A stretch of DNA of 64,000 bases from contig NC_015555.1 of NCBI RefSeq assembly GCF_000189775.2, forward strand, positions 2,429,001 to 2,493,000. The letters are read 5' to 3'. Within the stretch, counting starts at the first letter, position 1. Each line of letters opens with the position of its first letter. The notes beneath the pieces are model-generated. The model saw only the letters and a list, made by a program, of their open reading frames with translations. It made no database searches and was not told the DNA's origin. The DNA is from Thermoanaerobacterium xylanolyticum LX-11. Its GTDB lineage: Bacteria > Bacillota > Thermoanaerobacteria > Thermoanaerobacterales > Thermoanaerobacteraceae. This document shows positions 1-64,000 of this stretch, in pieces. A program made the position numbers and the translations under genes.

Positions 1-1353
1 TCCTGCATCAAGCACTCTCGGTATGCCGTTTATATCGCCAAGATTTAATTTATTGTATCTGTACTTTGCACATCCTGCCGTCAATATGACCGTATCTTTT
101 GGAAGTTCTTTTGCAAATTCTGTGTAGTATTCTCTTGACTTCATCCTGCCGTCGCAGCCTGCCATTACAAAGAACCTCTTTATAGCTCCAGTCTTTACTG
201 CATCAACTACTTGATTAGCCAAAGCCAATACTTGGTTGTGAGCAAATCCTCCTACTATCTCTCCACTCTCAATTTCAACTGGCGGTTTGCATCTCTTTGC
301 ATGCTCTATTATCTCTGTAAAGTCTTTTTTTCCATCTGGGCCAGCATCAATATGCTTTACACCTTCAAATCCAACGACGCCTGTCGTGTAAAGTCTATCT
401 TTATAAGAATCCTTTGGAGGCGTCAAGCAGTTTGTTGTCATGAGTATTGGACCGTTAAAGCTTTCAAATTCTTTATCCTGCTGCCACCATGCATTGCCGT
501 AGTTGCCTGCAAAGTGTGAATACTTCTTAAATGCTGGATAGTAGTGGGCAGGAAGCATTTCACCGTGTGTATATACATCAACGCCTGTTCCTTCTGTCTG
601 CTCCAGTAGCTCTTCCAAATCTTTTAAGTCATGTCCGCTAATTAAGATACCAGGATTGTTTCTTACGCCTATATTTACCTTTGTGATCTCAGGATTGCCA
701 TATGTGGATGTATTTGCTTTGTCCAAAAGTGCCATCACATCAACGCCGTATTTACCAGCCTCTAATGCCAGTGACACATAGTCATTCGCACCTAAGCTGT
801 CATCTAATGTAGCAACTAATGCTTTTTCGATGAACTCAGATATATTAGGATCTTTAAAGCCAAGGTTTGCAGCATGGAATGCGTAAGCAGCCATACCCTT
901 TATGCCGTAAGTTATAAGTTCCCTTAATGATCTTATGTCTTCATTTTCAGTAGCAAGAACACCAACTGATAAAGCCTTCTCATCAAATTCGCTTTCATCT
1001 TTTGTCCATGTAGCCGCATCATGCAATCCGTTTAACTGTACTCCATTTGCGCTTAATTGGCTTTTTATGGACTCTCTTAAATTTAAGCCTTCTTTAATCT
1101 TTCCTGCAAAATAATTTTTATCAAAATTGACATTTGTTATTGTTGAAAATAATCCGTCGATGATGAATGAATCTGTGCTTTCACTGTTTAAGCCAAGTTT
1201 TCTGGCTTCTTGATTTACTATTGCTATCCCCTTTAATGTGTATATGAGCAAATCCTGAAGTCTTGCTGTGTCATCAGTTTTGCCGCACACACCTCTTAAT
1301 GTGCAGCCAACGCCTTTTGAAGCTTCTTGACATTGGTAACAAAACATTCCCAT
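1..1353 (-). CDS. hcp: Hydroxylamine reductase / hybrid cluster protein (partial, C-terminus off the window)
   Basis: About 451 residues of a protein usually near 550 are visible; the C-terminal end lies beyond position 1. The N-terminus carries the cysteine pattern of the clostridial hybrid-cluster protein (MFCYQCQE, then [10 protein letters not shown]), which binds a [4Fe-4S] cluster. The visible distal part ends in the typical GCAKYRYN and [15 protein letters not shown]-like stretch. The family reduces hydroxylamine or NO in the cytoplasm and is linked to nitrosative stress. The ATG at 1351-1353 is preceded by GGAGGAAAATGAT, a strong ribosome site. It is transcribed alone, leftward, behind a palindromic CRP/FNR-family site at 1450-1467. 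Confidence 0.95.
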
Positions 1354-1423
1354 ATCATTTTCCTCCTTCATTTATTTCAATTCGCCGATGTGCGAATTGT
1401 ATACAGTATTTCGTACGTTTATT

Positions 1424-1467
1424 ATTATACAATTGCAAATCGACTTTTTCTGTGATAAATATCACAA
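1424..1467 (-). promoter_or_regulatory. hcp promoter with HcpR/CRP-type activator palindrome
   Basis: TGTGA-N6-TCACA lies at 1451-1466, with a further A at 1467. The only good -10 on the minus strand is TATAAT at 1424-1429, and no good -35 sits 17 bases upstream of it. If transcription starts near 1417, the palindrome is centred close to -41.5, the class II activator position. HcpR, a CRP/FNR-family regulator, is known to recognise TTGTGA-N6-TCACAA upstream of hcp in clostridia. That HcpR rather than CRP binds here is an inference. Confidence 0.75.
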
Positions 1468-1470
1468 TAG

Positions 1471-1500
1471 CAAAAATATGAGGGGTTTTTCCCCTCATAT
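1471..1500 (-). terminator. Intrinsic terminator of the aldo/keto reductase gene
   Basis: Perfect 10-bp stem ATATGAGGGG / CCCCTCATAT (1476-1485 and 1491-1500) with a five-base loop, followed on the minus strand by a T tract. The aldo/keto reductase TGA (1495-1497) lies inside the stem. Confidence 0.85.
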
Positions 1501-2484
1501 TTTATTAGACAATATCTCATCTATTTCTTCCAATTCTTCATGGTTGAATTCCAGGTTGTCAAGCGCCTTTACATTCTCCTCTATCTGGCTTACTCGGCTT
1601 GCGCCAATTATAACAGACGTCACTTTCCTTAAGTCCCAAGCCAAAGCCATCTGTGCAATGCTCTGCCCTCTTCTATCTGCGATTTTTTTCAGTTCTCTTA
1701 CCTTATTTATATTCTCCTCTGTGAGATTCCCTCTCAATGAAGTGTTCTTTTTAGCAGCTCTTGAATCGTCAGGAACTCCATTTAAGTATTTATCAGTAAG
1801 TAGTCCCTGTGCCAATGGACTAAATGCTATACTTCCGACGCCTTCTTCCTCAAGGACATCTGTAAGCCCATCTTCTATCCATCTGTTAAACATGGAGTAG
1901 CTGGGCTGGTGTATTAAAAGCGGCGTTCCAAGCTGCCTTAGGATTTCAGCGGCTTTCTTGGTATCTTCAGCATTGTAATTTGAAATGCCAGCGTATAAAG
2001 CCTTTCCTTGCCTCACAGCTTGTGCCAGCGCTGACATAGTTTCTTCTAATGGCGTATTTGGATCTCTTCTGTGTGAATAAAATATATCAACGTAATCTAT
2101 ACCCATCCTCTTTAAACTTTGGTCCAAGCTTGATAGCAAATATTTCCTTGAGCCCCAGTCACCATAAGGGCCAGGCCACATGGTGTAACCAGCTTTTGTG
2201 GAAATCAACAATTCATCTCTGTAGCCTTTTAAGTCCGTCCTTAAAATCTTGCCGAAGTTTTCCTCAGCAGATCCTGGAGGCGGCCCGTAATTGTTTGCAA
2301 GATCAAAATGTGTTATTCCAAGGTCAAATGCCTTTTTAACCATTTCTCTCATATTTTCAAACACATCATAACCGCCAAAGTTGTGCCATAACCCAAGTGA
2401 AATTGCAGGAAGCATTATGCCACTTCTTCCGCACCTTCTATATATCATTTTTTCGTATCTATTTTCGTTTGGTATGTAGGTCAT
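1495..2484 (-). CDS. Aldo/keto reductase (YghZ / glyceraldehyde-3-phosphate reductase-like)
   Basis: About 329 residues, the usual size for the NADPH-dependent (beta/alpha)8 aldo/keto reductases. Near the N-terminus are YRRCGRSGIMLPAISLG and LWHNFGGYD. The catalytic tetrad context follows: D in FDLANNYGPPPGSAE with Y, K in ISTKAGY, and H in FYSHRRDP. The C-terminal cofactor-binding stretch is VIIGASRVSQIEENV. The order resembles the YghZ group, which reduces methylglyoxal and L-glyceraldehyde 3-phosphate; the substrate here is not readable. I take the ATG at 2482-2484 because AGGAGGGAGAAAA sits just upstream; the longer open frame up to 2574 has no ribosome site. Single gene with its own terminator. 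Confidence 0.92.
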   Translation of the reverse strand: MTYIPNENRYEKMIYRRCGRSGIMLPAISLGLWHNFGGYDVFENMREMVKKAFDLGITHFDLANNYGPPPGSAEENFGKILRTDLKGYRDELLISTKAGYTMWPGPYGDWGSRKYLLSSLDQSLKRMGIDYVDIFYSHRRDPNTPLEETMSALAQAVRQGKALYAGISNYNAEDTKKAAEILRQLGTPLLIHQPSYSMFNRWIEDGLTDVLEEEGVGSIAFSPLAQGLLTDKYLNGVPDDSRAAKKNTSLRGNLTEENINKVRELKKIADRRGQSIAQMALAWDLRKVTSVIIGASRVSQIEENVKALDNLEFNHEELEEIDEILSNKI

Positions 2485-2626
2485 TTTTCTCCCTCCTAAA
2501 TCGGTTTCTATTTTAATTATATAATAATTATTATTAAAAACAAAATATTTAAAAGTTAATTTAATTTTTGTCAATTTAAAAATATGGTATATTAAATAAG
2601 TAAACTATTTGAAAGGGGAGCATCAA

Positions 2627-3064
2627 ATGAATTCGATAATGCTTTATATAGGAGCCATTATTGTTGGACTTGCTTTAGGACTGCAGTCGCCGATGAATTC
2701 AGCTCTTGGCAAAATAGCTTTACCAAAAAACTCTGCAGTCTTAAATAATTTAGTTGGACTTATAATATTAGTCCTCATCAGCATATCAGACGGCAGTATA
2801 AGACAATTTGCAAGTTTATTTAAAGCACCAACATACCTTTTATTTGGTGGCGTATTAGGATCTATTATCGTTTTAGGGTCAATCATACTGATTCCAAAGC
2901 TTGGCGCAGCTACTTTTGCATCTATTATAGTCTCAGCACAAATGATTGCTGCTATACTTATCGACAATTTTGGGCTATTTGGTTTAGAAAAAACTCCTAT
3001 CAATTGGTTCAAAGTAATAGGTGTTGTGCTTCTCATAATAGGTGTAAGGTTAATAAAAGCATAA
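2627..3064 (+). CDS. YdcZ-type (DUF606) small membrane transporter of the DMT superfamily
   Basis: 145 residues, almost entirely hydrophobic, with four to five predicted helices. It contains the family-like GLALGLQSPMNSALGK motif after helix 1 and a GGVLGSIIVLGSI segment in the middle. The YdcZ family is a single-repeat branch of the drug/metabolite transporter superfamily and probably works as a dimer; substrates are largely unknown. The start at 2627 follows GAAAGGGGAGCATCAA; an in-frame TTG 18 bases earlier would lie upstream of that site. It is divergent from the aldo/keto reductase and ends at a strong terminator shared with the gene on the other strand. Confidence 0.85.
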   Translation: MNSIMLYIGAIIVGLALGLQSPMNSALGKIALPKNSAVLNNLVGLIILVLISISDGSIRQFASLFKAPTYLLFGGVLGSIIVLGSIILIPKLGAATFASIIVSAQMIAAILIDNFGLFGLEKTPINWFKVIGVVLLIIGVRLIKA

Positions 3065-3097
3065 AAAAACCTTATAGGTTTTTCTATAAGGTTTTTT
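3064..3097. terminator. Bidirectional intrinsic terminator
   Basis: 14-bp stem AAAAAACCTTATAG / CTATAAGGTTTTTT with a GTTTTT loop. A and T tracts on both flanks let it end both the YdcZ-type gene (plus) and the zinc-ribbon gene (minus). Confidence 0.88.
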
Positions 3098-3104
3098 ACA
3101 CTGG

Positions 3105-3275
3105 TTATCTTCTGTAACCTCTGTTGTTATTGTACTGCTGTTTTCTTGCTTTTCTGCATTCAGGGCATCTCTGAGGCTCATTTTCAAAGCCTTTTTCTTT
3201 ATAGAAAGCTTGCTCGCCTTCTGTAAAGAGGAATTCCTTACCGCAGTCTTTGCATACTAATGTCTTATCAGCCAC
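3105..3275 (-). CDS. Small zinc-ribbon protein
   Basis: 56 residues. Two CxxC knuckles, CKDCGKEF and CPECRKARK, frame a short acidic/aromatic segment; the tail is basic and Asn/Arg-rich (QQYNNNRGYRR). This is the common clostridial 'probable zinc-ribbon domain' protein; the two cysteine pairs should bind one zinc ion. Its role is not established, but the basic tail suggests RNA or ribosome contact (inference). The start is the GTG at 3273-3275, because GGAGGAAAGTGTT sits at the right distance; the frame upstream has no alternative site. Confidence 0.85.
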   Translation of the reverse strand: MADKTLVCKDCGKEFLFTEGEQAFYKEKGFENEPQRCPECRKARKQQYNNNRGYRR

Positions 3276-3433
3276 AACACTTTCCTCCTTTTTAAGATTT
3301 ACAAGATTTAAACAAACCAAATTCCATCCTAAAAAGGGGAAATGTTGTTAAATCTCTTTTTTAACTACGAATTAAAGTATACCACGTTTCATCACAATAT
3401 GCAATACTTTTGTTTATGAAAACCAAATATTTC

Positions 3434-3640
3434 TTATTCCTCGCTGGTAAAATAGTCCATAAACACCTTGTCAGCAGCGCTTACTTCCATTCCGTTAAAA
3501 ACAATAGTCTTTTTGTCACCATCTTCTGATATGAGAGTAAGCTTAGAATCAAATGTCGCCGGTATGTTTTTGCTGGGCTTAAAATAGTACGGTTTATAGC
3601 CATCTTTAATAAGTTTCACTCCATAAGAAATCTTATCCAT
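3434..3640 (-). CDS. Conserved hypothetical 68-residue protein
   Basis: I do not recognise a family. It is a small soluble protein with the segments YGVKLIKDGYKPYYF and KTIVFNGMEVSAADKVFMDYF, mixed charge, no signal peptide and no cysteines. The ATG at 3638-3640 is preceded by GGGAGGTTTTT. A nearby upstream ATG runs into a stop after three codons, so this start is the only sensible one. It is downstream of the giant activase gene on the same strand (46 bases away), so the two may be co-transcribed. Confidence 0.6.
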   Translation of the reverse strand: MDKISYGVKLIKDGYKPYYFKPSKNIPATFDSKLTLISEDGDKKTIVFNGMEVSAADKVFMDYFTSEE

Positions 3641-3686
3641 TCATAAAAACCTCCCGTACTATTTATGATGCCCACATTCTAAAAAA

Positions 3687-6600
3687 CTATATTTTTTCGG
3701 TGGCAGCAATTTGCTCCAATGTTTCGTTGCTTTTCTCTAATTTTTTGAAAGCCACAGACAGCATAAGCTTTATCCTATTTAGCTGATTTACTTCACTTGC
3801 ACCGGGATCATAATCAACCGCCACAATGTTTGCTTCTTTATAAAGCTCCCTTAAGGCTTTGATAACACCTTTCCCTGTTATGTGGTTTGGAAGGCATGCG
3901 AAAGGCTGTATGCAGACAATATTTGATATGCCTTCTTTTAATAATTCCACCATCTCTGCAGTAAGATACCAACCTTCGCCAGTTATGTTACCGAGAGATA
4001 CTATAGGTGACGCCAACTCCTTTAGCTCATTGAGAGTCTTTGGAGAGATAAATCTTTTGCTTTTCTCTAAAGCCTTTCTCATCTCTTTTCGATAAAACTC
4101 AAGTCCTGCAATGCCGATATTTTGTAAAACTTGCCTTATCTTGCTGCCTGACAAATACTTATACTTTTCATTTGCATGATCCAGTATAAACATCAAGAAA
4201 TCTATAAGATTCGGCAGTATCACTTCTGCCCCTTCTTTTTCAAGCACATCAACAATACTATTGTTTGCGGTAGGATGGTACTTCACAAGTATCTCCCCTA
4301 CAATACCGACTTTAGGCTTAACAACATTATTGATCTCAAGATTCTCAAAATCCTGAACGATCTGATGGACATTTCTCTTAAATAACTTCAGATCCCCACT
4401 TTTTACAGACTCTATACACTTAGCCACCCATTTTTCGTAAAGTTTATTAGCAGAACCAGGTATTTTCTCATATGGCCTCACCCTAAGCAGCACATTTTGC
4501 AGAAGGTCACCATATACGAGGCCAATAAATGCCTTATTGAGAAGTCCCGGTGTTATCTTAAATCCCGGATTCTTCTCCATCCCAACAAAGTTCAATGATA
4601 TGACAGGTATATTTTCAAACCCTGCATCTTTCAAAGCCTTTCTTAAAAAACCTATGTAGTTCGTAGCTCTGCAGCCACCGCCTGTTTGTGTGATTATGAC
4701 AGACGTATTGTTTAAATCATACTTGCCAGATTTCAATGCTTCAATAAGCTGCCCAACGACTATTATAGAAGGAAAACACGCATCGTTATTGACATATTTA
4801 AGCCCTTCTTCGACAGCCGGTTTATCTATAGATGGAAGAACTTCCAAATTGTATCCCGATACATTGAAGGCTTCCTGCAAAAATTGGAAATGTATCGGCG
4901 ACATCTGCGGTGCCAGTATAGTATGTTTCTTCCTCATTTCGTCCGTAAACAATACTCTCTTCATCGTATATGAAGTCTTGCTTCTTTTCTCATCTTTTCT
5001 CTCATTGATAGCAGCTATCAATGACCTTATGCGTATCTTTATAGAGCCTACATTTGTACCTTCATCTATCTTTATAAGCGTAAATATCTTTTCCCGTGAG
5101 CTTAAGATCTCCTGAACCTGATCAGATGTGACAGCATCGATGCCACATCCAAAGGAAGTAATCTGTACAAGCTCTAAGTTGTCGCTGTCAGCCACAAAGC
5201 TTGCCGCCGCATAAAGCCTCGTGTGGTACATCCATTGGTCAACTACTCTAAGTTTTCTCTCAAGTTTGCCTAAATGCGCTACAGAATCCTCTGTCAATAC
5301 TGCCACACCTAATGACGTTATTATCTCGGGTATGCCATGGTTTATCTCTGGGTCTATATGGTAGGGCCTGCCTGCAAGAACTATTCCTCTTTTTCCCGTA
5401 TCTCGCAGATATTTTAAGACTTCTTCGCCTTTTCTCCTTATATCGTCTTTTACTCTTTTATCTTCATCAAAAGCTTCTTTTAAGGCATCTTCCACTTCAC
5501 TTTTTGATACGCCGAAAACTCTCAATTCCTCGTAGAGCCTTTTAGCAAGCCTCTCTTTGTCATCCAAAGCCAAAAATGGACTTAAGAATAAGATTTCTTT
5601 TTCTTTCAGCACATCCATGTTGTTTCTAATTACTTCAGCGTATGACGACACAATGGGGCAGTTGTAATGATTGTCTGCATCTTCATAAGCATTTTGCTCG
5701 ACAGGTATACATGGATAAAATATCGTCTTTATGCCTTTATTTATCAAATTGACTATGTGTCCATGGACGATTTTTGCCGGATAGCATGCAGAGTCAGACG
5801 GTATTGTGTCCATACCTGACTCATAAAGCTTCTTTGACGACCTGTCAGACAGTACGACCCTGAATCCCAGCCTTGTGAAAAATGTAAACCACAAAGGATA
5901 GTTTTCATACATGTTTAAAACTCTCGGCATGCCAATGGTACCTCTATACGCCTCGTCTTCGCTTAATGGCTTGTATCCGAATATTTTCTTGTATTTATAG
6001 TCGTAGAGGTTTGGTATATCGTTGTTAGTTATCTCTTTTCCTGCTCCTCTTTCACAACGGTTTCCAGATACAAATACTCTGCCGTCATTGAATTTATTTA
6101 TAGTTAAAAGGCATCTGTTTGTGCATTTATTGCACCTGCCGCTTGACACTTCCACACTAAAACTTTCAAGCTTGTCTTTCGTAAATATTGTACTGACTCC
6201 ACCACTGTACCTTTCCTTTGCGATAAGAGCTGCACCGTATGCACCCATTAGCCCTGCAATCTGAGGCCTAACGGCGTTTCTGCCTGTTATTAGCTCGAAG
6301 CTTCTTAGTATGGCATCATTGAGAAATGTCCCGCCTTGAACGATTATCTTTTCTCCCAACTCTTTCGGATCTCTTATCTTTATGACTTTATACAAAGCGT
6401 TTTTTATAACAGAGTATGAAAGCCCTGCAGATATATCTCCTAATGATGCTCCTTCCTTCTGTGCCTGTTTCACCCTTGAATTCATAAAGACAGTGCAGCG
6501 AGAACCTAAATCAACTGGGTTTTGAGCTGCCAGTGCGGCTTTCGTAAACTCATCAATTGACATATTTAGAGATGATGCAAATGTCTCTAAAAATGAGCCA

Positions 6601-7949
6601 CACCCTGATGAACATGCTTCATTTAGCATTATGCTGTCGATTATTCCGTCCCTTATCCTTATGCACTTCATATCTTGCCCACCTATGTCAAGTATGAAGT
6701 CGACACCAGGCAAAAAATGCTCTGACGCCTTGTAATGAGCGATTGTCTCTATCTCCCCTATGTCTACCATCAAAGCTGCTTTAATAAGGTTTTCGCCATA
6801 TCCTGTTACAGTAGAATTAGCTATAAATGCACCTTCAGGCATCTTTTCGTATATATCTAAAAGAACTTTTATAACAGAATTTAGAGGGTTTCCTTCATTA
6901 CTGCCGTAATAAGAATAGACAATTGCACCATCCTCATCTATCACAACTAACTTTGTAGTAGTAGAACCGGCATCTATTCCTAAGAAAAGACCCCCTTTAG
7001 CATCTTTTATGTCTTTCTTTAAAACATCAATGCCTTTGTGCCTATCTTTAAATTCATTGTACTCATTTTCGTCTACAAATAGCGGTCTTAATCTCTCCAC
7101 GTCATTTTTCACTTTGTATGGAATCGTATGTACTTTATCTCTTAGATCTTTTAATGTAGTTATTTCACCATTATTTGCAGAAAGTGCCGCACCTATTGCA
7201 ACTGCCAATTGAGAATTTTCAGGAACAATAACTTCTTCATCTTTCAAGTTCAATGTTTCAATAAATCTCTTTCTCAACTCTGGAAGGAAATATAAAGGCC
7301 CACCCAAAAATGCCACGTTGCCTTTTATAGGCCTGCCACAGGCCAGACCACTTATTGTCTGGTTTACAACTGCTTGAAAAATTGATGCTGCTATATCTTC
7401 TCTTGCGGTTCCCTCATTTAAAAGAGGCTGAATATCTGTCTTTGCAAAAACGCCACACCTTGCAGCTATTGGATATATGACTTTGTAATTCTTGGCAAGC
7501 TCATTTAGACCCAAAGCATCAGTCTTTAATAGTGATGCCATCTGGTCTATAAAAGCACCTGTGCCACCAGCGCAACTGCTATTCATCCTCTGCTCAATAG
7601 TGCCGTCAAAGTATGTAATCTTAGCATCCTCGCCGCCTAATTCTATGACAACATCTACTTCCGGGAAAAACCTCTCCACTGTCTTAGTACCTGCAATCAC
7701 TTCCTGCACAAACGGCATATTAAGCCATTCAGCTACTGCCATACCGCCAGAACCTGTTACAGCAGCAGATACAACAAGGTCTCCGATTTTAGAATACGCA
7801 TCATCTATCAAGTTTACAATAGTATCTTTTATATTGGATAAGTGCCGCTCATATCTACTATAGATTATCTCATCATTTTCATTTAAGATAACTATTTTGG
7901 CCGTAGTAGAACCTACATCTACTCCTAAATAGTGCAAATTTCTATTCAC
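3687..7949 (-). CDS. Giant acyl-CoA dehydratase activase (two ASKHA ATPase domains plus HgdB-like C-terminus)
   Basis: 1420 residues. Residues 1-265 form one activase ATPase domain ([10 protein letters not shown] near 9-18, ELGGEDAK near 103-110, SSCAGGTG near 124-131). Residues about 320-590 form a second one ([27 protein letters not shown]). Each has the cysteines that in HgdC-type activases help hold a [4Fe-4S] cluster at a subunit interface. A cysteine-rich linker ([16 protein letters not shown]) leads into the DUF2229/COG3580 and COG3581 regions, relatives of the 2-hydroxyacyl-CoA dehydratase subunits. Such proteins drive ATP-dependent low-potential electron transfer; the acceptor of these stand-alone fusions is unknown. 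The start is GTG (7947-7949) after AAGGAGAAATTGAA. No dehydratase subunits are next to it. Confidence 0.93.
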
Positions 7950-8071
7950 TTCAATTTCTCCTTCAAATATATGTATTGTAATTATTATATAACAGATAGA
8001 TTTACTTTTGAATACTTCTTAAAAATTATATTAGCACTATTTAGTTTAAAAACAAAATTTCTATTAAGATA

Positions 8072-8743
8072 TTAAACCAAGCTGTATCTAAAGCCCAACT
8101 CTACTGTCTTTCTTAAATAATATCCATTTTCACCTGATTGAAAAACATTAAACCCAGACTTATTTAAGATACCTACCGTAAATATATTAGCTTTCATTTC
8201 TATCGTTGCGGTACCGCTTGCCTCAATTTCCTTTGAAGGAAAGATGCCAGTTGTAGAAATCGCAACTGCATGTGGATTTTTCAACTGCCAATCGCCATCA
8301 TCGACTTTCTGCCAATACGTCTTATCGATGCTTTTTATCTGTCTTAAGCTGTCAGAATAAACTGTCAAAACCACGTAAAGCCTTGTTACTGCAGAATAAT
8401 CTTTGCGCTCTTTGTAAATTGTCACTTTTGATACTTTATTAGTATAACTCGATACATCTAAAGGCTCTTCTTTTACGCCATAAGCTTCAATGAATTTTCC
8501 ACTATTTTTGTCATAAACCTCAATCCTTGAAAATCCATCGGAATCCAACTTTGGCTTAGAAATATTGACATGGTCATGCGACACATCTATATGTCCATAT
8601 TTTAATTGTATTGTCTTTACTAAAACATTGTTAACGTTTGTATCTTTAGTTTCTTTCTGAGAATAGACATTTGATAAGTCAAAAGCTATGACGATAAACA
8701 AAGCCACAGCGATAAATGCCAATATATATATCATTTTTCTCAA
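8072..8743 (-). CDS. Membrane-anchored hypothetical protein
   Basis: 223 residues, family not recognised. An N-terminal hydrophobic helix (about residues 4-23, IYILAFIAVALFIVIAF) is followed by an extracellular-looking domain rich in Tyr, Ser and Lys. There is no lipobox cysteine. The ectodomain includes VTIYKERKDYSAVTRLYVV and a late beta-rich segment (GTATIEMKANIFTVGI), which suggests a beta-sandwich. The frame starts with TTG at 8741-8743 after a weak GGTGGTGGT; an ATG three codons later is equally plausible. It stands alone between the activase gene and a 500-base gap. Confidence 0.65.
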   Translation of the reverse strand: MRKMIYILAFIAVALFIVIAFDLSNVYSQKETKDTNVNNVLVKTIQLKYGHIDVSHDHVNISKPKLDSDGFSRIEVYDKNSGKFIEAYGVKEEPLDVSSYTNKVSKVTIYKERKDYSAVTRLYVVLTVYSDSLRQIKSIDKTYWQKVDDGDWQLKNPHAVAISTTGIFPSKEIEASGTATIEMKANIFTVGILNKSGFNVFQSGENGYYLRKTVELGFRYSLV

Positions 8744-9254
8744 TCATACCACCACCAAATATATATCACCATAATACAGGCCCCTCGCTAAAATGAAAGG
8801 CCTTTATCTGTTTATCTTTGAATTGTTTTTACTTTAGTCTAACCGTAAAATCGCCTAATATGGGAGAGCCAATCTGTGGTCCATCATTTACAAAAGAAAA
8901 TATTTCGCAAACATTATCAGTAAATCTTTGGCTTTATTACATGCTATAACTTATATTTTTAAAAGCGCATATTAAAGGCTCTACAATTTATATCTGTACT
9001 TTCTTTGATCAGCAGTAATAAAAAATCGTTTTTAATTATACTCGATTAAAATCCAATTCTTACATTCGAGAACTTACCGGTAAATCTCTTATTTCATAAT
9101 ATATCCAATTTATAAATATGTCAATTGATCAAAAGTACTAATTTTTTTAATACTTTCGTACTAAAATGGCATTAATTGTATAAAAAAGTTGTAATGACCT
9201 CCTTCTTATAATAAAATAGATATGTAATAAAATCATATTTAGGAAAGGGTCATT
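8744..9254. other. Gene-poor gap with a possible gene remnant
   Basis: No full gene is visible. On the minus strand, 8829-8933 is an open stretch of 35 codons ending in a Gly/Pro-rich tail (GPQIGSPILGDFTVRLK), which reads like the C-terminus of a lost gene; I do not recognise it. At 9192-9199 TAATGACC and at 9248-9255 GGTCATTA form an 8-bp inverted repeat whose right arm abuts the start of the nuclease gene. The rest is AT-rich. Confidence 0.35.
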
Positions 9255-10328
9255 ATGAGCAATCTTTTATGGGTACTTGAATCAACAAAAAGCGATAAAT
9301 TTCCATACAGGCTTAGTATCAAAAAAGACGATACGGTGCTTTTATCGCTGTTTGTGCAGAATAAATGGCCTGGTGCTGGAAGTCAGATATTTTGCCTTAA
9401 AGATACCAATGAACAATCCAATGATTATGAAGTCATTGAAAAAGTTCCAATTATATCAATTGATCGATATGGGAAGCGTCTATCTGTAGTTTTAGATCGT
9501 GGTGTAAATAAAAGATGTGAATTTCTCTTTCTTAAAAAGAAATACAAGAATAAAGAAGGGGAATACGAACAGATATTTTGGAGAACACAGCAAGGCTTAA
9601 AGGAGCACAAGCCTCGTGTTAAATTGACTGCAAAAGGAAACAATAATCTTCACATATTAATTGATGCAAATGAAAAATATCCCTGGAAATTTAACAATTG
9701 CATTGTTGAAAGAGTGCAGTTGCCAGCAGGTGATTACGCATTGTTTTACAATAACGAAATAGAAGCCGTCGTAGAAAGAAAAAGTTTTGAAAACTTTAGA
9801 GCCGACATGGCTAATTTGCCAATTTTGCATCAGAAGCTGGGTGAATTGGAAAAATACAAGCATTCGGCTCTTGTCATTGAAGCCAACTATTCTGATTACT
9901 TAAACCCTTACAAATTAGGCGTCTATACGCCATCGTATATGTCAAAGGTGATAGCTGAGATTTTTGCATTTCATCCAAAATTTCAAGTAATCTTTGCAGG
10001 CAATAGAAAATTGGCTAATGAATGGACATTAAGGTTTTTCCAAGCCATTATATCACACGAAAGCGAATCAATACCTGATGTAGTCGCAGAAGAAATATCA
10101 GATTATCAAACGAAGAATGACTTTACAGGTGGAATTTACTACGACATTAGAAAAGAAATTCTTGAAAATATTGATGGAGATTTTACAATAAGCGACTTAC
10201 GAAATAGATTTAGTAATGCCTCCGACTCTACAATTAGAAAGGTACTAAACGACCTTAAAAAAGAGGGTTTAATAATTAATTTTGGTAGAGGTAAAGGCAG
10301 CACTTGGATAAAAGTAAAGCTACATTGA
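9255..10328 (+). CDS. ERCC4/XPF-type nuclease domain protein with C-terminal winged helix
   Basis: 357 residues. Residues about 1-125 form an N-terminal beta-rich region without a recognised family. Residues about 133-270 are an ERCC4 nuclease fold: LIDANEKYPW with Asp137, AGDYALFY (159-161 GDY) and VVERKS (ERKS 174-177), the GDX(n)ERKxxxD active-site signature of XPF/Mus81 enzymes. Residues about 285-357 look like a winged helix (DIRKEILENI, SDSTIRKVLNDLKKEGLI). XPF relatives cut branched DNA with metal ions; bacterial stand-alone versions are poorly characterised, so the substrate is unknown. The ATG at 9255 follows AGGAAAGG. It is flanked by a vapB remnant and an XRE regulator, so this spot may be accessory DNA. 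Confidence 0.85.
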   Translation: MSNLLWVLESTKSDKFPYRLSIKKDDTVLLSLFVQNKWPGAGSQIFCLKDTNEQSNDYEVIEKVPIISIDRYGKRLSVVLDRGVNKRCEFLFLKKKYKNKEGEYEQIFWRTQQGLKEHKPRVKLTAKGNNNLHILIDANEKYPWKFNNCIVERVQLPAGDYALFYNNEIEAVVERKSFENFRADMANLPILHQKLGELEKYKHSALVIEANYSDYLNPYKLGVYTPSYMSKVIAEIFAFHPKFQVIFAGNRKLANEWTLRFFQAIISHESESIPDVVAEEISDYQTKNDFTGGIYYDIRKEILENIDGDFTISDLRNRFSNASDSTIRKVLNDLKKEGLIINFGRGKGSTWIKVKLH

Positions 10329-10410
10329 CAATTTCTTCCTTTGCTTTTATCCCAGTTATCTTTAAGGCTTCTTTAATAAGCTTATCATCTATAACAATAT
10401 TTGTATGCAC
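10276..10410 (-). pseudogene. vapB: vapB-type antitoxin remnant
   Basis: From a GTG at 10408-10410 with AAGGTGTATAATTT upstream, the frame reads MHTNIVIDDKLIKEALK then ITGIKAKEEIVNVA. This is the ribbon-helix-helix start of VapB/DUF2191 antitoxins. After about 31 codons the similarity is lost and the frame runs antisense into the nuclease gene's 3' end, stopping at 10276-10278. No VapC PIN-domain toxin is present. The antitoxin seems to have been cut when the present arrangement formed. A 44-codon product could still be made from the intact start. Confidence 0.7.
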
Positions 10411-10582
10411 AAATTATACACCTTCTTACATGAATTTTAATACACATATACTTTATGTCAACTGCACAAAAGCACATGTAAAATCACGCATGTTTTAAAA
10501 CTCTATAGCATCACTATATGTTTAAATCTTTAATAAAAGATACAAAAAAATAAGATGCTATTGTGTAGTAACTGCACCTTGA

Positions 10583-10939
10583 CTATTTTATATATGTAAC
10601 CAAAAGTTTTAATATTTCTTCTGCAATTTTACGTTCCCTGTCAGTACATTTATTAAGCAATTCTATTAGCGCATCTTCTTTTCCATCGTTATTTTTATTT
10701 TCCGCTTCCCCTATCCCGAATAAAAGATAATCTGTACTTACATGAAGACTCTTTGCAATACGTACAAATGTCTTTAAACTCATTACTCGTTGAGCACGCT
10801 CTATATGCCCAATATACATAGCAGAAACGCCTACTGCTTCTGCAAACTGCTCTCTCGTTAATCCTATTCGTTCTCTTTCTGCTCTTATGCGCATTCCTAC
10901 TTTTTTTAAATCAAAATCACCATTCACCTTTATATTCAC
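10583..10939 (-). CDS. XRE-family (Cro/CI-type) transcriptional regulator
   Basis: 118 residues. An N-terminal helix-turn-helix domain spans about residues 12-70 (GMRIRAERERIGLTREQFAEAVG, VSAMYIGHIERAQR, SLKTFVRIAKSLHVSTDYLLFG), the classic HTH_3 layout. A short C-terminal tail (ALIELLNKCTDRERKIAEEILKLL) is seen often in clostridial XRE regulators and may dimerise. The GTG start (10937-10939) has only a weak GGAAGTTGA upstream. It is divergent from the diguanylate cyclase gene (158-base gap), so self-regulation or control of the neighbour is possible but not shown. Confidence 0.88.
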   Translation of the reverse strand: MNIKVNGDFDLKKVGMRIRAERERIGLTREQFAEAVGVSAMYIGHIERAQRVMSLKTFVRIAKSLHVSTDYLLFGIGEAENKNNDGKEDALIELLNKCTDRERKIAEEILKLLVTYIK

Positions 10940-11097
10940 TCAACTTCCACAAAAATTTAATACATATATATATTATTCTGTATTACAAACTTTATAAATA
11001 AACTAAAACGCACATATTTTTATTGCTTAATAGTTTACTTTTTTATATAATTGCCTTATAATTTTGTATAAAAGTGTATAGGGGAAAGGTGATATAA

Positions 11098-11721
11098 TTG
11101 AAAATTATAGATTTTTATGTCATCATTTTATCATTTTTAATTACTCTAATTACTTACTATACTGCTAATAGTATTGTTTTTATACTAATACAGTTCTTTA
11201 TTTGCATTACAATAAGTATTTATACATATGTACTTAAAAACAATGCAAGAATAGGCAAGCTAACCAGTTTATACAACAGGAAATATTTTGACTATATTTT
11301 ATCGGATAAATTAAAGCGTTTAAGAGGTAGGGCTAATTTAGCTCTTTTGATTTGTGATGTCGATAATTTTAAATTAATTAATGATACATATGGACATGTA
11401 ACAGGTGACGCTGTACTTGCAGAATTAGCAGATATTCTAAAAGCAAATATAAGAAAGAGTGATACTGCTTATCGGTATGGAGGAGAAGAATTTGCTATAA
11501 TTATGCCTAATACAAATTACAATGAAGCAGAAGTGGTAGCAATGAGAATTAAAAAAGCGGTGGAAAAACATTTTTTTAAAACGAATGTTACTGTTACAGT
11601 TTCTGTAGGTGTGGCAGTTACAAATTATAAAGTAAGTGCTATAGATATTGTTATAATAGCTGATAAGGCGCTATATATAGCCAAAAAGCAAAAAAACACT
11701 GTTGTATGTTTACAGATGTGA
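11098..11721 (+). CDS. Membrane-bound diguanylate cyclase (GGDEF)
   Basis: 207 residues. Two closely spaced N-terminal hydrophobic helices (about 6-22 and 25-46) leave almost no sensor domain. The GGDEF domain follows from about residue 53: LTSLYNRKYF, ICDVDNFKLINDTYGH with the metal-binding Asp, and the active-site motif GGEEF at 128-132. R119-K120-S121-D122 lies five residues before GGEEF, the RxxD inhibitory site for product feedback. It should make cyclic di-GMP from two GTP at the membrane. It starts with TTG at 11098 behind GGGGAAAGG. It ends six bases before the convergent rlmH stop. Confidence 0.92.
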   Translation: MKIIDFYVIILSFLITLITYYTANSIVFILIQFFICITISIYTYVLKNNARIGKLTSLYNRKYFDYILSDKLKRLRGRANLALLICDVDNFKLINDTYGHVTGDAVLAELADILKANIRKSDTAYRYGGEEFAIIMPNTNYNEAEVVAMRIKKAVEKHFFKTNVTVTVSVGVAVTNYKVSAIDIVIIADKALYIAKKQKNTVVCLQM

Positions 11722-11727
11722 AAAGCC

Positions 11728-12207
11728 TCACTTATGATACGTCTCACCCTTCATTATCTTGAATGCCCTATAAATTTGTTCTACTAATATAAGCCGCATG
11801 AGCTGGTGTGGAAATGTCATCTTTGAAAATGATAGCTTTAGATCCGACATAGATTTTATATCGTCGTGTAAGCCTAATGATCCTCCTATCACAAATGTTA
11901 TATTAGAATTGCCCGCCGTCATGACATCTTCTATATAGCGGGCAAATTCTACCGAATCCATTTGTCTACCTTCTATGCATAAGGATATTATAAAGCTTCC
12001 TTTTCTGATCTTATCGATGATCTTAGAGCCTTCTTTTAACATAATGGCTTCTTTTTCTTTATCGCTTAAGCTTTCAGGGGCTTTTTCATCGTTTACTTCA
12101 GTTATGTTTATATTGCAGTATGGCTTCAATCTTTTGGCGTATTCCTGTATTCCATCTTCTATAAATCTCTCTTTTATCTTTCCAACTGCAATTACGTCTA
12201 TATTCAA
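11728..12207 (-). CDS. rlmH: 23S rRNA (pseudouridine1915-N3)-methyltransferase RlmH
   Basis: 159 residues, the standard RlmH length. SPOUT-class features are visible: the N-terminal VIAVGKIKERFI, the SAM-binding knot FVIGGSLGL, and the C-terminal FPHQLMRLILVEQIYRA with KGETYHK at the end. It methylates pseudouridine 1915 in helix 69 of 23S rRNA. The start is TTG at 12205-12207 behind GGAGGGAGAATT; the open frame extends further upstream but only through the preceding gene. The htrA - CxxH/CxxC - rlmH order is typical of Firmicutes wal loci. Confidence 0.95.
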   Translation of the reverse strand: MNIDVIAVGKIKERFIEDGIQEYAKRLKPYCNINITEVNDEKAPESLSDKEKEAIMLKEGSKIIDKIRKGSFIISLCIEGRQMDSVEFARYIEDVMTAGNSNITFVIGGSLGLHDDIKSMSDLKLSFSKMTFPHQLMRLILVEQIYRAFKIMKGETYHK

Positions 12208-12220
12208 AATTCTCCCTCCA

Positions 12221-12388
12221 TTATACGACAAGATACTTAGGAATGTCATCGCAAAAATCGCACTTATGAGGTGCCAACCAATCAGTAAATGATACATCGT
12301 CAAGCATGTATATATCTGGCGGTTGCTCATATACATCTACAAACTCTTCAATGGCATCCTCCAAATGTTTTTCACAAACAACATACAT
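12221..12388 (-). CDS. CxxH/CxxC small zinc-finger-like protein (BA_5709 family)
   Basis: 55 residues, starting MYVVCEKHLEDAIEEF and ending CDFCDDIPKYLVV. The N-terminal CxxH and the C-terminal CxxC are the hallmark of the CxxH/CxxC (TIGR04129-type) proteins, which sit between htrA and rlmH in many Firmicutes. A single zinc site is likely; the function is unknown. The ATG at 12386-12388 is preceded by GAGGAGAATATTGTT and lies 13 bases after the htrA stop. The stop at 12221 is 13 bases before the rlmH start, so the three genes form one operon. Confidence 0.88.
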   Translation of the reverse strand: MYVVCEKHLEDAIEEFVDVYEQPPDIYMLDDVSFTDWLAPHKCDFCDDIPKYLVV

Positions 12389-12401
12389 AACAATATTCTC
12401 C

Positions 12402-13526
12402 TCATTTTCCTAACGTTATTGTAGTCATCCCGATATTCCCCGTCAATGTCCTGTATTTCACACTTACTTTGTCACCTATATTTTTTGAATATATTACAGT
12501 TTTAAGCTGCACCATTGTATCAACAGGTTTACCATCAACCTCTAAAAGTATATATCCTTTTTTGATACCAGCTTTTTCTGCTGGCCCTGCAGGATCTATG
12601 TCAGCAACGTATATCCCTTCCGCTATAACTATATCTGCATTTATATAGCTGGCTATCTCTTTATCGTACCCTACTATTCCTAAATAAGGTGCTTTAAATG
12701 TACCTGTTGTAATCACTTTTTTAATGATAGGCTTTATAATATTGATTGGTATGGCAAAGCCCAATCCTTCCGCTGTCGTTACTTTCGCCGTATTGATGCC
12801 TATTGCATTTCCTTGAGCATCCACTAAAGGACCACCGCTATTGCCGGGATTTATCGATGCATCTGTCTGTATCAAATCTTCCATGATTTTTTGTTTGTTA
12901 TTTTCTTCTAATGGCAGACTTCTATTTAACGCGCTTATTATGCCAGATGTCACTGTCCTTTCAAAGCGAAGCCCTAAAGGATTGCCTATGGCTATCACCG
13001 TCTGACCAACTTGAACCTTATCTGAATCTCCCAAAGGTATGGTTGGAAGATTTTTGGCGTTTATCTTGACAACCGAAAGATCCAATGTGGAATCAGACCA
13101 CAAAACCTTTCCAGGTAGCGTACTTCCATCGCTTAAATAGATGGTAAGTTTCTTTGACTCTGGACTTGCCACATGGTTATTTGTAATAATGTATCCGTTT
13201 TTGTCCACAATAAATCCAGAGCCTACGCCTTCTACTTGTTTTTCCAACACGTAATACTGCCTTTCATACTCAATAGATGATATCCCTACGACAGCCTGTG
13301 TGTCTTTTTTGGCTACAGCTTCTGCTATCGTAGAAGGTTCTGCCTTAGGTATTATAACTTCTTTTTTCAGCGGAGCAGTATTGGTGTACGGTAGAGGTAT
13401 CACCTTCCCCCACAGAAATTTTGGAGCAATGTATGTAAAAACAAGTGATGTAATCACAGCTATTATTACGACTGTCATAAGATAAGACGGTCTTTTTGCA
13501 TTTCTATCATCGCCGCTTTGCATCAT
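12402..13526 (-). CDS. htrA: HtrA/DegP-type membrane-anchored serine protease
   Basis: 374 residues. A cytoplasmic N-tail and one membrane helix (about 16-36) anchor a trypsin-like domain (about 75-265) with the catalytic triad His118 (NNHVA), Asp149 (STLDLSVV) and Ser230 (NPGNSGGPL). A PDZ domain follows (about 280-370: YLGIVGYDKEI, GPAEKAGIKKGYILLEVDG). It degrades misfolded exported proteins outside the membrane. The start is an ATG doublet at 13521-13526; the ribosome site GAGGTGAT lies inside the right arm of a perfect 12-bp inverted repeat (13527-13562). First gene of htrA - CxxH/CxxC - rlmH. Confidence 0.94.
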   Translation of the reverse strand: MMQSGDDRNAKRPSYLMTVVIIAVITSLVFTYIAPKFLWGKVIPLPYTNTAPLKKEVIIPKAEPSTIAEAVAKKDTQAVVGISSIEYERQYYVLEKQVEGVGSGFIVDKNGYIITNNHVASPESKKLTIYLSDGSTLPGKVLWSDSTLDLSVVKINAKNLPTIPLGDSDKVQVGQTVIAIGNPLGLRFERTVTSGIISALNRSLPLEENNKQKIMEDLIQTDASINPGNSGGPLVDAQGNAIGINTAKVTTAEGLGFAIPINIIKPIIKKVITTGTFKAPYLGIVGYDKEIASYINADIVIAEGIYVADIDPAGPAEKAGIKKGYILLEVDGKPVDTMVQLKTVIYSKNIGDKVSVKYRTLTGNIGMTTITLGK

Positions 13527-13562
13527 ATCACCTCATAATTATCATGTGTATTATGAGGTGAT
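13527..13562 (-). promoter_or_regulatory. Inverted repeat burying the htrA ribosome site
   Basis: ATCACCTCATAA (13527-13538) and TTATGAGGTGAT (13551-13562) are perfectly complementary over 12 bp with a 12-base loop. In the mRNA the Shine-Dalgarno GAGGTGAT would be fully paired directly next to the start codon. It could act as an RNA switch or thermometer, or the DNA palindrome could be a repressor operator. A TAGAAT -10-like box lies just upstream, so transcription may begin at the palindrome. Confidence 0.6.
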
Positions 13563-13581
13563 TTATTCTAATTTATGTACA

Positions 13582-13609
13582 AAAATAAGTCCTAATGAGG
13601 ACTTATTTT
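13582..13609 (-). terminator. murA terminator
   Basis: 12-bp stem AAAATAAGTCCT / AGGACTTATTTT with a four-base loop, followed on the minus strand by a T-rich run. The murA stop codon lies inside the stem. Confidence 0.8.
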
Positions 13610-14853
13610 ACCCTTTTTATGTCTGCGCCTAATTTTTGCAGTTTTTTCTCCATCGACTCATATCCTCTGTCGATATGGTAGATATTCTTAACCTCTGTAG
13701 TGCCGCTGGCAGCAAGACCAGCTATCACCATAGCTGCCCCAGCCCTTAAATCAGTAGCTGTAAGCGGTGCGCCAGTAAGCTTTTGAGTTCCTTCTATGAC
13801 AGCTATGCGGCCTTCCACCTTTGCATTGACACCCATCTTCTTAAGTTCATCTAAGTATTTAAACCTGCCTTCATACACATTTTCGGTTATAACACTGACC
13901 CCATCCGCAAGAGCCAATAATACCGCCATAAGTTGTTGCATATCTGTAGGAAAACCTGGATACGGCTGCGTCTTAATGTCTACTCTTTTTAACCTGCCAT
14001 CTGTGGTAACTCTCAGTTCTTCATCATACTCCTCGATTTTCACACCCATTTCAGACATCTTCGCAATTATAGACTCTAAGTGCTTCGGTATTATGCCTTT
14101 TACGATGACATCCCCATGTGTTGCTGCTGCAGCCACCATGTACGTCCCAGCTTCTATCTGATCAGGGATTACTGTATGCCTGCAGCCATGAAGCTTGTCT
14201 ACTCCAATGATTTTTATGGTGTCTGTACCAGCGCCTTTTATATTAGCACCCATTGCATTTAGGAAGTTTGCTACATCAACGACATGAGGTTCCTTTGCAC
14301 AATTTTCAAGTATTGTAGTGCCTTCAGCTTTACAGGCAGCCAACATCAAATTTATAGTAGCACCTACACTTACAACGTCAAAATATATATGATTCCCCAC
14401 TAACTTATCTGCTTTTACCCTTATTATTCCGTGTTCTATAGTCGTTTTTGCACCTAACGCTTCAAACCCCTTTATATGCTGATCGATTGGCCTCACACCT
14501 ATGTTACATCCACCAGGCATGGCTATAGCGGCCTCTTTGAACCTGCTTAAAAGAGCACCTATAAGATAGTATGAAGCCCTCATCTGGCTTGCCAACTCAT
14601 GCGGCGGACAAAATGAATTGATGCCTTCAGGGTCTATCGTAATCTCATGCTCTTTTTTGATGGTTTTTCCACCAAGATATTGAATCATTTTGCTAAGCAG
14701 TTCTATGTCGTTTATATCTGGCAAATTGTCAATACTACTGGGAGTATCTGCTAAAAGAGCAGCAGGAAGTATGGCAACAGCAGAATTTTTCGCCCCACTA
14801 ATCTCAACTGTTCCTTTAAGAGGTATTCCTCCATTTATAACAAACTTATCCAC
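13603..14853 (-). CDS. murA: UDP-N-acetylglucosamine 1-carboxyvinyltransferase MurA
   Basis: 416 residues, full length. It transfers enolpyruvate from PEP to UDP-GlcNAc, the first committed step of peptidoglycan synthesis in the cytoplasm. Visible features are [18 protein letters not shown] with the Lys-Asn pair at 22-23, the active-site loop [14 protein letters not shown] with Cys116 (the fosfomycin target), and the late [15 protein letters not shown] motif. Start ATG at 14851-14853 after GAAGGGAAG. It lies between two terminators, so it is transcribed alone even though it sits within the wal/htrA gene row, where walJ is found in Bacillus. Confidence 0.96.
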
Positions 14854-14962
14854 TGTTTAATCTTCCCTTCACAGAATCTAAAAAACTTCACAATCATACA
14901 TATATACTTTAATACAATTTCAACAATTTTACAAGCATTTTTACGAAAACATCTTACGCAAA

Positions 14963-14987
14963 AAGAGAGGTAATTTTTACCTCTCTT
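14963..14987 (-). terminator. Terminator closing the walR-yycI operon
   Basis: 11-bp stem AAGAGAGGTAA / TTACCTCTCTT with a three-base loop and T5 on the minus strand. It overlaps the last codons and stop of yycI, so it ends the wal operon before murA. Confidence 0.88.
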
Positions 14988-15795
14988 CAAAATTACCTGT
15001 ATACGCATTTATGTAGTACACCGTGTTTTCCGTCGTTATCCTCCACGTAGGTATTGCTTCGCCGGTATCAGCATTTCTCCAGCTAAAATAGTAAACTGGT
15101 CTTATGTCTCTTACTACGACGCTTTTACTGCCTTCATTCACATCTAAAAGCTTTAAAAGTGCGCTTATTGGAGGTATGATCTCCTTTTTGTCATTTTCTT
15201 CTCTTAAAGGTATGAGCCACGTCGATTCAAAGGAAAATGTATCGCCTGATATGACACCTTTCATGTAGCTTACATCGACATTAACCCCATTGTATTTTTC
15301 TGTATATTCAACAGTGTATTTATCACCATCTATGTACTGCCTTAAAATGGAATACTCCTCTTTAAGTTTCTTGTCATTTACAAAGGATGTTATGTAGCGA
15401 AAAGCTTCATCACTATTCATTTTGGCAAACTTTTCGTCTTTAACCTGAAAATATAAAAAGCCGTTTTTAACTTCTAATGAACCATTAGTAAATGTGTAAA
15501 GAGAACCATCGCCATTTGATACGTACTTTAAGCCTTTTAAAAAATTTTCATCTATGTATGCTTTGCTGTAGCTTTTAAGCTTTACCAGAAGCATAGGCAT
15601 AGGATTGTAATCGTAAGGTATCTTAGCATTAACAACAATATTGTTTTCTCTTAAAATCTCCTTCATTTTGCTCATATCAAAAGAAGATGGAACAGAATTA
15701 TTAGTTTCTGCTATACTTAAGTTTCCCATGTAAAGTATTAAATTTAGCACAGCAAATATAATAATCAAGATCGTTTTTGCTTTTGACCAGTCCAT
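14977..15795 (-). CDS. yycI: WalI/YycI-type regulator of the WalK kinase
   Basis: 272 residues with the MDWSKAKTILIIIFAVLN start diagnostic of YycI: a short cytosolic stretch and one membrane helix (about 7-25). The extracellular part is a YycI fold that ends with typical PepSY-like strands (RPVYYFSWRNADTGEAIPTWRI, YYINAYTGNFEER). YycI pairs with YycH outside the membrane and modulates WalK through the membrane helices. It lies 15 bases downstream of yycH and its stop is inside the operon terminator. Confidence 0.9.
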   Translation of the reverse strand: MDWSKAKTILIIIFAVLNLILYMGNLSIAETNNSVPSSFDMSKMKEILRENNIVVNAKIPYDYNPMPMLLVKLKSYSKAYIDENFLKGLKYVSNGDGSLYTFTNGSLEVKNGFLYFQVKDEKFAKMNSDEAFRYITSFVNDKKLKEEYSILRQYIDGDKYTVEYTEKYNGVNVDVSYMKGVISGDTFSFESTWLIPLREENDKKEIIPPISALLKLLDVNEGSKSVVVRDIRPVYYFSWRNADTGEAIPTWRITTENTVYYINAYTGNFEER

Positions 15796-15810
15796 ATTAA
15801 AACACCATCA

Positions 15811-17055
15811 TCACATTATTTTCCCATCTAAAGCGCTGAAAAAATACTCATTTGCCTGAGTTTTTACATGCCAAGCAGGTATAAGCTCATTGCCATCAAA
15901 AACATACACCATATCTACAAACTGTACGTCATCTATTTTGTGGTCCTTCAAAAGTTTGCCTATATCGTAAAATCCGCCATTGTACTGACCTGCGTAGTAA
16001 ATATTCATATAGTTTACAATCGCAGATTTAATTGTCCCATTTGATACAAATACATAAATTGGGTCTTTGATATCACCGTTTCTCAGTACATACATAGGGT
16101 AATCATAATCGTAATTGAAGGCAAAGCTGTAATCTCCACCGCTGCCACTGACGCCTGTCAAGTAAACATTTTTCTCATCTATGCCTAAGGTTTTTATGAA
16201 TTCCACTGCTTTATCTAAAGACTCTACTCTACCTAAAGTTAATTTTGACGATGTGGTAGTTGTATCAAAATACTCTATTAATCCATTTTGGTAAAGCCTT
16301 AATCCTCTTACACCATCGGTGTATATGTACGAACCACTGTTTTCTTTTATCTCCCGCACTACAGATATATTAACAAACACATTTTTGGTAATAGTCCTAT
16401 ATACGGTGTCATTTTCAAAGCCTCTACTTACATATCTTTTTAATGGAAAACTTTTTACTGCAAATTTGTTTTCGCTGTATACATCGCCTGCGGTAGTAAT
16501 AGAATAATTTATAGAGCTTTGAAATTGCTTGCTTATAAGGCTTAAAAAATAGCTGGAATTTTTAAGATCTATGGCATAATAACTGCTGTAATCCGTAAAG
16601 ATGATCTGAGGTTTTACACCTAATTTTATGATTATCTCTTTTATCAAAGTGTCTTGCCCTATTTTCAAGATAGGTGAATCATTTAATTTTAGGGCATTTT
16701 TAAACAAATCCTCTGTTATGCCCTTCCCAAAATAAATATGCACAAAATCCCCTTTTCGGTTTAAGTCATTCTTAGAAAGTTGTAAAAGTGTTGTATTCTT
16801 AATCTCTTTTAAAATCTTTACCGTATTCATCCACACTGAATTTATATCGTTTGACGACGTTACATCCATAAATGTGCCGCTTGACTCTACAATGATAGAA
16901 GAAGGCCTCAATATATCGGATATATCTACACTTACTGGTGTAGACTTGGTCATAAAAAAGCTTTTCTGAGGAAAAGATGTCCAAAGTGTGTAACTAAAAT
17001 AAAGGCTTGTAGAAACAAGCAATATGAGTACAGCAGTCTTAATATGCTCTTTCAT
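15811..17055 (-). CDS. yycH: WalH/YycH-type regulator of the WalK kinase
   Basis: 414 residues. One N-terminal membrane helix (about 6-24, TAVLILLVSTSLYFSYTLW) is followed by a long extracellular region with alternating beta strands, matching YycH in size and topology. The C-terminal segment (DVQFVDMVYVFDGNELIPAWHVKT then YFFSALDGKI) resembles the corresponding end of YycI, as expected for this related pair. In Bacillus YycH and YycI form a complex that restrains WalK; other Firmicutes show the opposite sign. Position between walK and yycI supports the call. Confidence 0.87.
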   Translation of the reverse strand: MKEHIKTAVLILLVSTSLYFSYTLWTSFPQKSFFMTKSTPVSVDISDILRPSSIIVESSGTFMDVTSSNDINSVWMNTVKILKEIKNTTLLQLSKNDLNRKGDFVHIYFGKGITEDLFKNALKLNDSPILKIGQDTLIKEIIIKLGVKPQIIFTDYSSYYAIDLKNSSYFLSLISKQFQSSINYSITTAGDVYSENKFAVKSFPLKRYVSRGFENDTVYRTITKNVFVNISVVREIKENSGSYIYTDGVRGLRLYQNGLIEYFDTTTTSSKLTLGRVESLDKAVEFIKTLGIDEKNVYLTGVSGSGGDYSFAFNYDYDYPMYVLRNGDIKDPIYVFVSNGTIKSAIVNYMNIYYAGQYNGGFYDIGKLLKDHKIDDVQFVDMVYVFDGNELIPAWHVKTQANEYFFSALDGKIM

Positions 17056-17067
17056 AATCGCACCGCT

Positions 17068-17463
17068 TTATTTAAAAAGCTTATTCCACAAGCCTTCCAA
17101 CGTATCAACCGTAATCTGGATAATGCCATTGTTGCTTTGCAATACTATATGACCCTTTACCACCTGCACCTGTCCGTCTTTGACAGCCTTTAAAGTTACG
17201 TAGTTGTCCCCTAAAGCCAACGTTATAAGCTTGGCAAAAAGACCAGTATCTCCTATAACCCACTTGTCATTTAAACTATCATTTAATATAAGCTCCACGT
17301 AAGTATCTGGCTGCCCATTGCCTGATATGACAAAGTATTTGTTGTTTGTGGTGACATCGCTTATATCTGATTTGACGGTGATCAAATCATCGGCAAACCC
17401 GTAAGTCATAAAAAATATCATAAACATCATCGTGGCAATAACAAGGGCTAAAACCTTTTTCAA
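17068..17463 (-). CDS. Secreted Ig-like-fold hypothetical protein in the wal operon
   Basis: 131 residues. An N-terminal signal peptide is clear (KKVLALVIATMMFMIFFMTYGFA, likely cut after AFA/FAD). The mature part of about 105 residues is a beta-rich module (KYFVISGNGQPDTYVELILN, LGDNYVTLKAVKDGQVQVV), like the small Ig-like bacterial surface domains that mimic 'free of charge' binding modules. I do not recognise a named family. The start is TTG at 17461-17463 with GAGGAG well spaced; a GTG nine bases earlier lies within the ribosome site. It sits 12 bases before yycH, where Bacillus has no gene. Confidence 0.7.
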   Translation of the reverse strand: MKKVLALVIATMMFMIFFMTYGFADDLITVKSDISDVTTNNKYFVISGNGQPDTYVELILNDSLNDKWVIGDTGLFAKLITLALGDNYVTLKAVKDGQVQVVKGHIVLQSNNGIIQITVDTLEGLWNKLFK

Positions 17464-17607
17464 AAGTACCACTCCTCATCATAAACTGACATAAATATAT
17501 AAAATTTTGCACATGATACCTAATATAACCATTATTCTATATCTTGATTATAGAGCATCATTATTACAACAATGTTACACAAATATTAAAATATAGTTAC
17601 GGTTTGA

Positions 17608-19305
17608 CTAATACTTAAGTTTTACGGTTACAGTAGTGCCTACTCCAATTTCGCTTTCTATATTTATCTCTCCTCCATGAGCGGTGACGATCTCTTTTGC
17701 AATGGCAAGGCCAAGGCCAGTTCCTCCAAGCTCTCTTGACCTTCCCTTGTCAACTCTGTAAAACCTCTCAAATATCCTCGGAAGATCCTTTTTGGGTATG
17801 CCAATCCCATTGTCATTAACGACTATATATGCGTAATCGTCAAGGTATTTTGTAAAAACTCTCACATATCCACCCGGATTCGTATACTTTATAGAATTTG
17901 AAACTATGTTTAAAATCACTTGTTCCATCTTGTCTTTATCTATATTTACATTTCTTTTTTCTTCTCCTGCACAGAATAACAGCTTTTGATTTTTCTTCTG
18001 TGCCTCTATCTTTATTTTGTACAAAACTTCTTCCACAAATTCATTGAGATTTGCCTCAGTTAAATTTAACTTTCCATTTGAATCCATCCTTGATAAAAGA
18101 AGAAGATCTTTCACCAGCCTCGTCATTCTATCAACTTCTTTATCTATTATGTACAAAAACCTGTTCCTCATTTCATCGTCAACACCGTCATTAAGAAGGG
18201 TCTCTGTGTAGCTTTTTATGGTTGTAAGAGGAGTTCTCAATTCATGTGAAACATTTGCCACAAACTCTTTTCTCATGTTATCAAGGTTTTGCTGCTCTGT
18301 TATGTCGTGCAGCACAAATACATTGCCATCTATGTTTTTGTCTACTTTTATAGGGCTTACAAACGACTTTAAAATCTTGCCATTACAGAAAATAAGGCTT
18401 TCAGTGTTTTTTAGCTGTCCTTGGGCTATCTTCTCTATAGGTTCATCCATAGCTAACTTTTCGCCTATCATTTTTTCTGCAGCATCATTAAAAAGTATGA
18501 TCCTATTTAAGTCATTTGTCGCAATTACTCCATCTGACATATAGCTTATTATGGCTTCTACTTTGCTTTTCTCATTTTCCATCTCATTTAGAGTAGTCTT
18601 AAGCCTTTTAGACATGAAGTTAAACATGCTGCCAAGTTTGCCTATCTCATCATCAGATCTTATGTTTATGTGAACGTCGAAATTTCCTTCCGCCATCTCT
18701 TTAGCGTACTTCGTCACTTCTTTTATGGGATCTGTGATGGTCTTTGCTAATATATATCCTAAAATGACGGTTATTATCACCGCTATAAATGTTGCACTTA
18801 ATAAGATGAAATTCACATCAGACAGTGTATCGTATACGCTTTTTAAAGAACCGCTAACATATACAACTCCTGATATTTTCCCATCGCTGTCAACTACAGG
18901 CATGGCAATGCTTCTCAATTTGCCGTTTGAATTGTTGTCATTTGTAGTCTCCATCCCCTGTTTGCCAGACAATGCTTTTATGACTGCAGGTGTCAACATC
19001 TTACCTTTTTCTCCTGTAGAACTGGCTAAGATATTGCCGTATTTGTCAAGTATGTATAAGTATTTTATGTAGGCATTAGGTCCTAAATACATGTTTATTA
19101 TATTGTCTAAACTTGTTTTGGAATTCATGTTGTCTTTCAATGTGAAGGCGATGCCTGTAGCCTGTGCTTCAATGTAGTTTTCGAAATTCGTCATGTGATA
19201 ATTTTCTAAAGATTTGAAAAGGTATACCCATATTATCTCCATCGCCACCAGTATCAAAAGGCCATATATGAGTATTATCTTCCACTGTATGCTTTTATAG
19301 TTCAC
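17608..19305 (-). CDS. walK: WalK/VicK sensor histidine kinase
   Basis: 565 residues from the GTG at 19303-19305, which overlaps the end of walR (stop 19295-19297) and suggests translational coupling. Layout: TM1 about 9-30, an extracellular Cache/PAS-like domain, TM2 about 166-188, HAMP about 187-240, a cytosolic PAS about 252-345, HisKA with phospho-acceptor His354 (VSHELRTPL), and HATPase with the N-box (IVSNSIKYTN), NDNGIGIP, FERFYRV and GGTGLGLAIAKEIV. It senses the state of peptidoglycan and phosphorylates WalR. A 135-base gap with a possible new promoter separates it from the secreted protein gene. Confidence 0.96.
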   Translation of the reverse strand: MNYKSIQWKIILIYGLLILVAMEIIWVYLFKSLENYHMTNFENYIEAQATGIAFTLKDNMNSKTSLDNIINMYLGPNAYIKYLYILDKYGNILASSTGEKGKMLTPAVIKALSGKQGMETTNDNNSNGKLRSIAMPVVDSDGKISGVVYVSGSLKSVYDTLSDVNFILLSATFIAVIITVILGYILAKTITDPIKEVTKYAKEMAEGNFDVHINIRSDDEIGKLGSMFNFMSKRLKTTLNEMENEKSKVEAIISYMSDGVIATNDLNRIILFNDAAEKMIGEKLAMDEPIEKIAQGQLKNTESLIFCNGKILKSFVSPIKVDKNIDGNVFVLHDITEQQNLDNMRKEFVANVSHELRTPLTTIKSYTETLLNDGVDDEMRNRFLYIIDKEVDRMTRLVKDLLLLSRMDSNGKLNLTEANLNEFVEEVLYKIKIEAQKKNQKLLFCAGEEKRNVNIDKDKMEQVILNIVSNSIKYTNPGGYVRVFTKYLDDYAYIVVNDNGIGIPKKDLPRIFERFYRVDKGRSRELGGTGLGLAIAKEIVTAHGGEINIESEIGVGTTVTVKLKY

Positions 19306-19990
19306 TTTCTTCGCTAAAATAATAACCAACCCCTCTTTTGGTATGTATATACCTTGGGTTTGCCGGATCATCCTCAATTTTTTCTCTAAGTCGCCTTATT
19401 GTAACATCCACCGTCCTTACATCGCCAAAGTATTCATAACCCCAAACCTTTTCTAAAAGCATCTCTCGCGAAAATATAAGCCCTCGGTTGGCTACCAAAA
19501 ATTTTAAAAGGTCAAACTCTCTCGATGTAAGCTCGATGGGTTTTCCATTTTTCTCTACTCTGTATTTTGACAAATCGATGTTTAAGCTATTTACACTTAA
19601 AACATTTGACATAGTCTCACCATTGCTTATACCGCTTCTTCTTAAATTAGCTTTTACCCTGGCAATAAGCTCTCTCATAGAAAAAGGCTTCGTCACATAG
19701 TCGTCGGCACCCAGTTCCAATCCCAATACTTTGTCTACTTCCTCTTCCTTTGCCGTAAGCATCAATATGGGTGTAGTCATAGTCTGCCTCAATATCCTTA
19801 AAACTGTAAAACCGTCCATTTTTGGAAGCATGACGTCAAGGAGGATAAGGTCAGGATTTTTCTCTTGAGCCATTTTAAGACCTTCCTCCCCATCATATGC
19901 CTCTATCGTGCTGTATCCATTTTTTTCTAAATTGTACTTCAAGATCTCGACAATTGGCTTTTCATCGTCTACTATCAGGATTCTGCTCAA
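19295..19990 (-). CDS. walR: WalR/VicR response regulator (OmpR family)
   Basis: 231 residues. Receiver domain 1-120 with the acidic pocket (VDDE), phospho-acceptor Asp52 (LLDVMLP) and the conserved Lys in MLTAKEEEV. The DNA-binding winged helix has the recognition segment WGYEYFGDVRTVDVTIRRLREKIE and the ending RGVGYYF. WalR controls cell-wall hydrolases and is essential in many Firmicutes. The start is TTG at 19988-19990 behind GGGGTGATGGCA. It follows the metallopeptidase stop by six bases, so the peptidase gene is part of this operon. Confidence 0.96.
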   Translation of the reverse strand: MSRILIVDDEKPIVEILKYNLEKNGYSTIEAYDGEEGLKMAQEKNPDLILLDVMLPKMDGFTVLRILRQTMTTPILMLTAKEEEVDKVLGLELGADDYVTKPFSMRELIARVKANLRRSGISNGETMSNVLSVNSLNIDLSKYRVEKNGKPIELTSREFDLLKFLVANRGLIFSREMLLEKVWGYEYFGDVRTVDVTIRRLREKIEDDPANPRYIHTKRGVGYYFSEESEL

Positions 19991-19996
19991 ATGCCA

Positions 19997-20812
19997 TCAC
20001 CCCTTAACATTGTTGACAAATGTATCAAGCTTTAAGCCAGTCTCTTTGTAAAAGCTTGACTCTATACTCATTCCGCTTCCTAAATCTCTAAGCATCTCTC
20101 TTATAGTCTCCATGCCAAATTTATCGCTTATGGCCTTTGTCACCTGAAAAGCCCTTTTATACGCCAACATCTCATCAAGTGAGTCAAAATTGTTTTCCAA
20201 TTGGTCAAAAGTATATGGTTTCCCATTATAGCTTAAGTCTTTGCCCCATTCGTATCCATCTTGTCTGTACTCCTCTAAAAGGGCTATGCCTTCTGTAAAC
20301 CACGTCGGATAATTGCCTTTAGCGATGTCGTCTACAACAAGATGCGTAAACTCATGGACAACAGGACCTTCGTATTGAAAAACTTTCGTCACATCCTGCC
20401 CTGAAGGTATCCAAAGGGCTGGAGATTCTATGCTTATTACACCGTTTAAATATATTCCCATGGCATTTTCTCCTTTTGCAAGGGAAAAGTCCTTATTCAT
20501 TTCATCAGGATTGCTATAAACTATGATAACCGACTTATCTTTAGGTGCATATCCTAAATCTTTTATGACGCCATAATAGTGCTTTTCAGCCGTATCTATG
20601 ATAAGCGAAACGTATTTGCTATCTGAATCTTGATATCTAACAATAAAATGTTTGCTTTCCTTAGTCTTAAAATTTTTTACGCTTTCTTCAATCTTGTCTT
20701 TGCCAATCACCTTATAAACCGGATATGCCTTTGTCAATATGCTTTCATTAAACAATAAAGCCAACACAAAAGCAATAAAAACAATCGCCACAATGATTTT
20801 ATTTTTCTTCAT
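19997..20812 (-). CDS. Membrane-anchored gluzincin-type metallopeptidase
   Basis: 271 residues. An N-terminal anchor or signal helix (about 5-21) precedes an extracellular 'peptidase MA-like' domain. The zinc site is HEFTH at 153-157 (HExxH) with the third ligand in WFTEGIALLEE, Glu174. A propeptide-like region comes first. The substrate is unknown; location outside the membrane and as first gene of the walRK operon point to a role in the cell envelope (inference). The ribosome site GAGGTGAT is paired in a long-range hairpin (20817-20870), the same arrangement as at htrA. Confidence 0.85.
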   Translation of the reverse strand: MKKNKIIVAIVFIAFVLALLFNESILTKAYPVYKVIGKDKIEESVKNFKTKESKHFIVRYQDSDSKYVSLIIDTAEKHYYGVIKDLGYAPKDKSVIIVYSNPDEMNKDFSLAKGENAMGIYLNGVISIESPALWIPSGQDVTKVFQYEGPVVHEFTHLVVDDIAKGNYPTWFTEGIALLEEYRQDGYEWGKDLSYNGKPYTFDQLENNFDSLDEMLAYKRAFQVTKAISDKFGMETIREMLRDLGSGMSIESSFYKETGLKLDTFVNNVKG

Positions 20813-20816
20813 AGTG

Positions 20817-20870
20817 TATCACCTCACAAAATACTAAAAATATGTATATACTTAAATATATGAGGTAATA
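20817..20870 (-). promoter_or_regulatory. Hairpin pairing the ribosome site of the wal operon's first gene
   Basis: TGAGGTAATA (20861-20870) is complementary to TATCACCTCA (20817-20826) over 10 bp with one G-U pair; the loop is 34 bases. In the mRNA the arm next to the start codon contains the Shine-Dalgarno. The pairing motif is nearly the same as at htrA (13527-13562). Confidence 0.5.
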
Positions 20871-20922
20871 CAATTACATTATAACCCAATGTCAAGCACA
20901 TTGCAAAGTAAATTTAAGGAAC

Positions 20923-20946
20923 AAAAAAGAGCCGTATTTCGGCTCT
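20923..20946 (-). terminator. Terminator of the M23 endopeptidase gene
   Basis: AGAGCC / GGCTCT stem with a seven-base loop, followed on the minus strand by T6. It begins at the end of the M23 coding sequence. Confidence 0.82.
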
Positions 20947-22151
20947 CATTTTAAGTACATCATAGGGTTTACTGGCACACCATTTTTTCTGACTTCAAAG
21001 TGAACATGTGGTCCTGTAGTATTTCCTGTCATACCCACTAAGGCGATTTCCTGTCCTTTATTAACCTTGTCTCCCTTTTTCACCAAAAGCTTGCTGGCAT
21101 GGCCATAGTACGTCACATATCCGTTTCCATGATCGACCTCAACAAGATTTCCATAACCATTTTCCCATCCTGCAAATACGACAGTACCTCCATCCGCTGC
21201 ATATATAGGATCATTCATAGATGCTGCTATATCTATGCCTGCATGAAGTCTTCCCCACCTTTGCCCGTACCTGGACGTTATCACTATATGCCCTCGTATT
21301 GGATAATCAAGAGCGATTGCAGTTGAAAGATTCTTAGTCCCTACAGATACAATCTCATCTGCTGGATCTTTTACCACCTCTTCGTTTATCACATCTTTTT
21401 CGGATATTTGCCCATTGTAATACTTCAAAACGGCAGTAACTATTTTGACACCATCTTCTCCATTTGCTACAACTTTGGAAGCGTTGGCAAACATGTCACC
21501 ATCTTTTTGATAAACGGTTTCATGCGGAATGTCATCCATGTACACGATTTTTCTCTCTGATACTACAGTCAAAACAGGTTTAAGCTCTTTTACTTTTAAA
21601 ATCTGCCCTTTAAAAATTGTAGTGGTAACCATAGGATTTAATTTATATATGTCGTCTAACGAGATGCTAAATTTTCTCGAGATTGACCAAAGAGTGTCAT
21701 GGTCTTTTACAGTGTAAGTCTCAACATCATCACCTTCCAGCTTTTTTAAGGCTTCTCCAACTGTCTCGATTTTAACTGCAGGGCTATCTACCTCAACCAG
21801 TTTCACATCATTTTTGAAATAGACTTTCATAGACCCGTTTTTGTACTTGTCAAGGATATCATTAAGTACCCACAATGCGTCTTCTCTATTCTTTAGCGTC
21901 ACTACATTAAAGCCGTCAACTACAATCGCTGTGGGTCTATCAATGCGCACAAATCTTCCCTGTTCTACGCTATATGCAAAATGATTTAAGCTTTGATCTT
22001 CCGTACTAAAAAATGCACTTTTGTCGATGCCAATGTAGAAAACTACGGCAAACAAAATCGTCAAAGTGGCAGTTAATATAAATCGCCTTTTAATTGAAAC
22101 TTTTTTGATTAAGTTGCAACTAAAAGGGTTTGACTTATCTTCGTTATCCAT
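20946..22151 (-). CDS. Membrane-anchored M23 peptidoglycan endopeptidase with LysM and G5 domains
   Basis: 401 residues. A cytosolic N-tail and one membrane helix (about 24-45) are followed by a LysM (YTVKDHDTLWSISRKFSIS, about 143-188), a G5-like module (about 190-270: KPVLTVVSERKIVYMDDIPHET), and a LytM/M23 domain (about 290-400). Zinc and catalytic residues are visible in HAGIDIA and GPHVHFEV. Such enzymes cut peptide cross-links of peptidoglycan. It lies just upstream of the wal operon and ends in its own terminator; WalR control is plausible from the neighbourhood and the known WalR regulon but no clear WalR box was found. Confidence 0.92.
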   Translation of the reverse strand: MDNEDKSNPFSCNLIKKVSIKRRFILTATLTILFAVVFYIGIDKSAFFSTEDQSLNHFAYSVEQGRFVRIDRPTAIVVDGFNVVTLKNREDALWVLNDILDKYKNGSMKVYFKNDVKLVEVDSPAVKIETVGEALKKLEGDDVETYTVKDHDTLWSISRKFSISLDDIYKLNPMVTTTIFKGQILKVKELKPVLTVVSERKIVYMDDIPHETVYQKDGDMFANASKVVANGEDGVKIVTAVLKYYNGQISEKDVINEEVVKDPADEIVSVGTKNLSTAIALDYPIRGHIVITSRYGQRWGRLHAGIDIAASMNDPIYAADGGTVVFAGWENGYGNLVEVDHGNGYVTYYGHASKLLVKKGDKVNKGQEIALVGMTGNTTGPHVHFEVRKNGVPVNPMMYLK

Positions 22152-22284
22152 CGTCTTCTCCTTTCATTTGCGCATAGATTGCATACAAAAATGCGTTATT
22201 ATTTTTTGTTTTTTTGCAAATTTTATGCATATCAAACTTAAAAAATAGACAAATTTGTCGTAATATATATTATATTCTTTTAAA

Positions 22285-22313
22285 TTGATGGTTATGACAC
22301 ATCGTGTTATAAT
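22285..22313 (+). promoter_or_regulatory. Sigma-A-type promoter of the dnaD-dnaI operon
   Basis: TTGATG (22285-22290), 17-base spacer, TATAAT (22308-22313). Transcription would begin near 22320, about 13 bases before the ATG, giving a very short leader with GAGGTGG. Confidence 0.75.
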
Positions 22314-22332
22314 TAAACTTGAGGTGGTGTAC

Positions 22333-23304
22333 ATGAGCAGATGTAATTTTTCTAATGATTTTGATGATATGGGAAGCACCCCCGTTAGCAATTTTTTTAT
22401 AAATCATTATATGTTAGAAGCACCAGGTGAATACGTAAAAGTATACCTTTTAGGACTTAAATATTCATATTACAACCAAAGCTTCTCAATGGAAGAAATG
22501 GCAGATAAGCTTTTTATGTCAGAAAATGACATAGACAAAGCTTTGAAATTCTGGGAAAGATCTGGCGTAATTAGGCTTAGGTATTCTGACAACGAATATT
22601 ACATAGAATATCTTCCACTTGTCAAAAAATCTGATGATGTACACACATTGTCGATTGACGATACTGAAGTCAAGCAGATGTTTGAAACGGTAGAAAAAAT
22701 GATAGGCAGACCTCTTTCACCAACTGAGATGAACACTTACCTAAGCTGGGTTGATGAGTATGGATTCTCTCTGGAGATTTTGACAATGCTTATAAGTTAC
22801 TGTGTGTCAAAAAACAAGACGTCTCTTAAGTACATGGAAAAGGTAGCAATTGCATGGCATGATGCAGGGCTTAAGACAGCGCTTGATGTAGAAGCATACT
22901 TAAAATCGGAAAGCGAAAAGTGGATAAGGTACAAAAAAATCTTAAGAGCACTGGGATTAAAAGATGACGATGTGATGGAAGCCCACAAAGCCATGATGGA
23001 CAGGTGGATGGACGATTTAGGCTTTGATGTCGATGTCATCATAAAAGCGTGTGACGAATGCGTCTTAAAGATAAACGAACCCAGTTTTCCGTACATCAAT
23101 CAGATACTCATCAATTGGTACAACGACGGCATAAGAACTGTAAATGACTTAGACAAAATAAAGAAAAAACCATACACTAAAAAGACTACTCCCAACTACA
23201 AAGTCCCTAAAAATTACTTCAATGGATACTCTCAGAGGACATACGATGTAGACGAGCTGGAAAAGAAACTTTTAGCTCATTCAAGAGGTGAATTTGGTGA
23301 ATAA
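22333..23304 (+). CDS. dnaD: DnaD-domain replication initiation protein
   Basis: 323 residues. An N-terminal winged-helix part (about 25-95, FSMEEMADKLFMSENDIDKALKFWE) is followed by two DnaD/DnaB_2 domains (PTEMNTYLSWVDEYGFSLEILTMLI about 145 onward, and GFDVDVIIKACDECVLKINEPSFPYI with the YxxxIL-like INQILINWYNDGI). DnaD-type proteins remodel origin DNA and help load the replicative helicase in Firmicutes. The ATG at 22333 follows GAGGTGGTGTAC. Its end overlaps the start of the helicase-loader gene by eight bases, a translationally coupled pair. Confidence 0.92.
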   Translation: MSRCNFSNDFDDMGSTPVSNFFINHYMLEAPGEYVKVYLLGLKYSYYNQSFSMEEMADKLFMSENDIDKALKFWERSGVIRLRYSDNEYYIEYLPLVKKSDDVHTLSIDDTEVKQMFETVEKMIGRPLSPTEMNTYLSWVDEYGFSLEILTMLISYCVSKNKTSLKYMEKVAIAWHDAGLKTALDVEAYLKSESEKWIRYKKILRALGLKDDDVMEAHKAMMDRWMDDLGFDVDVIIKACDECVLKINEPSFPYINQILINWYNDGIRTVNDLDKIKKKPYTKKTTPNYKVPKNYFNGYSQRTYDVDELEKKLLAHSRGEFGE

Positions 23305-24277
23305 CTTGGTTCAAGAGGTTTTAAGGGAATACGACATGTTGAGGGACAAGTCCTTGAAAGAAGCCCTCAGTAGGCGGGAAGAAGTCTACAGAAAGATACC
23401 GCAGATATCTCAAATAGACGATAAAATAAAAGAAATCGGCATCGAAATATCAAAAGCCATTTTTCTAAATCCCCAAAACCAAAAAGAATTTTTAGAAAAC
23501 TTAAGGCATAAGCTTATCTATTTGAAAAAGGAAAAAGCTGGACTTCTTAAGCTTAATGGTTATCCTGAAACGTACATGGAGCAAGAATATGAATGCAACA
23601 TTTGCAAAGATACAGGTTTTGTAAACAACAAAAGGTGCAGGTGTTTCGAACAAAAACTTATCAATCTATACTACAAGCAGTCCAGCATAGAAGAAATAAC
23701 TAAGATCGAAAACTTTGACAACTTTGACTATCACCTTTACTCAGACAAACCATACAAAGGAAAAATGTCTCCTAGGGAAAACATTAAAAGCATAGTAGAA
23801 GTAGCCAAAGACTTTATCGACTACTTTGATGTGGAGAAGGAAAGCCTGTTTTTTTACGGGGACTCTGGACTTGGCAAGACTTTTCTTTCCCACTGCGTTG
23901 CAAAAGAACTTTTAGACAAAGGCAAAGTAGTCCTATACAGGACAGCTCCAGACCTTGTGGAAGGACTAAGACTTAATAAGTTGAATTCTGACAATGATTC
24001 GTACTACGAGTACACAGATTTGCTTAGAGAATGCGACTTGCTTATAATAGACGACCTGGGGACTGAACCTATTACGCCATTCAGCCTCCAGGAAATCTTC
24101 AGCATCGTCAACGCAAGGCTTTTGGCCAACAAGAAATTCATTATATCTACAAACTTGCCATTATCAGAAGTAATGAATATTTACCCAGAAAGACTGTGTT
24201 CAAGAATACTTGGGAATTTCAAACTTTTAAACTTCTACGGAGATGACATAAGGATTAAGAGAAAAACTATAAATTAA
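23297..24277 (+). CDS. dnaI: DnaI/DnaC-type helicase loader ATPase
   Basis: 326 residues. The N-terminal part has a cysteine cluster (YECNICKDTGFVNNKRCRCF), like the zinc-binding N-domain of DnaI that contacts the helicase. The C-terminal AAA+ domain shows Walker A (GDSGLGKTFL), Walker B (LLIIDDLGTE), sensor I (FIISTNLP) and an arginine-finger context (YPERLCSRILGNF). It loads DnaB helicase at the origin together with DnaD. I choose the GTG at 23297 because AAGAGGTGAATTT... supplies the ribosome site at correct spacing; a GTG nine bases earlier is too close. Its stop overlaps that of the convergent peptidase gene by four bases. Confidence 0.9.
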   Translation: MNNLVQEVLREYDMLRDKSLKEALSRREEVYRKIPQISQIDDKIKEIGIEISKAIFLNPQNQKEFLENLRHKLIYLKKEKAGLLKLNGYPETYMEQEYECNICKDTGFVNNKRCRCFEQKLINLYYKQSSIEEITKIENFDNFDYHLYSDKPYKGKMSPRENIKSIVEVAKDFIDYFDVEKESLFFYGDSGLGKTFLSHCVAKELLDKGKVVLYRTAPDLVEGLRLNKLNSDNDSYYEYTDLLRECDLLIIDDLGTEPITPFSLQEIFSIVNARLLANKKFIISTNLPLSEVMNIYPERLCSRILGNFKLLNFYGDDIRIKRKTIN

Positions 24278-25716
24278 TCAAGCCATTCTTCGAAAAATCC
24301 TCCTGTATCCTTTCCAGTCACACTGTCCACTACGTCTATAAGGTTCTGCGTAGTGGCATTTTTATATTTGTAATCTGAATAGTACTTATCTAAGACCTCT
24401 TTAAATTTTTCATCTCCTATAAGGTTCCTAAGTTCATTGAATACCATTGCCCCTTTGTTGTACACGATATTAGTGTAATCATTCCAATCCTTAAATTGCC
24501 CTAATGTCTTCACCATTCCATCATCTTTGTTGGTCTTGGAAAACTTATAAAATTCTCCTGAAATTATGGATTTAAATACCGCATCTGCAGTGGCTTTTCC
24601 GTAATACCGCTCAATGTACATTATCGTCGTATACTCTGTAAGCCCTTCATCAAGCCACGCTTCCCTTACCTCATTATTCCCAACGACGCCATACCACCAC
24701 TGGTGAGCTGTCTCATGTGCTATAACGTATTCTAAATTAAACAAATTGTCTTTTGAATAGAGATCTTTTGATATAAACACCAAATTTGGATACTCCATCC
24801 CACCCATGTAAAAATCCGATTCTACTACGCTGTACTCTTTATACGGGTACTTGCCTATGTAGCTATTGTAAAATCTTATAGCATCCTGTGCGTACTTTAA
24901 GGCTTTTAATCCTGAATCTTCATCAAAGTAATATGACTTAACCTTAATGCCGTCAACATCTCCTTCCGCTACTTTAAATTTAGAGCTCATGACGACGGCA
25001 AAATCCCTCACATTTGGAGCATCTATAGTTAATACATCCATATCGCCTTGTCTCGCCTTAGACTTCACGACACCTGTTGTCGCCACTTCCATTCCTTTTG
25101 GCACAGCAAGTTTCACTTTATAATTTGATACATCGCTGTAAAATGGATCACCCAATGCATAGTAGGGATCATTGTTCCAGCCGTTTTGGTCGTACACCGA
25201 CAAAATAGGATAAAAATTTGTCACCTGGATGGTATTGTTTCCATAACCAAATCTGCCGCAAGATGGAGGAATCTGAACTTTAAAGCCTATAGCGAAGCTT
25301 ATCCTGTCGCCTTTCTCCAATTTTTTAGGGAGAAGTATCTTTAAAATCTCACCTGTTTTTTGATCAATGCTGTATGTAGCTTTTTCATTTTTACCAAAAG
25401 TCACTCCATTTATCTCTATATACCCTGGCTTAAATCCATTTGGATATGCCAACCCTATTTCTTCTTTTGTAAATGGAACTTTACTTTTATCTTTAAATGC
25501 GTTGGGATACAAATGCATGTACACCTCGCTTAAATTCACATCATATGTGTTTATAAAGTCTACCACTTCTGTTCCTATAATGGTCTTGTCTTTGTCGTTG
25601 TACTTAAGATCCATATTGTACACCGTCCTGTTGCTGTTTTTTATAGGGGCAAAATAGATAAGTAGCCCAATGGCAGCAACAAGAATTACCAGCCATATAT
25701 ATTTTTTGCTTTTCAT
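24274..25716 (-). CDS. M1-family zinc metallopeptidase (membrane-anchored)
   Basis: 480 residues. One N-terminal membrane helix (about 6-23) precedes an M1 beta-saddle region (40-255) and a thermolysin-like catalytic domain. The zinc site is HETAHQWW (334-341) with the third ligand Glu357 in WLDEGLTEY. The exopeptidase loop that is GxMEN in classic aminopeptidases is GGMEYP (305-310). The ARM-repeat C-terminal domain of larger M1 enzymes is missing. It likely trims peptides outside the membrane. Single gene, divergent from ytaF. Confidence 0.92.
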   Translation of the reverse strand: MKSKKYIWLVILVAAIGLLIYFAPIKNSNRTVYNMDLKYNDKDKTIIGTEVVDFINTYDVNLSEVYMHLYPNAFKDKSKVPFTKEEIGLAYPNGFKPGYIEINGVTFGKNEKATYSIDQKTGEILKILLPKKLEKGDRISFAIGFKVQIPPSCGRFGYGNNTIQVTNFYPILSVYDQNGWNNDPYYALGDPFYSDVSNYKVKLAVPKGMEVATTGVVKSKARQGDMDVLTIDAPNVRDFAVVMSSKFKVAEGDVDGIKVKSYYFDEDSGLKALKYAQDAIRFYNSYIGKYPYKEYSVVESDFYMGGMEYPNLVFISKDLYSKDNLFNLEYVIAHETAHQWWYGVVGNNEVREAWLDEGLTEYTTIMYIERYYGKATADAVFKSIISGEFYKFSKTNKDDGMVKTLGQFKDWNDYTNIVYNKGAMVFNELRNLIGDEKFKEVLDKYYSDYKYKNATTQNLIDVVDSVTGKDTGGFFEEWLD

Positions 25717-25855
25717 TAAATCAGCTCCCCCATATTATTGTTCACTATATATTAATACGAAACCACAAATATTAGAACATAATTTGATTAAGCAAAACAC
25801 ATATTTACTTCCCCAACATATATTGATTATGAATCTAAAAGAGGAGGGATAAAAT

Positions 25856-26467
25856 ATGCACTTTATTTATTCACTGTTCATCGCTTTAGCCAACAACATA
25901 GACAACATAAGCGTCAGAATAGCCTACAGCGTAAGAGGAATAAAAATCACCGCAGTAAAAAATTTGTGGATATCCCTGATAACATTTATAATATCATCCA
26001 TCGCCGCCATGTCTGGCAATATAATATCTGGAGTACTTAGTAAGCACATAAGCTCCATATTAAGCATGATTCTCTTTATCTCTATAGGACTTTGGATAGC
26101 TATTGAGCCATATTTCAAAAAAAATAGCAATAGCCCTTATGATATGAACGATAAAGCGAAAAACATATATGACATATTGAAAAAGCCTGAGGAAGCCGAT
26201 GTGGATGATTCTAAAGACATTGACTTTAAAGAAGCTACATTTCTCGGCATTGCCTTGTCTATAAACAATATCGGAGGCGGATTAAGCGCTGGCATGATAG
26301 GCCTTAACTCCTTTTTTATAGGATTTCTGTCTGCTCTTATAAGTTTCATTGCCTTGTGGATTGGAAACTATGTGACAGACTTTTTAAATAGATGGAACTT
26401 TAGAAAAAAAGCAACAGTGATTGCAGGACTGATATTGATACTTATAGGCATAAAACAGATAATATAA
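25856..26467 (+). CDS. ytaF: YtaF-type sporulation/MntP-like membrane protein
   Basis: 203 residues, about six membrane helices in two related halves, each starting with an acidic-Asn helix (LFIALANNIDNISVRIAYSVRG and GIALSINNIGGGLSAGMIGL). The hydrophilic centre (residues about 85-125) is charged. This is the YtaF family, related to the manganese exporter MntP and the LysE fold, and conserved in endospore formers. Metal export is a family-level guess. The ATG at 25856 has GAGGAGGGATAAAAT upstream. It ends at a terminator. Confidence 0.88.
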   Translation: MHFIYSLFIALANNIDNISVRIAYSVRGIKITAVKNLWISLITFIISSIAAMSGNIISGVLSKHISSILSMILFISIGLWIAIEPYFKKNSNSPYDMNDKAKNIYDILKKPEEADVDDSKDIDFKEATFLGIALSINNIGGGLSAGMIGLNSFFIGFLSALISFIALWIGNYVTDFLNRWNFRKKATVIAGLILILIGIKQII

Positions 26468-26474
26468 TCTTTAT

Positions 26475-26500
26475 AAAAGGCATCGACAATGATGCCTTTT
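26475..26500 (+). terminator. ytaF terminator
   Basis: Perfect 10-bp stem AAAAGGCATC / GATGCCTTTT with a six-base loop. The right arm already overlaps the beginning of the truncated phosphoesterase gene. Confidence 0.82.
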
Positions 26501-27754
26501 AAATTTTACCATGATAATCAAAGTGGAGTAGCAACAGATCCACAATATGGTCCATGGAAAACTACGATACATAATGCGTATAGCGCAAATAAAGATGCAA
26601 AGTTCTTCGTAAATGTAGGAGACCTTGTCGAGATTGGTCAATTGTATACACACTGGAATAACTGGTTTGATGCAGCAAAAGGCGTGATAGATACAATACC
26701 AGAAATGCCTGTTGAAGGCAATCACGAAACATGTCAATTATCAAACTACGATTCAGGCAAACCAAAAGATTTTGTAAATTTATTTCCAGTCCCACAAAAT
26801 GGTCCCGACGGCTTAAAAGGGTAAATTTATTCTTTTGATTACGGAAATGCACATATAGTGATGCTTGACAGCCAAGAAGATGAAGAAGAAGGTGTTTCAG
26901 GCGACATATTAGAAACACAAAAAGCATGGCTTGATAAAGATCTAAAGAACACCAATAAAACATGGAAAATAGTCTTTTTCCATAAGACACCGTATTACAA
27001 TAAAGCTACTCGTTCAAATGAACAGATAAAAGCAGCATTTCAACCTATATTTGATAAATACCATGTAGATGTGGTTTTTAACGGTCACGATCACGGTTAT
27101 TCAAGGACATATCCAATCAAAAACGATCAATATGTAAAAAAACCTGCAGACGGAACTGTGTATATTGTTACAGGAAGAAGTGGCAACAAGTATTATCCAG
27201 ATCTTTCACAGAAAGTATGGGATGCATTTTTCTACGACCCACAAGACCAGCCAAATTACATTTTATCTACAATTAATGGCAATACGCTTACAATAAAAGC
27301 TGTAAAGCAGGATGGAACACCTATCGACACGTATTCAATAACGAAAAATCCTAATGGAACAGAAACAGATTCTCCAGAGACTGTCGTTCCAACAAAATAC
27401 AATGCAACTATGTTGGCTATATATGGCAACATGCTTCAGCAGCCTTTTATGCCATCAAATCCTAAACAAATAAACGGCAAATGGTACGTACCTGTAAGAG
27501 CGTTTATGCAATATTTAGGCAGCAACGTAGACTGGAACACAGATGGCACAATAAATATAACATATGGAAAAACACAGGCAAACTTGAACATAGGCAGCAC
27601 TAAAGCACGATTAAACAACAAAACATTGGAAATCCCAGACGCAATAGTATTAAACAATGGCTTAACGTGGATATCGACAGATGATTTAACAACTCTCTTT
27701 GGCTTCAACTACAAATACGATTCAAATACAAACATGTTGATGTTCGTCAAATAA
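26489..27754 (+). pseudogene. Truncated purple-acid-phosphatase-like metallophosphoesterase with copper amine oxidase-type stalk domain
   Basis: The metal-binding motifs of a calcineurin-like phosphoesterase are visible: FVNVGDLVE, EGNHET, and later FNGHDHGYSRT. The C-terminal 110 residues are a copper amine oxidase N-domain-like module (YVPVRAFMQYLGSNVDWN, ITYGKTQANLNIG) used as a cell-surface stalk by clostridia. Two lesions show it is dead. The 5' part with signal peptide and first metal motif is missing, with the frame beginning inside the ytaF terminator. An in-frame TAA at 26822-26824 also splits the remaining frame, with family-like sequence on both sides (GLKG, then IYSFDYGNAHIVML). 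Confidence 0.85.
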
Positions 27755-27818
27755 ATTTTGGCAAGTCCTGTGTTTTTATTAGTAAGACGACATTCATCTA
27801 TTCTATAACTTAATGCAG

Positions 27819-28422
27819 AACTCAACCACCACCTGCTAAAGCAGGTGGGTTGGATATGCCGCTTAAGCAGCTTAAAACTCGCCTAAAGTAAAATTATCAT
27901 TCTTTTGATTTTCTTCTATGTCTTGATTTTGTATATACTCTATTATCACTTCATCTGTTACATTGCCACTACTTGCTGCAAAATATCCTCGTGCCCATAA
28001 ATGTTGTCCCCAAAATTGTTTGTTAAGCTCCTTATTCTCCATTAGCAGCTTTCTCGAACTATATCCTTTTATATATTGCACTAGCTTACTTACTGACAAA
28101 TGTGGTGGTGCCGACACTAGTATATGTATATGATCTTTTGATACATGTCCTGATAATATTTCTACTTCATTATTTTTGCATACCATTCTTATTAGTTCTC
28201 TTGTCCTTTCAGCTATTTTCCCAACCAATACCGGTTTTCTATATTTTGTTATCCATACTATATGATATTTTAGATCATATGTAGCATGTGACGACTTTCT
28301 ATAATTTTGCATATTTATCACCTCTAGTTTATTTTTTACTAGAAGTGATTATTTATTTTTATTCGTTGACCTAAAGGTTTCAGCTTAAGCTGAGGGATTT
28401 AACCCCATTATACAGACATTAA
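27819..28422 (-). mobile_element. IS200-type insertion sequence, copy A
   Basis: A 604-base unit that recurs at 56978-57581. It carries only tnpA, with no TnpB. The subterminal palindromes needed by single-strand transposition are present: CCACCTGC-TAAA-GCAGGTGG near 27827-27846 and CAGCTTAAGCTG near 28381-28392. There are no terminal inverted repeats or target duplications, as expected for this group. On the minus strand both copies are preceded by TTAA, the probable target. Confidence 0.85.
27872..28312 (-). CDS. tnpA: IS200-type Y1 transposase TnpA
   Basis: 146 residues from the ATG at 28310-28312, chosen for GAGGTGATAAAT upstream. HUH motif in DHIHILVSAPP and the catalytic tyrosine in the C-terminal helix, probably the Tyr of EVIIEYIQNQ; the WGQHLWARGYFAASSG loop is typical. 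It cuts and joins single-stranded element ends at replication forks. The protein is identical to the copy at 57031-57471, so both copies are probably intact and recently mobile. Confidence 0.92.
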   Translation of the reverse strand: MQNYRKSSHATYDLKYHIVWITKYRKPVLVGKIAERTRELIRMVCKNNEVEILSGHVSKDHIHILVSAPPHLSVSKLVQYIKGYSSRKLLMENKELNKQFWGQHLWARGYFAASSGNVTDEVIIEYIQNQDIEENQKNDNFTLGEF

Positions 28423-28459
28423 AAAAGCAGCTATTTTACCATATCCTTATTTTTAGCAT

Positions 28460-28497
28460 AAAAAGCCGCTTTGGCCTATCCCGCCTTACGGCTTTTT
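28460..28497 (-). terminator. Terminator after the DUF4926 gene
   Basis: AAAAAGCCG / CGGCTTTTT with a 20-base insert that itself is GC-rich; T tract on the minus strand. Confidence 0.75.
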
Positions 28498-28676
28498 TAA
28501 TGAGCTTTTGCTATCCATAATACTTTATCTATCTCATCTTCTTTTATCGTTTCAGTTTCACCATCATCAAATTCAATTTCATATGCTTGCAGTAAGATAC
28601 CTGCAGGATATTTATGAACCACCGTCCCCTCTCGTCCGTCTTTTAATTTTACAACATCTAACTCATCTATTTCCAT
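28497..28676 (-). CDS. DUF4926 small acidic protein
   Basis: 59 residues, starting MEIDELDVVKLKDGREG and ending KVLWIAKAH. The SH3-like pattern (VVKLKDGREGTVVHKY, then YEIEFDDGETETIKEDEI) matches DUF4926 proteins, which are about 60-70 residues. They often lie directly after DUF6883 genes in cyanobacteria and Firmicutes, which suggests a toxin-antitoxin-like or partner pair (inference). The start at 28676 follows GAGGTAATAAT, ten bases after the true end of the broken DUF6883 gene. It looks intact. Confidence 0.7.
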   Translation of the reverse strand: MEIDELDVVKLKDGREGTVVHKYPAGILLQAYEIEFDDGETETIKEDEIDKVLWIAKAH

Positions 28677-28685
28677 ATTATTACC

Positions 28686-28983
28686 TCAATCAACATAAAT
28701 TGTTGTCACTCGTGATATATCTGAACCTTTATTTATTATCCGACAATTTTATTTTCACAGTTTTACCATTAGATCCTTTAATCATCATAGTAATTTCATA
28801 TGATTTACCATACTCTAATTCACCCTTAGGTACAGCTGGGTAATTATTAGGATTATCCTTAACGACCTTGATTAAATCTTTATAATTGTCTTTATTATAT
28901 TCCCACGCCTTCTCGAAAACAATAACTTTATCTTTGCCCCTAAGATCTATAAGATGTTTTTTATTTAAAGCATAATCCGACAT
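28686..28983 (-). pseudogene. DUF6883 protein gene, frameshifted, at the CRISPR array edge
   Basis: From 28983 the frame reads YALNKKH, VIVFEKAWEYNKDNYKDLI, YGKSYEITMMIKGSNGKTV and stops early at 28729. The expected C-terminus (GSDISRVTTIYVD) is present in another frame and ends at TGA 28686-28688, so a small indel near 28735-28745 broke the gene. The family resembles C-terminal domains of polymorphic toxins and stand-alone proteins of about 100-110 residues. The N-terminus is probably also shortened: only nine bases separate the ATG from the last CRISPR repeat. Confidence 0.6.
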
Positions 28984-28992
28984 TTTATTTTT

Positions 28993-29851
28993 GTTTCAAT
29001 TCCACTATGGTTAGATTAAATCGAGCCTTGACAGTAGAGGAAGCGAACTTAATCCACATGTTTCAATTCCACTATGGTTAGATTAAATCTGAAAGTATGC
29101 CAGATAAAGACGCAATTCTTATTATAGTTTCAATTCCACTATGGTTAGATTAAATCGACGAAGCAGTAAGCAAGGTATATGAAATACGGGACATTTGCAC
29201 TAAAAAAATAAAAGAAGAAATAGACAGGTTTCAATTCCACTATGGTTAGATTAAATCCAAAAATATGAGAAACCTAATACGACAGCACAGATATTCGTTT
29301 CAATTCCACTATGGTTAGATTAAATCTTGCAGCTGTTATTGCTAATCCAATGATAGCAGTAGTTTCAATTCCACTATGGTTAGATTAAATCGGAGCTGCG
29401 GCTGGCGATATTTTATTAGGTGCTCCGTTTCAATTCCACTATGGTTAGATTAAATCTACTCGTCGGCACACTTGCAGGAATAGCATTTCCATGTTTCAAT
29501 TCCACTATGGTTAGATTAAATCTCTCCAACCGTGCAAGAACAGATGCAGAAATAGCACGTTTCAATTCCACTATGGTTAGATTAAATCCAACATAAATGT
29601 TAAAAGACAATGCAGGTATACCTGTGTTTCAATTCCACTATGGTTAGATTAAATCTTGCAGTTGTGGCTGTTGCTGCTGCATAAAATAGGTTTCAATTCC
29701 ACTATGGTTAGATTAAATCATTCCTTTCGCCAGCTCTACTAAAATCAATACTTTTGTTTCAATTCCACTATGGTTAGATTAAATCCTAAATCACTTTTAA
29801 CACAACTAAAATCAATATCCAGTTTCAATTCCACTATGGTTAGATTAAATC
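28993..29851 (-). CRISPR. CRISPR array, leader-distal part (13 repeats)
   Basis: Thirteen 30-base repeats, identical as far as I compared, beginning GTTTCAATTCC and ending AGATTAAATC on the plus strand. Read on the minus strand the repeat ends ATTGAAAC, the usual 8-nt handle of clostridial type I-B arrays, so the array is transcribed leftward and these are the oldest spacers. Spacers are 35-38 nt, apart from one of 71 nt at 29157-29227. The repeat at 28993-29022 shows no decay, although terminal repeats of old ends usually do. The fourteenth spacer (starting 29852) is split by an IS4-family element. Confidence 0.98.
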
Positions 29852-29866
29852 TATGTAATATAATTT

Positions 29867-31456
29867 ACTAAAACTTCGCACATAAATAATTACTCTGTTC
29901 CTTGAAAACTTAATGCTTTGCCAGAAAAAAGTAATAGTAATTTACACAATTATGCACACTTCGGAAGTCTTTCCTTAAGTTCTTTGGGAATCGCAGCCAT
30001 AAAAGCATCAAGTAATTGGTCCAGCTGTTCTGAAGATAACGATAGTTTATCTGTTATTGTATCTATGAATACTTGCATAAGTAGATGAAAAGCCTGAATC
30101 AGCGTAATATCGGACATTTCATCCTGTATGTAGTAAAATATCTCTCCCATTGTTCGTAAATCTGATGATCGACGGTTCTCTAGTGCAAGCATCATGTATC
30201 TGGTAAATACGATTGCTGTATGTGCTGTCATCGCATCGTAAGATAATGAATTGCATTCCTTGCTGAGCTTCAAGTATGATTTACACACTTTGAAAAAGAC
30301 TTCTATATCCCAGCGCTTCCCGTATATACGAATGATTTCGTCCTCGTTAAGGTTCATATCCGTGGTAATAAGTGCCAGATAGTCTTTTCGATTATTCCTG
30401 TTTCTGACAAATACAATTCGAGCAGGAATAGATTTTCCGTCTTTTTCAATGGAAACTTCCACGGATAACAGGTATCTAGACCTGCCTCTTCTTTTTCTGT
30501 TCTGCTTGTATATTTCTGTTAACGGCTGCATTATTCCATTATATAGGTAATGCATCTTTGATGTTTTCTTTGCCATTGCAATAACATCATAGCCTATTTC
30601 TTTAATAGCAATCAAAGAAGAGGGAGAACAGAACCAAGTGTCAAACAATACATAAGATGCTGGAATCATTGCTTTTTTAGCGGTCTTTATTAATTCCAGA
30701 GCTACGGCTGTTGCTTTAGTTTGGGATAGATTCCTTCTTAAATACCCGGCGGAACGCTTGTCCACAGGTATAGCTTCATTGATACGATTCTTTTGATTCT
30801 CAGTAGATAAAAGACATCCATTGACTGGGATAAAAGTATTTCCATCTGACCATCCGAGTGTAAGTAGGCGAAAGCCATATTTGTATGTTTTCTTAGCATG
30901 GTCATATACTTTTGCTAGTAGTTCTACTTTTTTAGAGCTAGAGCGTTCGAATAAAGAGTCATCAACAATAAGAACATTTACGCGTTTGTCACTTGTTAAC
31001 CCAGTAATTGTCTCATTTATAATCTGTGCACTAAGCCAAGTGGTAAACCGAATCCAATTAATATGAATAGAGTTTAAGAATCTGTAAACCGTGTCTTTCT
31101 TAAAACCAACCTGATTTGTACCCATTAGCATATTCATATACATAGATCTATTGGTAAAGATCATACAGAATAAGTACTCGAAAATAGAAATAACGGGAAT
31201 ACCCTTGCTTTTGTAAGCATTCGATAACCTTAAAGCAGCCGAAATTCTATATTTTTTGAAGAAACTTTTAATCGAAGTAGAAACCTTATTATCAATTTGG
31301 TAATTTTGTGTTATACTATTCATAGCATGAGCCTCCAATTGGTTTATTTTTTGATAATTCAATTATACCAAAAATGGAGGTCTCATGCTATTTTATAGCC
31401 AAATAATATTGAATTATCAAGGTACAGAGCTACTTTTATAAGTGCGAAGTTTGAGT
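29867..31456 (-). mobile_element. IS4-family insertion sequence inside a CRISPR spacer
   Basis: 1590 bases bounded by imperfect inverted repeats: ACTAAAACTTCGCAC at 29867 and its partner GTGCGAAGTTTGAGT ending at 31456. AATTT at 29862-29866 is repeated at 31457-31461 and is the probable 5-base target duplication. Removing the element and one copy gives a spacer of exactly 36 nt, matching the array. It carries one transposase gene on the minus strand. Confidence 0.92.
29950..31323 (-). CDS. IS4-family DDE transposase
   Basis: 457 residues from the ATG at 31321-31323, chosen because TTGGAGGCTCATGCT precedes it; the frame extends 13 codons upstream without a ribosome site. DDE motifs: VLIVDDSLFERSS (first D), VLFDTWFCSP (second D), and the C-terminal YREK box IYGKRWDIEVFFKVCKSYL with the catalytic Glu. 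It is full length with no frameshift, so the element is likely functional. It lies entirely inside one spacer of the CRISPR array. Confidence 0.93.
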   Translation of the reverse strand: MNSITQNYQIDNKVSTSIKSFFKKYRISAALRLSNAYKSKGIPVISIFEYLFCMIFTNRSMYMNMLMGTNQVGFKKDTVYRFLNSIHINWIRFTTWLSAQIINETITGLTSDKRVNVLIVDDSLFERSSSKKVELLAKVYDHAKKTYKYGFRLLTLGWSDGNTFIPVNGCLLSTENQKNRINEAIPVDKRSAGYLRRNLSQTKATAVALELIKTAKKAMIPASYVLFDTWFCSPSSLIAIKEIGYDVIAMAKKTSKMHYLYNGIMQPLTEIYKQNRKRRGRSRYLLSVEVSIEKDGKSIPARIVFVRNRNNRKDYLALITTDMNLNEDEIIRIYGKRWDIEVFFKVCKSYLKLSKECNSLSYDAMTAHTAIVFTRYMMLALENRRSSDLRTMGEIFYYIQDEMSDITLIQAFHLLMQVFIDTITDKLSLSSEQLDQLLDAFMAAIPKELKERLPKCA

Positions 31457-31482
31457 AATTTATGTATAATAATTTTTTTGTG

Positions 31483-34400
31483 GTTTCAATTCCACTATGG
31501 TTAGATTAAATCGTAAATATTATAAATGGTGTAATTTCTTTTTTTTCAAGTTTCAATTCCACTATGGTTAGATTAAATCATATATTGCATTAGCGAAAGC
31601 AGAATTAAACGATGAAGTTTCAATTCCACTATGGTTAGATTAAATCTACCTATTTGTTGTTCGACAGCCATTACAACATTTTGTTTCAATTCCACTATGG
31701 TTAGATTAAATCCTATTACTTTTGCCAAACTAACCACCTGCCTTTTCTAGTTTCAATTCCACTATGGTTAGATTAAATCTTCCTGAAAATAAGTAATTAC
31801 TACCGTTAACATATGTTTCAATTCCACTATGGTTAGATTAAATCTACCGAAAATTTCTGACGTGATCTCATGTACTTTTCGTTTCAATTCCACTATGGTT
31901 AGATTAAATCCCTTCTTGTATGACCTGACCATTTTGATCTGTAACAGTTTCAATTCCACTATGGTTAGATTAAATCAATTTCTATGAGACATTAGAAAAT
32001 TTGCATGAAAAAGTTTCAATTCCACTATGGTTAGATTAAATCTAACCTTAATAGGTTCTATGTGATGTACTGTATCGTAGTTTCAATTCCACTATGGTTA
32101 GATTAAATCCTGGTTAGTTACAATAGTAGCACCAGTAGCAAGCATGTTTCAATTCCACTATGGTTAGATTAAATCTACCGAAAATTTCTGACGTGATCTC
32201 ATGTACTTTTCGTTTCAATTCCACTATGGTTAGATTAAATCCCTTCTTGTATGACCTGACCATTTTGATCTGTAACAGTTTCAATTCCACTATGGTTAGA
32301 TTAAATCAATTTCTATGAGACATTAGAAAATTTGCATGAAAAAGTTTCAATTCCACTATGGTTAGATTAAATCTAACCTTAATAGGTTCTATGTGATGTA
32401 CTGTATCGTAGTTTCAATTCCACTATGGTTAGATTAAATCTGCGCTGGGTGCAGCACAACCTAATTATGCAACTGGGTTTCAATTCCACTATGGTTAGAT
32501 TAAATCGCCATTATGGCTATACATCAGATTATATTTTTTACAGTTTCAATTCCACTATGGTTAGATTAAATCTAAAAACGCCTGTGCAAGTACATCTTTA
32601 GCTTTAAGTGTTTCAATTCCACTATGGTTAGATTAAATCGCGGATATTGTGTGCGGACAGGCGAAAATAAAGTTTTGTTTCAATTCCACTATGGTTAGAT
32701 TAAATCAAATGCAACAGTATTGTTGATTGATGACTTATACAAGTTTCAATTCCACTATGGTTAGATTAAATCTAATGGTTTTACTGTATCAACTTTTATG
32801 AGATCTGCGTTTCAATTCCACTATGGTTAGATTAAATCTTTGGCAGCAACAGCAATAGATTTTACTACAGCATGTTTCAATTCCACTATGGTTAGATTAA
32901 ATCGTTTGGAAAAGAGAAATATTGATGATGGGTATAAATTGTTTCAATTCCACTATGGTTAGATTAAATCAGAATCTGAAGCAGTTACACTTATAAATTC
33001 AACAAAGTTTCAATTCCACTATGGTTAGATTAAATCAGCAAAATGCTCTGGTATTGGAAGAGATAAATTATGTTTCAATTCCACTATGGTTAGATTAAAT
33101 CCATATATAAGAGCGGCGAAACCGCCGTCATGGCTATGTTTCAATTCCACTATGGTTAGATTAAATCTTTTAAAAGTTCTTTTCTGAAATGCCTCACTTA
33201 TGCGTTTCAATTCCACTATGGTTAGATTAAATCCGGAACGCTTGAATTAAAAAGCGATGTACATGGGCTTGTTTCAATTCCACTATGGTTAGATTAAATC
33301 GAATATAAAGATAAAGCTGATTTTACTACATTTGACGGTTTCAATTCCACTATGGTTAGATTAAATCTTTTAAAAGTTCTTTTCTGAAATGCCTCACTTA
33401 TGCGTTTCAATTCCACTATGGTTAGATTAAATCGCTGCATCTGTCGGAAGTATATAAGCTATAACCTTCTTGTTTCAATTCCACTATGGTTAGATTAAAT
33501 CTAATAATTTAGGTGCAAAAAATGTTGTAGATTATTTGTTTCAATTCCACTATGGTTAGATTAAATCTACGAAATGCAAACTTAGAGAAACATTTGTTGA
33601 ACTGTTTCAATTCCACTATGGTTAGATTAAATCTTACGTCAGAGAATTCAAAGCCTCTTGTAAAGTTTTTGTTTCAATTCCACTATGGTTAGATTAAATC
33701 TACCTTTAAAAACGAGGGGATGGTGTCTAAATTCGCTGTTTCAATTCCACTATGGTTAGATTAAATCTGTTTTGTAGATACAGCGACTTGGGGATTGGAT
33801 TTGGTTTCAATTCCACTATGGTTAGATTAAATCAACTGCTATACTGTTTTTCAGCTTTTGAATTTTTTCGTTTCAATTCCACTATGGTTAGATTAAATCT
33901 CCTCGTTTAATTCTTCTGTGCTTTTCTCTACCATAGTTTCAATTCCACTATGGTTAGATTAAATCCGGAGCAGAACTGGCACAATATGGCCTTGCGACAT
34001 TGTTTCAATTCCACTATGGTTAGATTAAATCTATTCGATGATTTAGGTATGCCGTCAATAATGGTAGGTTTCAATTCCACTATGGTTAGATTAAATCTGT
34101 TTTGTAGATACAGCGACTTGGGGATTGGATTTGGTTTCAATTCCACTATGGTTAGATTAAATCTTTTGGCGTAAACGAACGACTTATAAAATATAAATTG
34201 TTTCAATTCCACTATGGTTAGATTAAATCAATTTGTATCAATCATACTTAGAAGCAAGGAAATGCGTTTCAATTCCACTATGGTTAGATTAAATCGATAT
34301 AGTAATGCAGTTTCAGTTCATGTTTTACATACGTTTCAATTCCACTATGGTTAGATTAAATCAATTCAATATAAATTGTACCGCCTACCTGCTTTGTTGT

Positions 34401-37400
34401 TTCAATTCCACTATGGTTAGATTAAATCCAAGTATACAAAAAACATCCATTTCTAAAAGAAAAAGGTTTCAATTCCACTATGGTTAGATTAAATCTGGTC
34501 TAATCTTGCAAGTGCGTTTCTCACATGAGCGTTTCAATTCCACTATGGTTAGATTAAATCTGAAGGAGGGGGAGGCAGCGTAAAAGAGACAGAACAGTTT
34601 CAATTCCACTATGGTTAGATTAAATCAATCAATTCCTGGCATGTTTCACAGACTGCATTCGTGTTTCAATTCCACTATGGTTAGATTAAATCTCTTTATA
34701 CTCTCTCGTAGTACCGCCGAAATACCAAGTTTCAATTCCACTATGGTTAGATTAAATCTCATTTATAGCATTTTTAATTTGTTCATTTTTTGTGTTTCAA
34801 TTCCACTATGGTTAGATTAAATCAGCAACTGGATCATCAAAGTTAAGAGGTGCTAAGTCGTTTCAATTCCACTATGGTTAGATTAAATCGCCCCAATTTC
34901 ATCGGCTATAAAAGCCGAAGGTCTTAGTTTCAATTCCACTATGGTTAGATTAAATCATCTGTTTTTGCCTTTATTTCATCTGCTGTTACATCGTTTCAAT
35001 TCCACTATGGTTAGATTAAATCTTTTCTTATACCTCCACTATCCTGGTATATTTTGCAGTTTCAATTCCACTATGGTTAGATTAAATCCCTAATAGTTAT
35101 GTCGTGAAATCAGGCGATACGCTTGTTTCAATTCCACTATGGTTAGATTAAATCCCAGAACAAGTAATAAATGGCACTTGGGGTGAGATAGTTTCAATTC
35201 CACTATGGTTAGATTAAATCCTATTTCATCTTTTACCGCATGCAGGTACTTTTTATCAGTTTCAATTCCACTATGGTTAGATTAAATCATATAAGAATTT
35301 TAGGCAAGGTAGTATCTTTTAAATGTTTCAATTCCACTATGGTTAGATTAAATCGCTCTTGGCAATATGCTTAAACTGCTTACAGATTAGTTTCAATTCC
35401 ACTATGGTTAGATTAAATCCTATTTCATCTTTTACCGCATGCAGGTACTTTTTATCAGTTTCAATTCCACTATGGTTAGATTAAATCATATAAGAATTTT
35501 AGGCAAGGTAGTATCTTTTAAATGTTTCAATTCCACTATGGTTAGATTAAATCTTTCTCCAGTTCTCTATCATGTTTACACACTCATAGTTTCAATTCCA
35601 CTATGGTTAGATTAAATCAAACATTGGAGGAGTTAAAAAAAGAATATAAAAAATGTTTCAATTCCACTATGGTTAGATTAAATCGATTTCGCAAATAATG
35701 AATTCCTGCTTAAAGATGGCAGTTTCAATTCCACTATGGTTAGATTAAATCTGCTTAAAAATACAGATCATTGCAAAAGGATCACAAGTTTCAATTCCAC
35801 TATGGTTAGATTAAATCTAAAAAGTACAAGTCAGATTACAGAGCCATATTGAATGTTTCAATTCCACTATGGTTAGATTAAATCTAAAAGCAGCTTTAAA
35901 TAAAATAATGGCTCAAATTGGTTTCAATTCCACTATGGTTAGATTAAATCTTTAATAGACAGAATATTGATAGAGCAGGGTTCCGAGTTTCAATTCCACT
36001 ATGGTTAGATTAAATCCTTATGAAGTGGCATTAGATGTATCGAGGTTTGGTACGTTTCAATTCCACTATGGTTAGATTAAATCCGAAAAAGAGATGATTA
36101 AAAACATTCCCGGGAGGCAGGTTTCAATTCCACTATGGTTAGATTAAATCTATGCTTTTTGTTGTTGCTCGTAAATTTGCAAATCCGTTTCAATTCCACT
36201 ATGGTTAGATTAAATCTCAAGAAGATAATCAGTTCCAGAAGATATAACATAGTTTCAATTCCACTATGGTTAGATTAAATCAAAAATATTATGGTATTGA
36301 TTTGTCAAGTGAATCTTAGTTTCAATTCCACTATGGTTAGATTAAATCTAAATCTTCTTTTGATGCTACAGTTGTTTCTTCTTCGTTTCAATTCCACTAT
36401 GGTTAGATTAAATCGAGAGGCGTAAACAATGAAGTTTGCAAAAAAGTCGTGTTTCAATTCCACTATGGTTAGATTAAATCGTGATTGCTTTCCAGTGTGC
36501 TGCCGGTGCTCCTTTGTTTCAATTCCACTATGGTTAGATTAAATCTAATAACGCTCAAACAAATGGCAATATACAAATTGGTTTCAATTCCACTATGGTT
36601 AGATTAAATCTTACAACTACCACATAAAAGGATTTTTAAAAAACGCGTTTCAATTCCACTATGGTTAGATTAAATCAGGTGTTATGACTGTTTTGTCTAT
36701 GTTAGTAGGTGCGTTTCAATTCCACTATGGTTAGATTAAATCTTAAGCGCCTTCTCTATTGGAGGAAGTTATGCCAAAGTTTCAATTCCACTATGGTTAG
36801 ATTAAATCTTAGTAATGTAAAGGCAAAGTAATGCAAAGCGCAGCAAGTTTCAATTCCACTATGGTTAGATTAAATCTTAAAGGAGTTGGGTTTATGAGCA
36901 AATATATCGATGGTTTCAATTCCACTATGGTTAGATTAAATCTTACAAAACAAGAATAGAAGGGAGACCTTTATACACGTTTCAATTCCACTATGGTTAG
37001 ATTAAATCTATCATTTTCTGTATTAAGCTGTTGTCATCAAGCGGGTTTCAATTCCACTATGGTTAGATTAAATCCCATCAGATATAGCAGCAATTGTGCA
37101 GCGATATAGAGTTTCAATTCCACTATGGTTAGATTAAATCTGCATCTTCGCATGTGGAATACCAACTGTTTTCTTCGTTTCAATTCCACTATGGTTAGAT
37201 TAAATCTACTAAAGCGAAAAGCGAAAGCTTGAAGCGGTAAAGGTTTCAATTCCACTATGGTTAGATTAAATCTACAAGTTATAGCTAAGGCTGATGGGCC
37301 TTGGACAAGTTTCAATTCCACTATGGTTAGATTAAATCTGCTGGGTTATCAACGAGACTATATTCGCTTAACTTGTTTCAATTCCACTATGGTTAGATTA

Positions 37401-40400
37401 AATCCAGGAAGGTAATTATTTATCACCATTGCCACCTTAGTTTCAATTCCACTATGGTTAGATTAAATCTAATGCACCAGCCAATAGCAGTAGGCAAGAC
37501 CATTCACGTTTCAATTCCACTATGGTTAGATTAAATCGAACTTGGATTTACAGAAAAAGTTAACAAATCATCGTTTCAATTCCACTATGGTTAGATTAAA
37601 TCGCGATACGTATAGTAGTATCGTATGCAGAAAATGAGTTTCAATTCCACTATGGTTAGATTAAATCCACTGCAAATTTCTGCGAGTTTTTTCCAAGCTA
37701 CAACGTTTCAATTCCACTATGGTTAGATTAAATCGAATTAAAAAAGAAAATAGAAGAAGAATGTAAAAAGTTTCAATTCCACTATGGTTAGATTAAATCA
37801 GATGACTGAATAAATACTCTTTCGCCGATTTCTTCGTTTCAATTCCACTATGGTTAGATTAAATCCCTGATTTGTAGGCAACAGAATTACGAGTGAAGGT
37901 TGTTTCAATTCCACTATGGTTAGATTAAATCAGCAGTAATAGGAACAGTTATATATATGATTGTTAGGGTTTCAATTCCACTATGGTTAGATTAAATCAC
38001 CCGCATGACTGTAAGGCTGTATTGGTTACATCGAGTTTCAATTCCACTATGGTTAGATTAAATCGAATATTCAAAAGCGTATTTGAGAAACAAAGCAGAA
38101 TCGTTTCAATTCCACTATGGTTAGATTAAATCATAGCTATCTTTTAATACATCTATCCTTTCGTCTTCGTTTCAATTCCACTATGGTTAGATTAAATCGC
38201 CTTTTTGTATTTGTGATATTTTGCCTTTGCTCCCGTTTCAATTCCACTATGGTTAGATTAAATCGAATTTTGAAATCGCCACGTCCTGAAGATCATATAA
38301 GTTTCAATTCCACTATGGTTAGATTAAATCCATTTCCTTTCCCAGATATTAGAATTTGTCGAGACTCGTTTCAATTCCACTATGGTTAGATTAAATCTTG
38401 TTTGTCCATTGTCAGGTCATTTTTCTTAGCGATGTTTCAATTCCACTATGGTTAGATTAAATCGTGCTTTCTTTTGCTGCATTATTTACTTTAGCATTTT
38501 GTTTCAATTCCACTATGGTTAGATTAAATCTTCTTGTTTTTGACGATATTTGTAAGTCGAAAATTTGTTTCAATTCCACTATGGTTAGATTAAATCAAAG
38601 CCTAAAAATATAACTAAAATTCCGATTGCGTAGTTTCAATTCCACTATGGTTAGATTAAATCGGTGAAAGAGAAAAAGGTGGTTATTCAGAAGAAGAAGT
38701 TTCAATTCCACTATGGTTAGATTAAATCTGCTGTAAAAACATTACAGCAACAATTAAATCAATTGTTTCAATTCCACTATGGTTAGATTAAATCCAATGG
38801 GGCAAAGATATGATAAATGGCTTTATAAAGTTTCAATTCCACTATGGTTAGATTAAATCGATAAATATTTGTTAGGTTATCATGCTATCATTTGCTAGTT
38901 TCAATTCCACTATGGTTAGATTAAATCCATAATCAACTATGTCACTAAATTTATATATTTTGTCGTTTCAATTCCACTATGGTTAGATTAAATCCTACAT
39001 AGCTTGTCGTCATATTATCCCATATCACAAGTTTCAATTCCACTATGGTTAGATTAAATCAGGGCCAGATTCATATTTAGCAACACAAGAAATTATGTTT
39101 CAATTCCACTATGGTTAGATTAAATCTTGAAGAGGAGGAAATCGAAGATGAAGAGGATTAAGTTTCAATTCCACTATGGTTAGATTAAATCAATAACTGA
39201 AACAAAAGAAGCCTATTATGATAATAAGTTTCAATTCCACTATGGTTAGATTAAATCAGAGACATAAAGAGATTTAAAGTAACGCCAGATATGGTTTCAA
39301 TTCCACTATGGTTAGATTAAATCTTAAACGACAAAGTTGTTGTTAGAAAATGTTTGTTGTTTCAATTCCACTATGGTTAGATTAAATCTAACGCCACTTT
39401 CAATGTCAATTTTTTCATCGCCTTTGTTTCAATTCCACTATGGTTAGATTAAATCTGCTGTCAAAAGTCCTTTTGCTACCGCCTGTTTTACTGTTTCAAT
39501 TCCACTATGGTTAGATTAAATCAAAAGTTTGTATGTATTGGCTTTTTTGTTTGCTCCAGTTTCAATTCCACTATGGTTAGATTAAATCAGACTATAAATG
39601 GATACCAGAAGAAGGCGAAGAAGAGTTTCAATTCCACTATGGTTAGATTAAATCCTCTCTGGCAAGTTCATCGAACCAATCATCGTCTATGTTTCAATTC
39701 CACTATGGTTAGATTAAATCTGTTTGTCCATCGCATTGAAAACTTTGTGTAATACTGTGTTTCAATTCCACTATGGTTAGATTAAATCTGTATTCCTACA
39801 ATCTTTGTAAATATCTTTGTAAAGTTTCAATTCCACTATGGTTAGATTAAATCTACCGTTAAATATACTTCTTATTCCAGAAATTACGGTTTCAATTCCA
39901 CTATGGTTAGATTAAATCAAATTTGCTTCTCAGAAATCAGGGTATTGAATACGCGTTTCAATTCCACTATGGTTAGATTAAATCGATATGAACTTGACAG
40001 AATATTTCAGCGTAAATAAATGTTTCAATTCCACTATGGTTAGATTAAATCGAACTGTAAGGTGAGAGAAAACAAGAGGACAAGCTAGTTTCAATTCCAC
40101 TATGGTTAGATTAAATCCCTTCAATACTTTACAGAGGGCAGCGTACCAGAAGCAGTTTCAATTCCACTATGGTTAGATTAAATCACATTGGCTCACCTGC
40201 TCTTATTGTTCCTAATATGTTTCAATTCCACTATGGTTAGATTAAATCCAAAAAGCAGATGTTGTTATTTTTACTGACAAGGACGTTTCAATTCCACTAT
40301 GGTTAGATTAAATCCTCCTACAAGTATAAAACCTTCTTCTTCGCCTTCTTCGTTTCAATTCCACTATGGTTAGATTAAATCTTTCAGAAAGTCTAAAAGA

Positions 40401-40714
40401 AATAGTCAAAAAGTACAGTTTCAATTCCACTATGGTTAGATTAAATCTACTGTTATTAATATTCCTAGAGCATATATTTTAAAGTTTCAATTCCACTATG
40501 GTTAGATTAAATCTAGGAGAGTGATTTGTTTTGAGTGTTACCTTGTATACGTTTCAATTCCACTATGGTTAGATTAAATCGGATATTACCTTTTACAGTT
40601 TTTACTGTCACTGAGTTTGTTTCAATTCCACTATGGTTAGATTAAATCAGTTTATGCATCTGTTATTGATTCTACTTATGCTAAGTTTCAATTCCACTAT
40701 GGTTAGATTAAATC
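31483..40714 (-). CRISPR. CRISPR array, main part (140 repeats, type I-B)
   Basis: My hand count gives 140 copies of the same 30-base repeat over 9.2 kb, average unit about 66 bases, spacers about 34-39 nt. With the 13 repeats left of the IS4 element the array has about 153 repeats. The leader-proximal repeat is at 40685-40714, next to the cas6 side. No sequence-variant repeat was noticed. Several spacer blocks are duplicated (31845-32079 with 32176-32410; 33168 with 33368; 33768 with 34098; 35221-35324 with 35420-35523). The apparent proteins full of FNLTIVELK or FNSTMVRLN in this stretch are repeat translations, not genes. Confidence 0.99.
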
Positions 40715-40952
40715 CCACGAAAATTGCATGAAAATACTTTCCCGCTTAAATTCAATTTAACACAACATGAGTTATTTTTCAATACTTTTTAAAATTCCAG
40801 TCCGTTTATTGACATTGTATAAAAATTCAATTTTCATCGTCTCTCCCTTTAGTAACAAAAAACAATAATCTTTTACATTATCAATTTCTTTGTCGACCTC
40901 CTATGTTTTTTACATCGAGAAAGGTCGACAAAGATTGCTCTTTTATAATTAT
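40715..40952 (-). promoter_or_regulatory. CRISPR leader and cas6-array intergenic region
   Basis: 238 AT-rich bases between the cas6 stop and the first repeat on the minus strand, the expected place for the leader with the pre-crRNA promoter and the Cas1-Cas2 insertion signals. Just after cas6 there is a perfect 13-bp inverted repeat (40887-40899 with 40922-40934, TCTTTGTCGACCT and its complement) with a 22-base loop and no T tract. At 40772-40837 a 21-codon frame on the minus strand starts MKIEFLYNVNK behind AAAGGGAGAGACG. Confidence 0.8.
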
Positions 40953-41708
40953 TCATTTTATTTTTTGTATCATTCCAAATCCAGCACTGTTCTTTTCCCC
41001 TAATCCACATTCGTATGCTACTTTTATTAAATCGGGATTACCTGACATCTTAAAAGGTACCATATATCCTTTAACATAAACATTTTTGAATTTTATTCTC
41101 TTCCCATTAGGATTTTTCATATAATAATTTACATCAAAATCTATATTTATATTTAAATTATCTGGAAGCGTGTTATATAAAACATAGTATTTCTCAATCA
41201 AATTATTTTTTATATTTTCAATAAATTGAGAATCATGTAAAGGTAGATTTATACTTTTCCTCTTTCCATCAATTTCAATAGCGGTAGACATAACTATTGG
41301 AGATAAACATATAAATTTATCTTCTCTATTACTGAATTCCGGTTCTTTTAACATCTCCACACTCTTAATCCTAAATTGGTAATCTTGTAATTTTAAAAAC
41401 TCATTGTTTAATACTTCTGTCACAAAATTTAACATAAACTCTTTTTTGGGAGAGGTTATGTATAGGTATGTTTCGTCCAAAAACATTATCTCATCATCGA
41501 TTATTTTGAGCTTTTTACTGCGCAATTGAGAAAAAGTAAATAATTTAAAAACCTTTTTCCCATATTTATATCCTTTTTCGTGAAGGTGTTCCGCAAATTC
41601 TCTATTCGCTTTTTTTAAAGTGTTATATACCCATCCAGATAAAAAATAATTATAATTTATATTTAAGCTTTTATCTTCCTCTGGTAATAATGTTATTTTT
41701 ATCCTCAA
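40953..41708 (-). CDS. cas6: Cas6 pre-crRNA endoribonuclease
   Basis: 251 residues from the TTG at 41706-41708; GAGGTGG is spaced correctly for it and lies in the end of cas2. Ferredoxin-like RAMP features: the N-terminal RIKITLLPEED strand, a likely catalytic histidine in FAEHLHEKGYKYG, and the C-terminal glycine-rich loop GLGEKNSAGFGM. It cuts the repeat RNA of this array 8 nt from its 3' end to leave ATTGAAAC handles. It is the last gene of the operon and lies next to the leader. Confidence 0.94.
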   Translation of the reverse strand: MRIKITLLPEEDKSLNINYNYFLSGWVYNTLKKANREFAEHLHEKGYKYGKKVFKLFTFSQLRSKKLKIIDDEIMFLDETYLYITSPKKEFMLNFVTEVLNNEFLKLQDYQFRIKSVEMLKEPEFSNREDKFICLSPIVMSTAIEIDGKRKSINLPLHDSQFIENIKNNLIEKYYVLYNTLPDNLNINIDFDVNYYMKNPNGKRIKFKNVYVKGYMVPFKMSGNPDLIKVAYECGLGEKNSAGFGMIQKIK

Positions 41709-41718
41709 TCGTACCACC

Positions 41719-41982
41719 TCACAAAATATTATCAGTAGAATTTTTCTCTATTCCTATGATTCTTTTTGATAGCCACTTTTGAGAACTTGCTGTATATATC
41801 AAAACCGAGTCGCTTTCTAAATCCAAATGTCCTTTAAACCATAACATAATTCTATTTAATTGGGCTTCTGTTAATTCACCTTCAAATACTGAATTTTGCA
41901 CCCAATTTAGATAAGTTTTCAAATATTTATTTACTTTTGCAACCTTTTTTTCATCAACATCATAAACTATAAGTACATACAC
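41719..41982 (-). CDS. cas2: Cas2 spacer-acquisition protein
   Basis: 87 residues. It begins with MYVLIVYDVDEKKVAKVNKYL, where the Asp of YDV is the metal-site residue of Cas2, and has the SVFEGELTEAQL strand-helix. It forms the Cas1-Cas2 integrase that inserts new spacers at the leader end. It follows cas1 by one base and is followed by cas6 with ten bases in between, so it is translated within one operon. Confidence 0.96.
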   Translation of the reverse strand: MYVLIVYDVDEKKVAKVNKYLKTYLNWVQNSVFEGELTEAQLNRIMLWFKGHLDLESDSVLIYTASSQKWLSKRIIGIEKNSTDNIL

Positions 41983-41983
41983 T

Positions 41984-42976
41984 TTACCACCACATTTTTA
42001 ATGATTCATATTTTTCTTCGTCTAATAAATGCTTAATAATTTTATAACATTCAAGTCTTATCAGTCTTCTATAGCTTACGCTTCTATTTAAGCCAGGATG
42101 TTTAATAATAGTCCCCAATTTTTCTTCAAACTCTCTTTGAAATATAACTCTACCTTTCTCATTCAAATAACACAGCTCTAGATCCTGATCAAAATGCTCT
42201 TCTCTTATCATTTTTTGATTTATCAAGCTAAAAATAATCCTGTCTATAATAATGGGCTTAAATATTTCGCTTATATCAAGACTTAGAGAAAATCTCCTTT
42301 CGCCAGGTTCATGTAAATAGCTTATAGTGGGATTTAGCTGTGTATTGTAAATCTCTGTAAGAACAATAGAATACATCATCGAATTTCCAAAGGAAATCAA
42401 TGCATTTATAGGATTATCCGGAGGATTCATCGTTCTATTCTTAAATACAAATTTTCCATCAATTATTGTTTCAAAAGCAGAATAATATATATTTCTAATC
42501 CTGCCTTCCACACCCATTAGCTCATTTATTGTCTTTATATCCTTTAGGTTTTTTCTCTCGTTTTCAATCCTCTCTACAAATTCGTCTAATCCCTCTTTTC
42601 TATTGGCGTAATACTTAATGTTTTTTAATATATTATGACTGGCGCCATTTATAATTTCCTTTGCGATATTAAGTCTCTCCACATCATCTTTGTATTTTTC
42701 CACTTGCTTAACCAATAAAAAGCCTGAGGGCAAATGTTCTCTTGGATAAAAACTTCCGGAATAATAGCCGTAATAATTAAATACGTGCACTGTTATGTTG
42801 TTTTGTGCTAAAAAATTGATTGCTTTTGTATTAAAATCTATTTCTCCAAATAAAAATATTTCTTCTACATTATTTACAGGTATAAACTTTTTCCCAAATG
42901 TTTCACTTTCAAAGAAAATGGTATTGTCTTTCCTGCTAAGTCGTCCACTTGTATTTATATATATGCTTTTTTTCAT
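41984..42976 (-). CDS. cas1: Cas1 integrase (type I-B)
   Basis: 330 residues. The N-terminal beta domain (KKSIYINTSGRLSRKDNTI) is followed by the helical integrase domain with the metal-binding residues Glu157 (LMGVEGRIRN), His222 (YLHEPGERRFSLSLD) and Asp234/Glu237. Length and sequence style fit the Cas1b branch. It catalyses the two transesterifications of spacer insertion. Start ATG at 42974-42976 after AAGGTGATTTT. No change in the active site is visible, so acquisition should be possible. Confidence 0.96.
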   Translation of the reverse strand: MKKSIYINTSGRLSRKDNTIFFESETFGKKFIPVNNVEEIFLFGEIDFNTKAINFLAQNNITVHVFNYYGYYSGSFYPREHLPSGFLLVKQVEKYKDDVERLNIAKEIINGASHNILKNIKYYANRKEGLDEFVERIENERKNLKDIKTINELMGVEGRIRNIYYSAFETIIDGKFVFKNRTMNPPDNPINALISFGNSMMYSIVLTEIYNTQLNPTISYLHEPGERRFSLSLDISEIFKPIIIDRIIFSLINQKMIREEHFDQDLELCYLNEKGRVIFQREFEEKLGTIIKHPGLNRSVSYRRLIRLECYKIIKHLLDEEKYESLKMWW

Positions 42977-42987
42977 AAAATCACCTT

Positions 42988-43479
42988 CTAACTAAAACAC
43001 AATTCATAATAGCTGCACTTTGTGCAAACCCTACTTTTTACTATCGCCGGCGGTTTATCTGCAGATTTTATTTTATTGATTTCTCCAATTATCTTTTTTA
43101 TTTCATTTTCATCTTCTTCACTAAGATTAATTTCTTCTTTTGAATGGTTATCCATATAATGTATGACACCCTTAACATTTTCCATTCCTTTTGTCTTTAA
43201 ATAATAAATATAGTATAAAACTTGGTATTTAGTAGCTTCTTCCATAGCCTTACTCTTTTTGGTTTCATGTATTTCCATCTGATTTTTAATAAAATCGATT
43301 TTTATCCGTTCATCCAGCAAAATTTCTTTGTCTTCTCTTTGAAAACTTTTCTCGTGAATTGCATTCCCTATGTCAACATAATCTGAATTATGTTCCATGT
43401 TTATTCCATGTGTGAAAAGCCATAATTTGTGTTTACAAACAAAATAATAATTTATCTCTGTACCTGTGACTAAATCCAT
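42988..43479 (-). CDS. cas4: Cas4 exonuclease with Fe-S cluster
   Basis: 163 residues. Cas4 is a RecB-like nuclease that trims and orients pre-spacers by their PAM. The four cluster cysteines are present: Cys15 near the N-terminus (YYFVCKHKLW) and Cys152, Cys155 and Cys161 at the end (RVCTKCSYYELC). Nuclease motifs include IGNAIHE, LLDERIKIDFI with the motif II Asp, and KSKAMEEATKYQVLYYIY (motif III Lys and the QxxxY). It lies 11 bases before cas1. Confidence 0.95.
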   Translation of the reverse strand: MDLVTGTEINYYFVCKHKLWLFTHGINMEHNSDYVDIGNAIHEKSFQREDKEILLDERIKIDFIKNQMEIHETKKSKAMEEATKYQVLYYIYYLKTKGMENVKGVIHYMDNHSKEEINLSEEDENEIKKIIGEINKIKSADKPPAIVKSRVCTKCSYYELCFS

Positions 43480-43497
43480 AATATCACCTTATCAATT

Positions 43498-45714
43498 TCA
43501 TGGTGTAAATATATTATCATAAGTATTGCCAATGAGAAGCCCTAAATCTTTATCATATTCGCAATATACAAAATCCACATCATAACCATTATTTTCAATA
43601 AGGCCCTGTTTTTTTAAAGATATATATCTACGTTGAGAAATTCCAACCATATACCCAGCCGCCTCAAAGTATTCTTTGTTTTTGACTTTATCAATGTATT
43701 CTTCTTTAAATATATACGGAACAACCTCTCTATTGTCAAACATCTCATAAAATTCTTCTTTTAAATGTTTATTTTCAATAAAAGGATATAACTGACTTAT
43801 AACGCTTTTAAAGCTTTCTCTTGCTTTTAAAAATTCTTTATAATCTTTATCATCATAACCATTTTTATAAGTCTCATTAACCAAATTTTGTATTAAATCT
43901 TCACTTAGTATATTACAATTACTTAAAAGCTCTAATGTTGTATTTACAACCTTTTGATTTTTGTAAACAAATTTATCTTCTTCAGATCCTTTGGAAAAAA
44001 TGTAAACTGGCGATGCATTCTTTATCCCTTTTCTGTTTACTCTGCCAAACCTTTGAATTAGTGCATCAATAGGAGCAGGTTCAGTATATAAAATATCAAA
44101 ATCTATATCAAGAGAAACTTCAATTGCTTGGGTACCCACTAACAATTGAACTTTGTTTAAACTATTTTCTATCCTTTCTCTATCCTTTAAAACAAATCGT
44201 GAATGAAGGAGAACACTTTTATTAGTGTATTTCTTTAATTCATTATAAATCTTTTGTGCACGATCAACTGTATTGCAAACAATAAGAACTTTTTTATCTT
44301 CTTTTATGTCTTTAATTATTCTGCTTATATTGAAAAAAACATCTCCTCCAATAACAGAAACTTTGTGTCTTGCAATTGCTTTAATTTCTTCTTTATTCGG
44401 CTCAATTAGGCTTTCTATATTTAATTCTTTCATGAAAAGTTTCTTCAAAAATTCCGGCAAAGTAGCTGACATAATAAAAATTTCCGCTTTATACTCTTCT
44501 TTCAAGTATTTTAAGCTTTCCAGTATTAAAGCGGTCGTATGTGGATCATAACTATGTACTTCATCCACAATAAAAAGTCCGCCAGCCATTTCTCCTATAT
44601 GCTGTTCAAATCCAGTAACGCTAAAAAAGTATTTTAATATTTGAAATGGAGTCAATACTTTATATGGTTTAAAAATTTTTTTAGATAAATCATATTTTGT
44701 TTTAGCCTTATTTACAGCATCAAAATAATCTTCTCCTGATTTCGCAAACTCTTTATATAGAAAATAAAAAGCCTTCCCATGAAGCAAAGCCACACTTTCA
44801 TCTCCAAAAGAATTTTTTAGCCGATTGTACATAGCATTAATACTTGCAGTATAAGGCAATACATAAAATACCCTTTTCCCCTTTGATTTGTTTTGATTGT
44901 AATTGCTCCACAATAGAGAAGCTTCAGTCTTTCCATACCCAGTTGGTGCAATTAAAACAGCAGATCCTTTTGTATTCATAGCTTTTAATTGAGTATCTTT
45001 ATATTTGTCAAATTTAAACAACACTTCCATATCTGAAATTGCTTTTATTATTTCTTCCTGAGAAGCTGATGATAAATGGTCACAAGCAGTCAAAAATCCT
45101 CTTAAAAATAACTTTCTTTTATTTTTCACGACTTTTTTATCTTCATAATCATTTAAGTACTCTCTAACAGCAAAGTAAAAAACATCCTGTATTTCTTCAA
45201 TAGATTCTACCTGTTTTAATCTAATTTCATATCCCAAATATTCTTTGCTCCACTCTGGCACCTCGCCTATCATATATTGCAAATACTTTATGTTACCATC
45301 TAATTCTTTCAACCTTTTTACATAATTATCCTTTCCTGATATCGTCAGAGTAGAATAGCTTTCCTGCAGTTCGTATAAATCTCTATGATGTGTGATAATC
45401 GCAAGAGCTATATCTTTTCGCACATCATCAGGATAAGAAAGGCATGAGATAAAGCCTGCTGATATTATCTCATGCCTGTAACCCCATGGCTTTCCTTCTT
45501 TTAGCATCCTTTGAAATCCTTCTGCCGCCTTCCCAAAATCGTGTAAAAATATTGCTGTAAATAAGTACTCGTAAAATTTTTCTTCATTGCAAATCTCAAC
45601 AACTTCTGGGTAGGCATTTTTTAGACTTTCGAAAACTTGAAGTGCATTTTGTGTATGTTGAATAAGTGTTTCTTCTCCATATTTGCTACTTTTGGCTAAT
45701 ATTTTCTTGCCCAT
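43498..45714 (-). CDS. cas3: Cas3 nuclease-helicase
   Basis: 738 residues. The N-terminal HD nuclease has His58-Asp59 (FLHDFGKAA) and His109-His110 (ITHHRD). The superfamily 2 helicase has Walker A APTGYGKT (256-263), DEVH at 384-387, MSATLP, and motifs V-VI (GTQAIEVSLDIDFD, QRFGRVNR). It degrades target DNA after Cascade binding. The start overlaps the cas5 end by 29 bases. The HD and helicase are fused, as usual for I-B. Confidence 0.96.
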   Translation of the reverse strand: MGKKILAKSSKYGEETLIQHTQNALQVFESLKNAYPEVVEICNEEKFYEYLFTAIFLHDFGKAAEGFQRMLKEGKPWGYRHEIISAGFISCLSYPDDVRKDIALAIITHHRDLYELQESYSTLTISGKDNYVKRLKELDGNIKYLQYMIGEVPEWSKEYLGYEIRLKQVESIEEIQDVFYFAVREYLNDYEDKKVVKNKRKLFLRGFLTACDHLSSASQEEIIKAISDMEVLFKFDKYKDTQLKAMNTKGSAVLIAPTGYGKTEASLLWSNYNQNKSKGKRVFYVLPYTASINAMYNRLKNSFGDESVALLHGKAFYFLYKEFAKSGEDYFDAVNKAKTKYDLSKKIFKPYKVLTPFQILKYFFSVTGFEQHIGEMAGGLFIVDEVHSYDPHTTALILESLKYLKEEYKAEIFIMSATLPEFLKKLFMKELNIESLIEPNKEEIKAIARHKVSVIGGDVFFNISRIIKDIKEDKKVLIVCNTVDRAQKIYNELKKYTNKSVLLHSRFVLKDRERIENSLNKVQLLVGTQAIEVSLDIDFDILYTEPAPIDALIQRFGRVNRKGIKNASPVYIFSKGSEEDKFVYKNQKVVNTTLELLSNCNILSEDLIQNLVNETYKNGYDDKDYKEFLKARESFKSVISQLYPFIENKHLKEEFYEMFDNREVVPYIFKEEYIDKVKNKEYFEAAGYMVGISQRRYISLKKQGLIENNGYDVDFVYCEYDKDLGLLIGNTYDNIFTP

Positions 45715-46333
45715 GTAAATATACTCCCCAATCTAATTCATCATCGTACCAAAAATTATCTCCATTATATTCGATGAAATCTTTTAAAATATAATACGGT
45801 TTAATGCCAATCGCTTCCCTTGGAATAGTATTTGAAAAATACATAGGCAATGCTTGAAGAGGACCCCAGATGCCTTCCTCTTCAAAAGGTACCACTGTAC
45901 CTCCAACCTTTTTATTACCATGTTTTTGCATTAAATCTACTTCTTTAACTTCCTCCACCATCATCAAATCAGAACTTCTCCCCAAAAGAAGTGGATACTC
46001 GGGCTTTTTAAAAATTTCTTTAAAGCTTAAATCGGTCAGATACACATACAAATCTGGATTCAACAAAAATTCTCTTTTATAAACATTAGATTTTGCACTA
46101 TTGTCGCTTGAAAGCATGTATATGGTTTCTAAATCAACTCCTTTTGCTTCGCTTCTCATCACATAACCTACTTTTGTATTTAAAGGTGTTACGTATTCTC
46201 CTTTTGCTGCAGAAATAAGTCCATATATAGTAGATACAGGAGGTACTGGCAAAGTAGGCTGATACCCTGTTATAAAAATTGGATATCTAAATGACGCAGT
46301 CCAACCTACAAGATGCACTCTCAAAACTTTCAT
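45686..46333 (-). CDS. cas5: Cas5 (Cas5t-type Cascade subunit)
   Basis: 215 residues. The N-terminal Cas5 signature is clear (MKVLRVHLVGWTASFRYPIFITGYQPTLPVP with PPVSTIYGLISAAKGEYV, here given as separate parts). The RAMP fold caps the 5' handle of the crRNA in Cascade. This sequence style matches the Tneap-associated Cas5t group. It sits between cas7 and cas3 with six bases to the cas7 stop. Confidence 0.93.
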   Translation of the reverse strand: MKVLRVHLVGWTASFRYPIFITGYQPTLPVPPVSTIYGLISAAKGEYVTPLNTKVGYVMRSEAKGVDLETIYMLSSDNSAKSNVYKREFLLNPDLYVYLTDLSFKEIFKKPEYPLLLGRSSDLMMVEEVKEVDLMQKHGNKKVGGTVVPFEEEGIWGPLQALPMYFSNTIPREAIGIKPYYILKDFIEYNGDNFWYDDELDWGVYLHGQENISQK

Positions 46334-46339
46334 GTTGCA

Positions 46340-47356
46340 TCACCTCTTATAAAAACCACTAACCACTTGCTGAAATTTTGACACCGCCTCATTTACTGTT
46401 AAAAGATGTACTTTAATATTTTTTAATAACGTATCATTCAGTTCATTAACCATTCGTTTCAAATCTTCATTGTACTCATCCATAAATCCTTCTCTTTTCC
46501 CAATATAAACATCAGAAATAATATTTTCCCTATAATCCACGATAACCTCTTTTAAAGCTTTTACATTTATGGCAGCTTCTCCTTTGTCATCAACGGCAAT
46601 ATTCATGAATATGTTATTTCCGCAATTTAGGATAGCCAAAACTAAAAATTTTGGAGAAACATCTGTCAGATGTGAAGTTTGCTTAGCTCCACCAAATATA
46701 TAAGGCAGCACTCCTATTAAATCGCTTGCTCTTTTAGCCCTTACTTCCAGTGGTAACGTCACAATCTTTCCATGCTCTTCAACAAAACAATTATATTCTT
46801 CCCACTCTTTTTTATAAGCCTCTGTTATATTCATATAACCAGTTTTATTTTCACTGCTAAATCTGCCTACAGAGTCTAAATCAAGAGAAAAAATTCCTTT
46901 TAATACAGTTGAATAAAACTCATGTTCATACGGAACAGGATCGCCCTCATGTCTAGCCATGACGCCAAAATCATTCACAATATTAACAGGTGTAACAGAA
47001 ATCAATGGCGAACACTTAAAAGGTGATATTCTTGTCAAAGTTATACCTGATTTTTTCCCTATTGCCCGCATATATCCAAACACATCATCATCCGGGTATT
47101 TGAAAGGATCGGCTGCTGTAAAGGCTATTTTTGCTTCCCTTTCAATAGGCGATAATTCCCAACCAAAAACATTTTCTAATGAACTTCTCATCCAAAATCT
47201 AAAAGCTTGTCCCGAAACGTATACATATTCACCTTTACCTCTTCTTATTTTCTTTACAGCGATTGTATTTTCTGTCTTGGCTCCAATATCTGGTCCCGCA
47301 TTATTCAATGCTGAAGCCGGAGCATCTATTAGCATAAAGCCATTTACATTATTCAT
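46340..47356 (-). CDS. cas7: Cas7 (Cst2/DevR-type Cascade backbone)
   Basis: 338 residues from the ATG at 47354-47356, which has AGGAGGAATTGGTTT upstream; the earlier in-frame ATG overlaps the cas8 stop and lacks a ribosome site. The Cst2/DevR pattern is visible: an N-terminal GFMLIDAPASALNNAG, YVSGQAFRFWMRSSLE, and AKRASDLIGVLPYIFGGAKQTSHLTDVSP. Several copies line the crRNA in the Cascade complex. Confidence 0.93.
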   Translation of the reverse strand: MNNVNGFMLIDAPASALNNAGPDIGAKTENTIAVKKIRRGKGEYVYVSGQAFRFWMRSSLENVFGWELSPIEREAKIAFTAADPFKYPDDDVFGYMRAIGKKSGITLTRISPFKCSPLISVTPVNIVNDFGVMARHEGDPVPYEHEFYSTVLKGIFSLDLDSVGRFSSENKTGYMNITEAYKKEWEEYNCFVEEHGKIVTLPLEVRAKRASDLIGVLPYIFGGAKQTSHLTDVSPKFLVLAILNCGNNIFMNIAVDDKGEAAINVKALKEVIVDYRENIISDVYIGKREGFMDEYNEDLKRMVNELNDTLLKNIKVHLLTVNEAVSKFQQVVSGFYKR

Positions 47357-47374
47357 AAACCAATTCCTCCTCAT

Positions 47375-48754
47375 TTAAATCATTTCAATATCTTCATCTT
47401 TGCTTATAGTCTCATCTTCTTCAACTAAATCCTCTTTTATTTCCTTATCATTATTAATTAACCAATCATGTAGTTGTTCATAAAGCCTAAAAATTATGAG
47501 ATCTTGCGTTTCTCTCCAAGATAAATTTCCCTCAGGGAAAAGATACTTTTCGTATTCATCAATGGAAAATAAAGGCTTCTCAAATCCAGCACTTATACGT
47601 TCTTTAATTATTAACCGCAAAACATTTCTGAATTCACCATAATTCTTTGCATTCTCAAGTTGGATAAGTCTTTTAATATTCCCTCTAATTTTTATGACAT
47701 TAGCAATATCATCAGCAACTTTTTTTATTGTGTCTAATCTTTTAGCTTCCATTTTTCTCACTTCCTTCATGTAATATTCAAGAAAGCCCCACTTTATTAA
47801 AGTTTTCCTCTCATTAACATCCACAAAATACCTTAAAATTGACTGTCCTCTTAAAAGCCTTTCATAAACATCATTGTGTAAATTTTTATACTCATCTTCC
47901 TCATCTAAATTAACCTTTTTTGTTGTAAAGTATCCTCTCTTTATGACTTTCTTCCAATTATCTTTCTCTTCATGCTGAAGAGCATAAGCCAAAAATTTAA
48001 ATATCTCATCCGGCATATCATATATTGATAAGTTATCAAGTGGTGGTTGATTAAAATTAGTAAAATAATATAGTCTTATATTGGTATTTTCCTTATACCA
48101 CTCTCTTCTATCATAGGTTAGTATAATGTCTGTAACCAAATGAAATAAAGCATTTACAGGATTTGTGTATCCTTCGTCATTACATCCAGTGTAATTCTTT
48201 GTAGCTTTTTGAATATCAATAAATGATTTGCATTTCTTAGCATAAATTCTCTCTGCTTCTTTATTATTCGATTGAACACATACTAAATTGCCACATTTAT
48301 AAAAGATAAGCGGAGAAAATTGAATAGCTAAAGCACAAGCAGAACAATAATCAGCTCCACCCTTACCGTAAGAAAAGAAATTCATAAAATCGCTCGTCCC
48401 TGTTAAAGGCACTTGAGTTTTTGTAAAATGCCTCTTTGAATCTCTTTTTCCACAAGCAATACAATTTCCACTATTCCCTAAGACCAAAACTTCAGATAAT
48501 AACTCATTAAGAAGCTTATCATATTCGCCTTTTTTGTCTTTAACACTTGGATTTGTCAATTTACTATTTGGGAAAATAGAATACATTATCTTGTTCCAAC
48601 TTTTTTGAACATATAAATCTGTTAACTCTGCAAATAAACTTCTTACCTCATAATCCTCTATCTCTTCCGGTTTTCCCTTGTCAAGCCATACCAACATGGC
48701 GGTTATACCAGCATCCACAAAAGGATTCCCCGTATATGTAAATATATTGTTCAT
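47375..48754 (-). CDS. cst1: Cas8b (Cst1-type large subunit)
   Basis: About 459 residues. Cst1 proteins are marked by two CxxC motifs; here CIACGKRDSKRHF (about residue 98) and CSACALAIQF (about 137) are present and should bind zinc. The start NNIFTYTGNPFVDAGITAMLVWL is typical of the family. The large subunit recognises the PAM and starts target melting. It is the first gene of the cas operon, starting with ATG at 48752-48754 behind AAGGGGGTGGATTG. Confidence 0.92.
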   Translation of the reverse strand: MNNIFTYTGNPFVDAGITAMLVWLDKGKPEEIEDYEVRSLFAELTDLYVQKSWNKIMYSIFPNSKLTNPSVKDKKGEYDKLLNELLSEVLVLGNSGNCIACGKRDSKRHFTKTQVPLTGTSDFMNFFSYGKGGADYCSACALAIQFSPLIFYKCGNLVCVQSNNKEAERIYAKKCKSFIDIQKATKNYTGCNDEGYTNPVNALFHLVTDIILTYDRREWYKENTNIRLYYFTNFNQPPLDNLSIYDMPDEIFKFLAYALQHEEKDNWKKVIKRGYFTTKKVNLDEEDEYKNLHNDVYERLLRGQSILRYFVDVNERKTLIKWGFLEYYMKEVRKMEAKRLDTIKKVADDIANVIKIRGNIKRLIQLENAKNYGEFRNVLRLIIKERISAGFEKPLFSIDEYEKYLFPEGNLSWRETQDLIIFRLYEQLHDWLINNDKEIKEDLVEEDETISKDEDIEMI

Positions 48755-48902
48755 CAATCCACCCCCTTCTAATACATACTCTTACACTTTTACCTTATAT
48801 ATTCTACAAAACCATCAAAAATCCTCCAAAATTTCCAAGTAAAATTTATAATTTTGATATAAAAAGTCGAAAGTATAAAACTAAAAGGAACATCGCTTAG
48901 TA

Positions 48903-48931
48903 TTGATTTAAAACAATTTTTGTGATACAAT
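48903..48931 (+). promoter_or_regulatory. Promoter of the riboswitch-DUF1646 transcript
   Basis: TTGATT (48903-48908), exactly 17 bases, TACAAT (48926-48931). Transcription would begin near 48938, directly at the start of the structured leader. Confidence 0.6.
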
Positions 48932-48937
48932 TCAGTT

Positions 48938-49048
48938 TAGTTTAATAATTGTTTTTTTCGGTTGAGCAAGATTTTCTTGCTTCAAGATTTTTGGCTTCTA
49001 GGGTGGGAAGCTCATCGTCATGATGAGTTTTCTGCCTTTTTATTTTTG
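48938..49048 (+). ncRNA. Probable Na+ riboswitch (DUF1646 motif) with transcription terminator
   Basis: The leader contains a first hairpin (AGCAAGA-TTT-TCTTGCT), a conserved-looking core TTGGCTTCTAGGGTGGGAAGC, and a 15-bp expression-platform hairpin GGTGGGAAGCTCATC (49002-49016) with GATGAGTTTTCTGCC (49022-49036), including G-U pairs, followed by TTTTTATTTTTG. This is a complete intrinsic terminator directly upstream of a DUF1646 transporter gene. The DUF1646 RNA motif was reported as a Na+-binding riboswitch class that controls such genes. The class is assigned from gene context and architecture; I could not compare it with the covariance model. Confidence 0.72.
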
Positions 49049-49081
49049 TTACATGTATAAAAATAAAGAAAGGTGATTTAC

Positions 49082-50134
49082 ATGATTAACGCTATTTTGT
49101 TTGCAATACTATTAATAATACTAACAGTGCCTTTTTTTGTAAAGGCAATAGAAGATAATATTGAATATTTTCTATTTGTCATGGGCATCATCGCAGTTAC
49201 CGTATCAGGTGCAATGTCACTTGATCTTTTATCACATATATTAAAAAACCATCTTTTGTACATTATAACGGCTGCCGTTTTTATCAGCGGACTTTTATTT
49301 GAAATTTTTAAAATCAAAATCAAAGAATTTGTAAAATCAATTTTAAATCACATATCGCTTAAAATTTTTGTTTTTATGTTAATAGTCGTATTAGGACTTA
49401 CATCAAGTATTATAACTGCGATTGTTGCTTCATTAGTTTTAGTTGAAATAGTTCACATCTTGCCAATACATCACAAAGACAAAGTCGTCATCACTGTAAT
49501 CGCATGCCTTTCGATTGGCTTAGGGGCAGCATTGACACCTGTAGGAGAGCCTTTATCCACATTGGTAATCTCTGCTTTAAAAAAAGACTTCTTCTACCTT
49601 CTAAGAACGATTGGCATTTACATCGTACCTGCAATTTTTGTAATGGGTATTTTAGGCGCCTTTTACGTAAATAGATTTGCAGATAATGCGAAACCAAAGC
49701 AAGAGGAAGAATATTTTAAAGAAGAAGAAATGGAAATTAGACAAATAGAAAATATTAAGTTTATCGTCATCCGCTCAATAAAAATCTTCATATTTTTATT
49801 AGCTTTAGAACTTTTAAGTGCCGGATTTAAGCCGTTGGTTGACAACTATGTAATGCACATGAACGTTCGACTTTTATACTGGGTAAATATGATTTCAGCA
49901 GTATTAGACAATGCCACATTAGCAGCAGCGGAAATAAGCCCTGCAATGGATCCCGAGCACATCCGCGCTATTCTGATGGGACTTTTAATAAGCGGGGGCA
50001 TGTTGATACCCGGAAATATACCAAATATTATATCTGCAGGAAAGCTGGAAATAAAAAGCAAAGAGTGGGCCAAAATAGGGATTCCCATATCTATGGCAGT
50101 TTTAGTTGTTTGCTATATATTTGTTTTCATTTAG
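49082..50134 (+). CDS. DUF1646 membrane transporter (probable Na+ efflux-related)
   Basis: 350 residues, about ten membrane helices in two halves separated by a charged loop (residues about 200-225, rich in Glu). The transporter-like re-entrant motifs are LGAALTPVGEPLSTLVIS in the first half and SAVLDNATLAAAEISPAM plus GGMLIPGNIPNIISAG in the second, as in the ion transporter (ArsB/NhaD-like) superfamily. Its control by a Na+ riboswitch suggests Na+ export or Na+/H+ exchange. The ATG at 49082 is behind AAAGAAAGGTGATTTAC. It is divergent from the cas operon. Confidence 0.88.
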   Translation: MINAILFAILLIILTVPFFVKAIEDNIEYFLFVMGIIAVTVSGAMSLDLLSHILKNHLLYIITAAVFISGLLFEIFKIKIKEFVKSILNHISLKIFVFMLIVVLGLTSSIITAIVASLVLVEIVHILPIHHKDKVVITVIACLSIGLGAALTPVGEPLSTLVISALKKDFFYLLRTIGIYIVPAIFVMGILGAFYVNRFADNAKPKQEEEYFKEEEMEIRQIENIKFIVIRSIKIFIFLLALELLSAGFKPLVDNYVMHMNVRLLYWVNMISAVLDNATLAAAEISPAMDPEHIRAILMGLLISGGMLIPGNIPNIISAGKLEIKSKEWAKIGIPISMAVLVVCYIFVFI

Positions 50135-50154
50135 CTGCTTCTAATATTCACCAA

Positions 50155-50186
50155 AAAAGGTATGCTAAAGTCAAGCATACCTTTTT
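50155..50186. terminator. Bidirectional terminator
   Basis: AAGGTATGCT / AGCATACCTT stem with a seven-base loop, with A and T runs outside. It serves the DUF1646 gene (plus) and the cysteine-rich protein gene (minus). Confidence 0.85.
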
Positions 50187-50197
50187 CTTATCGTTTA

Positions 50198-50869
50198 TCA
50201 CGCTTCTTTTTCGTCTGTGTCAAATACACTAAGCTCTTTTAATTGTGCAAATTCGAAAATTGTAAGAGGCACATCTTGCAAAACCTTTATACATTCCTCA
50301 AAGTTGTTTCTCAAATTTATATGGCGCTCAGATAAAATTGCTTCAAGTGATCTATTCTCCCATTCAGCCCATTTTACAAATCTTTCCCTTTCTCTTATAT
50401 ATTGTCCTTTAACTATATCATCGGTCACCTTGCTCATAACTTCGTCACAGATGAAAAAATTACAAACATAATTGCGGTAAACTGGTGGAAGTGTGCAGCC
50501 AAAACCGCTTTTCACAAAAGGACAAGCTCTAAAAAATATCGTCTTGTCTTTTATTCCAATATCATCATCGTTTGTCTTTATATACTTTTCATATCCTTCC
50601 TTGTCAAAATACCCTTTTGCGTGAATGTAATAACTATACACTACTGTTCCTGGATTATCAATTATCCTGTTTAGCACATTAAGGCCTTCAGTTGATTTTA
50701 CCATTCTATGAATATCAACAAGCTCAAACTTCGGAAAATACGAACAGCATCCTCTCATCTTAATGCTGCAATAACTTATACCCATTTTGCTTTCGCAGTG
50801 ATAACATGATGTGCATATATAGCGAGCATATCCATAAGAATCAAATCGTTCTAAACGGATTTTATCCAT
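50198..50869 (-). CDS. Cysteine-rich protein, probable metal/Fe-S binding
   Basis: 223 residues, named function unknown. The first 45 residues hold a cysteine cluster (YICTSCYHCESKMGISYC, then RGCCSYFP), and a second one follows in the middle (RACPFVKSGFGC, YVCNFFIC). This spacing resembles the YkgJ/CxxCxxCC group of putative Fe-S or zinc proteins, and homologues are seen in clostridia. No membrane helix. The C-terminal third is helical. Start ATG at 50867-50869 after AAAGGTGATACA. It lies downstream of the DUF2892 gene but a terminator lies between. Confidence 0.65.
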   Translation of the reverse strand: MDKIRLERFDSYGYARYICTSCYHCESKMGISYCSIKMRGCCSYFPKFELVDIHRMVKSTEGLNVLNRIIDNPGTVVYSYYIHAKGYFDKEGYEKYIKTNDDDIGIKDKTIFFRACPFVKSGFGCTLPPVYRNYVCNFFICDEVMSKVTDDIVKGQYIRERERFVKWAEWENRSLEAILSERHINLRNNFEECIKVLQDVPLTIFEFAQLKELSVFDTDEKEA

Positions 50870-50900
50870 TGTATCACCTTTTTGGTAAATTTATAAAAAA

Positions 50901-50929
50901 TTGAGGGTGAGTATTGCGCTCACTCTCAA
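50901..50929 (-). terminator. Terminator of the DUF2892 gene
   Basis: TTGAGGGTGAG / CTCACTCTCAA stem (one G-U) with a seven-base loop, then T6 on the minus strand. Confidence 0.8.
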
Positions 50930-50943
50930 TTCTATACAGCATA

Positions 50944-51159
50944 TTAGTTTTTCTTCTCTGACTTGTCTTCTTTCTTTGCTGTGCTTATGCCAAAAATTCT
51001 GTACAGCGGGCAAAAACCAAACGCAGCCGTAAGTATAGGTATTAGTCCAAGGAGTCCCCAGTATCTGGCATTGCCTTTTAAGATAAATAACAAGAGTAAA
51101 AGAATTATTCCGATTACATATCTGACTATTTTGTCAACACTGCCTACATTGGATTTCAT
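50944..51159 (-). CDS. DUF2892 (YgaP-transmembrane-like) membrane protein
   Basis: 71 residues. The opening MKSNVGSVDKIVRYVIGI is typical of DUF2892, followed by two membrane helices (about 14-27 and 32-48) and the GFCPLYRIFGI motif; the tail is charged. The domain is fused to rhodanese in E. coli YgaP, where it anchors and pairs the enzyme. Stand-alone copies are common in anaerobes and of unknown role. Start ATG at 51157-51159 behind GGAGGTGTTAGC. Confidence 0.9.
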   Translation of the reverse strand: MKSNVGSVDKIVRYVIGIILLLLLFILKGNARYWGLLGLIPILTAAFGFCPLYRIFGISTAKKEDKSEKKN

Positions 51160-51358
51160 GCTAACACCTCCTTTTTCCCTTATCTAATTATAATTATAAT
51201 CCAAATATTAGAAAAAAACAAATAAATTGCTTGCACTTGTTTGTGTCAAGTAGTTGTTGGCAAATTTTTTTCTTTAAATTTTATCCGCATAATGTTTAAT
51301 ATGTTGTGAATTTTCATGCAACTATTTTTACTCCATTTTTATCTTCATATTACACCTT

Positions 51359-51571
51359 TTATATGACTTTTAATTCACTTAAACATTTGTATCTGAGTAT
51401 TTCTCTTATTGCTTTTCGACTATTTGTCATTGCACAACCTTCAAACGGCATACCGCCTCTTTGCATGTGATATGTCTTTGCTTTTTTCTGCTTTTTGTTT
51501 ACATCCGCTGCTGATAATTTTATTTCTTCTTTTATCTCTGCTAATTTTTCTCTGGTACTATGTCAAGAAAA
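51359..51571 (-). pseudogene. ISLre2 transposase, C-terminal fragment
   Basis: About 66 codons in one frame: REKLAEIKEEIKLSAAD, KAKTYHMQRGGMPFEGCAMT, NSRKAIREILRY and CLSELKVI, then TAA at 51359-51361. This style matches the C-terminal end of UPF0236/ISLre2 transposases. The upstream side ends at the IS3 boundary. Confidence 0.65.
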
Positions 51572-51666
51572 AGTACAAATTAAAATGAGCAAGTTATTCC
51601 TTAGTATTTTCGTACGTATTAAATTATGAATTTCAAGCAGAGAATATCTTTATGCATATTTATTAC

Positions 51667-52566
51667 TTACCCAATTAGTTTTATTGCCTTCTTCAAGTAT
51701 TGTGCTTCATACTGATCTGGCGATTTATAGTCGCAGTGGCTATGAGTTCGCACAGTGTTATAAAAGGTCTCAATATATTCAAACACTAGCTTTCTAGCAT
51801 GATCATAATCTCTGATTTTATATAGATTTAGCCATTCACGTTTAATTAGTGAATGAAAGGACTCTATGCAGGCGTTATCCCAAGGACACCCCTTCTTCGA
51901 GTAACTGAGTGTTTTTTGATGCAGCTTTCTGGTATTCCTTCGATACATACTGACTTCCACGATCACTGTGGATAACTAGTGGGTTAGTTAACTTTCTAGT
52001 TGCCTTTGCTTTATTTATGGTATCTAAAACACATGATACCTCTAGTGTTTTGGAAAGTGTCCACGCTATAATTTTCCGTGAATATAATCCATGATACTGG
52101 TCAGGTATACAAATCCATCTACAGTCCAGATATATGTTATATCAGTACACCAGACTGCATTGGGAGAGTCCGGATTGAACTGTTGCTGTAAAATGTTCTC
52201 AAGAGAACTACTGAAGTTTGAGTTACGTGTTGTAACTGTATAAGGCTTGATATACCTTGCTTTTAAGCCTATTTCCTTCATATATTTACCTACAGTTCTT
52301 TCTGAGATGACCTCCCCAGCTTTATGTAGTTCCTTTGTAATTTTTGGAGCTCCGTAAATATCATGAGACTTTGCATGGATTTCACGAATTTTGTCCTGGA
52401 CAGATTCTTTCCTTAGCTGCTGTTTTGATGGTTTGCGCTTTAACCAAGAGTTATAACCGGACCTGGAAACGCCTAAATAGCGCAGCATTCCGCTGACAGA
52501 AACGCGGCGTTTCCCTTTGGAAGCTTCACACTTGCGATAGACTTCAAGATAAATCGCCTCTGTCAT
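51667..52566 (-). pseudogene. IS3-family transposase orfB with two frameshifts
   Basis: The start (MTEAIYLEVYRKCEASKG, overlapping the orfA stop) and HTH_21 region read normally up to CTDITYIWTVDGFVYLTSIMD. There one T is missing near 52084, so LYSRKIIAW is lost and the frame ends at 52066. The next part (LEVSCVLDTINKAKATRK, HSDRGSQYVS) is in a second frame. An extra A in an A6 run near 51925 then moves to a third frame (SYSKKGCPWDNACIESFHS) down to 51667. All DDE residues are still encoded. Both indels are in homopolymer runs, so sequencing error is an alternative. Confidence 0.85.
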
Positions 52567-52850
52567 TTTCCCAGAATGCTGATGGCTTTTTTTAGTACAT
52601 CAAGTGCATCCTTTGCATCGCGTAATTCTCTCTGTAGCCTAGCATTTTCTTTTTCTACGTCAGAAGCATAGTTGCCAGAACCACGAGTTGGGATTGTTCC
52701 GTTATTGGTGCTATAAATCCTAACCCACTTGCTAAGAGTGCTATAACCTACGCCAAGGTTTTCTGCACACCCTCGAAGTCCTAAATCCTTATGGTCAAAG
52801 TAATACTCGACAGCTTCCTCCTTAAATTGTTGATCATGTTGTTTTGCCAT
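52563..52850 (-). CDS. IS3-family orfA (helix-turn-helix)
   Basis: 95 residues, MAKQHDQQFKEEAVEYYF at the start, an HTH_Tnp_1 domain (LGLRGCAENLGVGYSTLSKWV) and a leucine-zipper-like C-terminus (EKENARLQRELRDAKDALDVLKKAI). It binds the element ends and pairs with OrfB. The ATG is chosen at 52848-52850 because GGGGGAACTTCTC lies just upstream. It appears intact, but its partner gene is broken. Confidence 0.88.
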   Translation of the reverse strand: MAKQHDQQFKEEAVEYYFDHKDLGLRGCAENLGVGYSTLSKWVRIYSTNNGTIPTRGSGNYASDVEKENARLQRELRDAKDALDVLKKAISILGK

Positions 52851-52920
52851 GAGAAGTTCCCCCATTCTTTCTATATTTATTGTAATACTTGTGCGGAACT
52901 TTCTCAATTCAACTTGTACT

Positions 52921-53257
52921 ATTTATATTCTACCATCAATTTTTTTGATATATGCCCTATTGTATCCATTTTTAAATACTCATCTAAAAGATAAACATAT
53001 TCTTTTTTTCCTTCACTATTTATATGTTCATAAATTCTTTTATCAAATTCAACAGTGCCCATAATTGTCTTTATGTTTGTATGCTTTTTACCTTTACACC
53101 TATATTCTTTTTTGTCCCTTTTTTCTAGTAACATATCATCTATTTCCATAAGGATTTGAGCTATTATTTTGCAAGCTTCTTCGCAGACTAATTTGTAAAT
53201 TTTTACTTCTAAATCCTTGAAATTTATTTCATTTTCGTTTAAACTTAATTTGAACAT
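52921..53257 (-). pseudogene. ISLre2 transposase, N-terminal fragment
   Basis: 112 codons matching the start of UPF0236/ISLre2 transposases: MFKLSLNENEINFKDLE, EYRCKGKKHTNIKTIMG, VEFDKRIYEH, YVYLLDEYLKMDTIGHISK. The frame ends in the IS3 terminal repeat. The start ATG at 53255-53257 has GAGGTGATTAC upstream and looks native. Confidence 0.8.
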
Positions 53258-53388
53258 GTAATCACCTCTATAACGCTTTTTTGTTTTTTCTATTTAAACA
53301 TTATAGCGGATGATTCATGTAAGTGGAAGGTATCTTTTGGATGCCTTCCTTTTTCTATTTTTTACCGCCTACTAAAATTATACACTAA

Positions 53389-54623
53389 GAAAAGACATTA
53401 ATTGTAGGTGTAGACATTGCTAAAGAGACACATCACGCTAGAGCTTTTGATTTTAGAGGAATAGAATACGGTAAGCGTATTGAATTTAGCAATGACATTG
53501 ATGGAATGGAAAAATTCTTTAAATGGGCTGTAGAAATTATGAATAAAAGCAACAAAGAGCATTTGATGGTTGGTATGGAACCAACGGGACATTATTGGCT
53601 TTGCTTTGCACAGTTTCTTAGAGATAAGAACCATAAGGTGGTATTGGTAAATCCATTCCACGTAAAAAGAAGTAAAGAATTTGATGACAACTCGCCAACT
53701 AAAAATGACAGGAAAGACCCTAAGACAATTGCAATGCTAGTTAAAGATGGAAGATATGTTGAACCTAATATACCTGATGGTATATACAGCGAGCTTAGAA
53801 TTGCAGTAGACATAAGGGAAATGCTTACAAAGGACTTAAACAAGATAAAAAACCGGGTTGCAAGATGGCTTGATATATATTTCCCTGAGTTTAATAAAGT
53901 TTTTGCAGATTGGGAAGGGAAATAACATTAAAGGAATTTCCAACGCCTGTAAAGATAATAGGTATTAGAGCTGAGGAAATACTTGCAGCTTGGAAGAAAG
54001 AAGTTAATCGTGCTGTAGGTATAAAGAGGGCTTTAAAGCTTATAGAAGCTGCGAGTCAAAGTGTTGGTAAAAGAGATGGCATTGAAATGGCAGAGATAGA
54101 GATAAAAATTATACTTGAACAGTACGAAATGATAGTAAAGCAGATTAAAGAAATAGAAAGCAAAATAGAAGAGCTTTTTATGCAAGTACCTGATGCTAGT
54201 GAAATGCTAGGTATAAGAGGTGTAGGAGTAATAACAGCAGCAACATTTATTGCTGAAGTTGGCGATATAACAAGATATGAGCATCCAAAGCAAATCCAGA
54301 AGTTTGCTGGTTACAATCTGGTTGAGAATAGTTCAGGGCAGCATAAAGGGCAAACCACCATAAGCAAAAGAGGAAGAAGGAGACTAAGAAGTGCTTTATA
54401 CAAAATGATGATGCCCATACTTGCAAACAACAAAGAATTTCAGGAATTACACAAATACTACACCACAAGAAAAGAAAACCCGCTAAAAAAGAAACAGTCC
54501 ATAATAGTTTTATGCTGCAAGTTGATCAGAGTATTTTTTGCCATACTGAAAAAAGGAGTAAAATACGACGGAAATAAGATGTTAAGAGACATAAAAAGAC
54601 CAGAGATTAGGAATGCTGCATAA
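53389..54623 (+). pseudogene. IS110-family DEDD transposase, no start codon and frameshifted
   Basis: DEDD RuvC-like residues are present: VGVDIAKETHHARAFDF, GMEPTGHYW, and DRKDPKTIAMLV. The C-terminal half has the MLGIRGVGVITAATFI helix-hairpin-helix and the serine domain YNLVENSSGQHKGQTTISKRG. Two lesions are seen. The frame opens after a TAA at 53386 without a usable start codon. One A is also missing near 53922 (GGGAAATAAC), so the frame shifts between 53925 and 53910. The upstream end was probably lost when the neighbouring ISLre2 arrived. IS110 elements are steered by a structured noncoding RNA encoded in the element. Confidence 0.88.
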
Positions 54624-55144
54624 ATTGCACCGCCGTGGTGATGATACACCGCAGTCACTCGTCAGTCAAGGGCAAGGACCACGTCTCAGCTTTGCTGCGT
54701 TTCACTTCACAAAGCTAACCCTTGACAGCCTCGCTCCTGCGATGGTTTGAATAATTAAGCGGTGCCAAAAATAAGACAAATAAAGTTAAAAACTCAATTT
54801 AAAAATTCGAAGATTGACAAAGAGAGCCGGAATTGTCAGGTTGGTAATTTCACCATAAGGGCATAAGACCCAGCAATGGAGCATAACTGACATCCACCTC
54901 ATGTAAGGCAGAACGAAGGAATTAAGGACAAAGATCCTGTGAGACATGGGAGGGTATGCCACATGAGCTTAAGTGGAAACCATAGGCCAAAATATGGAAA
55001 AACAATAGAAGCTTATTTAGGTTACCTACCACATGTAAAATTCATGAATAAATAGCATTGATATACATGAGGGCTTCTTTGAAGATTGTGAGAATCTGAG
55101 AATGAGTGAGATATTAAAAGAAAATCAAAGATTATAGAGGGAGG
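54624..55144 (+). ncRNA. Candidate IS110/IS1111 guide (bridge/seek) RNA region
   Basis: 521 bases without a gene, conserved apart from one substitution (A at 55116, G in the other copy) over 481 bases. Nested pairing is visible: GTCAAGGG (54665-54672) with CCCTTGAC (54719-54726), enclosing AGCTTTG (54688-54694) with CAAAGCT (54710-54716), with an asymmetric internal loop and a 15-base terminal loop. In IS1111-type relatives the guide RNA is encoded downstream of the transposase, as here. That this region makes such an RNA is an inference. Confidence 0.4.
54664..55144 (+). repeat. Long inverted repeat, left copy
   Basis: 481 bases that match the complement of 63520-64000 with one substitution by eye. 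The true repeat continues beyond the window on the right, so its full length (likely a whole IS110-family element) is not known. It brackets 8.4 kb of accessory genes together with its partner. Confidence 0.95.
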
Positions 55145-55151
55145 GATTTAG

Positions 55152-55973
55152 ATGAATAATATTAATGTGTTGAATTTTTCTACTAGCGATGAAAAATTTA
55201 AAGCCAGTGGATTGGCACCGGTCATCGGATACGAACCGTGGTCACTTAGAACAATTGAAAGTGTAAAGCAATCAATAGCTGAAGGAATTCCGGTATTGAT
55301 CAGGTTGCATTCTGCTGCTGATTATCCTTGCGTAAACTATGAGCAGGGTTATAAACTAGATAGAGAATCACATGCAGTCATGATTGTTGGTTATGATGAT
55401 GAAGAAGAAATGTTTGATATTGTAGATCCTTGGCAGAAGGCATGGGGAGGTGAATATGGCGGACTTGAAAGACTCCCTTATGATGAAATATTTAATGTAT
55501 GGACCGTTAACTGTTCATTGGATAAGGCAACCAGATTGTCACCACCGACAAAAGAAGTCGAAAAAATTGTTGATGAAAATGGCAATACAAGTGTAAAGTT
55601 GATGATTGGATATTACATTCCCAAAGGTTACATTATTGACGAGAAACAGAATGCGTTTACTTCTTTCGATATTATCGTCAAGTATGAATATGAGGGATTG
55701 GAAAAAAAGTATGAGCATCATTTAAAGGGCAGGTGGAATGTTGGCGAATTGGCAGAAATAATTACACCGATTGGGAAAAATATATCCGGGAATGTTAATA
55801 TTGATTTTCATATTACAGCTACAATTGAAGGCGAACGTCCTTATCATTATAAGGATAAGATAGAGTTTTCTTTCACTGAGAATATGTATTTTGAAGAAAT
55901 AATGTTCAATAAGCAAGGTATCCAGAAGAATTTGCATGTAAACAAAAAAAGTTTTGCATTTACATTTAATTAA
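55152..55973 (+). CDS. C-terminal half of a papain-like cysteine peptidase with beta domain
   Basis: 273 residues. Residues about 30-120 look like the second half of a C1/C39-type peptidase: SIAEGIPVLIRLH, the catalytic-His segment SHAVMIVGYDDEE, FDIVDPWQKAWGGEYG (Asp where papain has Asn) and LPYDEIFNVW. The first half with the catalytic cysteine is absent. Residues about 130-273 form a beta-rich domain. The frame begins eight bases after the IS110 end; a good GGGAGGGATTT lies upstream, partly within the element. Most likely a gene cut by the element, so I doubt that it is active. Confidence 0.6.
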   Translation: MNNINVLNFSTSDEKFKASGLAPVIGYEPWSLRTIESVKQSIAEGIPVLIRLHSAADYPCVNYEQGYKLDRESHAVMIVGYDDEEEMFDIVDPWQKAWGGEYGGLERLPYDEIFNVWTVNCSLDKATRLSPPTKEVEKIVDENGNTSVKLMIGYYIPKGYIIDEKQNAFTSFDIIVKYEYEGLEKKYEHHLKGRWNVGELAEIITPIGKNISGNVNIDFHITATIEGERPYHYKDKIEFSFTENMYFEEIMFNKQGIQKNLHVNKKSFAFTFN

Positions 55974-56289
55974 TTCATATAAGAATATAAAGCAAATATA
56001 TGTTAGTTTTGACGCATTTTAGACCGGCAAGTCTTATGACGCATTTTATTTGATATTGTAAAAAATTACTGATATTTCACGTATTTTTGTATACCCTTAT
56101 ATATAAGGAATGGATTTTTTTTCGGTCAGTTGGAGCTCTGTATCCAACTATTGCCGATATAATTCCATCCTTTTTTATTAATATCTAATATGTATTGGTG
56201 CCTATAATGAAAACATGACTCTAAATTAATTCGTGTTTTGTCCATATTTAAGTACAATATAATATTAAATTGAAAGGAAGTATATTAGA
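55974..56289. other. Gap with direct repeat and a compound hairpin
   Basis: No gene. TGACGCATTTTA occurs twice about 30 bases apart (near 56008 and 56037) around a small AGAC-GTCT hairpin. A compound hairpin followed by a T tract lies at 56105-56176. The rest up to 56289 is AT-rich and ends in GAAAGGAAG, the ribosome site of the next gene. Confidence 0.5.
56105..56176 (+). terminator. Compound hairpin with T tract
   Basis: Inner stem AGTTGGA / TCCAACT (56128-56134 and 56143-56149), a CGG/CCG pair outside it, and an outer arm AAGGAATGGAT / ATTCCATCCTT with one bulge, followed by T6. It works as a terminator on paper, but is larger and more branched than the other terminators here. Confidence 0.55.
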
Positions 56290-56977
56290 ATGTTTCGCTC
56301 TTATTTAGTTTGCAATAAAAATACAAATATTAATATAGATGTTGAAAATGACTGGAATATGAAGATTCCCGGATTAGTAAAAGTTCCATTTTTTGATTCT
56401 GATGAACCTAATGTTGGCTATGTTGTATACTATTCAGAAGTTAAGAGAGTATACGGGATAATTAAATACAACGTTTTTACTGGAGAGAAGATTTGGGAAA
56501 ATAGCGTAATTAATGGTGGGTATGGAACATCATTGGTTTGGAGAAACCTTGTAATTATACTAAAAGGTTTTTGCGGAATTGCGGCATTTGATAAGTTTAC
56601 AGGTGAGTTTGTTTGGGAAGTCAAATGTAATGCTAGAGTTAGGACATCCCTAAATATTTCAAATGATTCATTATGGTTTGCTTCGGGTGGAGTTATTAAC
56701 CAAGTTAATTATAATGGGAAAATATTGAATACCATTAAGCTTGACGGAGCATTTTTCTTTGGCACTATTTCTTTAAAGAATGACCATATTATTAGCATCG
56801 GAACTAAATTTGATGAGAATTCGCAATCATCAAGGTTATATATATGGGGTATAAATATAAATGGTGACATTTTATTTGAAACTGATCTGGGAACAAGTCA
56901 TGTCATAAGCTCAGATACTTCGGGGTTTTGACTGGTAGATGATGATATATTCGCAACTTGTGGAGAATATATATTTA
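56290..56977 (+). pseudogene. Beta-propeller-like (PQQ repeat) protein gene, nonsense codon and IS200 insertion
   Basis: From ATG 56290 (GAAAGGAAG upstream) the product has repeated PQQ-like blade motifs: YNVFTGEKIWENSV, FDKFTGEFVWEVKC, VNYNGKILNTIKL, ININGDILFETDL. A TGA at 56929-56931 stands where TGG would fit (GF-W-LVDDDIFATCG), and the frame then runs into the IS200 copy at 56978. After the IS, 57582-57658 holds 25 codons in frame ending KYELNQDIELNLKE and TAA, possibly the original tail. Without signal peptide. Its role is unknown; the neighbours suggest a peptide-processing cluster. Confidence 0.7.
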
Positions 56978-57581
56978 AACTCAACCACCACCTGCTAAAG
57001 CAGGTGGGTTGGATATGCCGCTTAAGCAGCTTAAAACTCGCCTAAAGTAAAATTATCATTCTTTTGATTTTCTTCTATGTCTTGATTTTGTATATACTCT
57101 ATTATCACTTCATCTGTTACATTGCCACTACTTGCTGCAAAATATCCTCGTGCCCATAAATGTTGTCCCCAAAATTGTTTGTTAAGCTCCTTATTCTCCA
57201 TTAGCAGCTTTCTCGAACTATATCCTTTTATATATTGCACTAGCTTACTTACTGACAAATGTGGTGGTGCCGACACTAGTATATGTATATGATCTTTTGA
57301 TACATGTCCTGATAATATTTCTACTTCATTATTTTTGCATACCATTCTTATTAGTTCTCTTGTCCTTTCAGCTATTTTCCCAACCAATACCGGTTTTCTA
57401 TATTTTGTTATCCATACTATATGATATTTTAGATCATATGTAGCATGTGACGACTTTCTATAATTTTGCATATTTATCACCTCTAGTTTATTTTTTACTA
57501 GAAGTGATTATTTATTTTTATTCGTTGACCTAAAGGTTTCAGCTTAAGCTGAGGGATTTAACCCCATTATACAGACATTAA
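56978..57581 (-). mobile_element. IS200-type insertion sequence, copy B
   Basis: Same 604-base unit as at 27819-28422; no difference was seen in the coding part or in the end hairpins. It inserted in the beta-propeller gene. Confidence 0.88.
57031..57471 (-). CDS. tnpA: IS200-type Y1 transposase TnpA (identical copy)
   Basis: 146 residues, identical to the protein at 27872-28312, with the HUH motif in DHIHILVSAPP and the same GAGGTGATAAAT ribosome site. Two identical intact copies 29 kb apart point to recent movement of this element in the genome. Confidence 0.92.
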   Translation of the reverse strand: MQNYRKSSHATYDLKYHIVWITKYRKPVLVGKIAERTRELIRMVCKNNEVEILSGHVSKDHIHILVSAPPHLSVSKLVQYIKGYSSRKLLMENKELNKQFWGQHLWARGYFAASSGNVTDEVIIEYIQNQDIEENQKNDNFTLGEF

Positions 57582-57746
57582 GCAGTCCTGCGAAGAACTT
57601 GGAAGAACTCAAGAAATATGAGTTAAATCAGGACATAGAGTTAAATTTAAAGGAATAAATAGTAAATTGGTCACTCAATTGGCAAAATCAATAATCTGCA
57701 GTGTCTTTCTAAAATACGGAAAATTACAGAAAGGATATGATGGCAA

Positions 57747-59367
57747 GTGTCATATGATAAAAAAATGAATGTACTAAATATATATATAAAAGATTTGTTT
57801 AAAAAAATTGGAATTATTAAGATACTGCTTTATTGCATGGTCATGTTATTGTACTATTCACTATTTTCCTTACAGCCTTATTTTTTGCCACGGATATATG
57901 AATCCACAGTTGAAGGTAAATATAAACTAAATTATATATATTTATTGTTGACATTTGTAACCTTTATGTCAACGTCGATGATGAACTATCCAAATAATTA
58001 TTTCCTACAATGCATTAGAAAATATACGAAACAATTAATTTGGGAACGAAATAAAGAAAAGAATTATTTGTATTTTATTAATAAAGAAGTTGGAAATATA
58101 CAAAATTTGATATCAGAAGTATCGCGCTCAGTACGTAATATACAGTATGAAATCATACAAGTTATCATAAAATCTATTGTAATGATCATTATTTACACAA
58201 TTATATTATATAGTTACAAGCACAATTTTGTCTGCTTCGTATGCTGTATCTTATTTAATATTTTTTCTTGTGTCATGTTTACTGTCAAAAGAGAATAAAA
58301 AGGGCATAAAAGAAGTATTAAAGTCAAGTTCAAAAATTAACGCATATACAATAGATTATTATAAAAATATTGATACTATTATTACAAATAAATCTTTTGG
58401 TCTAGAAAATTCGATTTATGATAAATTGCTTGATGATGAAAAAGCATCATATTATAATCTTCAAAAGAAAATTGATAATTCGCATCTATTACAACAGGTC
58501 ATTTTGACAGTGATAACTCTTATGCTGTTAATTATAGAAGCATATTTCAAAAGAAATTTTGTAGCTGATATATCGTTTCTTTTAATACTAATTTACTCAG
58601 CTTTTAATCTAAGTAGCTTTGGAAAGGCATTCTTGTCGCTACTTGAATACAAGGATAGAATCAAAGTCGCTTTAGAAATGCTGGAGTATGGAAAAACTGA
58701 CAAAACAAGTTTACGTAATTTTAAAGAAATATCAGATGATAAAGCACCTTGCATTCAATTGGTAAATCTGTCTTTTTCTTATAATAATAAACCTGTTATT
58801 AAAAATATTAATATAAGCATCAACAATAAAGATAAGATTGCAATTATAGGGAAGAATGGTTCTGGAAAATCAACATTACTTAAATTAATAGCAGGTCTTT
58901 TGACTGATTACCAAGGTGAAATAATCTGGAATAAGAAAAGTAATCTAGATTTTAACGAAATACGTTATTATTCTCAGTCTGCTAATCTCTTTGACCGTTC
59001 AATCTATGAAAATATGATTTATCCAAAGGAAAGTTATCCTATAGAAGAAGTAAAAAAATTAGTTAAGAAATTAAATTTGAATTCTTTGGTAACTAATGAG
59101 GAGGATTTATTAAACAAAACGCCGGGAGATTTCGGAGCGAAGTTTTCGGGAGGAGAAAAGCAGAAAATATTGATAGCAAGAGCTATTGTTAATAAGGCAC
59201 CAATTGTTTTATTTGATGAAATAACGGCATCTTTAGATAAACAAACTGACACGCTCTTCACCAAAATACTGAATGAGTACTTTGAAGATAGCATTGTAAT
59301 TTGTGCAACACATAAAAAAGTTGGCATTGAGGCATTTAATAAGGTGTATGATCTGGATGCTAAATAA
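57747..59367 (+). pseudogene. Peptide-exporter-like ABC protein (TMD-NBD fusion), frameshifted
   Basis: The first frame (57747-58298) encodes several helices of an ABC exporter membrane domain (KILLYCMVMLLYYSLFSLQPYF). The second (58228-59367) encodes the remaining helices and the ATPase: Walker A IGKNGSGKST, Q-loop YYSQSANLF, signature FSGGEKQK, Walker B PIVLFDEITASLD. Together they form one ABCB-like half transporter of about 540 residues. A one-base loss in an AT run near 58200-58215 separates the two frames. The NBD frame has no own ribosome site. It has no N-terminal C39 peptidase domain; the papain-like gene nearby may have supplied one. Likely dead. Confidence 0.82.
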
Positions 59368-59647
59368 ATGTGCCGTATTTTTCTATGTATTTGTCAAATG
59401 AAAGTTACGCCAAATTTTAATCGTATTTTCCTCTACTTAATCTCTACTTAATAGTATAAAAAATCAAGCTGCGACAAAATCATTTCAAGTCTTGTTGCTG
59501 GTTGAAATTTTATTAATTCCTTGAAGGAAAATAAACATACTTGTCGAATATAACAAGTAAGTTCACCTCTTTTGTTAAAATTGCTTTACTATAATGATAC
59601 CAGAAAACTAGACAGACAAAAAGTCAAAAATAAGTTAGAATATAGTT

Positions 59648-59959
59648 ATGAATAAGAGAAGAAATTTTACACCAGAACAAAAAGCAAGAATTGTATTAGA
59701 GGTATTACGAGAAGAAAAAACGCTTAATGAAATAGCTGCTGAATATGAAATACATCCGAATATGATTAGCCGCTGGAAAGCAGAATTTGTCAATAATGCA
59801 GCAAAGGTATTTGCCAAAGAAACCGACGAGTTAGAAAAGGTCAAAAAAATATATGAAAAGGAGAAGGAGGAATTATTAAAACAAATAGGGCAGCTCTCTT
59901 ATGAGAATGTCTGGCTTAAAAAAATCTGGTCAATTCTAAATCTCGTGAAGAACGCATGA
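59648..59959 (+). CDS. IS3-family orfA
   Basis: 103 residues: MNKRRNFTPEQKARIVLEVL with the HTH (TLNEIAAEYEIHPNMISRWKAEF), then a coiled-coil segment (ELEKVKKIYEKEKEELLKQI). The A7 run at about 59918-59924 is the usual site of -1 programmed frameshifting into orfB (WLKKNLVNSKSREER). Intact, but orfB is not. Confidence 0.85.
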   Translation: MNKRRNFTPEQKARIVLEVLREEKTLNEIAAEYEIHPNMISRWKAEFVNNAAKVFAKETDELEKVKKIYEKEKEELLKQIGQLSYENVWLKKIWSILNLVKNA

Positions 59960-60581
59960 AGATGATTGATATGGGTGATAAAAAGCTTAGTATTAGCAGG
60001 CAGGCTGAGTTCTTGGGTATTAATCGTACAAGTCTTTATTACAAACCTGTGCCAACAAGCGATGAAGAATACATGATTAAGCGTATCATTGATGAAGTCT
60101 ATACAGCCCATCCCGAATATGGCTATCGCAGAATGACAACTATACTAAGGAGAGATTATGGAATTCTTATCAACTGTAAAAGGACTCGCCGTTATATGCG
60201 AGAAATTGGCATACACGGATTCTGCCCTGGACCAAATCTTAGTAAATAAAGCAGCATGGAGCACCAGAAATCATAAACAGTGACCAAGGTTCACAGTTTA
60301 CATGTGAAGACTACATAAACTTACTGAAAGAAAATAGCATAAAAATATCTATGGATAGTAAAGGCAAAGCATTGGACAATCGCTGTATAGAACGATTTTT
60401 CAGAAGCTATAAGTGGGAGAAGCTTTACCTGGAAGACTGTGAAACTGGGCATCAGCTAAGAAAAATAACACAAGAATATATTGAATGTTACAATAACAAG
60501 AAACCACACCAGTCGTTAGGCAATAGAACGCCTGCTGAATATTACTATAGCAAATCTAATATTCTTGTGCAAGCTGGTTAA
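59956..60581 (+). pseudogene. IS3-family orfB with a deletion in the catalytic core
   Basis: The first part (MKMIDMGDKKLSISRQAEFLG, YGYRRMTTILRRDYG, up to PGPNLSK) stops at 60249. The second part resumes with HGAPEIINSDQGSQFTCEDY, SMDSKGKALDNRCIERFFRSYKWE and ends at 60581. Compared with the family about 70-80 residues, with the first catalytic Asp, are missing between them. The second and third catalytic acids are still encoded. Confidence 0.85.
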
Positions 60582-60890
60582 GTCTGCCACATTTATCACA
60601 TGTTCCCTGTGGTGAGCTTCTCATTCCATGCCTTGATGCATCAGTAGTAGACAACATTGTGAAACACCAAAATGTTGATGCTTGACATAGCTGTCTAACA
60701 TGGTATGCACTCATCGTAATAAGGTTAAACACTTAAATAACTTCAGTTCATGTATCTAACTTACATTTTATATAAAATTATCAAAATAAAGGATGTGCAA
60801 AAATCTAACTTAGGTTTTTAAAAAAATTGTCTTGACAGATGGGGGCATTATAACGAGTTATCCAAAAATGAAATGAAGGGTGGAATTGCA

Positions 60891-61058
60891 ATGAAAGTGT
60901 CAGATGTATTAATTAAATGTGGTTTGGCTATATATGCTATTAGCATTTTTGTGAATTTTACTATTTATAAAATACCTAAAATACCTATGATTATTATCTT
61001 ATGTGTAGCTAGTGTTTTGATTTTAATGGGCTGTGTGTTTCTTCGTATTGGGAAATAA
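60891..61058 (+). CDS. Small membrane protein (hypothetical)
   Basis: 55 residues, MKVSDVLIKCGLAIYAISIF at the start; two membrane helices (about 5-20 and 27-48, PMIIILCVASVLILMGCVFL) joined by a short basic loop. No family recognised. Such two-helix proteins are common beside transporter and bacteriocin genes, but the neighbour here is a dead IS3. The ATG at 60891 has GGGTGGAATTGCA upstream; an in-frame ATG at 60873 is less well placed. Confidence 0.5.
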   Translation: MKVSDVLIKCGLAIYAISIFVNFTIYKIPKIPMIIILCVASVLILMGCVFLRIGK

Positions 61059-61563
61059 ATCTGAAGTTTTGTTATCTGTCCTAAAATTTATTTAGAATCT
61101 AATTTTTAATTTATGTTTTTAATTTATGCCATAGTATAACGTTGGAAATTAGTTTCCGAAATCACTCGTGGTTATATCTTAATTATAGCAGGAAATAAAG
61201 TCATCAAATAATACATACTGTTAAACAGCAAGATATCCCATCCTGAAAAATTGAGATTAAATAAGCTGATTTATCATAAAAAAGTATAAAGATTAAACAA
61301 TCACTAAACATTGTTTTTACTTAAAAATTCACATTATACAATCTACAAGATCATATTATTCTAGAATCATATACATATAGCTGTAAGTATATTTATTTTT
61401 GGGTTTTACGCTTTTTGGGTAAATGCCATTTTGAATGTATCTTCTCCCCCGGATTGAACCGGGAGAAAGTTATTTTATGGCACCAACCCTCTCCGAAGTG
61501 CTCAGGTTGCACCCCTGCATTTCCCTATCCCCTCCGGAGAAGAAGATACACTCATATATACAA
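61059..61563. other. Gap with the probable end of the DDE/ATPase element
   Basis: 61059-61380 is AT-rich with no gene. From about 61397 on there are end-like signals. The 9-mer ACCCAAAAA occurs twice on the minus strand (near 61397-61424). TGTATCTTCTCC near 61436 pairs with GGAGAAGAAGATACA ending near 61552 around a GC-rich core. This may be the terminal repeat region of the transposase/ATPase element or a structured RNA at the end of its transcript. Confidence 0.45.
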
Positions 61564-62370
61564 TTATTCTGTAATATTTATATCGCTCTGAGCTCTAAAT
61601 ACTAGCTCACCATTTATAGTTTTTTGACTTTCTTTAGCTCCTAAAATCATTGACATTTCTACAAGTAAATTAATTTTTCTTAAATATCCATTTGTACTTG
61701 AATATATTAATTCAATTGCGTCATCAGTAAATATTGTTTCATTGCAGCCTGCACATTTTAATCTGGTTGTTATATATTCTTTTGTTTCATCTTTGTTTAA
61801 ACCTTTAAATGAATAGTTTAAGACTATTCGCTGCCTTAATGCTTCATGTGCTTGTCTATTCAACTGTATAATTAATTGTGTCTGTCCTGATAATATAAGC
61901 AATGCATAATTTTTTGTATCCATGTCAAAATTAAATATAATGCGTAAATCGTCAAGGATCGAGTTGCTTATGAACTGGGCCTCATCAACAATGATAACAG
62001 GAGTTATGTTCTTTGAATGATAACTTAATATTACATCCTGTATCTGGCGAAACATATCACATTTTCTATGCTTTGGCATTAATCCTAAGCCGTCGGATAA
62101 ATACCTGTAAAAATCCATAACTGTAAGTATTGATATCGGTATGTATACAACCTTGTACATATTAGGATTTAAAGAATTTACAAAGCTTTTTAGTGTATAT
62201 GACTTACCAGATCCAGGATCTCCTGTTATTAACCCAAATCCCTTTTTATCTTTTAAAAATTCTAATCTGCTCATTGCTTGTATATAATCTTGTGATTTGT
62301 AGTGATATTTTACATCACAGTCTTTAGAAAATGGATTAAATGTTAATCCATAATATACATTAAACATCAT
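61564..62370 (-). CDS. AAA+ transposition ATPase (ExeA/TniB-like)
   Basis: 268 residues. Walker A GDPGSGKSYTL (about 49-59), Walker B VIIVDEAQFIS, and sensor I LLILSGQTQL. The opening YYGLTFNPFSKDCD is typical of the ExeA-type ATPases found with DDE transposases. The ATPase would guide target choice and activate the transposase, as MuB, TnsC or TniB do. The ATG at 62368-62370 (or one codon later) is behind AAAGAAGGAAAA; it follows the transposase gene by 16 bases. It appears intact. Confidence 0.88.
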   Translation of the reverse strand: MMFNVYYGLTFNPFSKDCDVKYHYKSQDYIQAMSRLEFLKDKKGFGLITGDPGSGKSYTLKSFVNSLNPNMYKVVYIPISILTVMDFYRYLSDGLGLMPKHRKCDMFRQIQDVILSYHSKNITPVIIVDEAQFISNSILDDLRIIFNFDMDTKNYALLILSGQTQLIIQLNRQAHEALRQRIVLNYSFKGLNKDETKEYITTRLKCAGCNETIFTDDAIELIYSSTNGYLRKINLLVEMSMILGAKESQKTINGELVFRAQSDINITE

Positions 62371-62386
62371 TTTTCCTTCTTTCTAT

Positions 62387-63519
62387 TTACAGAGAAAAGT
62401 CTATTTCTTTTCTTCTTATCTTAGAATTATCAATTTTGTTTACGGGATGTATTGTTTGTAAGAGTTTGCCGTCTTCGCTGAAAATATATGCTTTATCAAG
62501 TGATTTTGGATAATATCGTATATTTACATAATCACCGATATATTGCATTGGTACTTCAAATTTAATTTTTTCTATTGATATTGTGGCATCTTTAATTACA
62601 TGTCTTTTGACTCTATACAGAAATATGTTATCAAGCTCTTCCTTAGAATTTATGAATTTCATCGTGTCAGTATATTTAATAAATTTCTCTATGGGCTTCA
62701 TATTTGTTGATGAATGTACTGTTTGATGATATATTCCTTCAATATATTTATTCAAGTTATCATTCAATTCGTCTATAGAAGATATTTTCTGCCAATCAAA
62801 TCCATACATCCATTGGTCTTTTAATGTTCTGAAAAACCTTTCAATTTTTCCTTTCGATTCTGGCGAATACGGTTCAGCATAACATAAAGACGTTCCTAAT
62901 GAGGCACATATTAAATGCAATTGTTCGCTTTGGAATACCTTGCCGTTATCAACAAATAGTTTTTTAGGAACACCTCTTTTTGAAACAGCTTTTTTAAATG
63001 CATCAATAAGTGATATTACATTATCTGTATCATAAAATTCTGCATGTGTTATTAACCTTGATGAATCATCCAGAAAAGCAATAAGGTACGTCTTGATTTT
63101 CTTATCGTTTATAATTAAGTATGGACCCATAGATATATCAGATTGCCAGCAGTCATTAGGATGCTCCATTTCAAAGGCTCTCCTGTCTTTTATGTTTAAT
63201 GCTGATGTAGATATTTTACTTTTGCGAAGATATCTTTGAATTGTGGATAAAGATACCTTATCAAGCTCGATAAACTTTTTAGCTAAAAGTTCATGATAGA
63301 TTGACTTAGCTGATCTTCTTGGATTATCGAGTTTTAGATTTTTAATATAGGTTTTAACATCATCAGTTAAAACTCTTGAAGCACCTTTGTCACATCTACT
63401 TTTAGGGTATAGACCTTCAAATCCATATTTTCTGTAGCAGTAAAGCCACGTCTTAATTGTATTAGGAGAAAATTCTCTTTTGCCTAATGAAGGCACATCA
63501 TAAACTTTAGAAGTAATTA
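62387..63519 (-). pseudogene. Mu/TniA-like DDE transposase, N-terminus cut by the IS110 repeat
   Basis: About 377 codons remain in frame. HTH region (REFSPNTIKTWLYCYRKYGF, GLYPKSRCDKGASR), then the rve core: CWQSDISMGPYLI (first D), KKLFVDNGKVFQSEQ (second D) and SPESKGKIERFFRTLKDQW (E). A C-terminal beta-barrel-like region follows (KFEVPMQYIGDYVNIRYYPKS). The frame (EVITSKVYDVPSLGK) begins exactly where the inverted repeat ends at 63519/63520. The usual 50 or so N-terminal residues are missing. A GTG at 63494-63496 could start a shortened product, without a clear ribosome site. Confidence 0.8.
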
Positions 63520-64000
63520 CCTCCCTCTATAATCTTTGATTTTCTTTCAATATCTCACTCATTCTCAGATTCTCACAATCTTCAAAGAAGCCCTCATGTA
63601 TATCAATGCTATTTATTCATGAATTTTACATGTGGTAGGTAACCTAAATAAGCTTCTATTGTTTTTCCATATTTTGGCCTATGGTTTCCACTTAAGCTCA
63701 TGTGGCATACCCTCCCATGTCTCACAGGATCTTTGTCCTTAATTCCTTCGTTCTGCCTTACATGAGGTGGATGTCAGTTATGCTCCATTGCTGGGTCTTA
63801 TGCCCTTATGGTGAAATTACCAACCTGACAATTCCGGCTCTCTTTGTCAATCTTCGAATTTTTAAATTGAGTTTTTAACTTTATTTGTCTTATTTTTGGC
63901 ACCGCTTAATTATTCAAACCATCGCAGGAGCGAGGCTGTCAAGGGTTAGCTTTGTGAAGTGAAACGCAGCAAAGCTGAGACGTGGTCCTTGCCCTTGACT
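63520..64000 (-). repeat. Long inverted repeat, right copy (IS110 3' region)
   Basis: Complement of 54664-55144, one substitution at 63548. The nested stems of the left copy recur at 63938-63999. The copy reads leftward, so its transposase should lie to the right of the window. It ends against the truncated DDE transposase gene. Confidence 0.95.

Follow-up and report, generated by a model that had tools for sequence, protein, structure and literature searches.

A candidate bridge RNA encoded by the right end of an IS110-family element from Thermoanaerobacterium, with guides that match Shine-Dalgarno sites

What does an IS110-family element carry in the 521 bases between its transposase stop codon and its right end? 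The question arises at positions 54624-55144 of the window, i.e. the 64,000-nucleotide stretch of Thermoanaerobacterium xylanolyticum LX-11 DNA analysed here (bases 2429001-2493000 of a 2.53-Mb chromosome). The interval has no open frame, as the original prediction stated (no ORF of at least 80 amino acids), and was proposed to encode a structured guide-type non-coding RNA 3' of the transposase, with nested stems whose unpaired 15-base loops resemble guide loops. Based on comparisons to related elements, we propose that it very probably holds the bridge RNA (seekRNA) of the insertion sequence, encoded 3' of the transposase and guiding recombination. The candidate RNA thus lies inside the interval as foreseen, but at 54818-54996 and not in the nested hairpins at 54628-54767 (Table 1).

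Table 1. Positions in the window of the element and of the predicted RNA features.
Feature	Position	Strand	Basis
IS110-family transposase gene lacking its start, with 10-nt frame-breaking deletion near 53922	53398..54623	+	Pfam, NCBIfam, intact copies
Copy A, IS110-family element, 5'-truncated, right end intact	53388..55143	+	alignment vs copies B-F of same genome
Copy B right-end part, runs past window edge	63514..64000	-	487 nt, 99% identical to copy A region
Three-tier palindrome GCACCGC...GCGGTGC enclosing the originally predicted stems	54628..54767	+	fold; recurrence after stop codon in some relatives
Candidate bridge RNA (seekRNA) scaffold, transcript ends approximate	~54818..54996	+	conservation, covariation, covariance model
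Putative target-binding loop 1, closed by GTCAG (54835-54839) / CTGAC (54887-54891)	54835..54891	+	helices 2, 3
Putative right target guide TTTCACC, complement of GGTGAAA, would pair with top strand of right target half	54848..54854	+	right-flank match
Putative left target guide AATGGAG, same as top strand of left target half and core, would pair with bottom strand	54875..54881	+	left-flank match
Putative donor-binding domain: P2 TCCAC/GTGGA, P3 CTCATG/CATGAG, P4 GGCA/TGCC, inner hairpin AGGA/TCCT around loop 2	54893..54977	+	helices 4-7
Putative right donor guide AGGAAT, complement of ATTCCT in left end GCATTCCTG	54917..54922	+	co-change in Lachnospiraceae
Putative left donor guide GGGAG, same as right-end terminus AGAGGGAG	54948..54952	+	sequence; right ends of relatives
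Right terminus GAGGGAG	55137..55143	+	right junctions of copies and relatives

The genome contains six copies or large fragments of the element (A-F), whole copies being 98-100% identical among themselves, and same-genus genomes carry it at 94-96% protein identity, with named records from T. butyriciformans and T. saccharolyticum at 94-95%. The transposase contains the Pfam domains DEDD_Tnp_IS110 (1.1e-32) and Transposase_20 (5.8e-23), an intact copy matches NCBIfam IS110 at 4.2e-74, and among solved transposases IS621 is closest in sequence (8wt6, E 5.9e-14, the match covering just the C-terminal part). The 427-residue frame is intact in copies C, D and E, the last being interrupted farther downstream, and copies A and B carry an identical 10-nt frame-breaking deletion. 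In copy A, the left end is missing at the junction with an ISLre2/UPF0236 element; its left flank is therefore unusable as a target, and target flanks were taken from copies B-E and from relatives. Copy B retains its left end and has its right terminus at 63521. The right boundaries fall at 55143/55144 in copy A and 63521/63520 in copy B; the GAG of AGAGGGAG is common to element end and target, and the crossover is not placeable within it.

Two arguments originally advanced for an RNA carry little weight. Conservation in the second copy is uninformative because copy B stems from recent transposition, with an equally identical transposase gene and the disabling deletion in common. The length, held to exceed the need of an element end, is accounted for by a palindrome of ~140 nt, a guide RNA of ~180 nt and a right-end stretch of ~150 nt.

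The evidence that carries the proposal comes from related elements, collected from 80 genome loci. The block matching 54818-54996 is kept in ~65 relatives from Clostridia and Bacilli, and it is here that covariance analysis among relatives, envisaged from the start, located a covarying RNA scaffold. In an alignment of 36 sequences, seven named helices have 88.8% of their cells paired, compared to 30-48% for slid structures, and both-sided changes affect 19 pairs and 84 cells (28.7 +/- 5.2 in shuffles, 0/500), the structure having been derived from the very sequences in which pairs were counted. It was read by eye with the pairs counted separately, and partial misalignment of helices 5 and 6 lowers the counts; RNAalifold on the raw alignment returns a weak consensus. 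A covariance model of 19 relatives, with no Thermoanaerobacterium sequence, matches the window at 54833-54978 and 63686-63831 (E 3.8e-25) and the whole genome in five places only, all in copies of this element and solely downstream of its transposase. At the Rfam gathering threshold, there is no match in 54624-55144; the only one in the window is a Na+ riboswitch (DUF1646) at 48960-49012 (+), with 60.2 bits. The block would be transcribed with approximately the ends given in Table 1; TTGACA at 54814-54819, kept in clostridial relatives, was considered as the -35 element of an RNA promoter, and no -10 lies at the usual distance.

In this scaffold, loop 1 is enclosed by helices 2 and 3, which are paired in 98% and 95% of cells with compensatory changes, and contains an inner hairpin (GGG 54859-54861, CCC 54869-54871). 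Its guides TTTCACC and AATGGAG would each pair with one strand of the target in the chromosome, ATGGAG|GTGA, the predicted target for the element being ATGGAGGTGA. Across relatives, the left guide agrees with the left flank at a mean of 5.44 bases vs 2.83 when permuted (0/20,000), or 5.19 vs 2.40 in 37 distinct combinations. Agreement of the right guide with the right flank is lower (4.82 vs 3.98, 0/5,000), and this putative guide is weakly supported; relatedness among many of these sequences means that the permutation figures overstate independence and should not be taken as strict probabilities. Loci added once the pattern had been formulated include unusual guides accompanied by the same flanks (TTTGTA, ACGAAA, TATTGGA and ACGA), the TTTGTA guide occurring with three insertions in one genome, all at matching targets. 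Within the genus, GA precedes the left end at all insertion sites and GGA at most, and right flanks are mostly GT(G/A)A or similar. Several insertions of this element depart from the guide, with left flanks such as TAATAGA, AAAGAGA and AAATGA.

Loop 2 presumably serves the donor. Its guides AGGAAT and GGGAG would pair with the joined ends of a circular element, AGAGGGAG|CATTCCT, giving the predicted circle junction AGAGGGAGCATTCCTG. The AGGAAT guide goes with the left end GCATTCCT, and Lachnospiraceae relatives combine the guide AGGAAG with the left end GCTTCCT, a joint shift that reads as compensatory for pairing with the donor. In the mechanism that we propose, the bridge RNA would bind the transposase and bring donor and target together, likely followed by RNA-guided recombination at the shared GAG.

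It is conceivable that the conserved block, lying as it does inside a mobile element, is a DNA-level binding site used for transposition only and has no function as RNA. A guide RNA, unlike a DNA site, is expected to show what is seen here, namely seven helices with compensatory changes together with two pairs of guides that follow target and donor on both strands, and we regard a DNA-only role as very improbable. Still less credible is the notion that the guide RNA is formed by the nested hairpins at 54628-54767, with their 15-nt loops as guides. The quoted stems GTCAAGGG/CCCTTGAC and AGCTTTG/CAAAGCT are indeed present, at 54664-54728 in the non-coding end of the element, and the hairpin part folds more stably than shuffles (z -3.4), as does the whole region 54624-55144 (-134.2 kcal/mol vs -115.7 +/- 5.2, z -3.6). 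The same architecture recurs right after the transposase stop in some relatives (L067, L068, L079, L169 and L178) with compensatory arms, pairing being better within lineages than between them and weak for the window's own middle arm. The proposed loops CAAGGACCACGTCTC and CTGCGTTTCACTTCA, however, do not exceed shuffles in their match to the flanks and agree with the donor junction at no more than 4 bases. A lack of donor and target matches had been named as grounds for abandoning the RNA; it holds for these loops, but those of the neighbouring bridge RNA do match. Moreover, the palindrome is missing from most relatives that retain the guide RNA, the first 180 bases downstream of the transposase being common to few relatives only, and its inner motif is also found away from IS110 elements.

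The hairpins are a real structure, dispensable for the guide RNA. We lean towards an accessory palindrome that some elements carry after the transposase gene, for example as a transcription barrier or a stabiliser of the mRNA 3' end. Such a role fits a position directly 3' of the stop codon, the optional occurrence among relatives and the dispersal of the inner motif GTCAAGGG(N12-42)CCCTTGACAG in Bacillota, where it occurs in 18 of 299 genomes vs 1 with a control pattern, adjoining various transposases in some and ordinary genes in others. It fits less well that a scan of copy D detected no terminator-like site with a T-run at the palindrome, which could alternatively be an independent regulator or a palindrome that is itself mobile. 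As this reading concerns the hairpins only, it is compatible with a bridge RNA at 54818-54996.

Where would such an RNA direct the element? The predicted target reads as a Shine-Dalgarno sequence in Thermoanaerobacterium and in most clostridial relatives. In a first set of junctions, from Thermoanaerobacterium and one Thermoanaerobacter, the start codon of an ORF with at least 129 codons follows 6-11 nt after 10 of 22 distinct right junctions. Among further relatives, such a start codon comes just after the insertion in 22 of 31 whose guide is of the GGA type, and in 1 of 35 with the GGCA-type guide, the Bacilli type that is aimed elsewhere; for random positions the share is 12%. Part of this enrichment arises because the guide itself spells Shine-Dalgarno, and 33% of GGAGG occurrences in this genome lie before a start. 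Judging from guides and junctions, the bridge RNA of the clostridial branch appears aimed at Shine-Dalgarno sites. At copy A, GAGGGAG and the next target G form a Shine-Dalgarno sequence, and the gene at 55152 starts 8 nt further on. The inserted right end, AGAGGGAGG...ATG, would accordingly rebuild this signal before the interrupted gene, leaving the downstream gene with a ribosome-binding site and, presumably, its expression. A paper tying IS110 elements to Shine-Dalgarno targeting was not found in the open-access literature.

The left end of the element, ~117 nt, may complement this arrangement. It contains TTGAAA-17-TAAAAT with an extended -10; promoter-like matches are no commoner in this stretch than in shuffles, and the argument for a promoter therefore rests on the conserved position. 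Within the promoter-like spacer, the arm GTACCTCC could pair by its complementarity with the Shine-Dalgarno of the transposase gene ~50 nt downstream. It is seen at L020:3545-3690, the left end of copy D, and is the same in copies B, C, E and F. The long leader folds with the Shine-Dalgarno sequestered (z -3.3), and the short leader lacking the arm does not (z +0.4). An inverted repeat of at least 7 nt is found in 65% of 84 distinct leaders vs 1.5% of shuffled ones, its sequence differing between lineages, and the arm is upstream of the predicted transcription start in 20 of the 20 leaders with both features, a generous count, as one of these is a short terminal match and another has its promoter at a different position. 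On transcripts from a host promoter, the arm would mute translation of the transposase. Taken together, a wider scenario can be drawn of a Bacillota-wide IS110 subfamily whose clostridial bridge RNA is programmed to Shine-Dalgarno sequences: the ribosome-binding site would be rebuilt and host genes stay expressed, and a conserved anti-Shine-Dalgarno arm in the element's own promoter would mute the transposase on host-initiated transcripts, amounting to a safe way of settling in active genes, within their 5' leaders. We consider this scenario about as likely as not.

Known systems provide the framework for these assignments. The bridge RNA of IS621, from the IS110 group, has a target and a donor loop that each match both DNA halves (Durrant et al. 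2024, PMC11208160). The present element resembles it in combining an IS110-family transposase with one RNA whose target and donor loops each match both DNA halves. It differs in that the RNA is encoded in the right end, whereas that of IS621 is in the left end, in the reversed order of the guides and in a transposase that is ~100 aa longer. The seekRNA elements of the IS1111 group, such as ISEc11, ISPa11 and ISKpn4 (Siddiquee et al. 2024, PMC11187229), share with it an RNA 3' of the transposase and a top-strand match located 5' of the bottom-strand match. Membership in IS1111, with transposases of 330-350 aa and subterminal inverted repeats (PMC11187229), is however ruled out by the 427-aa transposase and by the repeats: a search for IS1111-type subterminal inverted repeats of 7-17 bp gave a longest perfect repeat of 5 nt between the two 40-base ends. 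The transposase length instead falls within the 395-455 aa of IS110's own subgroup, for which an RNA in the right and not the left end is atypical. Published exceptions to the left-end RNA are the 'green group' elements of PMC11187229 (Fig. 1b), IS110-type with a downstream non-coding region. With an IS110-type transposase and a long non-coding region downstream, the element is likened to them by description, the text of that paper naming the group but giving neither this RNA nor its guides and target, and they are probably the nearest described kind. We accordingly describe the element as an IS110 subfamily with a right-end-encoded RNA and IS1111-like guide order, which neither main group fits neatly. 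The RNA itself lies in the non-coding end of an IS110/IS1111-family element and has a conserved structure with two internal loops, one complementary to both target strands and the other to the joined element ends; by every sequence criterion applied, it is a bridge RNA/seekRNA. The mechanism as such is known, and the combination of features and the address appear new among searchable papers.

More than 80 loci thereby represent naturally diversified bridge RNAs, with target and donor guides that are directly readable and co-changed with their DNA partners, i.e. ready material for studying how IS110 transposases are addressed. The predicted address of the clostridial branch, a ribosome-binding site, is unusual and is present upstream of very many genes. 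Sources such as Thermoanaerobacterium and Thermoanaerobacter may in addition yield heat-stable systems.

Further observations concern the surroundings of the copies. Copy B sits directly before an rve/Mu-type integrase frame, at the target ATGGAGGTAATTAC; this frame and an ATPase-like protein are the two genes at 61564-63496 (-). The right terminus of copy C is tandemly repeated before its target gene (59 bp, L019:5686-5762), likewise at L070, L191 and L209. A 134-bp right-end piece of the element, 95-96% identical, is found inside a multi-copy repeat (L026:4325-4458, L024, L025, L027-L029 and L021), in L026 just 3' of an ISLre2-like (UPF0236-like) transposase. Elsewhere in the window, 28967-41000 is occupied by a very long CRISPR array with the repeat GTTTCAATTCCACTATGGTTAGATTAAATC and internally duplicated spacer blocks.
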